This document shows, piece by piece, positions 1 through 64,000 of a stretch of DNA of 64,000 bases. The notes under the pieces are model-generated. The model searched no databases. It was not told the origin of the DNA and was given only the letters and a program-made list of their open reading frames with translations. Both the position numbers and the translations under genes were made by a program. Position 1 is the stretch's first letter. Every line of letters begins with the position of its first letter. Source of the stretch: an uncultured Pelagibacteraceae bacterium (lineage in GTDB: Bacteria > Pseudomonadota > Alphaproteobacteria > Pelagibacterales > Pelagibacteraceae); assembly GCA_902636025.1 (NCBI GenBank), contig CACPQG010000001.1:319770-383769 (forward strand), given 5' to 3'.

Positions 1-1464
<1,464 letters not shown>

Positions 1465-1466
1465 GT

Positions 1467-3759
<2,293 letters not shown>

Positions 3760-3760
<1 letters not shown>

Positions 3761-4158
3761 TGAGTGAAGAATTTAAATTAGAAATAGTTAATCCTGAAAA
3801 ATCATTTCTTAGCAAAGAAGATGTTACAGAGGTTTTAGTACCTGCTTATGAAGGAGATATGGGTATATTAAAAGATCATATTTCTATTATTTCGTTTCTA
3901 AAGCCAGGAATACTTAAAGTTTTTTCAAAGAGTGGAGAAGATAAATATTATGTTGAAGATGGTATAATAGAATTTAAAGATAATACATTGTCAATTTTGA
4001 CAAGTTCGATATTTAGTCTAGATAAAATTGATAGAAGCTATGTATCACAGTCATTAAGTGACTCAGAAAAGCTTTTAAGCAAAGAAGATTTAGACGATCA
4101 AAGCAGATTTTTAATATCTCAAAAAATCGATGTACTAAAATCTATAAGCTCTAATTAG
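3760..4158 (+). CDS. atpC: ATP synthase F1 subunit epsilon
   Basis: Epsilon subunit, part of the central stalk and a regulator of ATP hydrolysis. The 132-residue protein shows the family N-terminal beta-sandwich: KLEIVNPEKSF, then VLVPAYEGDMGILKDH and LKPGILKVF, followed by a short helical C-terminal part. It is the last gene of the ATP synthase run. Its stop overlaps the end of the oppositely transcribed rppH by 8 bases, so the two 3' ends share DNA and no terminator hairpin separates them. Confidence 0.95.
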
Positions 4159-4630
4159 TAACTACTTTTTTTATCTCACTAGTAACTTTTTTGTAAACAT
4201 CTCTTTTAAAGTCAACTACAACATCAATTAATTGATCAATTTCTACCCATTTCCACTCTAGGAATTCAGGTTTAGGAGTGTTTACATTAATCTCATCGTC
4301 AGAACCATTAAATTTCATAATAAACCATTTTTGTTTTTGACCTTTAAATTTTCCTCTCCATATGATCCCTAAAAGATGATTTGGAAGTAAGTAGGTAATA
4401 AAATCATCGATTTCTTTAATTAGTGTAACATTTTTTATACTTGTTTCCTCTTGAAGTTCTCTTATTGCTGCCTCAAAATAATTTTCACTTTCATCTTTAC
4501 CTCCCTGGGGCATTTGCCAAAAATTTTTTGGATTATCAATTCTTTTTGCAACAAAAACTCTATTTTTTGAATTCAAAACTACTATCCCCACACCGTCTCT
4601 TAGTGGCAGTTTTTGAAAATCAGTCTTCAT
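4151..4630 (-). CDS. rppH: RNA pyrophosphohydrolase (Nudix)
   Basis: Nudix hydrolase of the RppH/NudH family, which removes pyrophosphate from 5'-triphosphorylated mRNA and so starts decay. The 159-residue protein begins KLPLRDGVGIVVLNSKNRVFVAKR, continues with WQMPQGGKDE, and carries a Nudix box GGKDESENYFEAAIRELQEE. The G near the end of the box consensus is S here (EETSI); the metal-binding REXXEE glutamates are kept. The C-terminal W(K/R)WVEIDQL segment also fits RppH. It is the last gene of the leftward ctpA-rppH unit, 1 base after ctpA. Confidence 0.9.
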   Translation of the reverse strand: MKTDFQKLPLRDGVGIVVLNSKNRVFVAKRIDNPKNFWQMPQGGKDESENYFEAAIRELQEETSIKNVTLIKEIDDFITYLLPNHLLGIIWRGKFKGQKQKWFIMKFNGSDDEINVNTPKPEFLEWKWVEIDQLIDVVVDFKRDVYKKVTSEIKKVVTN

Positions 4631-4631
4631 T

Positions 4632-5777
4632 CTAGCCGTTTAAAAGTTTTACAGCAAAGTCTAATTGATTATCACTTTCTGTATCAATTCTAAACTCGTC
4701 AGAACCTTCAGAGACTTCAATATCTGGGTCAACTCCAACTTCAGAAATTGAGACTCCGGATGGAAGATAATATTTTGAAATAGTTAATCTTATAGCTCCT
4801 TTATTTTTTAATGGAATAATTGATTGTACTGAGCCTTTACCATAAGTAGTCTCTCCAATAAGTATAGCTCTTTTATGATCTTTTAAAGCTCCTGCTAATA
4901 TTTCAGATGCAGAAGCTGAACCATTATTAATTAATACTACCAAAGTTTTTCCATTTAGTATGTCACCTTCATTTGCAAACCATTTTCTATTTTCATTCTC
5001 TTTTCTTGATTTAGTAGAAACAATCTCTCCGTTTGAAAGAAAGAAATCAGAAATTTTTATCGCTTGAGAAAGTAATCCTCCAGGATTATTTCTTAAATCT
5101 AATATATATCCTTTAATATTTTTATCTTTATCGAACTCTTTTATTTTTTTTCTTACTTGCGAACTACTATTTTCATTAAAAGCCGTTAATCTAATATACC
5201 CAATATTTTTATCTATCTTTTTTGATTTAACCGACTGAATTTTGATTATTTTTCTTGTGATATTAAAAACTAAAGCTTTCCTTTCTCCTATTCTTCTAAC
5301 AGTAATTTCTATATCTGAACCAACAGGTCCTCTCATTAAATCTACCGCTTCACTTAAAGTTTTACCTTGAACCTGATGTTCATTTATTTTTACAATATAA
5401 TCTCCTGCTTTTACCCCAGCCTCATATGCTGGTGACTCATCCAAAGGTGAAATGACCTTTACAACACCAGCTTCCATACTGACTTCAATACCTAAACCAC
5501 CAAATTCACCACTTGTTTCAGTTCTCATGCTATCAAAACTCTCTGGAGACATATATGCTGAATAAGGGTCTAAAGATTGAAGTACACCATTAATTGCAGC
5601 ATCCATAACTTCATTCTGATTAATTTCATCTACATATTCTTTATTAATTTTGTCAAGAACATCGCTAAAAATATCAATTTTTTCGTAGATAGTGGTTTCA
5701 TCATTTGCACTATGTGAAGGTTTTGAAAAGAGAAATAATATTAAAAATAATAATCCAATTAATTTAAATAATTTCAT
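4632..5777 (-). CDS. ctpA: C-terminal processing peptidase (S41 family)
   Basis: Periplasmic serine protease that trims protein C-termini. The start was set at the ATG whose first bases overlap the rsfS stop (ATGA, 5774-5777); an upstream in-frame codon would add 12 residues of no obvious use. The 381-residue product begins with a signal sequence (KLFKLIGLLFLILFLFSKPSHSA). A PDZ domain follows (GLGIEVSMEAGVVKVISPL; GDYIVKINEH), then the S41 core with LDLRNNPGGLL. The catalytic serine is in NNGSASASEI and the lysine in TYGKGSVQS. It sits between rsfS and rppH in one leftward unit. Confidence 0.95.
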   Translation of the reverse strand: MKLFKLIGLLFLILFLFSKPSHSANDETTIYEKIDIFSDVLDKINKEYVDEINQNEVMDAAINGVLQSLDPYSAYMSPESFDSMRTETSGEFGGLGIEVSMEAGVVKVISPLDESPAYEAGVKAGDYIVKINEHQVQGKTLSEAVDLMRGPVGSDIEITVRRIGERKALVFNITRKIIKIQSVKSKKIDKNIGYIRLTAFNENSSSQVRKKIKEFDKDKNIKGYILDLRNNPGGLLSQAIKISDFFLSNGEIVSTKSRKENENRKWFANEGDILNGKTLVVLINNGSASASEILAGALKDHKRAILIGETTYGKGSVQSIIPLKNKGAIRLTISKYYLPSGVSISEVGVDPDIEVSEGSDEFRIDTESDNQLDFAVKLLNG

Positions 5778-6124
5778 ATAATTAATTTCTCTTTTGGAAT
5801 AAGTTCTGACCACATTTTCTCTAATTCGTAAAATTTTCTTTTTTCAGGATTAAAAATATGAACTATTATATCAATACCATCAATAAGCTTCCAGTCGCTG
5901 CTTTCACTTCCTTCAACTTTACAATTTTTAATACCACTTAATTTAATTTTATCAACTACTTGTTCGGATAAGGCCTGAATATGTCTCGATGAAGTACCAC
6001 TAGCAATGATCATATAATCTGCGATTGAACTTTTATTCTTTAGGTCAATGCTTACAATGTCTAAGGCTTTGTTAGTGTCTAGTGTTTTTAGGATTAATGC
6101 TTTTAAATTTGAAATTTTATCCAT
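5774..6124 (-). CDS. rsfS: Ribosomal silencing factor
   Basis: RsfS/Iojap family protein, which binds ribosomal protein L14 and blocks subunit joining when nutrients are scarce. The 116-residue protein contains the family core DYMIIASGTSSRHIQALSEQV and the signature SSDWKLIDGIDIIVHIFNPEKR with a FYELEKMWS tail. The ATG at 6124 is preferred over the TTG just before it. As in many bacteria it follows nadD on the same strand. Its stop overlaps the ctpA start by 4 bases. Confidence 0.93.
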   Translation of the reverse strand: MDKISNLKALILKTLDTNKALDIVSIDLKNKSSIADYMIIASGTSSRHIQALSEQVVDKIKLSGIKNCKVEGSESSDWKLIDGIDIIVHIFNPEKRKFYELEKMWSELIPKEKLII

Positions 6125-6142
6125 CAATTACAATCTAGACTA

Positions 6143-6670
6143 TCAAATTTTTCTTAATTGAGAAGATGAAATATTAACCTTATTGAATTTAATAAATTTC
6201 AACCTTTTTCTATCAATTTTTTTATAAGCCACAGATTTAAGACATTTTGTCTTGTAATTTTCTCTATCAAAAACTAATATTTTACAAACTTTTGGGATTT
6301 CCTTCCAATTTTTCCATTTATGAAAATTTATAAGATTATCAGCACCAATTATAAAATAAAAATCATCATTAATATGTTTTCTACTCAAATATTTTATGTA
6401 TTTGTAAGCCCTATTAGATTTACATTTATTTTCTACAAAAATAACTTTAATAAATTTATTTTTAATACTTAATTTTTTTGCGAGCGTTATTCTTCGAGAC
6501 AAGCTATAGAAACTCTTTTTTTTAAAGGGATTTTTTTTTGTAACAACCCAAAAAACATTTTTTAGATTAAATCTTTTTTTTGCTTCTTGTGAAATTTTAA
6601 TATGACCTTTATGCGGTGGATCGAAACTCCCTCCTAAAATTCCAATTCTCTTTTTCAATAAATTATTCAA
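6143..6670 (-). CDS. nadD: Nicotinate-nucleotide adenylyltransferase, C-terminally short
   Basis: Transfers AMP from ATP to nicotinate mononucleotide in NAD synthesis. The 175-residue protein has the nucleotidyltransferase motif GILGGSFDPPHKGH at its N-terminus, the internal IIGADNLINFHKWKNW segment, and the C-terminal ISSSQLRKI that matches the family ISST-type ATP-binding motif. It ends directly after that motif, whereas most NadD proteins have about 25-30 more residues. Several in-frame stops follow, so a single frameshift does not obviously restore the tail. It lies between proA and rsfS in the leftward unit. Confidence 0.88.
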   Translation of the reverse strand: MNNLLKKRIGILGGSFDPPHKGHIKISQEAKKRFNLKNVFWVVTKKNPFKKKSFYSLSRRITLAKKLSIKNKFIKVIFVENKCKSNRAYKYIKYLSRKHINDDFYFIIGADNLINFHKWKNWKEIPKVCKILVFDRENYKTKCLKSVAYKKIDRKRLKFIKFNKVNISSSQLRKI

Positions 6671-6671
6671 T

Positions 6672-7921
6672 TTATTTTCTTATTTGTCCTGATCCAACAA
6701 CTTCATATTTATAGGATACTAATTGGCCTAATCCTACTGGACCTCTAGGTGGTAGGGTGTTCGTAGAAATTCCCACCTCCGCTCCAAAACCAAATTCCCC
6801 ACCATCTGCAAATTGAGTTGATGTATTATGCATAGCTATTGAACTTTTAACATTTTTTAAAAAAATTTTAGACGTTTTTTTGTTCTTGCAAATAATTGCG
6901 TCAGTGTGTTGTGTTCCATATTTATTTATATGATTTATAGCTTCAATTACATTTTTAACTGATTTAATAGATATCTTTGAATTTAAATATTCAGTCATCC
7001 AGTCTTTTTCAGACGCTAGAAAACTGTTTCCCTTATAAACTTTTCTAATTTTATTATCTGTATAAACCACACATCCATTATTTTCCAATTTTGTGATTAA
7101 TAATTTAGAAAATTTTTTAATTAACTTATCATTTAATAGAATAGTTTCTGTTGCACCACAAATTGCAGTATTTCTCAGCTTAGCATTTAAAACTACTTTT
7201 AAAGCCATTTTTAAATTCGCACTACTGTCAATGTACGTATGACACAAGCCTTCTAGATGACCTATAACTGGCAATTTAGAGGTATCTTGAACCTTTTTAA
7301 CTAAACTTTTCCCTCCTCTTGGAATTATTATATCAATATATTTTGTCATTTTAGAAAGCATGTGATCTACAACCTTTCTACCTCTCATGTCTACAAATTG
7401 AACGAAATTAGGATCAATTTTATGAAATTTTAAAGATCTTCTAAATAGGTTAGATAAAATTTTATTGGTAAAGTATGCTTCAGAGCCTCCTTTTAAAATA
7501 ACAGAATTACCTGATTTAAAACACAGGCACGAAACATCTGAGGTAACATTTGGTCTACTTTCATAAATCACCCCTATTACTCCTATTGGAACTGAAACTT
7601 TTTTAATTTTTAAACCATTTGGTCTCTTCCACTGTTCTAGTATTCTATCAGTTGGGTCTTTTAATTTTGATATTGAATTGATCGAACTTATAATGGCTCT
7701 AAGTTTTTTTGTATCTAATTCTAATCTGGAAATAAAATTATCTTTCAATCCAATTTTTTTTGCGTAACTAATATCTTTTTTATTTTGTGATAATATAGAT
7801 TTTACGTTTTTTTGAATCGAATGTGCATAATGACTTAAGACTTTATTCTTCAACTCATTTTTAACTTTATTTTCAAAAGCCTTTTTAGATTTTCTTCCAA
7901 TAATTTCAAAATATCTTTTTA

Positions 7922-7925
<4 letters not shown>
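6672..7925 (-). CDS. proA: Gamma-glutamyl phosphate reductase
   Basis: Second enzyme of proline synthesis; it reduces gamma-glutamyl phosphate with NADPH. The 417-residue protein matches the usual length of the aldehyde-dehydrogenase-like family. The catalytic cysteine is in NTAICGATET. Other family segments are VPIGVIGVIYESRPNVTSD, GNSVILKGGSEA, IIPRGGKSLV and the C-terminal PRGPVGLGQL. It overlaps the proB stop by 4 bases and is translated directly after the kinase that makes its unstable substrate. Confidence 0.97.
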
Positions 7926-10032
<2,107 letters not shown>

Positions 10033-10033
10033 A

Positions 10034-10288
10034 TTAATTGGGCTTTACAGATACAAAAGTTCTATCTGATTTTGTTTTTTTGAATTCAACTGTTCCTTTA
10101 ATTTTTGAAAAAATTGAATGATCTTTTCCCATTCCGACATGTTCTCCAGGAAATATTTTTGTACCTCTTTGTCTTACAATTATATTACCCGGAATGACTT
10201 TTTGACCTGCATAAATTTTGACACCAAGTCTTCTACCAGCACTATCTCTTCCGTTCCTTGACGATCCACCTGCTTTTTTTGTTGCCAT
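10034..10288 (-). CDS. rpmA: 50S ribosomal protein L27
   Basis: L27 of the large ribosomal subunit, whose N-terminus reaches the peptidyl transferase centre. The 84-residue protein has the hallmark beginning [20 protein letters not shown], with [10 protein letters not shown] and [25 protein letters not shown]. It lies 16 bases after rplU in the standard L21-L27 pair. Confidence 0.98.
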
Positions 10289-10304
10289 AATTTATTCTCT
10301 ATAT

Positions 10305-10694
10305 TTACTTTTTAGCTTCTTCTTTTTTAATTTTTTCTTTTACTACTTTTTTATATTTCTCAGCTTCTGAGAGTATTTTACCATCTTTAGCAAAAATTTT
10401 ACTTATCCTTACTAATGTAAATTCTTGTCTGTGTCCATTTTTTCTTCTTGAATTTTTTCTTCTTCTCTTTTTGAAAACTAAAACAGTTCTATTTTTACCA
10501 TTTTTTAAAATTTCAGCTTCAACTTTCGCACCTTCAATTTTTGGAGAGCCAACTTCTGCATTTTTTTCATCTCCATAAGCTAAGATATTCTTGAACTCAA
10601 CTTTGTCTTTATCGTTCAATTTCTCGACCTTAAGTATCTCTCCAGCTTTAACTTTGTACTGTTTTCCACCAGTTTGTATAACTGCAAATGACAT
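10305..10694 (-). CDS. rplU: 50S ribosomal protein L21
   Basis: L21 binds 23S rRNA. The protein has the expected start MSFAVIQTGGKQYKVKAGE and the KKRRRKNSRRKNGHRQ basic motif with the tail FTLVRISKI. At 129 residues it is longer than the usual ~103 because of a lysine/glutamate-rich C-terminal extension (about the last 25 residues, ending KEKIKKEEAKK). It is the first gene of the rplU-rpmA-obgE-proB-proA run and has its own promoter directly upstream. Confidence 0.97.
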   Translation of the reverse strand: MSFAVIQTGGKQYKVKAGEILKVEKLNDKDKVEFKNILAYGDEKNAEVGSPKIEGAKVEAEILKNGKNRTVLVFKKRRRKNSRRKNGHRQEFTLVRISKIFAKDGKILSEAEKYKKVVKEKIKKEEAKK

Positions 10695-10718
10695 ATAATT
10701 TATCCTAAATAATGCTGC

Positions 10719-10746
10719 AATATAGATCTAAGGTATTTTTAGTCAA
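10719..10746 (-). promoter_or_regulatory. Sigma-70-type promoter for rplU
   Basis: Read on the minus strand, a -35 box TTGACT (10741-10746) is followed after 16 bases by a -10 box TATATT (10719-10724). The predicted start is about 20 bases upstream of the rplU ATG at 10694. The whole signal fits in the 62-base gap between gloB and rplU, so the ribosomal unit is probably expressed independently of the upstream met genes. Confidence 0.7.
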
Positions 10747-10756
10747 GGAATATCAA

Positions 10757-11476
10757 TTAAAAATTATCCTTTAAATCCCGTAATTTTGAAAATTCTTTTA
10801 AGTTTTTTGCTCTCAAAAAAATATTACAATCTAATTCATCTTTTATTGAGGATGGAACAGTAGGAAGTCCATTATTTAATTTTTTTTTAATATCAATAAT
10901 TTTTCTATCTAGTTTAGAATTATCTTCATCAAATTTACTACAAAAAATAGAGTTATTTAAAGTATATTCGTGTCCAAAATATATTTTGGTTACCGGAGGC
11001 AAACTTTTTAATTTTAATAACGAATTGAACATATCCTGATGACTTCCTTCAAAAACTCTTCCACATCCAAGGGAAAATAATGTGTCTCCAGTAAAGACTA
11101 TTTTTTCATTAAAAAAATAAAAACAGATATGTCCCATAGTATGTCCTGGAACACTAATAACTTTAAACTCAAATATATCATCCTTCCAAATTTGACCATC
11201 GCTTAAAAAAATATCAATCTCAGGAATTTTTTCTCTATCATTTTCAGACGCAAGAATTTTCGCATTAAATTTATTTTTTAATATATTATTACCGCCTATA
11301 TGATCTCCGTGGTGATGAGTATTCAAAATATACTTTAAATTTATTTTATTATCCTCAATGAATTTCAAAACTGGTTTAGACTCTCCAGGATCAACTACAC
11401 ACGCATCAGAATTTTTTTCATTAATTAGTAAATATGAAAAGTTATCTTCAAGACATTTGATTATTGCTATTTTCAT
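10757..11476 (-). CDS. gloB: Hydroxyacylglutathione hydrolase (glyoxalase II)
   Basis: Metallo-beta-lactamase-fold enzyme that hydrolyses S-D-lactoylglutathione, the second step of methylglyoxal detoxification. The 239-residue protein shows the metal site THHHGDHIGG near residue 55, VISVPGHTMGHICFY, FTGDTLFSLGCGRVFEG and YFGHEYTLNN; the last matches glyoxalase II rather than other members of the fold. It lies 1 base after metW and closes the metX-metW-gloB unit. Confidence 0.92.
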   Translation of the reverse strand: MKIAIIKCLEDNFSYLLINEKNSDACVVDPGESKPVLKFIEDNKINLKYILNTHHHGDHIGGNNILKNKFNAKILASENDREKIPEIDIFLSDGQIWKDDIFEFKVISVPGHTMGHICFYFFNEKIVFTGDTLFSLGCGRVFEGSHQDMFNSLLKLKSLPPVTKIYFGHEYTLNNSIFCSKFDEDNSKLDRKIIDIKKKLNNGLPTVPSSIKDELDCNIFLRAKNLKEFSKLRDLKDNF

Positions 11477-11477
11477 T

Positions 11478-12032
11478 CTATTTCTCCAATATAAAAATTC
11501 CTAATTCTGAAAAAAAATTGTGAAACTTTAAATTTTTTAAATTAATTTTAATATCTCTTTCTTTACAATAATTTTCAAAATCTTTAATGGTGCACATATG
11601 CAGGTTTGGTGTATTGTACCACTCATTTGGTAAATTTTTGGTTACTGGCATTGTACCTTTTAAAAGTAAATGTAATCTAACTTTCCAATGCCCAAAATTT
11701 GGAATTGATACAATTGCTTTTTTTCCAATCCTTAGTAATTCATTCAATACATTTTCTGGATCTAAGAAAGCCTGTAAAGTTTGACTGAGGATTACAAAAT
11801 CGAAAGAACTATCTGGAAATTGTCTTAAATCTTTTTCTGCGTTTCCTTCGATGACTGTTAAACCTTTTTCAACACATTTTTGTACGTTGGATTTTGACAA
11901 TTCAATTCCTCTAATATCTTTGCTGATATTTTCTGTAATATATTTCATAAGTTCACCATTTCCACATCCTACATCTAAGACTTTAGAATTTTGAGTAACT
12001 AATTTTGCAATATTATAAAATTCTTTTTTCAT
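11478..12032 (-). CDS. metW: Methionine biosynthesis protein MetW (methyltransferase-like)
   Basis: MetW, a SAM-methyltransferase-fold protein needed together with MetX for homoserine acylation in many proteobacteria. The 184-residue protein has the motif I loop VLDVGCGNGELM, GIELSKSNVQKCVEKGL, DFVILSQTLQAF and the typical VSIPNFGHWKVRLHLLLKGTMP(V)T and LPNEWYNTPNLH signature. Its start overlaps the metX stop by 4 bases, the standard metXW arrangement. It should share control by the SAM riboswitch ahead of metX. Confidence 0.95.
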   Translation of the reverse strand: MKKEFYNIAKLVTQNSKVLDVGCGNGELMKYITENISKDIRGIELSKSNVQKCVEKGLTVIEGNAEKDLRQFPDSSFDFVILSQTLQAFLDPENVLNELLRIGKKAIVSIPNFGHWKVRLHLLLKGTMPVTKNLPNEWYNTPNLHMCTIKDFENYCKERDIKINLKNLKFHNFFSELGIFILEK

Positions 12033-13150
12033 TTAATTTGTTTGTAAGAAGTATTTAAAAAATATTTAACAGTGTTTAAAAAATCTGGAACATCAAGTAA
12101 AAAAGAATCATGACCCTTGTCAGAAGAAATTTCGACAAATCCTACGTTTTTTCCAATAGCATTTAGAGCAATTACAATATCTCTGTTTTCAGAAGTTGGA
12201 TAAAGCCAATCTGAAGTAAACGATATAATAAAAAACTTAGTATCACTTTTCTCGAAAGCTTTTGATAAATTTCCACTAAATTTTTTTGTTAAGTCAAAAT
12301 AATCCATAGCTCTTGTAATATACAAATAGCTATTTGCATCAAATCTATCTACAAAAACTGATCCTTGGTATCTTAAATAACTTTCTATTTGAAAGTCAGC
12401 GTCAAAACTAAATTTTAAATCGTCTCTTTCTTGCAATTTTCTCCCAAATTTTTCTTGAAGTCCTGCTTTAGATAAATAAGTAATATGTGCAGCCATTCTA
12501 GCAACTGCAAGACCTTTATCTGGCTGTTTATTTTGTTCTTCATAAAAGCCATCTTGCCAATTTCTGTCGGCCATTATTGATTGTCTGCCAAGTTCATTTA
12601 GGGCTATATTTTGAGCTGAATGACTTGCAGTACAAGCAATTGGAATTGCAGTAAGAGCTTTATTAGGAAAGTTGGATACAAACTGAAGTACCTGCATTCC
12701 ACCCATAGATCCCCCAATTACACTGAATAATTTTTCAATTTTAAAATAATCTAAGAGATTATATTGAGCATTAACCATGTCATTAATTGTGATAACTGGA
12801 AAGTTTGTACCATAAGGTTTTTTTGTGTTAGGATTAATATCACTTGGACCAAAAGAACCCATGCATCCACCTATAACGTTTGAAGCAATTACAAAATATT
12901 TATCAGTATCAATTGCCTTTCCAGGTCCAAGAGCATAATTCCACCAACCATCCTTTTTTGTAATTGGATTAATTCCTGATGCAAATTGATCTCCAGTCAA
13001 AGCATGAAAAATCATTATAGCATTACTTCTGTCGCCATTTAATTTTCCATAAGTTTCATATGCTAATGGGTAATTATTAATTGTCTGTCCACAATCTAAT
13101 TTTAAAGGTTTTTCTACAATTATTTTCTTTATATCATTAAATTTGTTCAT
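12029..13150 (-). CDS. metX: Homoserine O-acyltransferase
   Basis: Activates homoserine at the start of methionine synthesis. The 373-residue alpha/beta-hydrolase has the nucleophile serine in VIGGSMGGMQ (Ser148), an aspartate in SFTSDWLYPT and a histidine in DKGHDSFLLD, forming the expected triad. Other family segments are YETYGKLN, HALTGDQF and NVIGGCMGSFGP. Whether acetyl- or succinyl-CoA is used cannot be told from sequence family alone. The first gene behind a SAM-II riboswitch, it is followed by metW with a 4-base overlap. Confidence 0.95.
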   Translation of the reverse strand: MNKFNDIKKIIVEKPLKLDCGQTINNYPLAYETYGKLNGDRSNAIMIFHALTGDQFASGINPITKKDGWWNYALGPGKAIDTDKYFVIASNVIGGCMGSFGPSDINPNTKKPYGTNFPVITINDMVNAQYNLLDYFKIEKLFSVIGGSMGGMQVLQFVSNFPNKALTAIPIACTASHSAQNIALNELGRQSIMADRNWQDGFYEEQNKQPDKGLAVARMAAHITYLSKAGLQEKFGRKLQERDDLKFSFDADFQIESYLRYQGSVFVDRFDANSYLYITRAMDYFDLTKKFSGNLSKAFEKSDTKFFIISFTSDWLYPTSENRDIVIALNAIGKNVGFVEISSDKGHDSFLLDVPDFLNTVKYFLNTSYKQIK

Positions 13151-13181
13151 TTTTAAATGCTGATGAATTGGAGAAAAAAAA

Positions 13182-13235
13182 CTTATTTAGCGGTTTTTTT
13201 TAAGCGCTCGCAATTCAGTTTAAATCAGCGCAAAT
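13182..13235 (-). ncRNA. SAM-II riboswitch ahead of metX
   Basis: The minus strand reads GCGCTGATTTAAACTGAATT followed by GCGAGCGC, an A-rich linker, and GCTAAATAAG. This matches the compact SAM-II (metA motif) plan as recalled: a P1 stem closed by GCGCU (13227-13231) and AGCGC (13204-13208), the invariant CUGAUUUAA loop, and a 3' GCUAAA segment (13185-13191 region) that forms the pseudoknot. It lies about 31 bases upstream of the metX ATG. When SAM binds, expression of metX-metW should fall. The match is by eye; a covariance search was not possible. Confidence 0.9.
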
Positions 13236-13244
13236 TGTTCTTAC

Positions 13245-13250
13245 ATTATA
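13245..13250 (-). promoter_or_regulatory. Likely -10 box for metX
   Basis: TATAAT on the minus strand ends about 10 bases before the first bases of the SAM-II aptamer, the spacing expected if transcription starts right at the riboswitch. The matching -35 box is not clear. Confidence 0.5.
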
Positions 13251-13304
13251 GAATTTTATATGTCAAATTTTAATAAGAATTTTACTTATTTAATTTAAAA
13301 AAAT

Positions 13305-13310
13305 TATAAT
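13305..13310 (+). promoter_or_regulatory. Possible -10 box for hisC-tyrA
   Basis: TATAAT lies about 32 bases upstream of the hisC ATG in the divergent metX/hisC gap. No convincing -35 box is visible and the gap is very AT-rich, so this is a weak call. Confidence 0.35.
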
Positions 13311-13341
13311 TTAACTATATATACCAGAAAAATATAAAATT

Positions 13342-14433
13342 ATGAAATTAGCCAAATTTAAAAAACTTAAATTTCAATCTTATAAGCCAGGAAAATACGA
13401 AATTCCAAATTTTAAAGAAACTAGAAAAATAATAAAATTATCCGCTAACGAGTCTGCGTTAGGCGCAAGTCCAAAAGTGAGAGCAATCTTAAGAAAAAAT
13501 GTAAGCACTTCAAAATATCCAGATTACACCTCTAAATTATTAAGAAAACAAATTTCAATTAAATTTAATTGTGATGCCAATAAAGTAATTTGTGGATCCG
13601 GGTCTGATGAGATTATTCAAATGCTATGCCAATTATTTTTAAGCAAAAGTGATCAAGTAATTGTTCCAGAATTTAGTTTTTTAATGTACAGAATTTATTC
13701 ATCTATTTCAGGTGCTAAAGTAGTTTTTTCAAAAGAGAAAAATTTTAAGATTTCGATAGATAACATAATTAATAAAGTGAATAAAAAAACAAAAATAGTT
13801 TTTTTAGCAAATCCTAATAATCCCACAGGTACATATCTTTACAAAAATGAATTAATAAATTTAAGAAAAAAATTAAGAAAAGATATTTTGTTAGTAATAG
13901 ATGATGCATATTATGAATATATGAAGGATAATAAATATGCATCAGGATTAAAGATTTTTAAAAATTCTAAAAATGTTTTCATATTAAGAACATTTTCGAA
14001 AATCTATGGATTAGCAGCTTTAAGAATTGGGTGGGGTTATGGAGATAAAAAAATTATTCAAGCTTTGAATTTTATTAAACCACCATTTAATGTTAATGAA
14101 ATTGCACAGCTATGCGCAATTGAGGCTTTAAAAGATAATAAATTTATTAATAAATCAATTAAACATAACTTATATTGGAGTAAAAAAATTAAAAAAAGTC
14201 TGGAAGAGTTTGATATTTACTCAAATAAAATAAGTGCGAATTTTCTTTTACTTAATTTTAATCGTTGTAAGCTAACAGCAATTTCAGTTGAAAAAAAATT
14301 AGAAAGTAAAGGAATTATACTCAGAGAAATGAATACTTACGGGATTGATAACCATTTGAGATTAACTATTGGAAACAGTGCAGAAAACAAATTGTTTCTC
14401 AAAGAGATAAAAAAAATATTTAAAAATGTTTAA
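13342..14433 (+). CDS. hisC: Histidinol-phosphate / aromatic aminotransferase
   Basis: PLP-dependent class I/II aminotransferase of the HisC family. The 363-residue protein contains KLSANESALGASP near the start, GSGSDEIIQ, FLANPNNPTGT, DDAYYEY, and the PLP lysine (Lys220) in RTFSKIYGLAALRIGWGYG. HisC-family enzymes act on histidinol phosphate and often also on aromatic keto acids. Its stop overlaps the start of tyrA by 8 bases, which suggests a role in tyrosine/phenylalanine synthesis, possibly besides histidine synthesis. Confidence 0.9.
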   Translation: MKLAKFKKLKFQSYKPGKYEIPNFKETRKIIKLSANESALGASPKVRAILRKNVSTSKYPDYTSKLLRKQISIKFNCDANKVICGSGSDEIIQMLCQLFLSKSDQVIVPEFSFLMYRIYSSISGAKVVFSKEKNFKISIDNIINKVNKKTKIVFLANPNNPTGTYLYKNELINLRKKLRKDILLVIDDAYYEYMKDNKYASGLKIFKNSKNVFILRTFSKIYGLAALRIGWGYGDKKIIQALNFIKPPFNVNEIAQLCAIEALKDNKFINKSIKHNLYWSKKIKKSLEEFDIYSNKISANFLLLNFNRCKLTAISVEKKLESKGIILREMNTYGIDNHLRLTIGNSAENKLFLKEIKKIFKNV

Positions 14434-15325
14434 AAAAATTTTAATCGTTGGATGTGGCTTAATTGGCTCTTCAATTTTACGATCTACAATTAAAAAAAAA
14501 ATATCTAAAAAAATCTTTATTTTAGAAAAATCAAAAAAACATATTAATCAAATTAAAAAACTTAGATTAAATTGTGAGGTTTTAAAAGGCTCCCAAAAAC
14601 AAATTCCCAAAATGGATATGATAATAATTTGTACACATTTAGGCGAGTATTTAAAAATTTTTAACAACATAGAGAAATATGTTAATAAAAATACAATAAT
14701 TACTGATGTTGGCTCAGCAAAGGAAACAATATTTAGAAAAATAAAACCTAGAATTAAAAAAAATATAAGTTGGATTTCAAGCCATCCAATTGCAGGTTCT
14801 GAAGTAAGTGGTCCTATGTTCGGGAATGAAAAATTATTTTCTGATAAATGGTGTGTTTTAATAAAAGATAGAAATATAAATAAAAAACATATGGAAATTT
14901 TATCTAAATTTTGGGTCAAAATTGGATGCAATATAGTTTACATGAATTTAAAAGAGCATGATCATATTTTTTCAATTACAAGCCATATTCCACACCTTGT
15001 TGCATATAATATGGTAAAAACGGCAATGAATTTTGAGAAGAAAAAAAAATCAAATATAGTTAAATTTAGTGCAGGCGGTCTGAGAGATTTTACAAGAACT
15101 GCAGCTTCAAATGAGATTATGTGGAAGGATATTTTTCTCAATAATCATAAAAATATTACTAAGGGAATTGACCTTTTTTTAAACAATATGCGTCAAATAA
15201 AAAACTTAATTAATACAAAAGATGAAAAAAAATTAATTAAAATAATGAAAGAGTCTAAAAAAATTCGAAAAAAAATAGTTTCTTCAAAACAAGACGTTAA
15301 TTTACCTGACTTTGGAAGAAGATAG
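14426..15325 (+). CDS. tyrA: Prephenate/arogenate (cyclohexadienyl) dehydrogenase
   Basis: Oxidative decarboxylase of tyrosine synthesis. The 299-residue protein starts with a Rossmann dinucleotide loop ILIVGCGLIGSS and carries ITDVGSAKETI, the substrate-site SHPIAGSEVSGP, and HDHIFSITSHIPHL. It lacks a chorismate mutase or ACT domain, so it is the short monofunctional form. It is translationally coupled to hisC. Its 3' end overlaps the oppositely transcribed TPR-sulfotransferase gene by 24 bases, the longest convergent overlap in the window. The exact substrate, prephenate or arogenate, is not determinable here. Confidence 0.92.
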   Translation: MFKKILIVGCGLIGSSILRSTIKKKISKKIFILEKSKKHINQIKKLRLNCEVLKGSQKQIPKMDMIIICTHLGEYLKIFNNIEKYVNKNTIITDVGSAKETIFRKIKPRIKKNISWISSHPIAGSEVSGPMFGNEKLFSDKWCVLIKDRNINKKHMEILSKFWVKIGCNIVYMNLKEHDHIFSITSHIPHLVAYNMVKTAMNFEKKKKSNIVKFSAGGLRDFTRTAASNEIMWKDIFLNNHKNITKGIDLFLNNMRQIKNLINTKDEKKLIKIMKESKKIRKKIVSSKQDVNLPDFGRR

Positions 15326-16837
15326 CGCTTTTTCTAAATCTTGAATATAATTTTTAAATTTTGCAGTACCTTTCAATGAGTCTTTATAAATAGGTTTTCT
15401 TGCTTGGCTAAAACTTACAGTTTTAATTGATTTTTTATTTTTGTAATATTCTAAACACGCATCTTGCCAATCTAACCCACAAAAAGTAATTATTTCTCTA
15501 ATTTTGCTTTCAGGATTATTTATTAAGTCTTCATAATTTAGGTCATAAATATCTTTATTAAAAATGCTCTTCCAATAAGACATTAAATTTAGATAAATAT
15601 TGTAATAACTTGCTATGTCTTGGGCATTGTTGGAAAATAACATTCCTCCCTCAAAATCATTTTTATAAATAGACCAACTGTTTTCAAGGGGATCTCTTTT
15701 GCAATGAATTATAATTGCATTTGGAAATATTAATTTAATTAATCCTATCCATCTAAAGTTAAGTGGTGCTTTATCTGTAACTACATCAGAACTTGTCATC
15801 TTTTCAATTATAGTTAAATAATTTTCTTTAAATTTTGCAAGATCTACTTCTATGTTTTGTTGTTCATCAAAATTTTCTAGATATCTTCTGAAGTACTGGT
15901 CTAAAAATGGTAATTCTCCAGAACCATAAACTTTATCATGGCTAGATATAATTTGTTCTACTAAAGATGTTCCTGTTCTAGGCATACCTAAAATAAATAT
16001 TATTTTTTTTTTATTTTCAGTTATTTGAAAATTTTTTATTTTTGAATTTTCATGAAAATTTTTTATTTTCGTAAAAAATTTGATTTCGTTATTAATATCG
16101 AACTTTGTTAACTGTTTTTTAATATCATTTGCCATCTTAATATACTCAAAAGATTTTTTGTACTCACCTATATCCTCGTATATTTTCCCTAAAGCAAAAT
16201 ATAAATCTTTTACATTTGATCTATGAAGATTTTTATTTTTTATTTTTTCTTCTAAAGAGGAAATATATTTATCAGTCTTTTTATATTTTCTTAACATTGC
16301 TAGACTTTTATCAGCTCTTGTGAAATCTTTATTAATATCTAAAGTTTTTCGATAATATTTTTCTGCTTCGGTATATCTTCCTAGAGTTTGAAGAAATGAC
16401 GCATAATTATAATTTGTCTCCAAAACATTATCATTAATACTCAAAGCCTTTAAGTAAAGCCTCTCACTTTCATTTGTTTTATTAATTTCATTATATAAAC
16501 CAGCAAGATTATTGATAGTATTTATAAATCTTGGATTTAATTCTAAAACCTTATTAAAATAAACTTCTGCTTTGATGTAATCTTTTTTTTTGTAATACCC
16601 TAGTCCAATATTATTTAAAAAATTTGTGTTATTTTTACTTCTTTTTAACGCATCATTTAATAGGTCAATTGATTTATCATATTCACCTTTTGCCTGGTAA
16701 GTGAGAGCTAAAAGATTATATAAGGCTTCCTGTTTTGGAAATTTTTTGATTAGATAGTTAGCTTCAAAAATAACTTCATCATAGTGACCAAAATTCATTT
16801 TATTTACTAAAATATTAAATTTTTCCTCTAAATTCAT
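15302..16837 (-). CDS. TPR-repeat sulfotransferase-family protein
   Basis: A 511-residue two-part protein. Residues about 1-245 are tandem tetratricopeptide repeats with recurring patterns such as NNIGLGYYKKKDYIKAEVYF and NNLAGLYNEINKTNESERLY. Residues about 265-500 form a sulfotransferase domain with the PAPS 5'-phosphosulfate loop ILGMPRTGTSLVEQIISSH, the GSGELPFLDQY segment and the 3'-phosphate-binding region IHCKRDPLENSWSIYKNDF. It lacks a signal peptide. The acceptor is unknown; protein tyrosine and glycan or lipid sulfation are both possible. It lies 5 bases downstream of the NlpC/P60 gene. Confidence 0.85.
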   Translation of the reverse strand: MNLEEKFNILVNKMNFGHYDEVIFEANYLIKKFPKQEALYNLLALTYQAKGEYDKSIDLLNDALKRSKNNTNFLNNIGLGYYKKKDYIKAEVYFNKVLELNPRFINTINNLAGLYNEINKTNESERLYLKALSINDNVLETNYNYASFLQTLGRYTEAEKYYRKTLDINKDFTRADKSLAMLRKYKKTDKYISSLEEKIKNKNLHRSNVKDLYFALGKIYEDIGEYKKSFEYIKMANDIKKQLTKFDINNEIKFFTKIKNFHENSKIKNFQITENKKKIIFILGMPRTGTSLVEQIISSHDKVYGSGELPFLDQYFRRYLENFDEQQNIEVDLAKFKENYLTIIEKMTSSDVVTDKAPLNFRWIGLIKLIFPNAIIIHCKRDPLENSWSIYKNDFEGGMLFSNNAQDIASYYNIYLNLMSYWKSIFNKDIYDLNYEDLINNPESKIREIITFCGLDWQDACLEYYKNKKSIKTVSFSQARKPIYKDSLKGTAKFKNYIQDLEKALSSSKVR

Positions 16838-16842
16838 TTTTT

Positions 16843-17574
16843 TTAAATTTTTATTATTTTTTTTACCTTGAGTTTTGCTGTTTCGTTAATTAATTCAACA
16901 GTTTTTTTTATATTCATTATTAATACTTTTTTTCTAGGTCCGTATGCATGAATAAGTTTATTTCTATTCAGGCAAACAGCTACATGACCCTTCCAGTAGA
17001 TAATATCGCCTCTTGAAAATTTGATTAATTTTTTTTTACCTTTTTTAAAAGATATTTGGTCTTTTGTATCTCTTGGAAAAAATTTATTATTATAAAGATA
17101 GTACAATTGAACAAGCGCCGAACAGTCTATACCTTTGTATGATTTGCCACCCCAGGTATACTTACAATTTATAAAAGACTTTAAAATTTTAACAAAATTT
17201 TTGTCTTTGTGATTTATTGGTTTAATATCCGTCCTTTTTACCCATTTACCCTTCTCAAATTCTATAAATTTTTTTCTTTTCGAAATGATTGGCAATCTAC
17301 TATTAAATGTAAGAAATTTCTTTTTTTTATTTTGAGAAAAGATTCTAGTTTTCAATTTATTAGTTTTATAAATAATTTTTAAGCCTTCTTTAAGTTTTTC
17401 CTTTTTAATATAACCAGAATAATTGTCATTATACGTCTTAATTTTTAACCATCTATTTTTAATCTTAATAATTTTTATTTTTTCTCCATATATTATTTGA
17501 CTTGTAACCTCTGATTTTTTCGATGGTTTTTTATAAATATTTCTTATTAATGATGTTGAAAATAAATTAGTCAT
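16843..17574 (-). CDS. NlpC/P60 peptidase with SH3-like domains
   Basis: A 243-residue cysteine peptidase. The N-terminal half (about 1-120) looks like two bacterial SH3 modules (NRWLKIKTYNDNYSGYIKKEKL). The C-terminal NlpC/P60 domain has the catalytic cysteine in YKGIDCSALVQLYY (Cys151) and histidine in GDIIYWKGHVAVCL (His197). No signal peptide is evident, which fits a cytoplasmic gamma-D-glutamyl-diamino-acid peptidase that trims recycled cell-wall peptides. The upstream neighbour is an AmpG-like muropeptide permease, overlapping by 8 bases, which supports a recycling role. Confidence 0.85.
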   Translation of the reverse strand: MTNLFSTSLIRNIYKKPSKKSEVTSQIIYGEKIKIIKIKNRWLKIKTYNDNYSGYIKKEKLKEGLKIIYKTNKLKTRIFSQNKKKKFLTFNSRLPIISKRKKFIEFEKGKWVKRTDIKPINHKDKNFVKILKSFINCKYTWGGKSYKGIDCSALVQLYYLYNNKFFPRDTKDQISFKKGKKKLIKFSRGDIIYWKGHVAVCLNRNKLIHAYGPRKKVLIMNIKKTVELINETAKLKVKKIIKI

Positions 17575-18952
17575 TAAGTTTAATTTTATTTTTCATCAGA
17601 TATAAAAGAATAAGTGATGGGATTACCATTAAAGCTGTAATTATGAAAAATATACCCCAATCACCATTTAGCCAATCCACTAATGCACCTGAGGAAGAGG
17701 CAAGTGTAGTTCTTCCTGCTGTGCCTAAAGATGCAAGCAGAGCATATTGTGTAGCAGTATAATTTCTATCTACTAATAAAGATATAAAAGCAACAAAAGC
17801 AACTGTTGCAAAAGCAGCCGCCATATCATCTAAAATAACCGCTATTGCAAATAATAAATATGATTTATCACTCCATGCTAAAAAAGAAAAAAGAACATTC
17901 GTTAATGCCATCAATATTCCTGCCAAAAACATTGATTTTATAACGCCTGACCGGATTGCGAACATTCCTCCTAATAAAGTAAAAATTACTGTAGTTATCC
18001 AACCAAAAGTTTTTGAATAAAGAGCTATATCGGATTTAGAAAAGCCAATTTCTTTATAAAAAATTACAGACATTCTTCCTAAGAAAGCCTCTCCTATTTT
18101 AAAAAGAAAAATAAAACTTATAATTCCAATAGCTATTCCTTTTCCATTTTTTTTAAAGAAACTAATTAAAGGGCCGGAAATAGTCGAAGTAACCCAAGCT
18201 AACATTTTAGTAAATATATTATTATAATTTAATTTACCTAAAATCTTTTCATCTAATTCAAGATGAGAACTTTTTATATTAGAAAAATTTCCTTCTTTAA
18301 TAAATAAAATTCCTATATTTAATAAAATAATAATTACACCCAAACCTAAAAAAGATAATTGCCAATAATTTTCTATTCCTAAATTCTCTAAAAAATCTGC
18401 CAACGTTAAAGCAATTACACCCCCTAATTTATAACCTGACCACCAACCAACCACTGCTACCGCTGCACCTGCGGCCATAGCTTCTTTTTCCTCTTTTTTT
18501 ATTTGTTCAATTCTCAAAGCATCCACAGTTATATCCTGTGTGGCTGAGGCTAGAGCAATAATTAATCCTGCACCAATTACTAGATTTAAATTTTGCACTG
18601 GATTTATAAAGCTCCAGAATATTAACCCAATTAAAATTATTATCTGCATTAAAAAAATCCAGGATTTTCTATGACCAATTTTTTTTGTCAAAAAGGGTAT
18701 CTGAATTCTGTCAATTAATGGTGCCCAAAAATAATTAAAAGCATAAACTGCAAAGATTAATCCAGCCCATCCAATAGTGGATCTTGATAAACCTTCTTCT
18801 TTTAACCACAAACTTAAACTACTTCCAATTATTACCCAAGGAAAGCCACTGATGGCCCCTAATAGTAAAATTTTTAACATTCTCATGTCAAAATAGAATT
18901 TTATAGTATCAAAAAAATTTTTTTCTTTTTTTATTTCAATCATTTTTTCCAA
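17567..18952 (-). CDS. ampG: AmpG-like muropeptide permease (MFS)
   Basis: Major facilitator protein of 461 residues with about 12 membrane segments. AmpG family marks are GAISGFPWVIIGSSLSLWLKEEG near the N-terminus, WAPLIDRIQIPFLTKKIGHRKSW, LASATQDITVDALRIEQI and a C-terminal FISLLVDRNYTATQYALLAS. AmpG imports anhydromuropeptides released during wall turnover. The gene overlaps trkH upstream by 13 bases and the NlpC/P60 peptidase downstream by 8. The permease-plus-peptidase pairing is a functional clue. Confidence 0.88.
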   Translation of the reverse strand: MEKMIEIKKEKNFFDTIKFYFDMRMLKILLLGAISGFPWVIIGSSLSLWLKEEGLSRSTIGWAGLIFAVYAFNYFWAPLIDRIQIPFLTKKIGHRKSWIFLMQIIILIGLIFWSFINPVQNLNLVIGAGLIIALASATQDITVDALRIEQIKKEEKEAMAAGAAVAVVGWWSGYKLGGVIALTLADFLENLGIENYWQLSFLGLGVIIILLNIGILFIKEGNFSNIKSSHLELDEKILGKLNYNNIFTKMLAWVTSTISGPLISFFKKNGKGIAIGIISFIFLFKIGEAFLGRMSVIFYKEIGFSKSDIALYSKTFGWITTVIFTLLGGMFAIRSGVIKSMFLAGILMALTNVLFSFLAWSDKSYLLFAIAVILDDMAAAFATVAFVAFISLLVDRNYTATQYALLASLGTAGRTTLASSSGALVDWLNGDWGIFFIITALMVIPSLILLYLMKNKIKLND

Positions 18953-20385
18953 AAAGACGGTAAAAATAAAACTAATATAGCAAATAGCTCAAGTCTACCC
19001 AATATCATTCCAGCGCTAAGTATCCACTTAGAAATATCAGGTAAAGTTGAAAAATTTCCATTTGAACCAATTACATTACCTAGACCAGGTCCAACATTTG
19101 ATATCGATGTAGCTGCACCAGAAATTGCAGTGATAAAGTCTAGACCACTTAAGGATAATAGTGCAGTGATTAAAAAGAAAATTAAAATATATAAATAAAT
19201 AAATGATATAATCGAAGCTAGGAATTTATCGTTAATATTATTATTTTCATATTTAATTACAAATACTCCTCTAGGAAAAATTACTTTATTAAGCTGATTA
19301 ATTACAAATCTATATAAAATTTGGACTCTGAATATTTTAATGCCACATGTTGTAGATCCCGCGCATCCTCCAATAAACATAAGAATTAAAAAGTAGAATA
19401 AAGAAAAACTTCCCCATTGATCAAATTCACCTGTTACGTATCCAGTGCCTGTTAAAATTGAAATTGAATTAAAACTTATAGATCTAAATTCAGCAAAACT
19501 AAAGTTTTCAACATTTATAAATAAATATGACATGAGTATTAAAATTGATATGAAAATCAATTTTAGAAAGGTATTTATTTGAGCATCTTTAAAAAAAATT
19601 TTTTTGTTACCATTTAAAAATTTTATATATGCAATGAAAGGTAAGCTCCCAAGTATAATAAATATCATTGCTGTAATTTCAATTTTGAAATTATTAAAAT
19701 ATCCTATAGACTCATTGTAGTTTGAAAAACCACCAGTTGCTATTGTTGTCATAGAATGTGTTACACTGTCAAAAAAGTCCATTCCAAAAATTTTATAAAC
19801 AGAGGCACATAAAAAAGTTAAGAAAAAATATATAAGAATTAATTTTAAAGAAACTTCTTTGGATGATGGTAGAATTTCTTCTGAAGAGTCTGTATTTAAT
19901 ACTTTGAATAAAAGCATCCCTCCTATATTCATAATTGGCATCAAAGTTATAGCCATTACAATAATACCTATACCACCAAGCCATTGAAGTAGAGCTCTCC
20001 AAAGCAAAATACCTTTTGGGGCAATTTCTAAATTTGAAATTATTGTTGAACCTGTGGTAGTTAAACCTGACATACTTTCAAAAAATGAGTCGGTGAAAGA
20101 CAAGCTCAAATTTGAAAAATAAAAAGGTAAAGACCCAAAAATTGCAATAGTTAACCAAGAAAGTGTAGTTAGAAGAAATGCTTGTTGAAGATTAATTTTT
20201 TTATCATAATCAAGATTTGATAAAACAAACAAAACTCCAAAAACTAGGGTCATTACCGAGGATGCTATAAATGAAGAATCGAGTTCATTAAATATTAACT
20301 GAATAATAATTGGAATAGCCATAAATATTCCAAGAATTATTTGTAGTACACCAATAATGAAAAAAACTGTTTTATAATTGGACAT
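18940..20385 (-). CDS. trkH: Potassium uptake protein TrkH
   Basis: Channel-like subunit of the Trk K+ uptake system. The 481-residue protein is membrane-embedded and has the four pore-loop segments expected for the family: SMSGLTTTGSTII, TMTTIATGGFSNY, ILTGTGYVTGEF and AATSISNVGPGLG. The TrkA regulator is not in the window. The start faces lysyl-tRNA synthetase across an 87-base gap, and it heads the leftward trkH-ampG-NlpC-TPR unit. Confidence 0.95.
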   Translation of the reverse strand: MSNYKTVFFIIGVLQIILGIFMAIPIIIQLIFNELDSSFIASSVMTLVFGVLFVLSNLDYDKKINLQQAFLLTTLSWLTIAIFGSLPFYFSNLSLSFTDSFFESMSGLTTTGSTIISNLEIAPKGILLWRALLQWLGGIGIIVMAITLMPIMNIGGMLLFKVLNTDSSEEILPSSKEVSLKLILIYFFLTFLCASVYKIFGMDFFDSVTHSMTTIATGGFSNYNESIGYFNNFKIEITAMIFIILGSLPFIAYIKFLNGNKKIFFKDAQINTFLKLIFISILILMSYLFINVENFSFAEFRSISFNSISILTGTGYVTGEFDQWGSFSLFYFLILMFIGGCAGSTTCGIKIFRVQILYRFVINQLNKVIFPRGVFVIKYENNNINDKFLASIISFIYLYILIFFLITALLSLSGLDFITAISGAATSISNVGPGLGNVIGSNGNFSTLPDISKWILSAGMILGRLELFAILVLFLPSFWKK

Positions 20386-20472
20386 TTTGTTTGGACATTA
20401 TTTTATGGTAAATAAATTTCAACACTATAAGAATTAATAAAAACAACCAAATATGTGAATTTTTGAAAACTT

Positions 20473-22041
20473 GTGATTGATAAAGCCAATTTAGATAAGA
20501 CAAATGCATGGCCTTTTATTGAGGCAAAAAAAATTCTTAATGAAAGGGAAACATCAATTAAAAAGAAAGGTAAAATTATATTGCAAACAGGCTATGGCCC
20601 TAGCGGACTTCCACATATTGGTACTTTTGGTGAAGTTGCTAGAACATCCATGATAGTAAACGCTCTGGATCAAATTACAGATTTGCCGAAAGAAATTATT
20701 ACCTTTTCTGATGACATGGATGGTCTTAGAAAAGTTCCAGACAATATCCCTAATGTAAAAAAACTAGAGGATAATTTGCATAAACCTTTAACACTTGTTC
20801 CAGACCCCTTTGAAAAATATAAAAGTTTCGGTGAGTATAATAATGAGATGCTAAAAAAATTCTTAGATGAATTTAAGTTTAAGTATACTTTTAAAAGTTC
20901 GACCAATCTTTACAAGACAGGTTTTTTTAATGAGACACTCAAACTTATATTAAAAAACTATAATGGAATTATGGATATAATAATACCGACACTTGGAAAG
21001 GAGAGACAAAAAACTTATTCGCCATTTTTGCCTATCTGTCCTAATTCAAAAAAAGTTTTAGAGATACCTGTAATAGAGATAGACGAAAAAAATTCAAAAA
21101 TTATTTTTGATAATAAAGGTCAAAAACTTGAATCAAGTATTTTAGATGGAAATTGTAAATTACAATGGAAAGTTGATTGGGCAATGAGATGGTATGCATT
21201 AGATGTTGATTTTGAAATGTATGGTAAAGATCTAATCGAGAGTGCTATTTTGTCTACCAAGATTATTAATTTGCTTGGAAAAAAATGCCCAAGTGGTTTT
21301 GCTTATGAGTTGTTTTTAGACGAAAAAGGTGAGAAAATTTCTAAGTCTAAAGGTAATGGGATAACAATTGAGCAATGGCTAGAATATGCTTCGCCAGAAA
21401 GTTTATCTTTGTTTATGTATCAAAACCCTAAAAGAGCAAAAAAACTATATAAAGAAATAATACCAAAATCAGTAGATGAATATTTAGACTTTATTGAAAA
21501 AGGCAAATCTCAGAATAATCTTCAAATTCTTATGAATCCAGTTTGGCACGTACATAGTTCTAAAATGCCTAAGGAAAACTATATTATGAGTTTTTCTATG
21601 TTGCTTAATCTTGTAGAAACTAGCAACGCAGACAACAAAGATCTTTTATGGAAATTTGTGAAAAAATATAAAAAAGATATTTCAGAGAAAAATCAAATCA
21701 TTTTTGATAACTTAATAGGATATGCAATTAAATATTTTAACGATGTAATTAAGAAAACTAAAAAGTATAAAAAGCCCAACAAGGATGAGAAAAATGCCTT
21801 AGTAGCTCTGATAAATACTTTAGATGATTGTAGCGATGACATGAAACCAGAGGATATCCAAACAAAAATTTATTCTGTTGGAAAAGAAAACGGTTACAAA
21901 GAAAATTTACGTGATTGGTTCAAATTAATTTATGAGGTTGTTTTTGGAGTTGAAAATGGTCCAAGGATGGGTTTTTTTATAAGTTTTTTTGGAGTTAACG
22001 AAACTAAAAATCTAATAAAACAAAAAATAAATAATGTTTGA
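20473..22041 (+). CDS. lysS: Lysyl-tRNA synthetase, class I
   Basis: Class I LysRS, unrelated in fold to the class II enzyme of most bacteria. The 522-residue protein has a HIGH-type motif in GYGPSGLPHIGTFGE, the DDMDGLRKVPDN insert typical of the class, WKVDWAMRWYALDVDFEMYGKD and the KMSKS-type loop KISKSKGNG. Class I LysRS is mainly archaeal but is known in alphaproteobacteria and spirochaetes. The GTG at 20473 is used as start because no good ATG lies nearby. It overlaps pyrD by 8 bases. Confidence 0.95.
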   Translation: MIDKANLDKTNAWPFIEAKKILNERETSIKKKGKIILQTGYGPSGLPHIGTFGEVARTSMIVNALDQITDLPKEIITFSDDMDGLRKVPDNIPNVKKLEDNLHKPLTLVPDPFEKYKSFGEYNNEMLKKFLDEFKFKYTFKSSTNLYKTGFFNETLKLILKNYNGIMDIIIPTLGKERQKTYSPFLPICPNSKKVLEIPVIEIDEKNSKIIFDNKGQKLESSILDGNCKLQWKVDWAMRWYALDVDFEMYGKDLIESAILSTKIINLLGKKCPSGFAYELFLDEKGEKISKSKGNGITIEQWLEYASPESLSLFMYQNPKRAKKLYKEIIPKSVDEYLDFIEKGKSQNNLQILMNPVWHVHSSKMPKENYIMSFSMLLNLVETSNADNKDLLWKFVKKYKKDISEKNQIIFDNLIGYAIKYFNDVIKKTKKYKKPNKDEKNALVALINTLDDCSDDMKPEDIQTKIYSVGKENGYKENLRDWFKLIYEVVFGVENGPRMGFFISFFGVNETKNLIKQKINNV

Positions 22042-23083
22042 AAAAATACGAGGATTAATTTTTAAATTAGACCCTGAAACAGCGCATAATTTAGCCATTA
22101 AAGCCTTAAAGTTGAATTATATTCCAAATAAAATAGTTAAAAAAAATAAAATCCTTGAATTGGATATCTTTGGAAAAAAAATACCAAATCCTATTGGTAT
22201 TGCAGCAGGTTTTGACAAAGATGCTGAGGTATATAACTCTTTGTTTAAATTGGGATTTGGTTTTGTTGAAGTCGGAACAGTTACCCCGCTTAAGCAATAC
22301 GGTAATCCAAAACCAAGAGTGTTTAGACTTGAAGAAGATGAAGCTTTGATAAATAGATTAGGGTTTAATAATTCAGGTTCTAAAAAGGTGAGAGCAAGAA
22401 TATTATCAAATTCACCAAAGGGGCTTTTAGGAATAAATATTGGACCTAATAAAGATACAAAAGACCGAGTAAAAGACTATTTAGAAGGTTTAAGAAAATT
22501 TCATGATATTGGTGATTATTTAACAGTCAACATTTCATCTCCAAATACTGAAAATTTAAGGAGCTTTCATAAAGATGAAGAGTTAGATGAACTTCTTAAA
22601 GAAATTCAAGCTGAAAAGACTAAATTGAAAACAAATGTACCTATTGCCTTAAAAATTTCTCCAGATATCGAAAATAATAGTATAGATAAAATATGTGAAG
22701 TTTTAATTAATAATAAAATTAAAACGGTAATCATCTCAAACTCAACTGATAGAACAAGAGAAAATTTAAAAAATATTAATAAACTAGAAAAGGGAGGACT
22801 ATCAGGCAAACCACTTGAAAGTAAATCAAATTATCTAATAAATGAATTTTTTAAAAATTTAAAATCTGATATTACAATTATTGGAGTTGGAGGAATTGAT
22901 AGCGGTAGATCAGTTTACGAAAAAATAATAAATGGTGCAAAACTTGTTCAACTTTATACCGGAATGGTTTTTAAAGGTCCAAATATAGTATCTAAAATAA
23001 ATGATGAATTGATAGAAATAATAAAAAACACAGGTGTAAATAATATTTCTGAATTAGTAGGTTCAAAAAATAAACTTGACTGA
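22034..23083 (+). CDS. pyrD: Dihydroorotate dehydrogenase (quinone), class 2
   Basis: FMN enzyme of pyrimidine synthesis that oxidises dihydroorotate and passes electrons to the quinone pool. The 349-residue protein has the class 2 N-terminal membrane-association region (LDPETAHNLAIKALK), then GIAAGFDKDAE, VEVGTVTPLKQYGNPKPR, NRLGFNNSG, and the catalytic serine region TVNISSPNTENLR. Later segments are KISPD and GVGGIDSG with the YTGMVFKGP phosphate site. It overlaps the lysyl-tRNA synthetase gene by 8 bases. Confidence 0.96.
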   Translation: MFEKIRGLIFKLDPETAHNLAIKALKLNYIPNKIVKKNKILELDIFGKKIPNPIGIAAGFDKDAEVYNSLFKLGFGFVEVGTVTPLKQYGNPKPRVFRLEEDEALINRLGFNNSGSKKVRARILSNSPKGLLGINIGPNKDTKDRVKDYLEGLRKFHDIGDYLTVNISSPNTENLRSFHKDEELDELLKEIQAEKTKLKTNVPIALKISPDIENNSIDKICEVLINNKIKTVIISNSTDRTRENLKNINKLEKGGLSGKPLESKSNYLINEFFKNLKSDITIIGVGGIDSGRSVYEKIINGAKLVQLYTGMVFKGPNIVSKINDELIEIIKNTGVNNISELVGSKNKLD

Positions 23084-23116
23084 GTAATTTTCTACGCATA
23101 TACATTCTTAGTTTTT

Positions 23117-23398
23117 ATGTCGAAAAAATGTGAATTAACTGGAAAAATACCTTTAAAGGGACATAAGGTAAGTCACGCTAATAATAAAACTAAAAGAAGA
23201 TTTTTACCAAACCTTAAAAAAGTAAGATTCAAGAGTGAAATGCTAAATAAAAGTTTAAAACTTACAGTTTCAAATTCTGGAATACGATCAGTCGATAAAA
23301 AAGGAAGTTTCGACCAATTTATAAAATCAGCAAAAACGAAAAATCTTTCTATTAGATTAAAAAAAATTAAAAAAACTTTACTAAATAAATCGGCTTGA
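23117..23398 (+). CDS. rpmB: 50S ribosomal protein L28
   Basis: L28 of the large subunit, 93 residues. The N-terminal [33 protein letters not shown] matches the family; the C-terminal part is lysine-rich. The stop overlaps the next ATG in TGATG, so the transporter gene is translationally coupled. Confidence 0.96.
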
Positions 23399-23946
23399 TG
23401 AATAAAATATTTCTTTCCCTCGCCTTTATGATGGGATTAGTTGTTTTAGCATCAAACTATCTCGTACAGTTCCCTATTAAATATTATGGTCTTGAAGATA
23501 TCCTCACATATGGAGCTTTCAGTTATCCTATAGCCTTTCTGATAACTGATCTTGCAAACAGATCATTTGGTAAAATAGTTGCTAGAAAAATAGTATATAT
23601 AGGATTTACAATTGGAATTTTATTTACTTTGATATTTGCCACAAACTATTCTGACTTAATTTCTGTAAGAATAGCTATTGGTTCAGGTACAGCCTTTATG
23701 GTTGCTCAGTTGCTAGATGTTCAAATTTTTGATCAATTAAAGATGAAGAAGTGGTTTGTGGCTCCATTAACATCTTCGTTAATAGGTTCGACAGTTGATA
23801 CATTTTTATTCTTCTCGATTTCATTCTATGGAACAGGAATACCTTGGGTAACATTATCATTAGGAGATTTGGCAGTAAAAATATTCGTAGCATTATTAAT
23901 GCTTATTCCTTTTAGATTATTACTTGGTACACTCAAATCTGCCTAA
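23398..23946 (+). CDS. VUT family transporter (probable queuosine precursor transporter)
   Basis: A 182-residue membrane protein with about six hydrophobic segments, similar to the YhhQ/VUT family that imports queuosine precursors. Visible family features are YPIAFLITDLANRSFGKIVARKIVYIG near residue 45 and AQLLDVQIFDQLK near residue 103, with the conserved D and Q residues. The ATG at 23398 (TGATG overlap with rpmB) is chosen over a TTG one codon earlier. It ends one base before the convergent aguA stop. The substrate is inferred from family only. Confidence 0.82.
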   Translation: MNKIFLSLAFMMGLVVLASNYLVQFPIKYYGLEDILTYGAFSYPIAFLITDLANRSFGKIVARKIVYIGFTIGILFTLIFATNYSDLISVRIAIGSGTAFMVAQLLDVQIFDQLKMKKWFVAPLTSSLIGSTVDTFLFFSISFYGTGIPWVTLSLGDLAVKIFVALLMLIPFRLLLGTLKSA

Positions 23947-25008
23947 TTAAAATTTTGGTTCTTGCTGTGTCATGCAATGTATTGCACCAAAACCCCAAAT
24001 TAATTTACTGCAGTCGATTGGTATTATTTTTTTATTTTTAAAAAAATTTCTAAATATCTTAATAACTTTTTTATCTTCTTTAACATTAAAAATAGGTAAT
24101 AATACTTTTTTATTAATAATTAAGAAATTTAAGTAACTAGCTGGAACCCTTTTTTTTTTAATAAATACTGGTGAAGGCATTGGGATTTTGATTATTTGAA
24201 ATTTTTTTTTATTATTATTTTTACTTCTAGATAATATTGTGAAATTAAGTTTTAAATTTTTAAAATTTGCATCTTTTTTATTTTTTTCTACCGCAGTCAT
24301 TATTGTATTCTTGTCTACAAATCGAGCAATATCATCAATATGCCCATGAGTGTCATCCCCTGATATTCCCTTTTTCAGCCAAATAAAATTATTGATTCCT
24401 AAATATTTTGAGAAGATATTCTCATAATCTTTTTTTTTGAAACCGTTATTTCTTTCTTGTACCTTACTTAGTAGGCACTCTTCAGTAAGTAGTAAAGACC
24501 CTTGTCCATTTGTATCAAACGCACCACCTTCCATAACTATTGATCTGATGTTTTTACCAAAACTAATTTTTGGTTCAATTCTTTTAACTTTTATTATTTT
24601 ACTTATTTTTTTATTAATTTGATTATCTCTATTGAAATTATAATATTTAGACCATGCATTGAATTTAAAGTCTAGTATCAACTTTTTTTTAATTCTTTTA
24701 TTAATTATAAATATTGGTCCAGAGTCACGTAACCATATTCTATCTGTTTTAATTTTGTGAAAATTGATATTGCTTAATTTCGCTTTATAATTTTTTAATA
24801 TATTTAAAACTTGATGTTTATTTTTATCAATTAATAAATCAACTTTTTGGTTTTCTGAAATTATTTTAACAATTTTTCCAACAACATGTGGGATAAAACT
24901 AAAAAGGTCTGGCCAATCATTTTTATTATAAGGCCATGCGATCCAAATTGATTTTTGAGGTTCCCATTCTGCAGGAATCTTAAATCCAGTTAGTTTACTA
25001 GTCATCAT
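23947..25008 (-). CDS. aguA: Agmatine deiminase
   Basis: Converts agmatine to N-carbamoylputrescine and ammonia. The 353-residue protein belongs to the guanidino-group-modifying family: WPYNKNDWPD near the start, DRIWLRDSGPIF, MEGGAFDTNGQGSLLLTEECLL, GDDTHGHIDDIARF, and the nucleophile cysteine (Cys345) in GAIHCMTQQEP. Two adjacent ATGs (25008 and 25005) could start it. It overlaps the end of aguB by 11 bases and is the last gene of the four-gene polyamine cluster. Lysine-rich divergence from textbook members is in line with the genome. Confidence 0.92.
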   Translation of the reverse strand: MMTSKLTGFKIPAEWEPQKSIWIAWPYNKNDWPDLFSFIPHVVGKIVKIISENQKVDLLIDKNKHQVLNILKNYKAKLSNINFHKIKTDRIWLRDSGPIFIINKRIKKKLILDFKFNAWSKYYNFNRDNQINKKISKIIKVKRIEPKISFGKNIRSIVMEGGAFDTNGQGSLLLTEECLLSKVQERNNGFKKKDYENIFSKYLGINNFIWLKKGISGDDTHGHIDDIARFVDKNTIMTAVEKNKKDANFKNLKLNFTILSRSKNNNKKKFQIIKIPMPSPVFIKKKRVPASYLNFLIINKKVLLPIFNVKEDKKVIKIFRNFFKNKKIIPIDCSKLIWGFGAIHCMTQQEPKF

Positions 25009-25879
25009 CCGGATTCTTTAATATTCCTTTATAGAAGTCTACTCTTCGATCTCTTAAAAATGGCCAGTGCTCTCTCGCAATATCTATTTTATCATAATCA
25101 ATTTCACGAATTAAAATTCCTTCTTTTTTATTTCCTAATTTGCCAATTATCTTTCCACTTGGATCAATAATCATAGAATTTCCCCAAAATTCGATTTTTT
25201 TATTTCCTTTTTTTTCATTACCGACTCTGTTAACCGCAACAACATAAGTTCCATTAGCTATAGCATGTGATTTCTGCATAGTTACCCAAGAATCCAATTG
25301 TGCTTTTCCAAATGTTTTCTTTTCTTTCGGGTGCCATCCAATTGCAGTAGGATAAAAAATTATTTGTGCACCCCTTAAAGCAGTGAGTCTAGCAGCCTCA
25401 GGAAACCACTGATCCCAACATATTAAGGGACCAATATTTCCATATTTAGTTTTAATAGATTTAAAACCAAGATCACCCGGGGTGAAATAAAATTTTTCAT
25501 AATATCCCGGATCATCAGGAATATGCATTTTTCTATACTTTGATAAAATTTTTCCTTTTTCATTTATAATAATACTTGTATTATGATAGAAACCACGTGT
25601 TTTTTTTTCAAACATAGATATCATTAAAACAATATTCAATTCTTTTGATAAATCGCAAAAAACTTTTGAGGTTTTACCTGGTATTTTTTCTGCAAATTTA
25701 AAATTTGAGTGGTTTTCTGTTTGACAGAAGTAATTTGTTAAGAAAAGCTCAGGTAGACAAATTATTTTCGCATTTCTATTAGCAGCTTTTTTAATATTTT
25801 TTATAACAGCCTTTAGATTCGAATTATAATTATTTAAAATTTTACTCTGGATGATACCAATAATTGTTTTTTTTGGCAT
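24998..25879 (-). CDS. aguB: N-carbamoylputrescine amidase
   Basis: Nitrilase-superfamily hydrolase that converts N-carbamoylputrescine to putrescine, CO2 and ammonia. The 293-residue protein has the catalytic triad: glutamate 44 in CLPELFLTNY, lysine 117 in YRKMHIPDDPGYYEKFYFTPGD, and cysteine 154 in LICWDQWFPEAAR. The HIPDDPGYYEKFYF segment and the C-terminal HWPFLRDRRVDFY fit AguB closely. Its place between aguA and the deoxyhypusine-synthase-like gene supports the assignment. Confidence 0.93.
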   Translation of the reverse strand: MPKKTIIGIIQSKILNNYNSNLKAVIKNIKKAANRNAKIICLPELFLTNYFCQTENHSNFKFAEKIPGKTSKVFCDLSKELNIVLMISMFEKKTRGFYHNTSIIINEKGKILSKYRKMHIPDDPGYYEKFYFTPGDLGFKSIKTKYGNIGPLICWDQWFPEAARLTALRGAQIIFYPTAIGWHPKEKKTFGKAQLDSWVTMQKSHAIANGTYVVAVNRVGNEKKGNKKIEFWGNSMIIDPSGKIIGKLGNKKEGILIREIDYDKIDIAREHWPFLRDRRVDFYKGILKNPDDD

Positions 25880-25883
25880 TTAA

Positions 25884-26924
25884 TTAAAATATTTCTGAAA
25901 AATTTTTTCTTTCTCTATTTTTCCATTCCCCAGCATGATAAGCATCACTTGCAATTAAAGGTAGCACACTTGTTGCCTCTGCAAAAACCATTTGTTCTTT
26001 TGATGTATCGACTTTACCCCATGAACTTGCCTCTTTAAGCGTTGAACTACTGCATGCTCCATCTCTAGAGTCAGCAACTGTGATTTGGACTGCATATTTA
26101 TGCATATCAACTTCTTTACCTAATAGCTCAGCGCATATTACTGTGTCTTGAATGAAATTTTTTGGAACTCCTCCACCTATCATAAATAAACCCGATCCTT
26201 TTGATCTGATTTTAATTTCTGTTAATTCTCTAAATTCTCTGATTGAATCTATGGTAATATGCTTATTTGGGTTTCTTTCTTGATGCATCACTAATCCAAA
26301 GCCAGCGCTAGAGTCTGTAAAAGCAGGACAAAATATTGGAACATTATTATCGTATGCTGTTTCAATTAATGAGTCTTTTTTTTTCGAATTTTTTTTTAAA
26401 AATTTGCCAATTTCCCTAATAAATTCCCTAGAGGTATAAGCTTTTGGTTCCAACTTATCTGCAATTTCACCAATAGTTTTATCACACCTTTGAAGCTCAT
26501 CTTCATCAATATATGTGTCGTAAATTCTATCTATATAATTCTTTCTTAGCTCATCATCATTCTGAAATTGCGAGCCCTGATAATGTTTAAATCCAAGTGC
26601 CTCGAAAAAATCCATATCAATTATTGATGCTCCTGTTGCAACGATTGCATCTACCATATTATATTTAACCATATCCCTATAAATATGCATACATCCTGCT
26701 GCAGAGGTTGAGCCAGCCAAAGTTAAAAAGATTGTACAATCTTTATCTTTAAGCATTTCATTATAAATATTAGTCGCATTTGCAGTCTCTCTGGAAACAA
26801 ATGACATTTTCCCCATTGCTGATATAATTTCTCTACTATCAAATTTGGTAATATCAATATGCTCTACTGGATTTTTTAAAAAATCTTTTTTACTGTTATG
26901 ACCTAGATTTTTTTTATCAGACAT
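25884..26924 (-). CDS. Deoxyhypusine synthase-like enzyme (probable polyamine aminobutyl/aminopropyl transferase)
   Basis: A 346-residue homologue of eukaryotic and archaeal deoxyhypusine synthase, an NAD-dependent enzyme that moves an aminobutyl group of spermidine to a lysine. Bacteria lack the normal target eIF5A, and bacterial homologues are linked to homospermidine or related polyamine synthesis. The NAD-site segments TLAGSTSAAG and VATGASIIDMDF are present, and the active lysine is retained in KEASSWGKV (Lys304). The DGACSSSTLKEA stretch precedes it. It lies between aguB and the decarboxylase, so it likely works on putrescine or agmatine. The exact product is inference. Confidence 0.85.
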   Translation of the reverse strand: MSDKKNLGHNSKKDFLKNPVEHIDITKFDSREIISAMGKMSFVSRETANATNIYNEMLKDKDCTIFLTLAGSTSAAGCMHIYRDMVKYNMVDAIVATGASIIDMDFFEALGFKHYQGSQFQNDDELRKNYIDRIYDTYIDEDELQRCDKTIGEIADKLEPKAYTSREFIREIGKFLKKNSKKKDSLIETAYDNNVPIFCPAFTDSSAGFGLVMHQERNPNKHITIDSIREFRELTEIKIRSKGSGLFMIGGGVPKNFIQDTVICAELLGKEVDMHKYAVQITVADSRDGACSSSTLKEASSWGKVDTSKEQMVFAEATSVLPLIASDAYHAGEWKNRERKNFSEIF

Positions 26925-28102
26925 TAAGCAACAAGAAATGCTTTATATTTATCTTTGTCGTACATGCTCATTATAGGCTGATCTTGCACTTCATAAATAC
27001 TATCTGAGTAAAAACCATTAAATTTAGTTCTAAATGTTAGTCCATATGCTCCTAGTTGACCTAGTTCTATATAATCATTTTCTTTAATGTTATTTGGTAA
27101 AATAAATGGTCCTTTCATATAATCCATACTATCACAAGTTGGACCATAGAAATCAAATGGAGTAAGTTTTTTTGAAACCAATCTTCCAATCGGAATCATT
27201 CTTGAAGGATAAACAATATTTGGAACTCCTGCATCAAATAATGTTCCGTAAGTTCCATCATTTATGTAAAGTTTTTGTTTTTTTCTTAAAATTACTTTGA
27301 CGATAGTTGAACCACTCTCAGCCACAATAGCTCTACCTGGTTCACAAATAATTTCAGGTTTTTTTTCAAGCTTTAATTTTTCTAAGGCTATTTTAATTTC
27401 TTTAAAATAGTTATCTAATGATTGTGGTATGAGATCAGGATAGATTGTTGGAAATCCACCTCCAACATTTATATAATCTGGTGAAATTTTTGTTTTTTTT
27501 ATAATATTTCCGATCTCTGCTATTCCTTTCGAATAAGATATTGGATGCATACATTGTGATCCAACATGAAAACTTAAACCAATTTTTTTAGCATATTGTT
27601 TTGTTAGTCTTAAAAGACCTAAAGCCTCACTATGTAAAGCTCCAAATTTTTTTGATAAATCTATTTCTGCATGTTCATTTGAAACAGCAACTCTAACAAA
27701 TAATTCTAAATCTTTAGCTTGATTAGTTGCCTCAATTATTTTGATTAACTCTTCTTTTGTATCTAATGAAAAAGTTTTTACACCATGTTTAAAATAAGCC
27801 TCTTTTATACTTTCTCTAGATTTAACAGTGTGCATGAAAGAACACTTCAACTCTGGATTTATTTTTTTTATTTGTTCAATTTCTTTTAATGATGCTACAT
27901 CAAAATTTTTAATTCCGCTTTTAATAATAGTATCTATTACTAAAGGGTGAGGATTGGTCTTTACTGCATATAAAATTGTGCCTGGAAATTTATTTTGGAA
28001 AATTTTTGAAGCTTTTTGTATTGCACTCGTTCTAATGCAATATATTGGTTCAACAGGTTTAAGTTGACTTACAAGTTCGTCAACACTTTTAAATTTTTCC
28101 AT
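26924..28102 (-). CDS. Ornithine/lysine decarboxylase (alanine racemase fold)
   Basis: PLP-dependent group IV decarboxylase of 392 residues, the type that makes putrescine from ornithine and in some relatives cadaverine from lysine. PLP lysine 48 sits in LYAVKTNPHP; further marks are FHVGSQCMHP, VGGGFPT, ICEPGRAIVAESG and the C-terminal active-site cysteine in GPTCDSMDYM. The ATG at 28102 follows a good GAGGGG Shine-Dalgarno sequence at 28110-28115; a longer frame upstream runs through the leader hairpin and is rejected. It heads the polyamine cluster; its stop overlaps the next gene by one base. Confidence 0.9.
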   Translation of the reverse strand: MEKFKSVDELVSQLKPVEPIYCIRTSAIQKASKIFQNKFPGTILYAVKTNPHPLVIDTIIKSGIKNFDVASLKEIEQIKKINPELKCSFMHTVKSRESIKEAYFKHGVKTFSLDTKEELIKIIEATNQAKDLELFVRVAVSNEHAEIDLSKKFGALHSEALGLLRLTKQYAKKIGLSFHVGSQCMHPISYSKGIAEIGNIIKKTKISPDYINVGGGFPTIYPDLIPQSLDNYFKEIKIALEKLKLEKKPEIICEPGRAIVAESGSTIVKVILRKKQKLYINDGTYGTLFDAGVPNIVYPSRMIPIGRLVSKKLTPFDFYGPTCDSMDYMKGPFILPNNIKENDYIELGQLGAYGLTFRTKFNGFYSDSIYEVQDQPIMSMYDKDKYKAFLVA

Positions 28103-28125
28103 TTCATAGCCCCTCAAAAAAAAAT

Positions 28126-28179
28126 TTAACAAAAAAAATTTGCACATCTTGTATGCAAATTTGTAATTTCTTCACTCAT
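28126..28179 (-). CDS. Candidate 17-residue leader peptide upstream of the decarboxylase
   Basis: A short frame encodes MSEEITNLHTRCANFFC and ends 23 bases before the decarboxylase ATG. The terminator-like hairpin at 28138-28160 lies inside it, covering about codons 7-14, and the U-run forms its last codons. An AGGGG sequence lies 12 bases upstream of its ATG, farther than ideal. The layout is that of an attenuation leader, but no conservation can be tested here and a chance frame is possible. Confidence 0.4.
   Translation of the reverse strand: MSEEITNLHTRCANFFC
28131..28160 (-). terminator. Terminator-like hairpin in the decarboxylase leader (possible attenuator)
   Basis: On the minus strand ATTTGCA (28154-28160) pairs with TGCAAAT (28138-28144) around a nine-base loop and is followed directly by a run of seven T. 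It lies upstream of the decarboxylase, between promoter region and gene, so it would act on the polyamine operon itself. Alphaproteobacterial ornithine decarboxylase genes are known to carry a conserved speF leader motif; identity with that motif was not tested. Confidence 0.6.
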
Positions 28180-28291
28180 TATGAGAAATGACCCCTAAAG
28201 TAAAGAAAAATTTTCAATGTTATTAAGCCTGTTAAATTCCCACTTAAAATGACATATTGAAAATCCCATTTTAAATCCTATATGGGTACTC

Positions 28292-28849
28292 ATGACAGAT
28301 AATGTTCAAAAAGTAACAGATTTAGGGGATAAATCGTTATTAATAGTTGATGATGATAATACCTTTAGAGAAAGGTTATCCAGAGCTATGGAAAAAAAGG
28401 GTTTCTTAGTCTCTCAAGCTGAGGGTGTAAAATCAGGTATAGCGTCTATAAACTCAAAGAATCCCGCATTTGCGGTTGTTGATTTAAGACTTGGTGATGG
28501 CAACGGTTTAGAGGTTGTAAAAGAACTTCAAAAGATAAATTCTAAAAGCAAAATTATAATGCTTACAGGTTATGGAAATATACCAACTGCCGTTGCAGCA
28601 ATTAAGCAGGGAGCAATTGATTATTTAGCGAAGCCCGCAGATGCTGACGATATTGAAAAAGCTCTTTTAGCTGATCCTAAAACTAAAGCCCAACCTCCCG
28701 AAAATCCTATGTCTGCCGACAGAGTAAAATGGGAACATATTCATAGAGTATTCGAGTTATGTAACAGAAATGTATCTGAGACTGCAAGAAGATTAAAGAT
28801 GCATAGACGTACGTTGCAAAGAATTTTATATAAAAGATCGCCTAAATAA
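28292..28849 (+). CDS. regA: RegA/ActR/PrrA-type response regulator
   Basis: Redox-type response regulator of alphaproteobacteria. The 185-residue protein has a receiver domain with acidic pocket (LLIVDDDNTFRERL) and phospho-acceptor Asp64 in AVVDLRLGDGNG, the switch LTGYGNIPTAVAAIKQGA and lysine in YLAKPAD. A short linker with prolines follows, then a Fis-like helix-turn-helix NVSETARRLKMHRRTLQRIL, the highly conserved RegA DNA-binding end. No RegB-type sensor is in the window. It diverges from the polyamine operon and overlaps the convergent bioY end by 8 bases. Confidence 0.93.
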   Translation: MTDNVQKVTDLGDKSLLIVDDDNTFRERLSRAMEKKGFLVSQAEGVKSGIASINSKNPAFAVVDLRLGDGNGLEVVKELQKINSKSKIIMLTGYGNIPTAVAAIKQGAIDYLAKPADADDIEKALLADPKTKAQPPENPMSADRVKWEHIHRVFELCNRNVSETARRLKMHRRTLQRILYKRSPK

Positions 28850-29393
28850 ATTTTCTAATTTTAATAAATTTTGAAGTTAAAAAAGTAAGCAGTAAAATTT
28901 TAAATAACTCTGCATAAATAAATGGAAAAAATCCAAGTTTAAATATAGGTTTATCCCATCCAATTAGAATACCTAACCAAACAATACCAAAAAAATAAAT
29001 AAAGAAAACCGAAAATAAAAGTTTAATAAATATTAAAATTAAATTTGTTTTAAAATTTAAATAACCTGTAAAAAAAGCTGCGAATAAAAAACCAATTAAA
29101 TATCCCATGGTAGGTCCTACAAAGTATGCTAAACCAACTCCTTTTTCAGGAGAGTTTGAGAAAACAGGAAGTCCTAACAAACCTTCAACTAAATAAACAG
29201 AGACTGTTGCAACTGCAATTTTATATCCAAATGATATTCCTAAAAAAAGAACCGCAAAAGTTTGCATAGTCATTGGTACTGGGTAAAAAGGTATTTTTAT
29301 TTTTGCTGAGACAGTCAATAAAATCGAACCAACAACAACGATGAAAAAATTTCTTAAGATTTTTTGATTATTAGATATACTTATATTTTCCAT
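28842..29393 (-). CDS. bioY: Biotin transporter BioY
   Basis: Membrane S-component for biotin uptake. The 183-residue protein has about six hydrophobic segments and BioY signature stretches: SAKIKIPFYPVPMTMQTFAVLFLG, VYLVEGLLGLPVFS and GPTMGYLIGF. No BioM/BioN energising subunits are nearby, so it may act alone or share an ECF module. It lies 32 bases after the ABC ATPase gene, which is not of the BioM type. Confidence 0.9.
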   Translation of the reverse strand: MENISISNNQKILRNFFIVVVGSILLTVSAKIKIPFYPVPMTMQTFAVLFLGISFGYKIAVATVSVYLVEGLLGLPVFSNSPEKGVGLAYFVGPTMGYLIGFLFAAFFTGYLNFKTNLILIFIKLLFSVFFIYFFGIVWLGILIGWDKPIFKLGFFPFIYAELFKILLLTFLTSKFIKIRKFI

Positions 29394-29425
29394 TTTTATA
29401 CTTTACCTTTAATCAATCACTATTA

Positions 29426-30355
29426 CTAGTTTTTAATTAAGGATGTATAAACATCTTCAATATTTGCATCATCTGTCGTAATATCCAAAATATTTATATT
29501 TTTATCTGCAAAATAAGAAATTATTTCTTCAATTTTTAAAGAATTTTTTTCATAAGATAAAGTTATTCTATCATCTTCTTGGGATAAAATTTTTAGTGAT
29601 TTAAGAGGTATGTTGTTTATTTTGGTCTTTTCATTGATTGTAAAAGTGACATTTTTGGTTTGTATTTTATTAATTAAATTTTTTGTTGTATCTAAAGCAA
29701 CTAAATGACCTTTACTTAAAATTCCTATTCGATCGCACATTTCTTCTGCTTCTATTAGATAATGAGTAGTCAAAATAATTGTGACACCAATTTTATTTAA
29801 AAGTTTAACATTTTCCCAAAGATTCCTTCTTAACTCAACATCCACACCAGCAGTTGGTTCATCTAATATCAAAATCGGTGGTTTGTGAACAAGGGCTTTT
29901 GCTATTAATAGCCTTCTTTTCATTCCTCCAGAGAGACTTCTGGCGTAGCTATCTGCATTATTTTCAAGAGAAACTAATTTTAAAATTTCATCAGTTATAC
30001 GATCTTTTTTTTTGATGCCATACATTCCTGCATGTAACTCTAAAAGTCTTCTTGGATTAAAAAAAGGATCTAGGTTTACCTCCTGAGGCACTATACCTAA
30101 TGAAGCTCTTACCTGCCTTGGATCCTTATCTAAGTCATAACCCCACACATTTACAGTTCCTTTTGACTTAATTACTGTTCCTCCCAATATGTTTATGAAA
30201 GTTGATTTACCTGCTCCATTAGGGCCCAATAATCCAAAAATTTCACCTTGTTTCACGTCTAAGTTTAAATTGTTTAATGCATTAACCTGTTCAGAATTGT
30301 TTTTGGAGTAAATTTTACTTAAATTTTTGACCGTCAATACATCTTTTTTTTTCAT
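29426..30355 (-). CDS. ABC-2-type transporter ATP-binding protein
   Basis: A 309-residue ABC ATPase with Walker A GLLGPNGAGKST, signature LSGGMKRRLLIAKAL, Walker B ILILDEPTAGVD and H-loop TTHYLIEAEEMCDR. The long C-terminal tail (about residues 230-309) fits the ABC-2/NodI/YadG group that exports polysaccharide, lipid or drugs. Its permease partner is not adjacent: downstream is bioY and upstream is divergent polA. The substrate is unknown. Confidence 0.88.
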   Translation of the reverse strand: MKKKDVLTVKNLSKIYSKNNSEQVNALNNLNLDVKQGEIFGLLGPNGAGKSTFINILGGTVIKSKGTVNVWGYDLDKDPRQVRASLGIVPQEVNLDPFFNPRRLLELHAGMYGIKKKDRITDEILKLVSLENNADSYARSLSGGMKRRLLIAKALVHKPPILILDEPTAGVDVELRRNLWENVKLLNKIGVTIILTTHYLIEAEEMCDRIGILSKGHLVALDTTKNLINKIQTKNVTFTINEKTKINNIPLKSLKILSQEDDRITLSYEKNSLKIEEIISYFADKNINILDITTDDANIEDVYTSLIKN

Positions 30356-30405
30356 AATGATTTATTCATTTATAACATTCGTATAAATTAAGTTAACATT
30401 AATAA

Positions 30406-33180
30406 ATGACCAAAATTAAAAAAAGTGATCATTTTTATTTAATAGATGGCTCGGGATATATCTTTAGAGCATATTATGCTTTGCCGCCTCTAAGCAGAAA
30501 AAGTGATGGAATGCCAACAGGGGCAGTAAACGGTTTTTGTAATATGTTATTTAAGTTACTTGAGGATTCAAAATCTAAAGAAAATTTACAAAAACCAACT
30601 CATTTTGCAGTAATTTTTGACTCTGCAAGAAAAAATTTTAGGAATGAAATCTACAAAGATTATAAAGCAAATAGATCTGATGCTCCTGATGATTTAATTC
30701 CTCAATTTGACTTTATAAGAAAATCAGTAATGGCATTTAATTTACCATCAGTAGAACTTATTAATTATGAAGCAGATGATTTAATTGCAACTTATGTAGA
30801 ACAAATCTTAAAAATTGGGGCTAAGGTTACAATTGTATCATCTGATAAAGATTTAATGCAGTTATTCAAAAAGAATGTAAGAATTTATGATCCTATGAAA
30901 AATAAATTTTTAGGAGAAGAAGATGTTATTAAAAAATTTGGTGTTAAATCTGACAAAGTAATTGATGTACAATCATTAGCAGGTGATAGCAGTGACAACG
31001 TTCCAGGAGTACCCGGTATTGGTGTTAAAACTGCAGCGGAATTAATTAATAAATATGGAAACTTGGAGAAACTTTTATCAAAAGCCCATGAAATTAAACA
31101 GAACAAGAGAAGAGAAACTATTTTAGAAAATAAAGATAAAGCTATTATAAGTAAAAAATTGGTAACTTTAAAAAGAGATGTTCCTGTTAAAGTGAAATTA
31201 GATGATTTTGTCATAAAAAATATAGATAAAGATAAACTATATGAATTTCTAAGAGAAATGGAGTTTAATAGGCTTTTAAGTAGCGTTATATCACAGTACG
31301 GAGAACCTAAATTAAAAGAAAAAGATACAACATCTTTAAAAGGAAAAGAGATTTCAAATATTGATCGAACAAAATATAAATTGCTCAATAAATTGGATGA
31401 TATTGACATTTGGTTAAAAGATGCAGAGGATAAGGGAGAATTATGTATAGATACCGAGACAACTTCTCTAGATCCACATTTGGCTGATTTAGTTGGAATA
31501 TCTTTATCTACTGATATTGGAAAAGCTTGTTACATACCTTTAAAGCATAATGGTAAAGATTTGTTAGATACAAATAAGGTAATTCAAAAAATTAAACCGA
31601 TCTTAGAGGATAAATCGATTAAAAAAATAGGGCAAAATATAAAATTTGACTATATAATTTTTTATCACCGAGGAATAATAATAAACTCCATGGAAGATAC
31701 AATGCTTATGTCATATGTGCTTGATGCAGGTAAGAATAGACATAATATGGATACACTTTCAGAGCTTCACTTAGGACATAAAACAATATCCTATAAAGAT
31801 TTAGTTGGATCAGGTAAAAAGCAACTTACTTTTGATCAAGTTGAAATAAAAAAAGCTACTGAATATGCAGCTGAAGATGCTGATGTAACTTTTAGATTAT
31901 ATAAATTATTAAAGAAAAATTTAATTAGAGAAAAACTTCAAAATATTTATGAATTATTTGAAAAGCCTTTAATTAAAATATTAGCCAATATGGAAATCCA
32001 AGGAGTAAAAGTAGACAATAAATTTTTAAATATTCTGTCGAAAAAATTTGAAAAAAAAATATCTTCAATTGAAGATAAAATTTACAAAATTTCTAAGAAA
32101 AAATTTAATATTGCTTCAACAAAGCAACTTGGTGAAATTATGTATGAAGATTTAAAGATAGCTTCCCTTAAAAGGACAAAAAAAGGTAGTTTTGCTACTA
32201 GTGCTTCAGTTTTAGAGGATTTAGCTTTCAAGGGTAATGAATTTCCAAAACTTATATTAGAGTGGAGACAAATTTCTAAACTTAAAAATACTTACTCAGA
32301 CTCTTTGCAAGAGCATATTAATCCTAAAACAAAAAGGGTTCATACATCTTTTTTATTGGCCGCAACAACAACAGGTAGATTAGCTTCAAGTGATCCAAAT
32401 TTACAAAATATACCGATTAAAACTGAAGATGGTAAGGATATAAGAAAATCTTTTGTTTCTGAAAAAGGAAATATTTTAATATCAGCAGATTACAATCAAA
32501 TTGAAATGAGAATTTTGGCAGATTTAGCAGATGTAAAAGAATTGAAAAAAGCTTTTAACAATCAACAAGATATTCATTCACTTACAGCAAGCCAAGTATT
32601 TAATGTTAAAATAAGCGAAATTAATTCAGATATGAGAAGAAAAGCAAAAGCCATAAATTTTGGAATTATTTACGGAATTTCCCAATACGGTTTAGCAAAA
32701 CAGATTATGGTATCAAACAATGAAGCTGCCGAATTTTTAAATTCATACTTTAAAAAATTTCCAGAAATTAAAGACTACATGAATGACACTATAAAATTCT
32801 GTAGGAAGAGTGGATATGTTAATAATATTTTTGGTAGAAGAAGTCATATAACTGGAATTAATGATAAAAATTTTAATATAAGAAATTTTCAAGAAAGAGC
32901 AGCTATTAATGCGCCAATCCAGGGATCTGCTGCGGAAATTATGAGATTAGCGATGATCAGAATTTCAAAAAGAATTGAGGAGACTAAAGAAAAAAAATGT
33001 AAAATGTTACTTCAAATCCATGATGAACTAATATTTGAAGTTCCAAAGGAAAGTGAAAAAAACTTCATAAATTTGATAAGACAAGAAATGACAAGTGTAA
33101 AGGATAGCGATCTTCATTCATTCTCAACGCCTCTCACAGTAGATGTTAATAGTGGAGAAAATTGGGGGTTACTACATTAG
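30406..33180 (+). CDS. polA: DNA polymerase I
   Basis: Repair and Okazaki-fragment polymerase of 924 residues with all three domains. Residues about 1-300 are the 5'-3' exonuclease (YLIDGSGYIFRAYYAL, YEADDLIATY, VSSDKDLMQL, GDSSDNVPGVPGIGVKTA). About 335-520 is the 3'-5' proofreading domain, with intact DTETTSLD near residue 348. The rest is the polymerase with TGRLASSDPNLQNIP, motif A SADYNQIEMRILA, RRKAKAINFGIIYG and motif C QIHDELIFEVP. It stands alone between divergent ABC and downstream chvI genes. Confidence 0.98.
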   Translation: MTKIKKSDHFYLIDGSGYIFRAYYALPPLSRKSDGMPTGAVNGFCNMLFKLLEDSKSKENLQKPTHFAVIFDSARKNFRNEIYKDYKANRSDAPDDLIPQFDFIRKSVMAFNLPSVELINYEADDLIATYVEQILKIGAKVTIVSSDKDLMQLFKKNVRIYDPMKNKFLGEEDVIKKFGVKSDKVIDVQSLAGDSSDNVPGVPGIGVKTAAELINKYGNLEKLLSKAHEIKQNKRRETILENKDKAIISKKLVTLKRDVPVKVKLDDFVIKNIDKDKLYEFLREMEFNRLLSSVISQYGEPKLKEKDTTSLKGKEISNIDRTKYKLLNKLDDIDIWLKDAEDKGELCIDTETTSLDPHLADLVGISLSTDIGKACYIPLKHNGKDLLDTNKVIQKIKPILEDKSIKKIGQNIKFDYIIFYHRGIIINSMEDTMLMSYVLDAGKNRHNMDTLSELHLGHKTISYKDLVGSGKKQLTFDQVEIKKATEYAAEDADVTFRLYKLLKKNLIREKLQNIYELFEKPLIKILANMEIQGVKVDNKFLNILSKKFEKKISSIEDKIYKISKKKFNIASTKQLGEIMYEDLKIASLKRTKKGSFATSASVLEDLAFKGNEFPKLILEWRQISKLKNTYSDSLQEHINPKTKRVHTSFLLAATTTGRLASSDPNLQNIPIKTEDGKDIRKSFVSEKGNILISADYNQIEMRILADLADVKELKKAFNNQQDIHSLTASQVFNVKISEINSDMRRKAKAINFGIIYGISQYGLAKQIMVSNNEAAEFLNSYFKKFPEIKDYMNDTIKFCRKSGYVNNIFGRRSHITGINDKNFNIRNFQERAAINAPIQGSAAEIMRLAMIRISKRIEETKEKKCKMLLQIHDELIFEVPKESEKNFINLIRQEMTSVKDSDLHSFSTPLTVDVNSGENWGLLH

Positions 33181-33242
33181 TTTTTTCAGTAATCTTGCCC
33201 AAATAAGAACAATTTAGTATTTGTATAATTAGATTCATATTT

Positions 33243-33944
33243 ATGAAACAAACTATTGCATTAATTGATGATGATAGAAATATTTTAACTAGTATTAGTA
33301 TTGCTCTAGAAAAAGAGGGTTTTAAGGTTCAAACTTATTTAGACGGTGAAAGTGCTTTGATTGGTCTAACAAGACAGCCACCAGATTTAGCAATAATCGA
33401 TATAAAGATGCCGAAAATGGATGGTGAAGAGTTATTAAAAAAACTTAGAAAAAAATCAACCTTACCTGTAATTTTCCTAACCTCGAAAGATGATGAAATT
33501 GATGAATTATTAGGACTTAAATTAGGTGCTGATGATTTTGTAAAAAAGTCTGGAGGTTTTTCTATTAAAGTATTAATTGAGAGAATAAGGGTTCAATTAA
33601 GGAAGAAAAATTTAAATCCTATTGAAGAGACGAAAAATATAATTTCACATGGCAAATTAAAACTTGATCCTTCACAATTAGAATGTGAATGGGATGGAAA
33701 GCAATTGCCAGATAAACTTACAACTACAGAATTTTTAATAGTTCAGGAACTTGCAAAAAGACCAGGAATAATAAAAGAGAGATCCCAATTAATGGACATT
33801 GCCTATAGAGAAGATACTGATATTGAAGACAGAACAATTGATAGTCATGTTAAAAGAATTAGAAAAAAATTTAAAAAAGTTGACCAAAACTTCTCTGCTA
33901 TTGAAACAAGGTACGGAAGTGGTTATAGATGGAATGTAAGTTAA
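33243..33944 (+). CDS. chvI: ChvI-type response regulator
   Basis: OmpR-family regulator of the ChvG/ChvI pair, which in alphaproteobacteria responds to acid and envelope stress. The 233-residue protein has a receiver with IALIDDDRNI and phospho-acceptor Asp53 in AIIDIKMPKMDGEE, lysine in ADDFVKKSGGF, and a winged-helix domain ending in RTIDSHVKRIRKKFKK and ETRYGSGYRW. A TATAAT box lies at 33224-33229, about 14 bases before the ATG, without a clear -35. The sensor gene chvG starts 3 bases after its stop. Confidence 0.93.
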   Translation: MKQTIALIDDDRNILTSISIALEKEGFKVQTYLDGESALIGLTRQPPDLAIIDIKMPKMDGEELLKKLRKKSTLPVIFLTSKDDEIDELLGLKLGADDFVKKSGGFSIKVLIERIRVQLRKKNLNPIEETKNIISHGKLKLDPSQLECEWDGKQLPDKLTTTEFLIVQELAKRPGIIKERSQLMDIAYREDTDIEDRTIDSHVKRIRKKFKKVDQNFSAIETRYGSGYRWNVS

Positions 33945-33947
33945 TTA

Positions 33948-35471
33948 ATGGGTTCTATATTAAAGAATTTCTCAATTTTAAAAAAATTTTTATTTATAAA
34001 TCTTATTGTTTTTATAGTTATCGGAATTTTGACAATAGTTTATTTAAATTTTTCAAAGCCAAATTTAATTTACAAAAAAACTTCAAATCATATAGCTGTA
34101 ATTAATAATACAACTGATCACATTAAAAGATTGAAAATAAACTTTAATAAAGAAGATTTAAGAAGATTTTTATTTTCAACAGGATTTTTATTTCAAAGTT
34201 TAGACAGAGTAATTTTTCTAGATACTGAATATAACGTTATTGCAGACACTGACACATTAGACTTAGATCCACGATCTTTTTCACAGAGAACTGATCAAAT
34301 AGAATTTGATAATATCAATACAGATATTGAAAAAGCATCGAGCAATAATAAAAAAAATGATCAGAAAAATTTAAGTGAGATTACTAGAGATTATTTTAAT
34401 TCAAAAGAATATGGAAAACCATTCACCTATACAGAAGAATATTATGATCAATTTATATTGAATACTCTTAAAAATTTTATAATTGGTGATGAAAATGTTG
34501 GTTATATTTTAGTAGCTGAACGTGCTAACGACATTAAAACAGCTATAGATGAAAGAAAAAATTTTGTTATTAGAACAGCTATATTAGTAACATTAGTTAT
34601 TTTTGTGTTTTCTTTTGTGTTAAATAGATATTTTTTAAAACCAATTAAAAATCTTGTCGATTACACAAAAATTATTAAAGATAAAAAAGAAAAAAAAACA
34701 AATATACAAAATTTAAAAAAGAGAGGTGATGAGCTTGGAGTATTATCAAGTTCATTAGATGATATGACACATGAGCTTCAAAAACGAGCAGATAGTGCTG
34801 AAAACTTTTCCACTGATCTTGTTCATGAAATCCGAAATCCACTTGCATCCCTTAAAAGCGCATCTGAGATTATTTCAGAAACAGATGATAAAAACCAAAG
34901 AGATAAACTTGTTAAGATCTTAAGCCACGATGTTGAACGTATAGAAAGACTTATTACTGATTATTCTCAAATGCTTAAAGATGAAGTTGCAATTACAAAA
35001 GAGCAGATGAAAAAAATTGATCTAAGACCAATTGTTACCTCAGTAGTCGATGATTTTAATAATATATATATGAATAAAAGAGGAATAAAAATTTCTCTTA
35101 GTTCAAATCATAATGGAAACAAGATTGAGATTATGGGAATTGAAAATAGAATTGAACAAATTTTAGCAAATTTACTTGAAAATTCTATTTCATTTAGTGA
35201 AGATAATAAAAAAATCATAGTAAAGCTCTCAAAAAAAAATAATTCTGTAATGCTTGATGTTTTAGATGAAGGATCTGGTTTTAAGGAAAATGATACAAAA
35301 AAAATATTTAAGAGATTTTACAGTAATAGACCTGGAAAATTTGGAGAACATTCTGGACTAGGATTAAATATAGTGAAAAATTTGATTGATCTTCATGGTG
35401 GTACAATTAGCGCTAGCAATAATACTAGGGGAAAGGGTGCAAAAATTGAAATTATTTTCCCTTCAGCCTAA
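33948..35471 (+). CDS. chvG: ChvG-type sensor histidine kinase
   Basis: Membrane sensor kinase partner of ChvI, 507 residues. An N-terminal membrane helix (FLFINLIVFIVIGILTIVY) precedes a periplasmic sensor region of about 180 residues, then a second helix (FVIRTAILVTLVIFVFSFVL), a HAMP linker, the dimerisation/phosphorylation box FSTDLVHEIRNPLASLKSA (His293), and an ATPase domain with N-box LANLLENSISFS and G-boxes DEGSGF and HSGLGLNIVKNLIDLHGG. In many relatives an HPr kinase follows; here ahcY follows instead. Confidence 0.93.
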   Translation: MGSILKNFSILKKFLFINLIVFIVIGILTIVYLNFSKPNLIYKKTSNHIAVINNTTDHIKRLKINFNKEDLRRFLFSTGFLFQSLDRVIFLDTEYNVIADTDTLDLDPRSFSQRTDQIEFDNINTDIEKASSNNKKNDQKNLSEITRDYFNSKEYGKPFTYTEEYYDQFILNTLKNFIIGDENVGYILVAERANDIKTAIDERKNFVIRTAILVTLVIFVFSFVLNRYFLKPIKNLVDYTKIIKDKKEKKTNIQNLKKRGDELGVLSSSLDDMTHELQKRADSAENFSTDLVHEIRNPLASLKSASEIISETDDKNQRDKLVKILSHDVERIERLITDYSQMLKDEVAITKEQMKKIDLRPIVTSVVDDFNNIYMNKRGIKISLSSNHNGNKIEIMGIENRIEQILANLLENSISFSEDNKKIIVKLSKKNNSVMLDVLDEGSGFKENDTKKIFKRFYSNRPGKFGEHSGLGLNIVKNLIDLHGGTISASNNTRGKGAKIEIIFPSA

Positions 35472-35516
35472 TGAAAAGTTGATTATTTAAAATTATACTG
35501 TTACAAAATCGCTCTT

Positions 35517-36803
35517 ATGCCAGATTATAAAGTAAAAGATATATCCCAAGCTGAGTTTGGAAGAAAAGAAATTTCTTTAGCTGAAACTGAGATGCCAGGT
35601 TTAATGGCACTTAGAAAAGAGTATAAGGGTAAATCTCCATTAAAAGGTGCCAAAATTCTTGGTTGTCTTCACATGACTATTCAAACTGCGGTTTTAATAG
35701 AAACATTAGTAGATCTTGGGGCCGAGGTAAGATGGTCTTCATGTAATATATTCTCCACACAAGATCACGCAGCAGCAGCTGTTGCAAAAGCTGGTATTCC
35801 GGTTTTTGCTTGGAAAGGTGAAACAGAAGAAGAGTATTGGTGGTGTGTAAAACAAACTATTGAAGGCAAAAAAGATTGGAAACCTAATATGATATTAGAT
35901 GATGGTGGAGATCTTACTGCTCTAATGCATAAAGACTATAAAGAATTATTAAAAGATATAAAAGGGTTAAGTGAAGAGACAACAACGGGAGTTTTAGCTC
36001 TCAAAAAAATGGAAGAGCAAGGAACTCTGATGGTTCCAGCAATAAATGTAAATGACTCAGTTACAAAATCAAAATTTGATAACTTGTATGGATGTAGAGA
36101 AAGTTTAGTAGATGGTATCAAGAGAGCTACAGATGTGATGATGTCAGGAAAAGTTGCGATTGTTGCAGGCTTTGGCGATGTTGGCAAAGGAAGTGCTGCA
36201 TCTTTAAGACAAAGTGGTGCAAGAGTAATGATAACAGAGACAGACCCAATTTGTGCACTACAAGCTGCCATGGAAGGATACGAAGTTGTTCTTATGGATG
36301 AGATGATAGGCCAAGCTGATATTGTTGTTACAGCTACTGGTAATAAAGATATAGTTACCGCTGACCACATGAGAGCTATGAAAGATAGATCAATTTTGTG
36401 TAATATTGGTCACTTTGATAATGAAATACAAGTTGAGGCTTTAAAAAATTATAAATGGGATGAGATTAAACCACAAGTTCATGAAATTACTTTTCCGGAT
36501 AACAAAAGATTAATTCTATTAGCAGAGGGTAGATTGGTAAATCTAGGATGCGCAACTGGCCATCCAAGTTTTGTAATGAGTGCATCTTTTACAAATCAAG
36601 TTACAGCACAAATAGAATTATGGAACAATTCAGAAAAATACGAAAAGAAAGTCTATGTTTTACCAAAACATCTTGATGAAAAAGTTGCCAGATTACATCT
36701 AGAAAAAGTTGGAGCGAAACTAACTCCTTTATCTAAAGATCAAGCAGATTACATAAGTGTAAAACCAGAAGGTCCATACAAACCAGATGCGTATCGCTAC
36801 TAA
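35517..36803 (+). CDS. ahcY: Adenosylhomocysteinase
   Basis: Hydrolyses S-adenosylhomocysteine to adenosine and homocysteine, clearing the product of methylation. The 428-residue protein has [16 protein letters not shown], the [16 protein letters not shown] segment, DDGGDLT, the NAD loop [11 protein letters not shown] and the C-terminal [10 protein letters not shown]. It lies 45 bases after chvG, a gap in which no SAH or SAM riboswitch motif was recognised. Its 3' end overlaps the tsaE-amgK fusion by 17 bases. Confidence 0.97.
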
Positions 36804-38229
36804 CAGTAGCAAGATTGATATATCTAAAGAAAACAAAACAGCCTCTTTAGCTAAAATTTTCTCAAAATTTCTTAATAAAGGAGATATTGTCTTTCTTCAC
36901 GGAGAAATTGGAGCTGGTAAAACCACATTTGTAAGATATCTTATAAACTACCTGCAATTAAGATCGAAGAAATCCCTAAGCGAGGTTACCAGTCCAACCT
37001 TCAATATTATGAATGAGTATCAAATAAAAAATTTGATTATTGATCATTTTGATCTCTTCAGAATAGAAAAGACAAAAGATCTTCAAAATACTGGTTTATT
37101 TAATGACTACAAAAGCAAACTCACTTTAGTCGAATGGCCCGAAAAAATTATATCTAAGCCTAAAAGTAGATATGAACTTTTTTTTACCTTTAATAAAAAT
37201 ACCAATAAAAGATTTATAAAAATTAAAAAAATAATATTTGATTTAGAAATTAAGGAAAACTTTGGAGAAAATAAATATGCACAGATTAAGGGAGATGCTT
37301 CATTTAGAACATTTTTAAGAAAATCCAAAGGCAAAACAAGTTCTATTATTGTTTATTGTAAAAAGGAAAAGAAAAAAAATCTTCTGATTTATGATGCCAT
37401 TAATAAAAATTTAATTAAAAATAAAATTATTGCCCCAAAACTTTATTACCAAAACTATAAAAATAATTTTATTGAAATAGAGGATTTAGGTAAAAAAACA
37501 ATTTTTGAGATCTTTTCAAAAAAAAATAATGTTAAAAATTCTAAAATTTATAAAGACATAATATTATCATTGCTCAAAATTCAGAAGATTAAAACAAAAA
37601 AGATAAAAAATTTTATGGGTGATTACTATAAAGTCCCAGTATATACAAATGCAAAGATTTTTGATGAGGCAAAACTTTTTTGTGATTGGTATGTAGCTGC
37701 TAATAAAAAGAAGAAAGATATTAAAAAAATAAATTTAGAGATGAAAAAAATAATTAAATCTTTAATTAAAAAAATAATGTTAAAAAATGACACTTTTGTA
37801 CACAGAGATTTTCATATATCTAATATAATTCCATGCAAAAACTCATATGGTATTTTAGATTCGCAAGATGCGGTTATAGGGAATAAAGCTTATGATTTGG
37901 CTTCTTTAATAGATGATGTAAGATTTCAAACTAGCAGAAAACTTAAAGCAAAACTTCTAAGTTACTACATTGATATTAATAAAAACAAAATTAATAAAAT
38001 AGAATTTGAAAATGACTTTTATATTTTATCTGTGCTAAGAAATTTAAAAATTATAGGAATTTTTACGAGACTTTCCCTTAGAGATCAAAAAAACCAATAT
38101 TTAAAATTAATCCCATATGCTTGGAAATTAATAGAAAACCGTACTAAAGATAAGCCAGTTTTTAAAGATCTTAAATTTTTTTTAAATAAAAACTTTTCAG
38201 CTAAACTTAGAAAAAAATATGCAAATTGA
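36787..38229 (+). CDS. TsaE - AmgK fusion (tRNA t6A ATPase + N-acetylmuramate/glucosamine kinase-like)
   Basis: A 480-residue fusion. Residues about 1-150 are TsaE, the P-loop ATPase of threonylcarbamoyl-adenosine tRNA modification: [27 protein letters not shown] and LVEWPEKI. Residues about 155-480 are an aminoglycoside-phosphotransferase-fold kinase with [11 protein letters not shown], the catalytic loop [12 protein letters not shown] near residue 338, and [21 protein letters not shown]. This kinase with the next gene (murU-like) resembles the AmgK-MurU anhydromuramate recycling pair. The fusion of the two is known as an annotation class in alphaproteobacteria. Each half looks complete. It overlaps ahcY by 17 bases and murU by 11. 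Confidence 0.88.
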
Positions 38230-38911
38230 TACAGCACTCATATTATGTGCAGGTTTTGGGAAAAGGTTGCTACCCTTAACTAAAACAGTACCTAAACCTT
38301 TGTTGAAAATTGGTGAGTCTACACTATTAGAAAAAACAATTAAATTAATTGAACAACTCAAAATAAAAAAAATTAAAATTAATATTTTTTACCTCTCAGA
38401 TGAGATAAAAAAATTTGTAAATCAACTGAATACAAATATAGATATTGAATTAATAGAGGACGGTTATGAAATCCTTGATACAGGGGGTGGTATTTTTAAT
38501 ATGATAAAAAATTCTGCTGAGGAAAATTTTTTAGTTTTTAACTCAGATACTTTATGGGATATGAACTATAATAAATACATATTAGAAATGACCAATTTTT
38601 ATTTTAAGAAAAAAATTAATAATATTTTACTAGTTGTTCATAAAAACTTGAGTTTTGATAAAAGATTACAGGGTGATTTTAGTTTAGTTAACGAGAAGCT
38701 TACAAAAGATAACAATAAAAAATTTATATATACCGGATGTCAAATAATTAATAAAAATATTTTTTCCCAAACCTTAAAAAAAAAATTTTCAATGAATGAA
38801 ATATGGTCCAGTCAAATGAAGGAGTCTCAACTTTTTGGTTATGAGAGTAATCTTGAATTTTTACACACAACAGATCTAATGATTTATAACAAAATATTAA
38901 AAAACCAATAA
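38219..38911 (+). CDS. murU: MurU-like nucleotidyltransferase (MurNAc-1-phosphate uridylyltransferase)
   Basis: A 230-residue sugar-phosphate nucleotidyltransferase. The signature ALILCAGFGKRLLPLTKTVPKPLLKIG is at the N-terminus; YEILDTGGGIFNM and the metal-binding NSDTLWDM follow. MurU makes UDP-MurNAc from MurNAc-1-phosphate, bypassing de novo synthesis, and acts after AmgK. The 11-base overlap with the amgK half supports that role rather than mannose-1-phosphate guanylylation. Its 3' end overlaps convergent gpmA by 15 bases. Confidence 0.85.
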   Translation: MQIDTALILCAGFGKRLLPLTKTVPKPLLKIGESTLLEKTIKLIEQLKIKKIKINIFYLSDEIKKFVNQLNTNIDIELIEDGYEILDTGGGIFNMIKNSAEENFLVFNSDTLWDMNYNKYILEMTNFYFKKKINNILLVVHKNLSFDKRLQGDFSLVNEKLTKDNNKKFIYTGCQIINKNIFSQTLKKKFSMNEIWSSQMKESQLFGYESNLEFLHTTDLMIYNKILKNQ

Positions 38912-39613
38912 ATCCTGAGCTCTATCTTGATCAAGATATCTGCACTTAATAATCTTTAATTTTTGATCTAATTCAATATGAAGTGGATTTCCAGTAGGTA
39001 TTTCAAGCTTAGGAATCTGTTTTTCGTCTAATTTGAATAAAAACTTACAAAGTGCTCTTACTGAATTTCCATGTGCTGATATAAGAATATTTTTATCTTT
39101 TTTTATTTCGATATTAATTTTTTTAGTAAAATAATTAACCACTCTATCATAAGTATCTTTAAGAGACTCTGTATCTGGAATATTTTCTTTTGGAATATTT
39201 TTATAAATATCTATATTAATTGGATGGTAAGGACTATTTTGGTTTAAAGGGTCAGGTCTAATATTCCATGATCGTCTAAATTCATGTATTTTTTTTTCTC
39301 CAAGCTTATTTTTCATTTCCTCTTTGTTCAAACCTGTAAGTGATCCATAGTGTCTCTCATTAAGCTCCCAGGCTTTTGTGAATTCTGAATTATTTCTTAT
39401 TGTGTTTTTTATTAACTTTAACGTATTTATTGCTCTTAATTGGTAAGAGCTGAAAAATAAGTCAATTTTAACATTTGTTGATTTTATTGCCTCTCCTGCC
39501 TTACAAGCTTCTAATTTTCCATGTGGCGTTAAATCCACATCTACCCACCCAGTGAATTTTTTTTGCAAATTCCATTCACTTTGTCCATGTCTTACTAAAA
39601 ATAAATGACTCAT
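38897..39613 (-). CDS. gpmA: 2,3-bisphosphoglycerate-dependent phosphoglycerate mutase
   Basis: Glycolytic/gluconeogenic mutase interconverting 3- and 2-phosphoglycerate through a phosphohistidine. The 238-residue protein begins HLFLVRHGQSEWNLQKKFTGWVDVDLTPHG and contains LNERHYGSLTGLNK, ESLKDTYDRV and the second histidine in SAHGNSVRAL, then IPTGNPL. It is a lone leftward gene between murU (convergent) and the VanZ-like gene (divergent, 31-base gap). Confidence 0.96.
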   Translation of the reverse strand: MSHLFLVRHGQSEWNLQKKFTGWVDVDLTPHGKLEACKAGEAIKSTNVKIDLFFSSYQLRAINTLKLIKNTIRNNSEFTKAWELNERHYGSLTGLNKEEMKNKLGEKKIHEFRRSWNIRPDPLNQNSPYHPINIDIYKNIPKENIPDTESLKDTYDRVVNYFTKKINIEIKKDKNILISAHGNSVRALCKFLFKLDEKQIPKLEIPTGNPLHIELDQKLKIIKCRYLDQDRAQDLLVF

Positions 39614-39644
39614 ATAAAAAATTTAAATATAAGAAAACTGTATC

Positions 39645-40031
39645 ATGTTTAAATCATTATTTTATTTAATAAATGCACTATTTGCAATTTTCTACTTATA
39701 CCCGGGAAGTATATTGGGATTTATATTATATAAAGACTTAAATAGACAGCCTCAACTAACAGATGACTTTAATCTCTTACTATTAAATTTCTCATCTAAT
39801 CATGTTTATTCTTTTTTGTTTCTTTCATTTTTTGGATTTTTACTTTTTTTTGAAAAAAAAAAGAAAATTGTTCTTACTTATTTTTTTTTAACATCTTTTT
39901 TATTTGAGATACTTCACATATTAGTACCAAACAGAAGTTTCCAGATTTCTGATTTATATGGAAATATATTGGGTGTATTAATATCATTAATATTATTTTT
40001 ATGTTTTTCTTATGTTAAAAAAAAAATTTAA
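39645..40031 (+). CDS. VanZ-like membrane protein
   Basis: A 128-residue protein with about four membrane helices. The pattern SNHVYSFLFLSFFGFLLFF, FEILHILVPNRSFQISDLYGNILGVLIS resembles the VanZ-like family, notably the E..H....R.....D...N.LG spacing. Function of the family is poorly known; one member alters teicoplanin sensitivity. Its end overlaps the start of the nuclease gene by 20 bases, so they form one operon. Confidence 0.75.
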   Translation: MFKSLFYLINALFAIFYLYPGSILGFILYKDLNRQPQLTDDFNLLLLNFSSNHVYSFLFLSFFGFLLFFEKKKKIVLTYFFLTSFLFEILHILVPNRSFQISDLYGNILGVLISLILFLCFSYVKKKI

Positions 40032-40521
40032 CGTTTTTTTACTTTTATTATTTTTTATCTCAATTAATGCTTATGCTGAAGTAATTGAAGGAAAGGCTTT
40101 AGTGATTGATGGTGATACAATTAAAATTAAAAACAACAAAATTAGATTATCTGGTATTGATGCACCTGAGATAAATCAATCATGTAAAAAGATTTTTCTG
40201 AGCATTCAATTTTTATCTTTTCATAAAAAATACCCATGTGGAAAAATCTCAACAAAAAAACTTAAAAAATTATTAAAAAACCAATTAATATTATGTAAAA
40301 TAGAAAATGTAGATAGATATAAAAGGAAGCTTGCAACTTGTTATAAGAATAAATTAAATATTAATTCTTGGCTTGTTAGAAACGGACATGCCTTAGCTTA
40401 TGTTAGGTATTCAAAAAAATATGTTCTTCAAGAAAAAGAGGCAGCAAGAGATAAATTAGGTTTATGGCAGGGTACATTTGAAAAACCATGGAATTGGAGA
40501 AAAAATGAAAAAAAAAAATAA
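40012..40521 (+). CDS. Staphylococcal-nuclease-like protein, exported
   Basis: A 169-residue thermonuclease-family protein. A signal sequence (FNVFLLLLFFISINAYAE) precedes the SNase fold: VIDGDTIKIKNNKIRLSGIDAPEINQSC, KIENVDRYKRKLATCY and NGHALAYVRYSKKYVLQEKEAARDKLGLW. The calcium-site aspartates and active-site arginines are in place. The ending GTFEKPWNWRK is typical of proteobacterial homologues. Export suggests breakdown of external or periplasmic nucleic acid, possibly to gain phosphate. It overlaps both neighbours. Confidence 0.88.
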   Translation: MLKKKFNVFLLLLFFISINAYAEVIEGKALVIDGDTIKIKNNKIRLSGIDAPEINQSCKKIFLSIQFLSFHKKYPCGKISTKKLKKLLKNQLILCKIENVDRYKRKLATCYKNKLNINSWLVRNGHALAYVRYSKKYVLQEKEAARDKLGLWQGTFEKPWNWRKNEKKK

Positions 40522-41104
40522 TATTTTAATTTTAGTAATCTGTTTATTTCTTTTTTCTTGCTCATCTATTCCTAAAAATACTGCAGACGGTTGTTCCATA
40601 TTTTCTGAAAGATATCTTTGGTACAAGCATGCGAAAAATACTGAAAAAAAATGGGGAACACCAATATACTTGCAGCTTGCTATTATCAAAATGGAGTCTG
40701 ATTTTGACTGGCTTGCAAAACCAAAAAGAAATAAAATTTTCAAAATCATTCCTTATAAAAGACCATCCTCATCCTTTGGATATTCTCAAGCAGTTAAAGG
40801 AACATGGAAACAATATAAACAAGAAACAAACAATCCTTTGGCAACAAGGACTAGATTCAAAGATAGTGTAGACTTTATAGGATGGTACACCAATAAAACT
40901 GAAAAAATATTAAAAATTTCAAAAAAAGATGCATTTAGACAGTATATTGCTTATCATGAGGGTTGGGGAAACTATAAAAACTATAAAAAAAATTCAAAAG
41001 TTATATCTTTAGCCAAGAAGGTACAAACACAGTCTAAAAAATATAAATCACAATTGTTAAGTTGCCAAAATTCTCTCAAAACAAGAAAATATATTATTTT
41101 TTAA
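40505..41104 (+). CDS. Lytic transglycosylase-like lipoprotein
   Basis: A 199-residue protein starting MKKKNNILILVICLFLFSCSS, a lipoprotein signal with lipobox LFSC. The start at 40505 is preferred to an in-frame codon 27 bases earlier because it begins the signal sequence. The body has an SLT-like core: LAIIKMESDFDWLAKPKR with the catalytic-type glutamate, SSSFGYSQAVKGTWKQYK, and AYHEGWGNY. It probably cuts peptidoglycan from the outer membrane face. It overlaps the nuclease gene by 17 bases and the convergent RND gene by 4. Confidence 0.83.
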   Translation: MKKKNNILILVICLFLFSCSSIPKNTADGCSIFSERYLWYKHAKNTEKKWGTPIYLQLAIIKMESDFDWLAKPKRNKIFKIIPYKRPSSSFGYSQAVKGTWKQYKQETNNPLATRTRFKDSVDFIGWYTNKTEKILKISKKDAFRQYIAYHEGWGNYKNYKKNSKVISLAKKVQTQSKKYKSQLLSCQNSLKTRKYIIF

Positions 41105-44100
41105 TTAAGTTGCTTCTTTAATTCAATATCAACAGCATCAATTCGTTTAGTATTCTTCGCTAACATTAAGTACATGGTTGGAGTTACATATAGTGTAAAA
41201 AATGTTGATATAATCATGCCTCCTAAAATAGTAGACCCAACAGCGAGTCTAGAGCCTTCACCGGCCCCAGGTCCAATATTTCCAATTACTAAAGGAACCA
41301 TTGCTATCATTGTACTAAGAGATGTCATTATAATAGGTCTGAATCTCATATCGCATGCTTCCTTTATTGCACTATCAATACTTTTTCCAGATGCCCTAAG
41401 TTGATTTGCAAAATCTACAATTAAGATACTATTTTTTGTAGATATACCAATTAGAATAACAAGAGCAATTTGTGAAAAAATATTGATTGAACTATTTAAA
41501 AAAAGAATGAAAACTAATCCACCAAATACAGCTAACGGGACAGTCATTATTATTATAAATGGATGAATAAATGAGTTAAAAGTAGCTGCCATAACTAAAT
41601 AAGCAGTTATTAATGCTAAAGCAAATATTATAAATAATTCATTTGAGGTTTCTTTTAACTCTTCAGATTTTCCCTTCCAGGAAATCTGATTCTGGGGTGA
41701 AACATTTTCCATAGTTTTTTCTAAATATCTTATTGCTTCACTTAATGAATATCCTTCGTTAATATTAGCAGATATAGTTACTGCTCTTTGTCTATTATAT
41801 CTTGAAAGAATTTTGGCTGATCCTTCCTCCTTAAAATCAACTAAATTTGCCAGTGATATAAGTTTTGAGTTATTTTCAGATCTTACAAAAATTTTTGCTA
41901 AACTTTCCTTACTTCTTCTATCTGACAAATATTTTTGTACTATAATTGGATATTCTTTTCCAAGTTTATTAAATGTTGTAACAGTTTTTCCACCATAAAG
42001 AGTTTCCAAAGTCTTGCCTATTTGGTCTGTTGATACCCCTAAATCTTTTGCTTTATTTTTGTTGATAATTAATTTTACCTCTGGTTTATTTTTAGAATAA
42101 TCTGACTCAATTCTTGACAAATTTTTATTTTTTCTTAATTCCGATATTAAGTTATTCTGAATTTGCTCAAGCTCCTCATAAGATGATCCTAAAATTACCA
42201 TTTGAACTGGCTTGTTATAATTTGAAACTCTTATTGATTGTGGTGAAATAGGAAAAGCAATCGCTTGTGGATTAGTTACTATTTTTCCTATAGCTTCTCT
42301 CATAACTGATTGTGTATTTTTACTTCTATCGTCCCAATGATTAAGCAAAGCTATTATTATAAAAGTATTAAACGAATTACTTGATCTTCCAAAACCTGGA
42401 ACTCGCATTATAAATCTTCTATACGGGCTATTTTCTTCCTGCAACAGAGGAATTAATTTAGACTCTATTTCTTGCGCTCTTTCTTGAGTGTACTCAAATG
42501 AGCTTCCTTCGTCAGTCATTCCGATTACTAAATATGCCCCTCTATCTTCAAGAGGAAGTAGTTCCTTTTTTGAAAAATTAAATAATAATACTGAAGAAAT
42601 AATTACTAAAATCATAAATGAAATTATTAACCTTTGTTTATCGAGAAAATAATTAAGACTTTCTTTATAAAATTTTAGAAATGATTTAAAAAAATTATTA
42701 AATTTACTTATAATTTTATTTTGTTTAGTTTTTAGTGTTAAAAATCTACTTCCAAGCATTGGAGATAAGGTTAGTGCAACAAATGATGAAATAACTACAG
42801 AAAAAGATAATGCGATCGCGGTTTCTCTGAATAAGGTTCCAGAAATTCCCTTTATGAAAATTAGCGGTAAAAATACTGCAACTAATATCAGAGTAGTAGC
42901 AACAATTGCAAATGTTATTTGCTTTGATCCTTTATAAGCTGCTACAAGGGGCTTTTCACCATTTTCAATTCTTCTATAAATTGCGTCTGTCATAATGACT
43001 GAGTCATCTGTAATTATTCCAATAGCTAAAATAAAAGACAACAAAACAAATATATTTATTGATAGATCAAAAATATAAATTCCTAAAAAAGATGCGATTA
43101 GACTAACGGGAAGCGCAACCGCTGGTACTATCACTGCTTTTAAATTTCCAAGAAACAAATAAATAATGATTACTACTAATATAAAAGCTATGAAAAGAGT
43201 TTTGTATACTTCATTAATTGCAGCTCCGACATAGTTTGCTCTATTAAATGCAACTTCTATATTTAATCCATCTGGCAAAGACTTTCTAACTTCTTTTAGC
43301 TTTTTTTTGATATCTTTTGACAGTTCGACAGTTGATGCTCCACTTCTAGCATAAATACCTATACCTACTGTTTTTAAGTTAAGATTATCTTTTCTTTGTG
43401 CCTTAAATAATGTTTTTTCTGAAACAGGGCCAAATTCAACCTCAGCAACATCAGACAATTTTACTATGTTGTCTTTGTTCTTTTTTAAGGGCAAGCTTTT
43501 TAGTTGGTCAATAGTTGTATAAGATTTGTCTAGATTTAGAGTAAGATCAACATTAGTTGCTTCTAAGGTTCCAGCTGGAAGACTAACATTTTCGCTTCTG
43601 AGTGCATTTTCCAATTCTTGAATGGTTAAATCATTAGCAGCTAATTTTATTGGATCTATCCAAATCCTGACACTTAATTCCCTTAGACCACCAACTAAAA
43701 TTCTTCCAACATTTTTAATACTTGAAAATCTATCAACTAAATATCTCTCTGCGTAATCTCCCAATTCCAAATCACTCCATGAGGGAGAAGAAAGCGCTAT
43801 CCACATAGTTGTCGTAAAACCTGCAGCCTGTTTTAATATTTGTGGAGCTTCTGCCTCAGAGGGTAAATTATCTGCAACTCTAGCTACTCTTTCTCGTATA
43901 TCATTTGCAGCATTGTCTAAATCCATTTCTGTATCAAACTCAATACTAATTGTACTCCTTCCATTTTCAGACACTGAGTCAATATTTTTAATACCTTCTG
44001 CTCCACCAATTACATCTTCTAAAACTTGAGTAACCTCTTGATCAATTATCGGTGCTGATGCTGATTTGTAATCCACTTTTACCTGAACAACTGGTGGCTG

Positions 44101-44223
44101 AAGACCTGATGGTAATTCTCTTACAGGCAATTTCCAAAATACAAATATGCCAAATAAAACCAATATAAGAGACATTACCCAAGAGACTACCGGCCTTCTT
44201 ATACTTAAATCAGTTATAAACAT
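41101..44223 (-). CDS. RND efflux transporter (AcrB/MexB family)
   Basis: Inner-membrane proton-driven pump of 1040 residues, typical of AcrB-type proteins. It begins MFITDLSIRRPVVSWVMSLILVLFG; the proton-relay aspartate pair lies in ILAIGIITDDSVIMTDAIYRR, and the second half repeats the fold with MTVPLAVFGG and ISTKNSILIVDFANQ. The last part MRFRPIIMTSLSTMIAMVPL is also typical. The adaptor gene is directly upstream, with no bases between. No outer-membrane factor is in the window. Substrates are unknown. Confidence 0.95.
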   Translation of the reverse strand: MFITDLSIRRPVVSWVMSLILVLFGIFVFWKLPVRELPSGLQPPVVQVKVDYKSASAPIIDQEVTQVLEDVIGGAEGIKNIDSVSENGRSTISIEFDTEMDLDNAANDIRERVARVADNLPSEAEAPQILKQAAGFTTTMWIALSSPSWSDLELGDYAERYLVDRFSSIKNVGRILVGGLRELSVRIWIDPIKLAANDLTIQELENALRSENVSLPAGTLEATNVDLTLNLDKSYTTIDQLKSLPLKKNKDNIVKLSDVAEVEFGPVSEKTLFKAQRKDNLNLKTVGIGIYARSGASTVELSKDIKKKLKEVRKSLPDGLNIEVAFNRANYVGAAINEVYKTLFIAFILVVIIIYLFLGNLKAVIVPAVALPVSLIASFLGIYIFDLSINIFVLLSFILAIGIITDDSVIMTDAIYRRIENGEKPLVAAYKGSKQITFAIVATTLILVAVFLPLIFIKGISGTLFRETAIALSFSVVISSFVALTLSPMLGSRFLTLKTKQNKIISKFNNFFKSFLKFYKESLNYFLDKQRLIISFMILVIISSVLLFNFSKKELLPLEDRGAYLVIGMTDEGSSFEYTQERAQEIESKLIPLLQEENSPYRRFIMRVPGFGRSSNSFNTFIIIALLNHWDDRSKNTQSVMREAIGKIVTNPQAIAFPISPQSIRVSNYNKPVQMVILGSSYEELEQIQNNLISELRKNKNLSRIESDYSKNKPEVKLIINKNKAKDLGVSTDQIGKTLETLYGGKTVTTFNKLGKEYPIIVQKYLSDRRSKESLAKIFVRSENNSKLISLANLVDFKEEGSAKILSRYNRQRAVTISANINEGYSLSEAIRYLEKTMENVSPQNQISWKGKSEELKETSNELFIIFALALITAYLVMAATFNSFIHPFIIIMTVPLAVFGGLVFILFLNSSINIFSQIALVILIGISTKNSILIVDFANQLRASGKSIDSAIKEACDMRFRPIIMTSLSTMIAMVPLVIGNIGPGAGEGSRLAVGSTILGGMIISTFFTLYVTPTMYLMLAKNTKRIDAVDIELKKQLN

Positions 44224-45093
44224 TTACTTTTTAATTGGTTTAATTTTTCCTTTTGGATTTACTTTTTTTAGACCTTCTGCAACAATCAGATCACCCTCAT
44301 TTAATCCTGAAATTACCTCTATAAACCCTTCATCTCTATTTCCAATTTGGATTTGAGTTTTTTCTAAACTATTATCATCAAGCACTCTATATACAAAAGA
44401 GCTTTCTCCCTCTAGCATCACACTTGTATCAGGAACTGATAGAGAATTTCTTTCATTAAATTTCACACTTACTTCAAGTAGTGACCCTGGTATTAACTCA
44501 TAATCTTTATTGTCTATTTTAATTCTCGTTAACAAACTTCTTGTATCTGCACTGATTCTACTTGAATAACCTTCCACTTTTCCGGAAAAAATTTTGTTTT
44601 TTAGTCCTGAAAACTTTACATCTACTGGCAAATTTTTTTTAATAACTGGCGCAAAAGATTCAGGTATTTTTAAATCGGCGTATATTACCGAACTATCATC
44701 TAAAGTTATAATGAGAGAATTATCTGATCCTAGGACATCCTCTGTAATGCCTCTATAACCTAGAACACCACTAAATGGTGCAATAATATCTTTGTTCTTC
44801 AATTTGACTATTAAAGATCCTTTCTCTACATAATTATCTAATTTTAGTTCTGAAATTAAGTCACCTTTTTGAATCCGATACGATTTTGTTTTTTTTGAAA
44901 TTGCAGTGCCAAAACTTTCGATTCTCTCTGAGAAGGCTTTTTCAGAAACTAATTTTACAATAATTCCAGGAGGTGGTCTTTTGCTAAATTTTTTTTTGAA
45001 ATGGTTTCCAACCATTGTTCTTCCAATTACAACAATTGCAATTATTATAAAAAAAATTACAACACCAATTAAAACTTTTTTTGAATTTTTCAT
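44224..45093 (-). CDS. RND efflux periplasmic adaptor (HlyD/AcrA family)
   Basis: A 289-residue membrane fusion protein. An N-terminal membrane anchor (VLIGVVIFFIIIAIVVIGRTM) is followed by the lipoyl/barrel halves: LISELKLDNYVEKGSLIVKLKN, DIIAPFSGVLGYRG, and the membrane-proximal segment VYRVLDDNSLEKTQIQIGNRDEGFIEVISGLNEGDLIVAEGLKKV. The coiled-coil hairpin is very short or absent, so the length is below the usual ~370. It abuts the RND pump gene and lies 3 bases after sseA. Confidence 0.9.
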   Translation of the reverse strand: MKNSKKVLIGVVIFFIIIAIVVIGRTMVGNHFKKKFSKRPPPGIIVKLVSEKAFSERIESFGTAISKKTKSYRIQKGDLISELKLDNYVEKGSLIVKLKNKDIIAPFSGVLGYRGITEDVLGSDNSLIITLDDSSVIYADLKIPESFAPVIKKNLPVDVKFSGLKNKIFSGKVEGYSSRISADTRSLLTRIKIDNKDYELIPGSLLEVSVKFNERNSLSVPDTSVMLEGESSFVYRVLDDNSLEKTQIQIGNRDEGFIEVISGLNEGDLIVAEGLKKVNPKGKIKPIKK

Positions 45094-45096
45094 AAA

Positions 45097-45912
45097 TTAT
45101 ATTCTGCCATACTCTGACCATGAACCATCATAAATGACAGGATTATACTTATTATCAATTAAGGAATATGCAAGTGCTAAAACTGAGGCTGTAACACCAG
45201 AGCCGCATGAAAACACAACTTTTGATGAAAAATCATGTTTTAAAACTGATTTAAAAATTTTTAACAATTCTTCTTTAGATTTAAATGTTTTATCCTTTTC
45301 TATTAATTTCTTGAATGGCAAGCATAAAGAATTTGGTATAGATCCACTTCTTAAACCTTTTCTTGGCTCTTTTTCTTTCCCTTCAAATCTTTCTTTACTT
45401 CTTGCATCAAGAATTTTAAATTCCTGATTAATAATATTTTTTTCAATTTGCGTCTTTGATTTAACTAAATCTTTTTTTTCTTTTGATATGTAATGCGATT
45501 TGGGAAAAACTATTACTTCTTTTGTAATCTGTCTTTTTTCTGATTGCCATTTTTCAAGACCACCATTCATAACACTTACAAGCTTAGGGTCATGTCCAAA
45601 ATAGATAAAAGTATACCATAATCTACAGGAGCTGATTAAATCAGAATTATCATAAACAATAATTCTATCTTCATTTTTTATACCTAAATTTGAAACAATT
45701 TCATCCCACTTTTTATGAGACGGCAACATATGTGGTAATTCTGTATTCTGATCAGAATTTTTATCTAAATCAAAAAACAATGCATTTGGTAAATGCTGAT
45801 TTAAATATTCTTGATATGGATTTCTCGAAGCATTAGGAAGATGCCAAGAACAATCAATCAATTTTATATTACTCAAATTATTTTCAACCCAATTAGTTTC
45901 TACTAAAGACAT
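45097..45912 (-). CDS. sseA: 3-mercaptopyruvate/thiosulfate sulfurtransferase
   Basis: Two-domain rhodanese of 271 residues. The active cysteine (Cys236) lies in the loop CGSGVTAS, the form found in mercaptopyruvate sulfurtransferases, not the CRxGxxR of thiosulfate rhodaneses. Domain marks include DCSWHLPNASRNPYQEYLNQHLPNALFFDLD and RSGSIPNS. It may move sulfur from 3-mercaptopyruvate to cyanide or thiol acceptors. It is placed directly after msrA in a leftward run that goes on to the RND pump. Confidence 0.92.
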   Translation of the reverse strand: MSLVETNWVENNLSNIKLIDCSWHLPNASRNPYQEYLNQHLPNALFFDLDKNSDQNTELPHMLPSHKKWDEIVSNLGIKNEDRIIVYDNSDLISSCRLWYTFIYFGHDPKLVSVMNGGLEKWQSEKRQITKEVIVFPKSHYISKEKKDLVKSKTQIEKNIINQEFKILDARSKERFEGKEKEPRKGLRSGSIPNSLCLPFKKLIEKDKTFKSKEELLKIFKSVLKHDFSSKVVFSCGSGVTASVLALAYSLIDNKYNPVIYDGSWSEYGRI

Positions 45913-46356
45913 TTATCTTTTTTCTAGATATTTTTGATGATATTCCTCAGCTATACAATAATTTTTTATTTGTGAAATTTTAGTAACCACTTTCCCAGAA
46001 TATTTTTTGTTGTATTTTTCTATTATTTTTTTTGCAATATTTTTCTGTTCGTCATTAAGATAAAAAATTTCACTTCTATACTGTGTACCAAAGTCTGGTC
46101 CTTGAGAATTTAAGGTTGTAGGATCATGTATTTCAAAAAAGTAATCTAAAATTTTTTCATATGAAATTATGTTTGGATCAAAGTCTAATTTAACAACTTC
46201 AGCATGATTCGTATTTCCTTCACAAACTTCTTGATAACTTGTTTTACTCGTGTTACCTCCGCAATAACCTACCTCAGTTTTAAAAACACCGTCTAATCTA
46301 CTGAACTTTATTTCAGGTCCCCAAAAGCATCCACAAGCTAATACTGCTATTTCCAT
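45913..46356 (-). CDS. msrA: Peptide-methionine (S)-S-oxide reductase
   Basis: Repairs oxidised methionine. The 147-residue protein begins with the catalytic motif ACGCFWGPE (Cys10), then VGYCGGNTSKTSYQEVCEGNTNHAEVVKLDFDP and FFEIHDPTTLNSQGPDFGTQYRS. The protein ends in AEEYHQKYLEKR, so it is the compact form without N-terminal extension. It is the first gene of the leftward msrA-sseA-adaptor-pump run and diverges from the EamA transporter with a 34-base gap. Confidence 0.95.
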   Translation of the reverse strand: MEIAVLACGCFWGPEIKFSRLDGVFKTEVGYCGGNTSKTSYQEVCEGNTNHAEVVKLDFDPNIISYEKILDYFFEIHDPTTLNSQGPDFGTQYRSEIFYLNDEQKNIAKKIIEKYNKKYSGKVVTKISQIKNYCIAEEYHQKYLEKR

Positions 46357-46390
46357 TGATTATTAAGTTTATTAAACTAAAGTTAATCTT

Positions 46391-47272
46391 ATGTTTTCTA
46401 AAAATCAATTAGGTTTTTTGTACATGTTCTTGTCTGTATGTGCATTTTCCGTAATGGATCTAATTGTAAAATGGTCAGATAACTATCCTTTAGGCCAGGT
46501 AATCTTTTTCAGAGGTTTTTTTGGCTTAGTTCTTTATTATTTTGTGATCCCTAAAGAAAGACTTAAAGATTTTTACTTCACAAAAAGGCCAATGTTACAC
46601 TTATCAAGATGTTTTTTTGGACTGATGGCTTTACTATCTATTTTCACAGCATTGAGAAATCTACCATTGGCAACCGTTGTAAGTATTTCGTTTGCTGCAC
46701 CAATTTTTACAACAATTTTTTCAATTTTTTTCTTAAGTGAAAAAGTTGGTTATTTTAGATGGTTAGCGGTGTTTGTTGGTTTCGTTGGAATTATTATTAT
46801 TTCTGAACCAGGTTTAAGTTCTTTAAATGTTTATTATATCTTTCCAGTCATTTTCGTTTTAGGAATGTCATATGTTGCTATTTCAATCAGACAATTATCC
46901 TCGACAGAACCAGTTTGGCTAATTTCATTATATTTTTCTGCAGCAATTACATTAGCAGGTTTATTTACGATACCTTATGGGTGGTTAATGCCAAATTTAA
47001 TAGACCTAATACTTTTATCCTTAATAGGAATTTTTGGGGGTGTTGCAAATCTATGGCTGAGCCAATCTTATAAATTTTCAGAGGTATCATTGGTTACACC
47101 ATTAAAATATTTAGCTTTAGTTTTTGCAATAATTTTTGGTTATTTCATTTGGGATGAAATACCAACAATAAAAACTTTAGTAGGTGCAACATTAGTTATT
47201 ACCTCTTCAGTAATCATTTTTAGAAGAGAGATTTTATTAAAAAAACAAATTTCAACGGCGCGACATGACTAA
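46391..47272 (+). CDS. EamA/DMT-family transporter
   Basis: A 293-residue membrane protein with about ten helices in two EamA repeats: FSVMDLIVKWSDNYPLGQVIFFRGFFG in the first half, and LSQSYKFSEVSLVTPLKYLALVFAIIFGYFIWDE in the second. Family members export or import metabolites such as amino acids or purine bases; the substrate cannot be read from sequence. It overlaps the AlkA-like gene by 8 bases. Confidence 0.88.
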   Translation: MFSKNQLGFLYMFLSVCAFSVMDLIVKWSDNYPLGQVIFFRGFFGLVLYYFVIPKERLKDFYFTKRPMLHLSRCFFGLMALLSIFTALRNLPLATVVSISFAAPIFTTIFSIFFLSEKVGYFRWLAVFVGFVGIIIISEPGLSSLNVYYIFPVIFVLGMSYVAISIRQLSSTEPVWLISLYFSAAITLAGLFTIPYGWLMPNLIDLILLSLIGIFGGVANLWLSQSYKFSEVSLVTPLKYLALVFAIIFGYFIWDEIPTIKTLVGATLVITSSVIIFRREILLKKQISTARHD

Positions 47273-47891
47273 ACCACCTAAATACTGGAATAAAGCAATC
47301 AGTTATTTATCATCAAAAGATAAGATTATGAGGTCTCTAATAAAAAAGTATAACGACACGTTTTTAACTACAAGAAGAGATGTTTTTTTCTCCCTATGTA
47401 AAAGCATTATAGGCCAACAGATCAGTGTTGCTGCGGCAAACTCTGTATTTATAAAATTTAAAAAGCTTTGCAAAAATAAAATAAATCCAAAAACAGTAAG
47501 TAAATTAAGTTCACAACAGCTAAAAAAATGTGGATTAAGTCGTCAAAAAGTTAAAGGTATTAAAGAACTAGCAAGTAAGTTTCATAATAAAAGTTTTAAT
47601 CCAAATTTAATTAAGAATATGAATGACGAGGATGCGATAGCATATTTATCAACTTTAAGACAGATTGGTAGGTGGTCAGCTGAAATGATTTTGCTTTTCA
47701 CTTTTAACAGACAAAATATCTGGCCTTTACAGGATATAGGCCTTTTACGAGCGATATCCAACAATTATAAAAAAAAATATTTACCACCAAAAATTTTTGT
47801 AGATAAATTATATAAAAAATTTTCACCTTACTGTTCAGTTGCTACTTGGTATTTGTGGAGATCTATAGACGATGAACCTATCCAGTATTAG
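47265..47891 (+). CDS. alkA: DNA-3-methyladenine glycosylase II (AlkA-like)
   Basis: HhH-GPD superfamily base-excision glycosylase of 208 residues. The helix-hairpin-helix is in LRQIGRWSAEMILLFTFNRQ, and the catalytic aspartate (Asp157) follows in IWPLQDIGLLRAI. The upstream core SIIGQQISVAAANSVFIKF is also family-typical. It lacks the N-terminal domain of E. coli AlkA, as do many bacterial relatives. The last four bases overlap the DUF1330 gene end to end. Confidence 0.88.
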   Translation: MTKPPKYWNKAISYLSSKDKIMRSLIKKYNDTFLTTRRDVFFSLCKSIIGQQISVAAANSVFIKFKKLCKNKINPKTVSKLSSQQLKKCGLSRQKVKGIKELASKFHNKSFNPNLIKNMNDEDAIAYLSTLRQIGRWSAEMILLFTFNRQNIWPLQDIGLLRAISNNYKKKYLPPKIFVDKLYKKFSPYCSVATWYLWRSIDDEPIQY

Positions 47892-48175
47892 CTTGCTTCA
47901 ACTATTTGGTGATGTCTTACAACATGCCCATTAAGTATTTCATGAGCATCTTGGTATTCCTTTGAGTCATAGCATTCTATAGCGGTATTATAATCAGGGA
48001 ATTCAACAACAACAGTGCGTGGAGAATTAATACCTTCCGTAGTTCTATTTTTTCCTCCTCTTACAATAAATTTCCCAGAAAACTTTTCAACAGCTGGTCT
48101 AGCTTTTGAGGCATACTCTTTTAATTTTTCAGGGTTGTCGATTTTTTCGTATATACACACCCAGTAACCTTTCAT
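47888..48175 (-). CDS. DUF1330 family protein
   Basis: A 95-residue alpha+beta ferredoxin-like protein of the DUF1330 family (dimeric alpha/beta barrel): MKGYWVCIYEKIDNPEKLKEYASKARP, FIVRGGKNRTTEG and VVVEFPDYNTAIECYDSKEYQ. The ATG at 48175 overlaps the GT17 stop (TAATG) and is preferred over a start four codons earlier. The biochemical role of the family is unknown. Confidence 0.85.
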   Translation of the reverse strand: MKGYWVCIYEKIDNPEKLKEYASKARPAVEKFSGKFIVRGGKNRTTEGINSPRTVVVEFPDYNTAIECYDSKEYQDAHEILNGHVVRHHQIVEAS

Positions 48176-49065
48176 TAGTCTAACCACCTTTCATATTTTG
48201 ATTTGTTATTTTTAATATAATCAGGCAATTTCTGAAAATCATATTTCAAAAGTTTTTCTCCTTTACCAAATTTTTTTGTTCTTTGATCAACATTTAAATT
48301 ATATATTGCTCGTTTTTCATTCATAATTTCTGTAATTTGTTTAATTGTTAAAGGTTCTAATTCAAATTCAATATGATGAAGGTAAGACTTTAGTTTGTGG
48401 TAAATTTCTTCTGGAGTTTTAATATTTGTAAAATGCCATCCACCGTTATCTATAAATTTAATACTTGAGTATTTATTATCTGAAAAAAGAGTATCTAACC
48501 TATAAAAAGGAAACTTCCTGTCTTTTATGTTTCTAAGCCATTGAGGACTTTTTAAATTCTTTTTCTTACAAGCTTTCGTTCCTATCCATGAAAAATTGGG
48601 TAATTTTAAATTAAATTTATAATAAAACATTTCTTGTTTGAACATTATAATTTTTTTATTAATTTTTGAAAAATCTAAATTTTGAAGATTTGGTATTTCA
48701 TCTACATCAGAAATTAAAACTAAATCTTCATTATCAGCCTCTGTTAATCCATTTACTATAAAGTTTCTTTGGTTATTTTCTCTTTTTCCTGCATTAAACA
48801 TATATTTGCTGATTGTTATATCCTTATCTTCATCCTCTTTGATAATATCTAAATTATTTGGTATTTGATCGTAAACTAAATAGAGAATTTTTTTTTTAAA
48901 TTTTTGATATCTATCTATATCGAATTTTAACTCCCTTTTTTCACCTTTATGATTAAATTTACTTTCAACTATCACAAAGTAATCTACTTGATCATCTAAA
49001 AGATTTAGTCTTAAGTCTAAAACTAAATCTTCATCAAAATACATAAAACAGTCAAATATTTTCAT
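48175..49065 (-). CDS. Glycosyltransferase family 17 protein
   Basis: A 296-residue protein resembling GT17, the family of eukaryotic beta-1,4-mannosyl-glycoprotein GlcNAc-transferase III and scattered bacterial members. It begins MKIFDCFMYFDEDLVLDLRLNLLDDQVDYFVIVESKFNHKG and carries the acidic metal-site motif VLISDVDEIPN near residue 120 and a GGWHFTNI segment. No signal peptide. Probably decorates a surface glycan; donor and acceptor are unknown. It ends where the DUF1330 gene begins. Confidence 0.85.
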   Translation of the reverse strand: MKIFDCFMYFDEDLVLDLRLNLLDDQVDYFVIVESKFNHKGEKRELKFDIDRYQKFKKKILYLVYDQIPNNLDIIKEDEDKDITISKYMFNAGKRENNQRNFIVNGLTEADNEDLVLISDVDEIPNLQNLDFSKINKKIIMFKQEMFYYKFNLKLPNFSWIGTKACKKKNLKSPQWLRNIKDRKFPFYRLDTLFSDNKYSSIKFIDNGGWHFTNIKTPEEIYHKLKSYLHHIEFELEPLTIKQITEIMNEKRAIYNLNVDQRTKKFGKGEKLLKYDFQKLPDYIKNNKSKYERWLD

Positions 49066-49107
49066 AAATATATTTAATTAAATCTAATACTATAATAATA
49101 ATTATAA

Positions 49108-49629
49108 ATGGAAAAAAAATTAATAATAAATTTTCAGGAATACCTAGATACTGTTGAAAAGCTTGCAATAGAGGTAAATAAAAAATTTAAACCAACTGTT
49201 CTTGTTGGTATTATGAGAGGAGCCGCACCTATAATAGATATTTTATCAAGAATATTTAAATTACCGACAGCTTATATTGTTATACAAAGCTATTCAGGAA
49301 AAGGATTAGAGGATAAACAGGGAGATCTTATTTTTGCAAGAGATATAAGCTCAATAGCTCATCAAAAGGACTTTGAAAGAGTCCTGCTGGTTGATGACTT
49401 ATCAGATACTGGGCTTACTTTAAACAGAAGTATTGATTGGTTAAAAAATTATGAACCAGTAAAAAGTTACATAAAAGATATTAAAACTGCTTGTTTATGG
49501 AAAAAAAAATCATCTAAATTCAACCCAGATTTTTGTCCTATCAAATTAGATGGAGATCCTTGGATTGTTCAACCAACTGAACATTATGAGGAAATATCTA
49601 TTGATAAAATAATTGAGAGAAACAAATAA
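49108..49629 (+). CDS. Purine (hypoxanthine/xanthine-type) phosphoribosyltransferase
   Basis: A 173-residue type I phosphoribosyltransferase. The PRPP loop is RVLLVDDLSDTGLTL near residue 90-105, and the early loop is VLVGIMRGAAPI. The exact base (hypoxanthine, guanine or xanthine) cannot be set by eye. The facing gene across a shared hairpin is a purine permease of the AzgA kind, which supports purine salvage. Confidence 0.85.
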   Translation: MEKKLIINFQEYLDTVEKLAIEVNKKFKPTVLVGIMRGAAPIIDILSRIFKLPTAYIVIQSYSGKGLEDKQGDLIFARDISSIAHQKDFERVLLVDDLSDTGLTLNRSIDWLKNYEPVKSYIKDIKTACLWKKKSSKFNPDFCPIKLDGDPWIVQPTEHYEEISIDKIIERNK

Positions 49630-49651
49630 GGCCAGAATTAAATCTGGCCTT
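49628..49651. terminator. Bidirectional terminator between purine phosphoribosyltransferase and permease
   Basis: Perfect nine-base arms AAGGCCAGA (49628-49636) and TCTGGCCTT (49643-49651) around ATTAAA. The stem starts inside the phosphoribosyltransferase stop codon and sits just before the convergent permease stop. T-rich sequence follows in both directions, though not a pure U-run. Confidence 0.75.
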
Positions 49652-49665
49652 ACTTTAAAATAAAT

Positions 49666-50976
49666 TTAAGCTACAGCAAAACTTATTGCACTAAGAACTG
49701 CGATAACCCATATAGCAGGAGAAGTTGTTGAAAATTTACCTGTGAATATTTTTATTAAAGCATAAGAAATAAAAGCTAAAGCTATACCATTGCTTATACT
49801 ATATGTTAAAGGCATTGCTATCATGGCAAGTACAGCAGGAGCTGACTCCGCAATATCATCCCATTCTATATCAGTAATATTTCTTACGAATAAAACAGCT
49901 ACATATAATAAAGCTGCTCCATCGATTTCTTTTGGTAAACTTGTTGCAAGAGGTGCAAAAAATAAACATGAAAGAAACAAAAGACCAATTACTAAAGACG
50001 TCATTCCAGTTCTGCCTCCAGCTTTCACACCAGCTCCTGACTCAACATAACTTGTAACGGTTGTAGTTCCCATTAATGCTCCAGCAACAGTACCAACACT
50101 ATCAGACATCATTGCTTTATTAATATCTTGAACTCTACCTTTGTTATCAACTTTGCCTGCAACGTTAGCAACTGATGTTAAAGTTCCAGCAGTGTCAAAA
50201 AAATCTATAAACAATAATGTGAACACTACTGTTGACATACTTGCAGTCAAAGCTGCTGATAAGTCAAATTCAAAAAGATAAGTCATTGGAGGTATACTTC
50301 CCACAACCCCATTAAATTTTGCTAATCCACTTACCCATGCAATAATACTGAAAGCAATTATTCCAATTATTATATTTCCTTTAATATTAAGTTTTTCCAT
50401 GACAATAATTGCTACAAATGTAAGACATCCTAGAATAACTAAAGGATTTTTTATATCTCCTAAAGTTACAAGCGTAACTGGATGATCTCCAACTACCCCC
50501 ATAATTTCTAAACCAATAATTGCTAAAAATAATCCTATACCTGCGCCTATTCCTAGTTTTAAGCTTTTAGGTATTGAATTAATTAACCATGATCTTACTG
50601 GCGTTAAAGATATAATTAAAAACAAAACACCCGCAACTAATACAGCCCCTAGAGCTTCTTGCGGTGTATAACCCATTCCTGCAACAACTCCAAAAGCAAC
50701 AAAAGCGTTTATGCCCATTCCTGGAGCCAAACCTATTGGCCAAGTCTTTCCGTAAAAAGCCATAATGAAACAAGCTAAAGCAGTCGCTAATATCGTGGCT
50801 GTGAAAACAGCACCAAAGTCAAAAAAACCTTTTTCTGGCCCTGCGAATTCTCCAGATAAAATAAAAGGGTTTAAAAACATTATGTATGCCATAGTTAGGA
50901 AAGTGGTAACTCCAGCAATAACTTCAGTTTTAAAAGTAGTTTTATGTTTTTTATAATTAAAATATTTATCTAACAT
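49666..50976 (-). CDS. NCS2-family purine permease (AzgA-like)
   Basis: A 436-residue permease with about 12-14 membrane helices, resembling the AzgA adenine/guanine/hypoxanthine transporters: GVTTFLTMAYIMFLNPFILS near the start, IGLAPGMGINAFVAFG, GIGLFLAIIGLEIMG, LLFIDFFDTAGTLTSVA and GTTTVTSYVESGAGVKAGGRTG. The start has a strong GGAGGA Shine-Dalgarno sequence. Faces the purine phosphoribosyltransferase gene, with which it likely makes an uptake-salvage pair. Confidence 0.93.
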   Translation of the reverse strand: MLDKYFNYKKHKTTFKTEVIAGVTTFLTMAYIMFLNPFILSGEFAGPEKGFFDFGAVFTATILATALACFIMAFYGKTWPIGLAPGMGINAFVAFGVVAGMGYTPQEALGAVLVAGVLFLIISLTPVRSWLINSIPKSLKLGIGAGIGLFLAIIGLEIMGVVGDHPVTLVTLGDIKNPLVILGCLTFVAIIVMEKLNIKGNIIIGIIAFSIIAWVSGLAKFNGVVGSIPPMTYLFEFDLSAALTASMSTVVFTLLFIDFFDTAGTLTSVANVAGKVDNKGRVQDINKAMMSDSVGTVAGALMGTTTVTSYVESGAGVKAGGRTGMTSLVIGLLFLSCLFFAPLATSLPKEIDGAALLYVAVLFVRNITDIEWDDIAESAPAVLAMIAMPLTYSISNGIALAFISYALIKIFTGKFSTTSPAIWVIAVLSAISFAVA

Positions 50977-51025
50977 TGAGTTCCTCCAAATAATGATAAT
51001 AATAAACTATTCTTTAAAACAAATC

Positions 51026-51039
51026 CTTTCAATTGAAAG
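51026..51039. other. 14-base perfect palindrome in the permease/lipoprotein gap
   Basis: CTTTCAATTGAAAG lies about 50 bases upstream of the NCS2 permease start, and its TTGAAA half could serve as the -35 box of that gene. It could be an operator, but AT-rich palindromes of this size arise by chance. Confidence 0.25.
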
Positions 51040-51104
51040 CTTTATTCACAATTTTCAACTTAGAATTTAATTTTTTATTAAAACAGATCTGATAAAGTGA
51101 GAGA

Positions 51105-51410
51105 GTGCGATCAATATCACATATTTTAATTTTTCTATTAATTTTAACAAAATTGTCCAGTTGTCAGACTGTTAAGGACAAAACAGATGAAATCGTAAAA
51201 AAAGAAAATGAGAAATTAAGTCAATTTATCGGTCAACCTGTCTCAGAATTAAAAATAGTTATGGGTATGCCTGATAATGAGGAAAAGTCTAATACAGCTT
51301 CTAAGATTCTTGTATATAAAACAAAAAAATATGGAATTCCATGCGAGAGAAAATTTGAAATTAGCAGTGAGGATATGGTGATTGGATTTGTATCTAAAGG
51401 ATGTTTTTAA
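51105..51410 (+). CDS. Small lipoprotein of unknown function
   Basis: A 101-residue protein with signal HILIFLLILTKLSSC; the lipobox cysteine is residue 20. The GTG start is the only good candidate at this position. The mature part has a short charged helix (KDKTDEIVKKENEKL) and then SQFIGQPVSELKIVMGMPDNEEK, reminiscent of small outer-membrane SmpA/OmlA-like BamE folds, with two cysteines (PCERKF and KGCF). The product is likely anchored to a membrane facing the periplasm. Family assignment is tentative. Confidence 0.7.
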   Translation: MRSISHILIFLLILTKLSSCQTVKDKTDEIVKKENEKLSQFIGQPVSELKIVMGMPDNEEKSNTASKILVYKTKKYGIPCERKFEISSEDMVIGFVSKGCF

Positions 51411-51433
51411 CTTGTGGGGATAATCCCCACAAG
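51411..51433. terminator. Strong hairpin between lipoprotein and hsp20
   Basis: Ten-base perfect arms CTTGTGGGGA (51411-51420) and TCCCCACAAG (51424-51433) flank a three-base loop right after the lipoprotein stop. It lies between convergent genes. No U-run follows on either strand, so it may act as a processing end or a Rho-independent terminator of weak type. Confidence 0.6.
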
Positions 51434-51445
51434 CAAGGTTAATAC

Positions 51446-51892
51446 TTATTTAATTTCAATAAGTTTTTTCTTTTTGTAATCTGGCACAATTCTTTCACAA
51501 GCAATTGTCAAAAGACCATCTTTTAGCTCAGCACCATTCACCTTTACATCATCAGCAATTGTAAATGATCTAGCAAATTGTCTTTGTGAAATTCCTTTAT
51601 GAATAATTTCACCATTTTCATTTTGATTATCCGATTTATTAACTTGTTTTGTTCTTACAGTTAATAAATTATCTTCAAACTCCACTTCGACATCTTTTTT
51701 CGAAAAACCGGCTAAGGCTACTTCAATTGAGTATTTATCCTTTCCCGTTTTTCTAATGTTGTAGGGCGGGTAATTAGATTGCATTGTCAAACTACCGTTT
51801 CCTAACATGTTCTCAAATTGATCGAACATATCGTCAAAACCAATTGAGAATGGTCTTAGTGAGTTAAATATAGATAGATCCTTACTTGTCAT
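51446..51892 (-). CDS. Small heat-shock protein (Hsp20/IbpA-like)
   Basis: A 148-residue alpha-crystallin-type chaperone that holds unfolding proteins. The start at 51892 follows a near-perfect AAGGAGG Shine-Dalgarno sequence; a longer frame upstream is rejected. It begins MTSKDLSIFNSLRPFSIGFDDMFDQFENM and has the crystallin core YPPYNIRKTGKDKYSIEVALAGFSKKDVEVEFEDNLLTV and FARSFTIADDVKVNGAELKDGLLTIACERIVP. A heat-shock-type promoter and a ROSE-like leader precede it. Confidence 0.94.
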   Translation of the reverse strand: MTSKDLSIFNSLRPFSIGFDDMFDQFENMLGNGSLTMQSNYPPYNIRKTGKDKYSIEVALAGFSKKDVEVEFEDNLLTVRTKQVNKSDNQNENGEIIHKGISQRQFARSFTIADDVKVNGAELKDGLLTIACERIVPDYKKKKLIEIK

Positions 51893-51893
51893 T

Positions 51894-51914
51894 TTTCCTC
51901 CTTTGTTAGCAAGG
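51894..51914 (-). promoter_or_regulatory. Candidate ROSE-like RNA thermometer at the hsp20 start
   Basis: In the mRNA leader UUGCU (51908-51912) lies five bases upstream of AAGGAGG (51897-51903). ROSE elements of alpha- and gammaproteobacterial small heat-shock genes use a U(U/C)GCU strand to cover the AGGA Shine-Dalgarno sequence at low temperature. The flanking CCUU/AAGG bases could lengthen the stem. The match is by eye and short. Confidence 0.4.
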
Positions 51915-51950
51915 TTTATTACAAGCCCCAATAAGGCGACTTATAAACTT

Positions 51951-51979
51951 TATGTAGGTATTAATTAAAATCTTTCAAG
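51951..51979 (-). promoter_or_regulatory. RpoH-like promoter for hsp20
   Basis: Minus-strand CTTGAAA (51973-51979) is followed after 15 bases by CTACATA (51951-51957). The same CTTGAAA plus C-T-rich -10 pattern with a 14-base spacer lies ahead of groES, and the CTTG -35 with a CYTATNT-like -10 is the known alphaproteobacterial heat-shock sigma pattern. The -35 lies just before the end region of oligopeptidase B. Confidence 0.6.
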
Positions 51980-51985
51980 TATGGA

Positions 51986-54070
51986 CTAAATTTTTTCTGC
52001 TATTTTTAAAATAAATGCATAGTCGAACGCTATTTCTTCAATAGCACCATCTCTGCCTGACTTACCTCCGTGGCCTGCATTCATTTCAGTCTTAAGTAAT
52101 AAAAGATTGTTATCAGTTTTATAATCTCTTAGTTTAGCTGTAAACTTTGCTGGTTCATCAAATAAAACTCTATTATCGCTTAAACTTGTTGTAATTAAAA
52201 TATTTGGGTAATCCATTTTTCTTATATTGTTATATGGCGCATAAGAATAAATATAATCAAAGTGATCTTTATTATCTTTTGCGTTTCCAAATTCATCAAA
52301 TTCTCCAATTGTTAACGGTAAAGAATGGTCTAGGTTGGTTGTTAGACTGTCAACAAATGGAACAGCCATAATCATCCCTAAAAATAAATCTGGAGCCTTG
52401 TTAACAACTGCGCCCATCAGTAACCCTCCAGCTGAACCACCCATTCCTATAATCTTGCCCTTTGAAGTATATTTTTTTTCTATCAAAAATTTTGCTGCAG
52501 CAATGTAATCATTAAAGGTATTTTTCTTATTAAGAAGTTTTCCTTCTTTCCACCACTTCATTCCTCTTTCCATTCCCCCTCGTATATGAGCGGTTACCCA
52601 AATTATATTTCTATTAATTAGACTTAATCTCGTAGAAGAAAATGATGGAGACATTGAAGCACCATAAGAACCATACCCATATAAAAGAAGATTTGCAGAT
52701 CCATCCAAAGGAGTATCTTTGTGCCTAGTTATTGTTAAAGGTACTTTTCTTCCATCATCAGAACTACATTCAATTCTTTGCACTATATAGTTTTTTGGAT
52801 CATGTCCTGTTGGAATAACTTGTTCCTTTACTAATTTTTTTTCTTTAGTCTTTAAATTATATAAATAGGTCCTCGCTTGAGTTTTTGGAGTAGAATATGA
52901 AATATAAATTAGATCAGTATTTCTATCTTTTTGTGTATGTGAAATACTACCATCATAAACTTCTTCATCAGTAAAAATAAGCTCTTCCTCCTTATTTGAA
53001 TTGATATCTCTTACAAAGATTTTATCTAAAGCGTTATTAAGTTCAGATCTAATAATCCAATTTTTTAAAAATGTTAGTCCACCAATCATTGTTTCATTTT
53101 TAGCTGGGATAAATACTTCCCATTTAGATGCCTCGATATCTCTCGATCTTTCTATTTTGAAATCTTCTGCACCTTTGTTGGTGTGAATATAAAAATAACC
53201 ACCCCAAGAACTTACGCTATATATAATTCCTTTTTCTCTTTTTCTTACTATTTTTGGTTTAGGTAAACTCTCATTACTTTTAAAATAATATTTCTCAGAG
53301 GTGTTATGATCAGAGGAATTAATAAAATAGTATTTTTCATCTGCGCTAATACCAATGCTTACAGTAAATGCTGGGGTTCTTTCCTCAAAGATCAATAGAT
53401 CTTCTTTGATTGATTTACCAATTTCATGCCTGAAAATTTTTTTAGGTCTGTGATTTTCATCAAGCTTAGAATAAAAAATAAATCTGTCATCTAAACTAAA
53501 CAAGATAGAACCTGAGGTATTTTCAATTTTATCTGTAATAATCTTATTTGTCTTAATATCTCTTACATGAATAGTGAAATACTCAGAACCTTTCAAATCT
53601 AATGAATACGCTAAATATTTATCGTTGTAGCTTACTTCTAAATCACCAACCCCAAAATATTTAGTTTTAAGTTTTTCTTTCTCTTTATCTCCATTCCAAA
53701 TTTCCTCAATATTATTAGAACCAATTTTTTTTCTTAATTTAATTGAATAATTTCCTTTTGTTGTTGTTTTAGTCCAATATTCATAATTTTTATCTTTGAA
53801 CGGCAAAGACTCATCATCTAATTTAATTCTTCCCTTGATTTCATCAAAAAGTTTTTTTTGATATTCTTTCGTATCCTTTAAATTCTCCTCTGTATATTTA
53901 TTTTCATCTTCTAGATATTTTCTTACCTCTGGTAAGAGTTTAGAGCTGTCTTTTAAAACCTCTAAAATATTATTTTGATGAATCCAGCTATAATTATCTT
54001 CCCATGTCACATTGTGACAAGATTTTAGTTCTGGTTTTTTCTCAAGTTGTGGTATTTTCATTTTTAACAT
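51986..54070 (-). CDS. ptrB: Oligopeptidase B (S9A family)
   Basis: Prolyl-oligopeptidase-family serine peptidase of 694 residues that cleaves after basic residues in short peptides. An N-terminal beta-propeller (up to about residue 400) precedes the alpha/beta-hydrolase domain: nucleophile in IGMGGSAGGLLMG, aspartate in ITTSLSDNRVLFDEP, and histidine in MNAGHGGKSGRDG. No signal peptide; cytoplasmic. The start could also be three codons later (54061). Start codons of this gene and the divergent J-domain gene are only 7 bases apart. Confidence 0.92.
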   Translation of the reverse strand: MLKMKIPQLEKKPELKSCHNVTWEDNYSWIHQNNILEVLKDSSKLLPEVRKYLEDENKYTEENLKDTKEYQKKLFDEIKGRIKLDDESLPFKDKNYEYWTKTTTKGNYSIKLRKKIGSNNIEEIWNGDKEKEKLKTKYFGVGDLEVSYNDKYLAYSLDLKGSEYFTIHVRDIKTNKIITDKIENTSGSILFSLDDRFIFYSKLDENHRPKKIFRHEIGKSIKEDLLIFEERTPAFTVSIGISADEKYYFINSSDHNTSEKYYFKSNESLPKPKIVRKREKGIIYSVSSWGGYFYIHTNKGAEDFKIERSRDIEASKWEVFIPAKNETMIGGLTFLKNWIIRSELNNALDKIFVRDINSNKEEELIFTDEEVYDGSISHTQKDRNTDLIYISYSTPKTQARTYLYNLKTKEKKLVKEQVIPTGHDPKNYIVQRIECSSDDGRKVPLTITRHKDTPLDGSANLLLYGYGSYGASMSPSFSSTRLSLINRNIIWVTAHIRGGMERGMKWWKEGKLLNKKNTFNDYIAAAKFLIEKKYTSKGKIIGMGGSAGGLLMGAVVNKAPDLFLGMIMAVPFVDSLTTNLDHSLPLTIGEFDEFGNAKDNKDHFDYIYSYAPYNNIRKMDYPNILITTSLSDNRVLFDEPAKFTAKLRDYKTDNNLLLLKTEMNAGHGGKSGRDGAIEEIAFDYAFILKIAEKI

Positions 54071-54077
54071 CTATTAC

Positions 54078-54587
54078 ATGAATATTTTTTTCTTAACACT
54101 AATTATTTTTGTCCTAGTCTATTTATTACTTAATTGGTTTGTAAAGACATCAAGTGCTAAAATTTCTAAAGGAATTAGAACTTTTACTATTATTTTATCT
54201 ATAGTTCTTGCTGTGATAATGGCCTTTGCCGGAAGGTATATATTTTCTTTACCATTTTTACTTATGATTTTGCCATTAATAAAGACCAAAGCTGGTTTGA
54301 CCTTACTTCAATTAGTAAGAATTTGGGGCCTAGTAAGATTCTTAAAAAATTCAGGAAGGTTTAATTTTAATAATATGGGATCAGCACCTAATACACAGTC
54401 TATATCATTAGATGAGGCTTACAAAATACTAAATTTAAATCCAAAAAAAAAGTATTCTAAAGAAGAAGTTATGAAATCTTATAAAAATATTATGAAAAAA
54501 ATTCACCCAGATGTAAGTCCCGATTTATCTAGATTAGCAGCAATAGTAAATGAGGCTAAGGAAATAGTTTTGAAAGATGTTAGTTAA
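54078..54587 (+). CDS. Membrane-anchored J-domain protein (TIM14/DnaJ-like)
   Basis: A 169-residue protein with two N-terminal hydrophobic segments (FFLTLIIFVLVYLLLNWFV and ILSIVLAVIMAFAGRYIF), a possible third (PFLLMILPLI), and a C-terminal J domain of about 60 residues with LDEAYKILNL, SYKNIMKKIHPD and the HPD motif. This topology, membrane part first and J domain last, resembles the alphaproteobacterial relatives of mitochondrial TIM14/Pam18. It likely recruits DnaK to the inner membrane. It ends overlapping the GT9 gene by 8 bases. Confidence 0.82.
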   Translation: MNIFFLTLIIFVLVYLLLNWFVKTSSAKISKGIRTFTIILSIVLAVIMAFAGRYIFSLPFLLMILPLIKTKAGLTLLQLVRIWGLVRFLKNSGRFNFNNMGSAPNTQSISLDEAYKILNLNPKKKYSKEEVMKSYKNIMKKIHPDVSPDLSRLAAIVNEAKEIVLKDVS

Positions 54588-55545
54588 TTAATTCATTAAA
54601 TTTATAAAATATCTTTTGTGGATCAATTTTCTCTTTACCTAAAGTATCATGTTTGACTGTAACCTCCCCGTCAGGAATTATTGGAAACATTTTTGAACTA
54701 TAACTCCCATATAGCAAAGGTGTATCTGCCATTAAAACTATAGTTGGTATACCAATTGCAGCGGATAAGTGACTAAAGCTAGAGTCATTACAAACTGCTA
54801 CATCGCAATTAGCAATTATAGGCAAGATTTGAAACAAACTCATTTTATCTAAAGTTAAACATTTAGAATTATATTTTGAATTCAATATATCCTTTAAAAT
54901 AATTTGCTCTTCTTCATTAGTTCCTGTGGCTAAAAAAAATCTACAATTATGTTTGTTTTCACACATTTCCATAAATCTCAAAAATATTTTTGATGGTATT
55001 CTTTTAGTATTTCCAGACCCCCCTATACCTAATATTATATTTTTTTCACTCTTTGTTATTTTTAACTTAATTGCTGTTTCAGAAATACTTTTTTTATCTA
55101 CGTTGATTACGGGTTCACTTTTTACAGTTTCACCAATAGAATTTTTTAGAAAATTTTGTGCTGCTAAAATAATATGCTGGTTTTTTTTTTTAAACAATGG
55201 ATATTGATGTATCTCTTTGATAGATGCCAATTTACATATTAACTTGTATCTTAAAGACGAATTAAAAATAAATACTTTTTCAAAATTATATTTTTTTAAT
55301 TGATTTGCTAAACTGATTGATCCAAAAATTCCATCATGTGTCCCTTTTTTATTCTTATTAGTTCTGTCTAAATTTATAATTTCTCTAATATATTTGTTAT
55401 TCTTCAAAATTTCTGAGGCTTTAGAGTTTTCTTTAACTAGAATGTCAACTTTTGTATTATATTTTTTTGATATCGCTTCTATAAAAGGTAAATATATTAT
55501 CATATCACCAATACCCATTCTGTTTTGAATAGCTAGAATTTTCAT
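54580..55545 (-). CDS. Glycosyltransferase family 9 (heptosyltransferase-like)
   Basis: A 321-residue GT-B enzyme: KILAIQNRMGIGDMIIYLPFIEAI at the N-terminus, ILGIGGSGNTKRIP, and the C-terminal CDVAVCNDSSFSHLSAAIGIPTIVLMADTP that is the GT9 donor-site region. The likely role is adding a sugar, often heptose, to lipopolysaccharide or a related glycan. It is a lone leftward gene that diverges from the DapA-like gene. Confidence 0.87.
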   Translation of the reverse strand: MKILAIQNRMGIGDMIIYLPFIEAISKKYNTKVDILVKENSKASEILKNNKYIREIINLDRTNKNKKGTHDGIFGSISLANQLKKYNFEKVFIFNSSLRYKLICKLASIKEIHQYPLFKKKNQHIILAAQNFLKNSIGETVKSEPVINVDKKSISETAIKLKITKSEKNIILGIGGSGNTKRIPSKIFLRFMEMCENKHNCRFFLATGTNEEEQIILKDILNSKYNSKCLTLDKMSLFQILPIIANCDVAVCNDSSFSHLSAAIGIPTIVLMADTPLLYGSYSSKMFPIIPDGEVTVKHDTLGKEKIDPQKIFYKFNELIN

Positions 55546-55592
55546 TTTTTTATCAACTTTACTAAAATTTTATTTTTATATAAGTTTTTATT

Positions 55593-56477
55593 ATGAGTAA
55601 AATTAATGGCATTTATGCGGCTTCGGTATCTGTGTTAGATAAAGAATTGAATCTAAATATAGATAAAACAATTAAACATGCAGAAAATTTAATATTACAA
55701 GGCTGTCATGGAGTTGTGATTTTTGGTAGCACGGGACAAGCTCAATTAATTTCTGTTTCAGAAAAAATTAAATTAATTGAGAAACTTTCAAAAAATAAAT
55801 TTAAAAATAATTTTATAATTGGCACTGGTTTTAATTCACTTAAAGAAACTATTTCATTTCTTAATGTATGTAAAAATTTTAATTTTGAGAATTTTCTTAT
55901 AATGCCACCAGCGTATTACGTTTATGCAGATAATGATGCGATTAAATTTTACTCTGAGATAATCAAAATTCACCCATGGTGTAAAATCGTTTTATATAAT
56001 TTTGAAAAATTATGTGGATATAAATTTTCAGTAGAATGTGTTGAGGAGCTTGTAAAAATTTACCCAGATCAAATCATAGGAGTTAAAGACAGCACATATA
56101 ATTTGTACAAAAACTTAAAATTAAAAAATTTTTCTATCTTACCTGGCTCAGAAACAAAATTATTAAATGGTTTAGAATTGGGATGTTCAGGAATAATTAC
56201 TGCAACCTGCAATGTTACAGCAGAATTATCAAGAAATGTTTATGATAACTTTATTAATAAAATAGATCAAACTAATAACCAAAAATTATGTAATGTACGA
56301 GAGGAATTTGATAAATACAATTTAATATCTAGTATCCATACAATTTTATCAATTTCAGATAATTCTTATACTAATTTATTGCCGCCACTTTCGTTATTAA
56401 ATCAAGATAGCAAAAAAAAATTACTTGATGAATTAGCCAAATTAGATTTTAATTATAACTTTTTAAAGGTAGCTTAA
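55593..56477 (+). CDS. Dihydrodipicolinate synthase/N-acetylneuraminate lyase family protein
   Basis: A 294-residue Schiff-base aldolase-type (beta/alpha)8 barrel. The lysine is in IIGVKDSTYNL, the tyrosine in VLYNFEKLCGYKF, and the GSTGQ loop takes the place of the GTTGE loop of DapA (VIFGSTGQAQLIS). That altered loop suggests a role other than lysine synthesis, for example a sugar-acid or hydroxyproline-type aldolase or dehydratase. It is followed 1 base later by cfa. Confidence 0.85.
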   Translation: MSKINGIYAASVSVLDKELNLNIDKTIKHAENLILQGCHGVVIFGSTGQAQLISVSEKIKLIEKLSKNKFKNNFIIGTGFNSLKETISFLNVCKNFNFENFLIMPPAYYVYADNDAIKFYSEIIKIHPWCKIVLYNFEKLCGYKFSVECVEELVKIYPDQIIGVKDSTYNLYKNLKLKNFSILPGSETKLLNGLELGCSGIITATCNVTAELSRNVYDNFINKIDQTNNQKLCNVREEFDKYNLISSIHTILSISDNSYTNLLPPLSLLNQDSKKKLLDELAKLDFNYNFLKVA

Positions 56478-56478
56478 A

Positions 56479-57672
56479 ATGAAACTAGCAAAGTTCTTAA
56501 ATAGCTTATTTATTAAAAATGGATTTATTTTAATCGATGCTGATAGCAACAAGTATAAGATTGGAAATCCTAAAAAAGAAAATCCAATTATTCTTAGACT
56601 TTTGGATAGAAGTTTACATTCAAAATTACTTTTTCATCCAGATCTTTATTTTGGAGAAGCTTATTCAAATGGATCAGTTGTTATTGAAAATGGATCAATA
56701 ACAGACTTTTTAGAAATTGCATTTGAAAATATCGGAAGGGGTGAGATAAATAATTATGGAATGATAATAAATAAACTCAGAGGATTCTATAAAACCCTAA
56801 CAAGTTTCAACTTTATAAAAAAATCGAAAAAAAATGTTGCACATCATTATGATATATCTGAAAAACTTTATGATTTATTTTTGGATGAGAAAAGACAATA
56901 TTCTTGCGCGTATTTTAAAGATGAAAAAAATACTTTAGAAGAAGCTCAAAATAATAAGATCGACCATATAATTAAAAAACTTAAATTAGAAAATGATCAA
57001 AGAGTTTTAGACATTGGAAGTGGATGGGGGACATTAGCCTTAGAAATAGCAAAAAAAACCAAATGTTCCGTACTTGGCATTACTCTTTCAGAAAACCAGT
57101 TGCAATATAGCAAACAAAAAGCAAAAGAGATGAACTTAGAAAATCAAGTTGATTTTAGACTTGAGGATTATAGAAATTTAAATGAAAAGTTTGACAGGAT
57201 AGTGAGTGTTGGAATGTTTGAACATGTAGGAAAGAAGTTTTATAGGAAATACTTTAATACAGTATCAAAACTACTTTCCGAAGATGGTATTGCATTGATA
57301 CATACGATCGGATCAATAAATCCACCACGTGATCCACAGCCATGGATAAATAAATATATTTTTCCTGGAGGATATACACCAAGTTTAAGTGAAGTAGCTT
57401 TACCAATTGAAAAATCTGGATTAATACTTTCTGATATTGAAGTTTTAAGAAAGCATTATGCTTACACCTTAAGACACTGGAAAGAACGATTTCTCAGTAA
57501 AAAAAGTCAGGTTTTAGAAATGTTTGATGAAAAATTTTTTAGAATGTGGGAATTTTATCTTGCAAGTTGTGAAATGGCTTTTAAATGGGGAGACCAGGTT
57601 GTATTTCAATTCCAATTATCTAAAAAATTAGATTCTGTACCGAACACAAGAGACTATATTTATCAACAATAA
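56479..57672 (+). CDS. cfa: Cyclopropane-fatty-acyl-phospholipid synthase family methyltransferase
   Basis: A 397-residue SAM-dependent enzyme that adds a methylene bridge across double bonds of membrane phospholipid acyl chains. The N-terminal lipid-binding region is followed by NVAHHYDISEKLYDLFLDEKRQYSCAYF, SAM motif I VLDIGSGWGTLALEIA, GITLSENQLQYSKQKA and VGMFEHVGKKFYRKYF. Family length and motifs are as expected. It starts one base after the DapA-like gene. Confidence 0.93.
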   Translation: MKLAKFLNSLFIKNGFILIDADSNKYKIGNPKKENPIILRLLDRSLHSKLLFHPDLYFGEAYSNGSVVIENGSITDFLEIAFENIGRGEINNYGMIINKLRGFYKTLTSFNFIKKSKKNVAHHYDISEKLYDLFLDEKRQYSCAYFKDEKNTLEEAQNNKIDHIIKKLKLENDQRVLDIGSGWGTLALEIAKKTKCSVLGITLSENQLQYSKQKAKEMNLENQVDFRLEDYRNLNEKFDRIVSVGMFEHVGKKFYRKYFNTVSKLLSEDGIALIHTIGSINPPRDPQPWINKYIFPGGYTPSLSEVALPIEKSGLILSDIEVLRKHYAYTLRHWKERFLSKKSQVLEMFDEKFFRMWEFYLASCEMAFKWGDQVVFQFQLSKKLDSVPNTRDYIYQQ

Positions 57673-57698
57673 ATTGATAAATCTCTAAAACCCACTAA

Positions 57699-58856
57699 AT
57701 GAAAAAAAAGAAAAAAAAAAATAAAAAAGTTAAAAGAGTCTCTAAAATCAAAAAGACTAAAAAATCCTCAATAAAGTCGAAAAAACGAAAAAAAACAAAA
57801 AAGAGAAAGAAAAATATAAAAAAAAAATTTAAAGTTGATAATAAAAATAAAAAAAATCAAGTCCTTTTAAGATTAATAAGATTTCAAAGCTCTTTGAAGC
57901 CTGACATTAAAATAAGCTTTAATCCTTTTGTAGCTATCGATACCTTCCTTCAAAAATTCTTTACAAAAATTTCAGATACAATCAATGAGTACAAGGTATT
58001 ACAAAAAGATGAAACGAGAAGAAAAAAAATTGAGGAAATGGAAAGAATTGAAAAAGAGAAAATCGATAAAAAATTACGTCTAGAAGAAGAAAAGCAAGCT
58101 AATTTAAAACTCAAAGAACAACTATTAAAAGATGAGATAAAATTAGAGAAAGAGAGAGTTAAAGATATCAAATCATTTTTAAGAAAAGAACAGGCGATAA
58201 TAAGACAAGAACAAGCTGAAAAGCAGAGAAAATTCCTTGAACAACTAAAATTAGAAAAACAAATTGAAAAATTTAGAATAAGAGAAATAAAAGAATTAGA
58301 ACAATTAGAAAAAATCTCACTAAAAGAAAAAAGAGAGGACTATGCTGGTCTTCAGGAGAGAATAGATAAATTAAGAGAAAAATATAGAATTATAAGAGAC
58401 CAAAAAATTCGAGAGCGAGTAGAGGCTCTTGGGGTAAAAATACAAGGTGACGAAGATAGGGAAACGCTACTTCAAAAAGAAAAAGATTATACATTAGCAA
58501 GACAAAAAATTGAGTTTGCTTTAGAGAGTTTTTATAGAAGCGCAAGCAGTTTGGTTTTCCAATTAAATAAAAGACATATCACAAGACAGATGTCTATTTT
58601 AAGATGTATAGATCGAAGATTTGAAACTGGAGAAATTTTCATTAAATGGGATGAAAATGAAGATGATAATTGGCTGATATTAATTTATATTAAAAATAAT
58701 TCGCCTGATGAAGGAATAATAATAGAAGATAAAACTAATCCAGAAAAAAATTTATCTTACGATTACAAAACTACAGAAATTTTTAAAGCTTCAGATCAAA
58801 TGGTTGACTCGTTAACACAGTTAATTGCAAGAGTAAGAAAAAAAAAGGAAAATTAA
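57699..58856 (+). CDS. Polybasic coiled-coil protein of unknown function
   Basis: A 385-residue protein not recognised. The first ~55 residues are almost all lysine and arginine (MKKKKKKNKKVKRVSK, then KKRKKTKKRKKNIKKK). A hydrophobic-flavoured stretch follows (RLIRFQSSLKPDIKISFNPFVAIDTFLQKFFTKISDTI). About residues 105-270 form a long charged coiled coil (EEMERIEKEKIDKKLRLEEE, LKLEKQIEKFRIREIKELEQ). Residues about 270-385 look globular: FYRSASSLVFQLNKRHIT, EIFIKWDENEDDNWLILIYIKN. No signal peptide or membrane helix. The basic arm could bind nucleic acid or acidic membrane. It follows cfa by 26 bases. Confidence 0.7.
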   Translation: MKKKKKKNKKVKRVSKIKKTKKSSIKSKKRKKTKKRKKNIKKKFKVDNKNKKNQVLLRLIRFQSSLKPDIKISFNPFVAIDTFLQKFFTKISDTINEYKVLQKDETRRKKIEEMERIEKEKIDKKLRLEEEKQANLKLKEQLLKDEIKLEKERVKDIKSFLRKEQAIIRQEQAEKQRKFLEQLKLEKQIEKFRIREIKELEQLEKISLKEKREDYAGLQERIDKLREKYRIIRDQKIRERVEALGVKIQGDEDRETLLQKEKDYTLARQKIEFALESFYRSASSLVFQLNKRHITRQMSILRCIDRRFETGEIFIKWDENEDDNWLILIYIKNNSPDEGIIIEDKTNPEKNLSYDYKTTEIFKASDQMVDSLTQLIARVRKKKEN

Positions 58857-58860
58857 TTTT

Positions 58861-59541
58861 TTAATTATATTTCTTTAATTTATATTCCCATCTGCCCATT
58901 CTTTCATATGCAACTTTTAAAATTATATTTGTGCTAGGGTCTATCCATATTATAAAATCAAGCTTTTTATCTTCAGGGAGGTTTTGGTTTTTTGATTTCA
59001 AACTAAATTTTTTTGTTTCTATTTTTCTGTCCAAAATTTTTATTAATTCATCGCCTATATATTTTACCTCTTGTTTTTTTACACTTCCTGATAAAGGGCT
59101 TATTTGGGTATCAGTCTGTAAAATTTGATAGTTCCACCAGTTTCCTATAACATTATTTAGAGCAGCACTTCCTTTATACGATGAACCGTTTATTAAATAT
59201 TGAGTTTTATCCTCTGAAAGTTTTAAATTTACATATTTTACTTTTTTATTTTGAAAAGTTTCAGATTCAAATGAAACTAACTTATTATTCTCGTAAAATT
59301 CAATACCCAAGCTATCAATTTTGAATAAATTTACCCCTAAAACATCGACTTTGAATTTTGTTTCATTTTCAACTTTCAAAAAATTATTTTCTTTTGAGAA
59401 TTTGTAATTAGAAAAACCAATTACATCCCCATTTCTTAATACTTCCATTTCTATAAACTTTAAATCAATTAGTTCTTTGGAGACAGAAGTTTTAAAGATA
59501 CCTAAAGTTAATATTATAGCAGTAATGAAGATTTTTTTCAT
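58861..59541 (-). CDS. Exported protein, DUF6134-like
   Basis: A 226-residue protein with a signal sequence (MKKIFITAIILTLGIFKTSVS). The mature part is mostly beta-strand: IEMEVLRNGDVIGFSNYKF, SFESETFQNKKVKYVNLKL, a NVIGNWWNYQILQTD turn, and an ending ILKVAYERMGRWEYKLKKY that resembles the DUF6134/DUF3108 group of periplasmic proteins. Start chosen at 59541 since it begins the signal peptide; upstream codons would add 18 residues. Function unknown. Confidence 0.65.
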   Translation of the reverse strand: MKKIFITAIILTLGIFKTSVSKELIDLKFIEMEVLRNGDVIGFSNYKFSKENNFLKVENETKFKVDVLGVNLFKIDSLGIEFYENNKLVSFESETFQNKKVKYVNLKLSEDKTQYLINGSSYKGSAALNNVIGNWWNYQILQTDTQISPLSGSVKKQEVKYIGDELIKILDRKIETKKFSLKSKNQNLPEDKKLDFIIWIDPSTNIILKVAYERMGRWEYKLKKYN

Positions 59542-59640
59542 AAAAGTAAGTTTATAGATTTTTTTAATTACTAAAATAAGATTATTTATTTGCAAATTAT
59601 TTTTTATTAGGATTTATTAAGTTTTATTACTAAATAAACT

Positions 59641-60288
59641 ATGTTTCTAAAAATTAAAAATATTCCACAGGTTTCATGGAGTTCTAAAAATCCTCTTAAT
59701 TTAAAACCAAAATTATCAACTTTTTTCTTTTTATGCTTTGGGCTAAGTTTATTTGGTATAGGTGAAGGTTTACTGCTTGTATCTTATACCGGTGCTTCTC
59801 CATGGAGTGTATTAGCTCAAGGTATTTCATTGAAAGTAAATGCTTCAATTGGAATTATAACTTTTTTTATTAGTATTTTCGTTATCTCTCTTTGGGTATT
59901 TTTGAGCCAAAAACCAGGAATTGGTACAATCCTTAATGCAGTAATTATAGCAACAATGATAGATCTCTGTTTAAATTATGTTTCCACTCCCGAAGGCTTT
60001 CTTTTAAAAATGATCTTAGCAGTAGCAGCTGTCCTGCTCGTTGGAATAGGAAGTGGTATTTATCTTGTAGCTAATTTAGGCCCCGGTCCTAGAGATGGTT
60101 TGATGACTGGACTTCAAAAAAAAACACATTTGCCAATAGCAGCAGTTAGAGCATTTTTAGAAATAACAGTAGTTAGTATTGGTTGGTATTTAGGTGGGAC
60201 AGTTGGTATTGGAACCATACTTTTTGCCTTTGGTATTGGACCATCAGTGGCACTTGGTTTATTTATTGTTGGTAGAATTTTTAAATAA
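59641..60288 (+). CDS. YczE/YitT-like membrane protein
   Basis: A 215-residue integral membrane protein with about five or six helices. SYTGASPWSVLAQGISLKVNASIG and the repeated LVANLGPGPRDGLMTGLQKKTHLPIAAVRAFLE resemble the YczE-type family, where the GASPWDVL and GPRDGLM motifs are characteristic. Its function is not established. It lies 41 bases ahead of psiE. Confidence 0.8.
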   Translation: MFLKIKNIPQVSWSSKNPLNLKPKLSTFFFLCFGLSLFGIGEGLLLVSYTGASPWSVLAQGISLKVNASIGIITFFISIFVISLWVFLSQKPGIGTILNAVIIATMIDLCLNYVSTPEGFLLKMILAVAAVLLVGIGSGIYLVANLGPGPRDGLMTGLQKKTHLPIAAVRAFLEITVVSIGWYLGGTVGIGTILFAFGIGPSVALGLFIVGRIFK

Positions 60289-60329
60289 TTTCTTGTATTT
60301 TAGTAATCGAATCATTATTTTAAAATTGT

Positions 60330-60713
60330 ATGAGAGATCTTGTAAAATATTTACAACTTGGCTTACTTGGAATAATTTTAGTTAGTACTATCATTGCTGT
60401 AGTTTTAGAGATTAAACTAATGTTCATAAATACATCAGTAACTCTTGCTGATTTACTTTTAATGTTCCTATACTTAGAGGTGCTTGCAATGGTTAGAGTG
60501 TTTTGGGATCAACAGTCAATTAGTATTACTTTACCACTTTTAATTGCAATTACTGCTCTTTCACGATTCATAATTTTGCAAGGAAAGGAAATGGATCCTT
60601 CAGCACTAGTCTACGAAGCGGTAGCCATTGTATTAATTGCTGGGGCAATTGTTATATTAAGGTTAAGACATAGCGATAAGCTAGGAATATCAAAAAAAAA
60701 GAAAAGTAAGTAA
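60330..60713 (+). CDS. psiE: PsiE-like (phosphate-starvation-inducible E family) membrane protein
   Basis: A 127-residue protein with about four membrane helices: LVKYLQLGLLGIILVSTIIAVVLEIKLMF, TLADLLLMFLYLEVLAMV, ISITLPLLIAITALSRFIIL and LVYEAVAIVLIAGAIVIL. The LEVLAMV segment and spacing fit the PsiE family. The E. coli gene responds to phosphate; no Pho box was identified here. The C-terminus is lysine-rich. Confidence 0.75.
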   Translation: MRDLVKYLQLGLLGIILVSTIIAVVLEIKLMFINTSVTLADLLLMFLYLEVLAMVRVFWDQQSISITLPLLIAITALSRFIILQGKEMDPSALVYEAVAIVLIAGAIVILRLRHSDKLGISKKKKSK

Positions 60714-60772
60714 ATTTAATTTTCAACAAATTAGTGATTTATACAACTTATTAAGAAGCGTATGATTTTAAT

Positions 60773-60832
60773 ATGTGGTTTGTTAGAATTAGACTACATA
60801 AATTTGTTAGATTGACTTTTCATCCACCATGA
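60773..60832 (+). CDS. Candidate 19-residue small ORF
   Basis: ATG at 60773 opens a frame for MWFVRIRLHKFVRLTFHPP in the 187-base gap between psiE and the groEL terminator. It is basic and amphipathic. No clear Shine-Dalgarno sequence lies upstream. It may be chance; listed because it is one of the larger gaps in the window. Confidence 0.2.
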   Translation: MWFVRIRLHKFVRLTFHPP

Positions 60833-60843
60833 AGAGGATAGGC

Positions 60844-60870
60844 AAAAAAAAGGGCAGTAAAAACCGCCCT
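60844..60870 (-). terminator. Rho-independent terminator of groES-groEL
   Basis: On the minus strand GGGCGGT and ACTGCCC pair (one G-U) around a short T loop and are followed by eight T. It starts about 31 bases after the groEL stop, the clearest intrinsic terminator in the window. Confidence 0.88.
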
Positions 60871-60900
60871 TTTTGAATTTTTGTTTGAGAACAATGGGGA

Positions 60901-62571
<1,671 letters not shown>

Positions 62572-62865
62572 TTATTTTCCTGTTGAAATACCCATAATGT
62601 CCGACTCTTTCATTATGCTGTATTCTTTTCCATCAATTTTAACTTCTGTACCAGACCATTTACCGAAAAGAACTTTATCTCCAACTTTAACATCCATTGG
62701 GATTATCTTTCCGTCTTCAGTTTTTGCTCCTCCGCCTACAGCAACAACTTTACCTTCTTGCGGTTTTTCCTGAGCCGTGTCTGGTATGATTATTCCACCC
62801 GCAGTTTTTTCACTGCCATCTAGAACTTCAATAAGCACTCTATCGTGCAAAGGTTTAAATTTCAT
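62572..62865 (-). CDS. groS: Co-chaperonin GroES
   Basis: 10 kDa lid of the GroEL chamber, 97 residues. The start at 62865 follows a GGAG Shine-Dalgarno sequence; a frame starting nine codons earlier is rejected since family proteins begin [13 protein letters not shown]. Further marks are [16 protein letters not shown] and [16 protein letters not shown]. First gene of the groES-groEL pair, with an RpoH-like promoter upstream and no CIRCE repeat. Confidence 0.98.
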
Positions 62866-62891
62866 AAAAACTCCTATAAATATGTGGATCA

Positions 62892-62919
62892 TATAAAGAT
62901 GCTTGGCTATTATTTCAAG
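62892..62919 (-). promoter_or_regulatory. RpoH-like promoter for groES-groEL
   Basis: CTTGAAA (62913-62919, minus strand) and, after 14 bases, CTTTATA (62892-62898). The predicted start is about 20 bases upstream of the groES ATG. The pattern matches the one ahead of hsp20 and the alphaproteobacterial heat-shock sigma consensus (CTTG ... CYTATNT). Confidence 0.65.
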
Positions 62920-62985
62920 ATATCATCAAGAAATTTAAACCTAAAAAACCAAGAAATATTGATTTTTTTAAGCTATATCTCCTAA

Positions 62986-63801
62986 ATGCCAAAAAATTTA
63001 GATGATTTAGGACTGAAGACAGTAGCGAACAGCTACGATGTCTTCTTTATTGATATTTGGGGAGTACTTCATAACGGAATAAGTCTTCATCAAAATTCTG
63101 TTAATGTTTTAAACGAATTAGAAAAATTAAATAAGAAATATATTTTGCTCACTAATGCACCAAGACCAAATAGTACAGTAATTGAATTCTTAAAAAAGAT
63201 GGGATTAGATGAAAATAAATGTAGCAAAGTTTATACATCTGGGGAATCTGCACTGAAACATTTAGAAAAAAATTATAAAGAGAAGAAATTTTATCATATT
63301 GGACCCTCAAGAGATTTTGATCTTTTTAAACTGTTTGAAAAAAATAAAATTGATAATTTAGAACAATCAAATTTTATATTATGCACAGGACTTTTCGAGG
63401 AATATGAAGAAGACTTAAAATATTATAAAGAAATATTTAAAAATGTAATTGGTAAAATAATGATATGTACAAATCCTGATTTAATTGTAGATAGAGGCAA
63501 TGTTACAGAGTATTGTGCAGGCTCGGTAGCAAAAATATTCGAGGATCTTGGAGGAAAGGTTGAATATTTTGGAAAACCTTATCCACCAGTATATCGACAA
63601 GCTGCGGACATAAAAAATAAAAAAATATTATGTATCGGAGATAATCTTAATACGGATATCAAAGGAGCTAATATTCAAAATTTCGACTCTATGCTAATAT
63701 CATCGGGTATACATAAAAAAGAAATAGATAAAAATATTGAAAAAGTTCAATTAAAATACAATGTAAAGATTAATTATTATCAATCACACTTAAAATGGTA
63801 A
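62986..63801 (+). CDS. HAD-superfamily class IIA hydrolase
   Basis: A 271-residue phosphatase-like protein. The HAD nucleophile motif is in YDVFFIDIWGVLHNG (DxW form), motif II in ILLTNAPRP, and the C-terminal GKPYPPVYRQA and CIGDNLNTDIKGAN give the lysine and acidic motifs. The class IIA (NagD-like) group dephosphorylates nucleotides or sugar phosphates; the alphaproteobacterial subfamily is often beside ribF, as here. It overlaps the ribF start by 7 bases. Confidence 0.88.
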   Translation: MPKNLDDLGLKTVANSYDVFFIDIWGVLHNGISLHQNSVNVLNELEKLNKKYILLTNAPRPNSTVIEFLKKMGLDENKCSKVYTSGESALKHLEKNYKEKKFYHIGPSRDFDLFKLFEKNKIDNLEQSNFILCTGLFEEYEEDLKYYKEIFKNVIGKIMICTNPDLIVDRGNVTEYCAGSVAKIFEDLGGKVEYFGKPYPPVYRQAADIKNKKILCIGDNLNTDIKGANIQNFDSMLISSGIHKKEIDKNIEKVQLKYNVKINYYQSHLKW

Positions 63802-64000
63802 ATAAAATAAAATATTACAAAAATTTTGACGTACAAAAGAAACACAAAAACTCAATTATATTAATTGGTAATTTTGATGGTGTTCATTTAGGACATCAAA
63901 AATTATTTAAAAAAGCGCTGATATTAAAAAAAAGGAAAAAATATAAAATTGGGGTAGTGACATTTGATCCAATTCCTAAAATGTTTTTTTTTAAAAAAAT
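63795..64000 (+). CDS. ribF: Riboflavin kinase/FAD synthetase (3' end cut off by the window)
   Basis: The first 68 residues of a RibF-type enzyme. The nucleotidyltransferase motif IILIGNFDGVHLGHQ is at residues about 20-35, followed by GVVTFDPIPKMF. This is the FAD synthetase domain; the kinase domain would lie beyond base 64000. ATG at 63795 overlaps the end of the HAD gene. Confidence 0.92.
   Translation, partial: MVNKIKYYKNFDVQKKHKNSIILIGNFDGVHLGHQKLFKKALILKKRKKYKIGVVTFDPIPKMFFFKK

Follow-up and report, generated by a model that had tools for sequence, protein, structure and literature searches.

A compensated hairpin and two T tracts ahead of a polyamine decarboxylase operon in a Pelagibacteraceae genus: a possible attenuator

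The window analysed here, a stretch of 64,000 nucleotides from an uncultured Pelagibacteraceae bacterium, carries four consecutive genes on its minus strand, in the order decarboxylase, agmatine-coupling synthase, N-carbamoylputrescine-amidase-like gene and agmatine-deiminase-like gene (Table 1). Among named records, single-cell genomes of Pelagibacteraceae come nearest, with a decarboxylase identity of up to 99%. As determined by comparison of 97 loci, the agmatine-coupling gene follows the decarboxylase in every one of them, and a divergent regA gene lies on its other side in 96, the remaining locus being without that flank. The solved relatives of the decarboxylase are mostly ornithine or lysine enzymes, and the amidase-like and deiminase-like genes both score under their NCBIfam cut-offs. 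Because an agmatine-coupling synthase is here accompanied by deiminase-like and amidase-like genes, the gene content suggests agmatine, and hence arginine, as the input of the operon. The operon (23947-28102, minus strand) resembles an agmatine-based homospermidine route, and its decarboxylase may use arginine rather than ornithine. Since the next gene matches an agmatine-coupling enzyme, ornithine is an uncertain substrate of the decarboxylase, and ornithine sensing is not to be assumed. Beyond the operon, a BioY family gene (28842-29393, minus strand) lies on the strand opposite to regA, the end of which it overlaps by 8 bases, and is preceded by an ABC ATPase gene.

Table 1. Features of the decarboxylase locus and its leader, with positions in the window
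Feature	Position	Strand	Basis
Agmatine-coupling synthase gene	25884..26924	minus	NF002699, 580 bits, cut-off 500
Alanine-racemase-fold PLP decarboxylase (ornithine/arginine/lysine decarboxylase family)	26924..28102	minus	profile and relatives
Overlapping uORF MKWKNLKVLTNL, 12 codons, odc1-like tandem start	28069..28107	minus	by sequence, odc1 geometry
Candidate helix H2, 3' strand AAAAATTTAA, decarboxylase codons 2-5	28089..28098	minus	complementarity
Ribosome-binding site GAGGGG	28110..28115	minus	by sequence
T2, second T tract, 9 T	28116..28124	minus	all 143 leaders
Candidate clamp helix H2, 5' strand TTAAATTTTT	28120..28129	minus	complementary to 28098-28089
Spacer GTTAAA	28125..28130	minus	comparison of 143 leaders
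17-codon ORF of the earlier note, judged probably not functional	28126..28179	minus	comparison of 143 leaders
T1, first T tract, 8 T, the first 3 in the stem base of H1	28131..28138	minus	all 143 leaders
H1, terminator-like 11-bp hairpin, loop of 5	28136..28162	minus	conserved with compensatory changes
Expected transcription start, about 6-8 nt past the -10 element	28169..28173	minus	inferred from sequence and comparison
Predicted -10 element CATAAT	28178..28183	minus	comparison of 143 leaders
Predicted -35 element CTTTACT	28199..28205	minus	comparison of 143 leaders
regA/prrA-type response regulator, divergent	28292..28849	plus	NF033791

The decarboxylase is present at high identity in 234 of the 300 genomes of the genus, and in 42 of the 44 near-complete ones. 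Leaders were collected from 28 of the 30 loci of a first search, from 80 named loci and from 65 more, which yielded 173 leaders and 143 distinct ones. Unused among the first 30 were L029, in which the gene start is absent, and L030, a paralogue; the leaders L176, L219 and L246-L252 were retrieved but stand outside the set of 143. The mean protein identity of the decarboxylase is 82% (109 full genes, 800 random pairs), and as its third codon positions are only 57% identical on average, the near-invariance of the leader points to selection.

At the upstream end of the leaders, the 7-mer assigned to the -35 element reads CTTTACA in 99, CTTTACT in 34, ATTTACA in 6 and TTTGACA in 4 cases. A -10-like hexamer 14-16 nt past this 7-mer scores 6/6 in 129 leaders, 5 in 13 and 4 in one; the best-scoring hexamer was taken within 14-17 nt of the -35 element, and its presence is thus partly by construction. 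The distance from this hexamer to the hairpin was left unconstrained in the search, and in 142 of the 143 leaders 11-16 nt separate the end of the promoter-like pair from the hairpin. A scan for E. coli-type consensus elements, which demands 3 G-C pairs for a terminator and a 16-18 nt spacer for a promoter, reports no sigma-70 promoter and no terminator at the leader. A genome-wide promoter model fitted by expectation maximisation converged on a G/C-rich artefact and was discarded; the promoter assignment rests on the comparison of leaders.

An earlier note on this DNA had described a hairpin with the arms ATTTGCA and TGCAAAT. Both arms are present (28160-28154 and 28144-28138, minus strand), and the full pairing of the hairpin, termed H1, joins 28162-28152 with 28146-28136. 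In all 143 leaders a hairpin can form, and the first T's of a tract of 7-10 T belong to its base. In 135 of them its energy is at or below -4 kcal/mol, compared with 6.2% of 2860 dinucleotide shuffles (20 per leader), and the mean is -6.7 kcal/mol as against +0.4 in the shuffles, with 0 kcal/mol entered if no hairpin formed. By its energy H1 is a weak stem, and five leaders lie above -2 kcal/mol, four of them at +0.6.

The structure of H1 is conserved by compensatory changes across the leaders. Its sequence is freely replaced among them, two groups of arms being distinguished, one with GCATA/TATGC and one rich in A/T, and 120 of the 143 stems are bulge-free, the other 23 being bulged. In the bulge-free leaders, stem positions 4-10 are paired in 95.8% of the cells compared with 61.0% after shuffling (maximum 65.2% in 1000 shuffles), a test that omits the 23 bulged stems. 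Counted by the Fitch method on a tree of 89 genes, the stem changes comprise 64 double ones from pair to pair, 33 single ones that keep the pair and 15 losses; the stem register was set by folding in this count, and some of the double changes may represent register shifts. Among the 56 hairpins of the 143 that measure 27 nt, 34 are distinct, and in this ungapped set, chosen by length, 96.5% of the positions are paired and 7 of the 11 pairs have changed on both sides. Cells with both-sided changes number 30 in this set versus 5.8 in shuffled versions, a value that 0 of 500 shuffles attained, and slid versions are far lower. RNAalifold recovers 10 of the 11 pairs from the 34 ungapped hairpins; from an unanchored 97-row alignment it yields no more than 4, with both-sided changes in 3 of these, the low yield being due to mis-registration of arms of unequal length. 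Of 20 leaders from other genera of the family, only 4 have a hairpin at or below -4 kcal/mol that abuts at least seven T; judged by this distribution, the H1-T8 form belongs mainly to the genus of the window.

An inverted repeat just past a promoter might equally be a DNA operator, bound by RegA or another regulator. Conservation of the sequence GCATA-N5-TATGC within one leader group is consistent with this explanation, as is the divergent position of regA in all 96 loci with flank. However, the second leader group keeps the pairing although its arms, of A and T only, have a markedly different sequence, covariation is free in the lower stem and a T tract abuts the stem in every leader, which makes a protein-binding site in the DNA highly improbable.

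The T run that the earlier note placed behind the hairpin is found at 28138-28131 (minus strand), and it is the first of two. Both T1 and T2 are uninterrupted, with 7-10 T, in all 143 leaders, and the spacer between them reads GTTAAA in 69, ATTAAA in 47 and GTAAA in 21, six others occurring once each. Among the genomes scanned for the corresponding pattern T7-N(1-2)-TAAA-T7, 28 contain the start of the gene, and in each of these the pattern stands at this locus; off the locus the scan returned 54 rows, versus 58 for a reversed control pattern. A second locus of this type, or a regulon, was sought in 20 of the 54 off-locus rows and rejected, all of these lying in open frames of at least 60 codons, in sense or antisense.

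For comparison with other terminators, the contig (435,635 bases) offers 82 gene ends with a gap, 7 of which carry a hairpin with T5 or more and 5 of these T8. The two strongest 3'-end terminators have the form AAAAGGG(G/C)...CCCTTTT with T8, at -18.0 and -15.3 kcal/mol. Among the 103 divergent leaders examined in the contig, T5 or more follows a hairpin in 4 and T8 in a single case; the decarboxylase leader itself was hidden from this survey by an over-long ORF call. These two intrinsic terminators of the SAR11 contig share with H1 the plan of an A-tract, a perfect stem and T8, but they stand at 3' ends, whereas H1, with its weaker stem, would lie at the 5' end of the mRNA before the gene. 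As the upstream neighbour is divergent, H1 by its position cannot be the terminator of that neighbour's transcript.

A hairpin in this place could also serve as a stabiliser. Stem-loops at the 5' end can stabilise mRNAs, and H1 might guard the transcript against 5'-dependent decay while the U tracts act as landing sites of the ribosomal S1 type, with no conditional termination. H1 starts about 5-10 nt from the expected (inferred) 5' end in 142 of the 143 leaders, weak H1 stems are tolerated and U-rich sequence adjoins the ribosome site, all in line with such a role. Protection of the 5' end, however, has no need of an uninterrupted tract of 7-10 T right after the stem, as is present in 143 of 143 leaders, and it leaves the fixation of decarboxylase codons 3 and 4, described below, unneeded. 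We regard it as unlikely.

The earlier note had further proposed that a 17-codon ORF overlapping the hairpin is translated as a sensor, which would make the leader a leader-peptide attenuator or an arrest-peptide system. The ORF exists on the minus strand, from an ATG at 28179-28177 to a stop at 28128-28126, 23 bases before the decarboxylase ATG (28102-28100), and frames ending in ANFFC or AYFFC-like residues, with any start codon, are seen in 12 of the 143 leaders. Its use as a sensor is contradicted by the comparison. The attenuator-like hairpin and T run right before the polyamine operon are conserved in 143 of 143 leaders, but the peptide, whose conservation across relatives the note had named as a check, starts with ATG in only 6 of the 143 distinct leaders, or 7 with TTG allowed. 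All six adjoin a decarboxylase at least 96% identical to that of the window, and the relatives L037-L040, at 92% identity, already have no ATG at the start position of the ORF. More generally, an ATG-started ORF of at least 8 codons around the hairpin, in a frame other than that of the gene, is absent from 85 of the 143 leaders; the remaining 58 present 43 different peptide-and-stop combinations, similar only inside small groups of close relatives. With GTG and TTG starts allowed as well, some out-of-frame ORF around the hairpin is found in 98 leaders and none in 45. In the window, the ATG of the 17-codon ORF overlaps the predicted -10 element, the expected transcript start lies only about 9 nt from the hairpin, and the stop of the ORF is merely part of the conserved TTAAA of the spacer. 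Judged by these comparisons the ORF is probably not used, and a sensor built on it is scarcely credible.

Escherichia coli speF is controlled by an ornithine-sensing arrest peptide. The alphaproteobacterial speF motif, which the earlier note had invoked together with it, is not represented here: RF00518 gives no match above its gathering score in the window or in the whole of the window's own genome, and it is absent among the Rfam matches at E<=10 in 27800-28600. The Rfam matches around the leader, at gathering and permissive E-values alike, are at chance level only and were rejected. As a control, RF00518 matches 3 of the 76 genomes of the class that were searched, a set that includes the window's own, and 0 of 14 control genomes.

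In the sections of PMC1273637 that deal with it, the speF RNA is described as a leader of COG0019 decarboxylases in alphaproteobacteria whose conservation begins near the putative transcription start, and in both respects the window leader is alike. The same sections give the speF RNA a long multi-stem fold, with more than 150 nt left before the start codon, whereas the window leader measures about 70 nt overall; its authors there saw no binding of ornithine, putrescine or spermidine. The enterobacterial speF leader with orf34, as presented in parts of PMC6386406, also places a polyamine gene under premature termination and a structure over the ribosome site. It differs in its length of 516 nt, its translated ORF and the involvement of Rho, where the window has an intrinsic-type hairpin with no conserved leader ORF before it. 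The mRNAs of the E. coli polyamine modulon (passages of PMC4191411) resemble the window in an A-U-rich stem at the initiation region and a link to polyamines; their stems, however, are bulged and their translation is stimulated by polyamines.

Closer to the window stands odc1 (uORF-25-1), a leader RNA thought to control initiation. As described in the relevant part of PMC8632094, it has a pair of UUG starts with two nucleotides between them, its uORF encodes 11 residues, and its ribosome site lies within a hairpin. The window shares with odc1 an ornithine-decarboxylase-type gene downstream, tandem starts two nucleotides apart (ATG 28107, AA, ATG 28102) and a short overlapping uORF, of 12 codons versus 11 in odc1. 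It differs in that its starts are ATG rather than UUG and its ribosome site is in no stem, and in place of the odc1 P1 stem it has a hairpin at the 5' end that runs into T8, followed by another T8. No counterpart of the P1 hairpin over the ribosome site was found in the window, where H1 ends at 28136, 20 nt before GAGGGG. Common descent of the window leader and odc1 is likely. As a regulatory ORF, the overlapping uORF at 28107 is a stronger candidate than the one of 17 codons.

The leader might be read as an A/T-rich descendant of odc1 that still works as a translational switch, directing initiation either to the overlapping uORF (ATG 28107) or to the main start (ATG 28102). Beyond the tandem-start geometry of the window, this explanation draws on the other genera of the family, in which 15 of 20 leaders have an ATG two nucleotides before the main start, 9 of them with an 11-codon uORF (M[KR][CW]xNL) and 6 with one of 18 codons. 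Within the genus, however, a start codon is kept at the tandem position in only 30 of the 143 leaders (26 ATG, 4 TTG) and absent in 113, and the ribosome site lies outside H1. A covariance model built from three evident odc1 leaders (L232, L234 and L275) recovers its own members and at E<=10 hits neither the window nor any of 25 other SAR11-family loci; the model is narrow, however, and also misses five tandem-start alphaproteobacterial leaders (L223, L231, L235, L242 and L280). It matches 2 of 142 genomes of the class, one of them a model source. A switch of the odc1 type still operating in this genus appears unlikely.

Several of the leaders from the other genera of the family (L253-L272) show a GUGU...ACAC-type helix around the ribosome site in which the changes preserve pairing, together with tandem ATGs and a T-x-TAAA-T element in a hairpin loop; by sequence, this form is a possible intermediate between odc1-like and window leaders. 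The leaders L220 and L271, from genus g5, contain a U8/A8 hairpin together with an ORF of 5 codons that has its own ribosome-site-like AGGGGA, and are unlike those of the window's genus. In another alphaproteobacterium, a tmRNA gene lies beside the decarboxylase (L228, 2635-2987), matched by the alpha and permuted tmRNA models.

The candidate helix H2 would bring the region of the second T tract together with the first codons of the decarboxylase. On its gene side, AAAAATTTA is invariant in 143 of 143 leaders, and decarboxylase codons 3 and 4 each use a single codon in 109 of 109 genes. Among conserved columns for which two codons are available, those using only one number 2 of 88 in the decarboxylase, namely codons 3 and 4, and 0 of 103 and 0 of 44 in two neighbours, which leaves these two as the sole single-codon columns of 235 in the three neighbouring genes. 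Codon 2 varies in amino acid (Gln, Glu or Lys) yet ends in AA in 109 of 109 genes, and codon 5, whose third base is outside H2, takes the form AAA in 70 of these genes and AAG in 37. The fixation of silent sites in codons 3 and 4 argues for a role at the nucleotide level. H2 may be the structure behind it. The strands of H2 are nearly invariant and therefore cannot covary, and in 37 of the 109 genes about 10% of the other segments of the decarboxylase gene proved equally complementary to the T tracts. On folding at 20 C, the probability of H2 exceeds 0.5 in only 64 of 97 leaders, and the predicted pairing of the ribosome site itself averages only 0.33.

Further into the gene, a possible coding hairpin GUUGA...UCAAC was noted in codons 6-14 (28061-28087, minus strand). 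A coding hairpin H3 over codons 7-14 was dropped, since its junction pair, between the third base of codon 8 and the second base of codon 12, is present in only 69 of 143 genes.

Taking the compensated hairpin and the two T8-type tracts together, we suggest that this genus-wide RNA leader of about 70 nt may well be an attenuator that would also clamp the start site. What the comparison establishes is the conserved structure; termination, clamping of the start site and the signal are inferred. Transcription would start about 9 nt ahead of H1, and at about +40 the polymerase would reach H1-T1, which would act as an intrinsic terminator that leaks. Read-through transcripts would form H2, by pairing of T2 with codons 2-5, around the ribosome-binding site, which would slow initiation. 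The homospermidine-type operon would be held by a two-step brake, composed of the leaky 5' terminator and the start-site clamp.

No conserved ligand-binding domain of the kind that precedes the expression platform of a riboswitch was found before H1, where the RNA would extend over at most about 10 nt from its inferred start; a ligand might still bind the module made of T1, T2 and the first codons. Since this leaves no room for an aptamer, an antiterminator or a leader peptide before H1, the likeliest signal would be the polyamine level itself, or an RNA-binding protein, and the outcome negative feedback. Hfq, a candidate binder of U tracts, was not found in the window's own genome (83% complete), whereas the search was positive for 5 of 14 control genomes. 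In E. coli, spermidine stabilises bulged, mainly U-rich stems in the initiation regions of some mRNAs, according to passages of PMC4191411, which makes the polyamine product a natural candidate for the signal; in the cases treated there polyamines stimulate, with a sign opposite to that of the proposed brake. It speaks against the proposed brake that SAR11 bacteria are described in parts of PMC8437039 as often being without transcriptional regulation of carbon oxidation functions; the same parts state that their polyamine enzymes were not seen to rise under N limitation, although section 9 cites up-regulation of a putrescine pathway upon putrescine addition.

A more specific form of the proposed attenuator and clamp can be envisaged, in which an A-U clamp, maybe a U.A-U triple helix, would be built from the two fixed U8 tracts and the likewise fixed A5 in codons 2-3; homospermidine or spermidine, as the operon's own product, would stabilise it and would also strengthen the marginal 5' terminator. 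We hold this form to be decidedly unlikely. If true, it would constitute an aptamer-free polyamine switch, by which an excess of polyamine would stop transcription and translation at once in highly abundant ocean bacteria.

Because SAR11 genomes hold little non-coding DNA, a structured leader in all 143 distinct leaders of the genus is notable. A literature search by term, whose scope lay outside subscription journals and which included PMC2704228, PMC2965389 and PMC8632094, found no description of this SAR11 leader. The leaders of alphaproteobacterial decarboxylases occur in several unlike forms, represented by the speF RNA, by odc1 and by the type seen in the window, and the last of these provides a rare case in which silent codon positions beside a start codon are visibly fixed. 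The leader offers a small and concrete target for the question of how SAR11 cells control polyamine synthesis.
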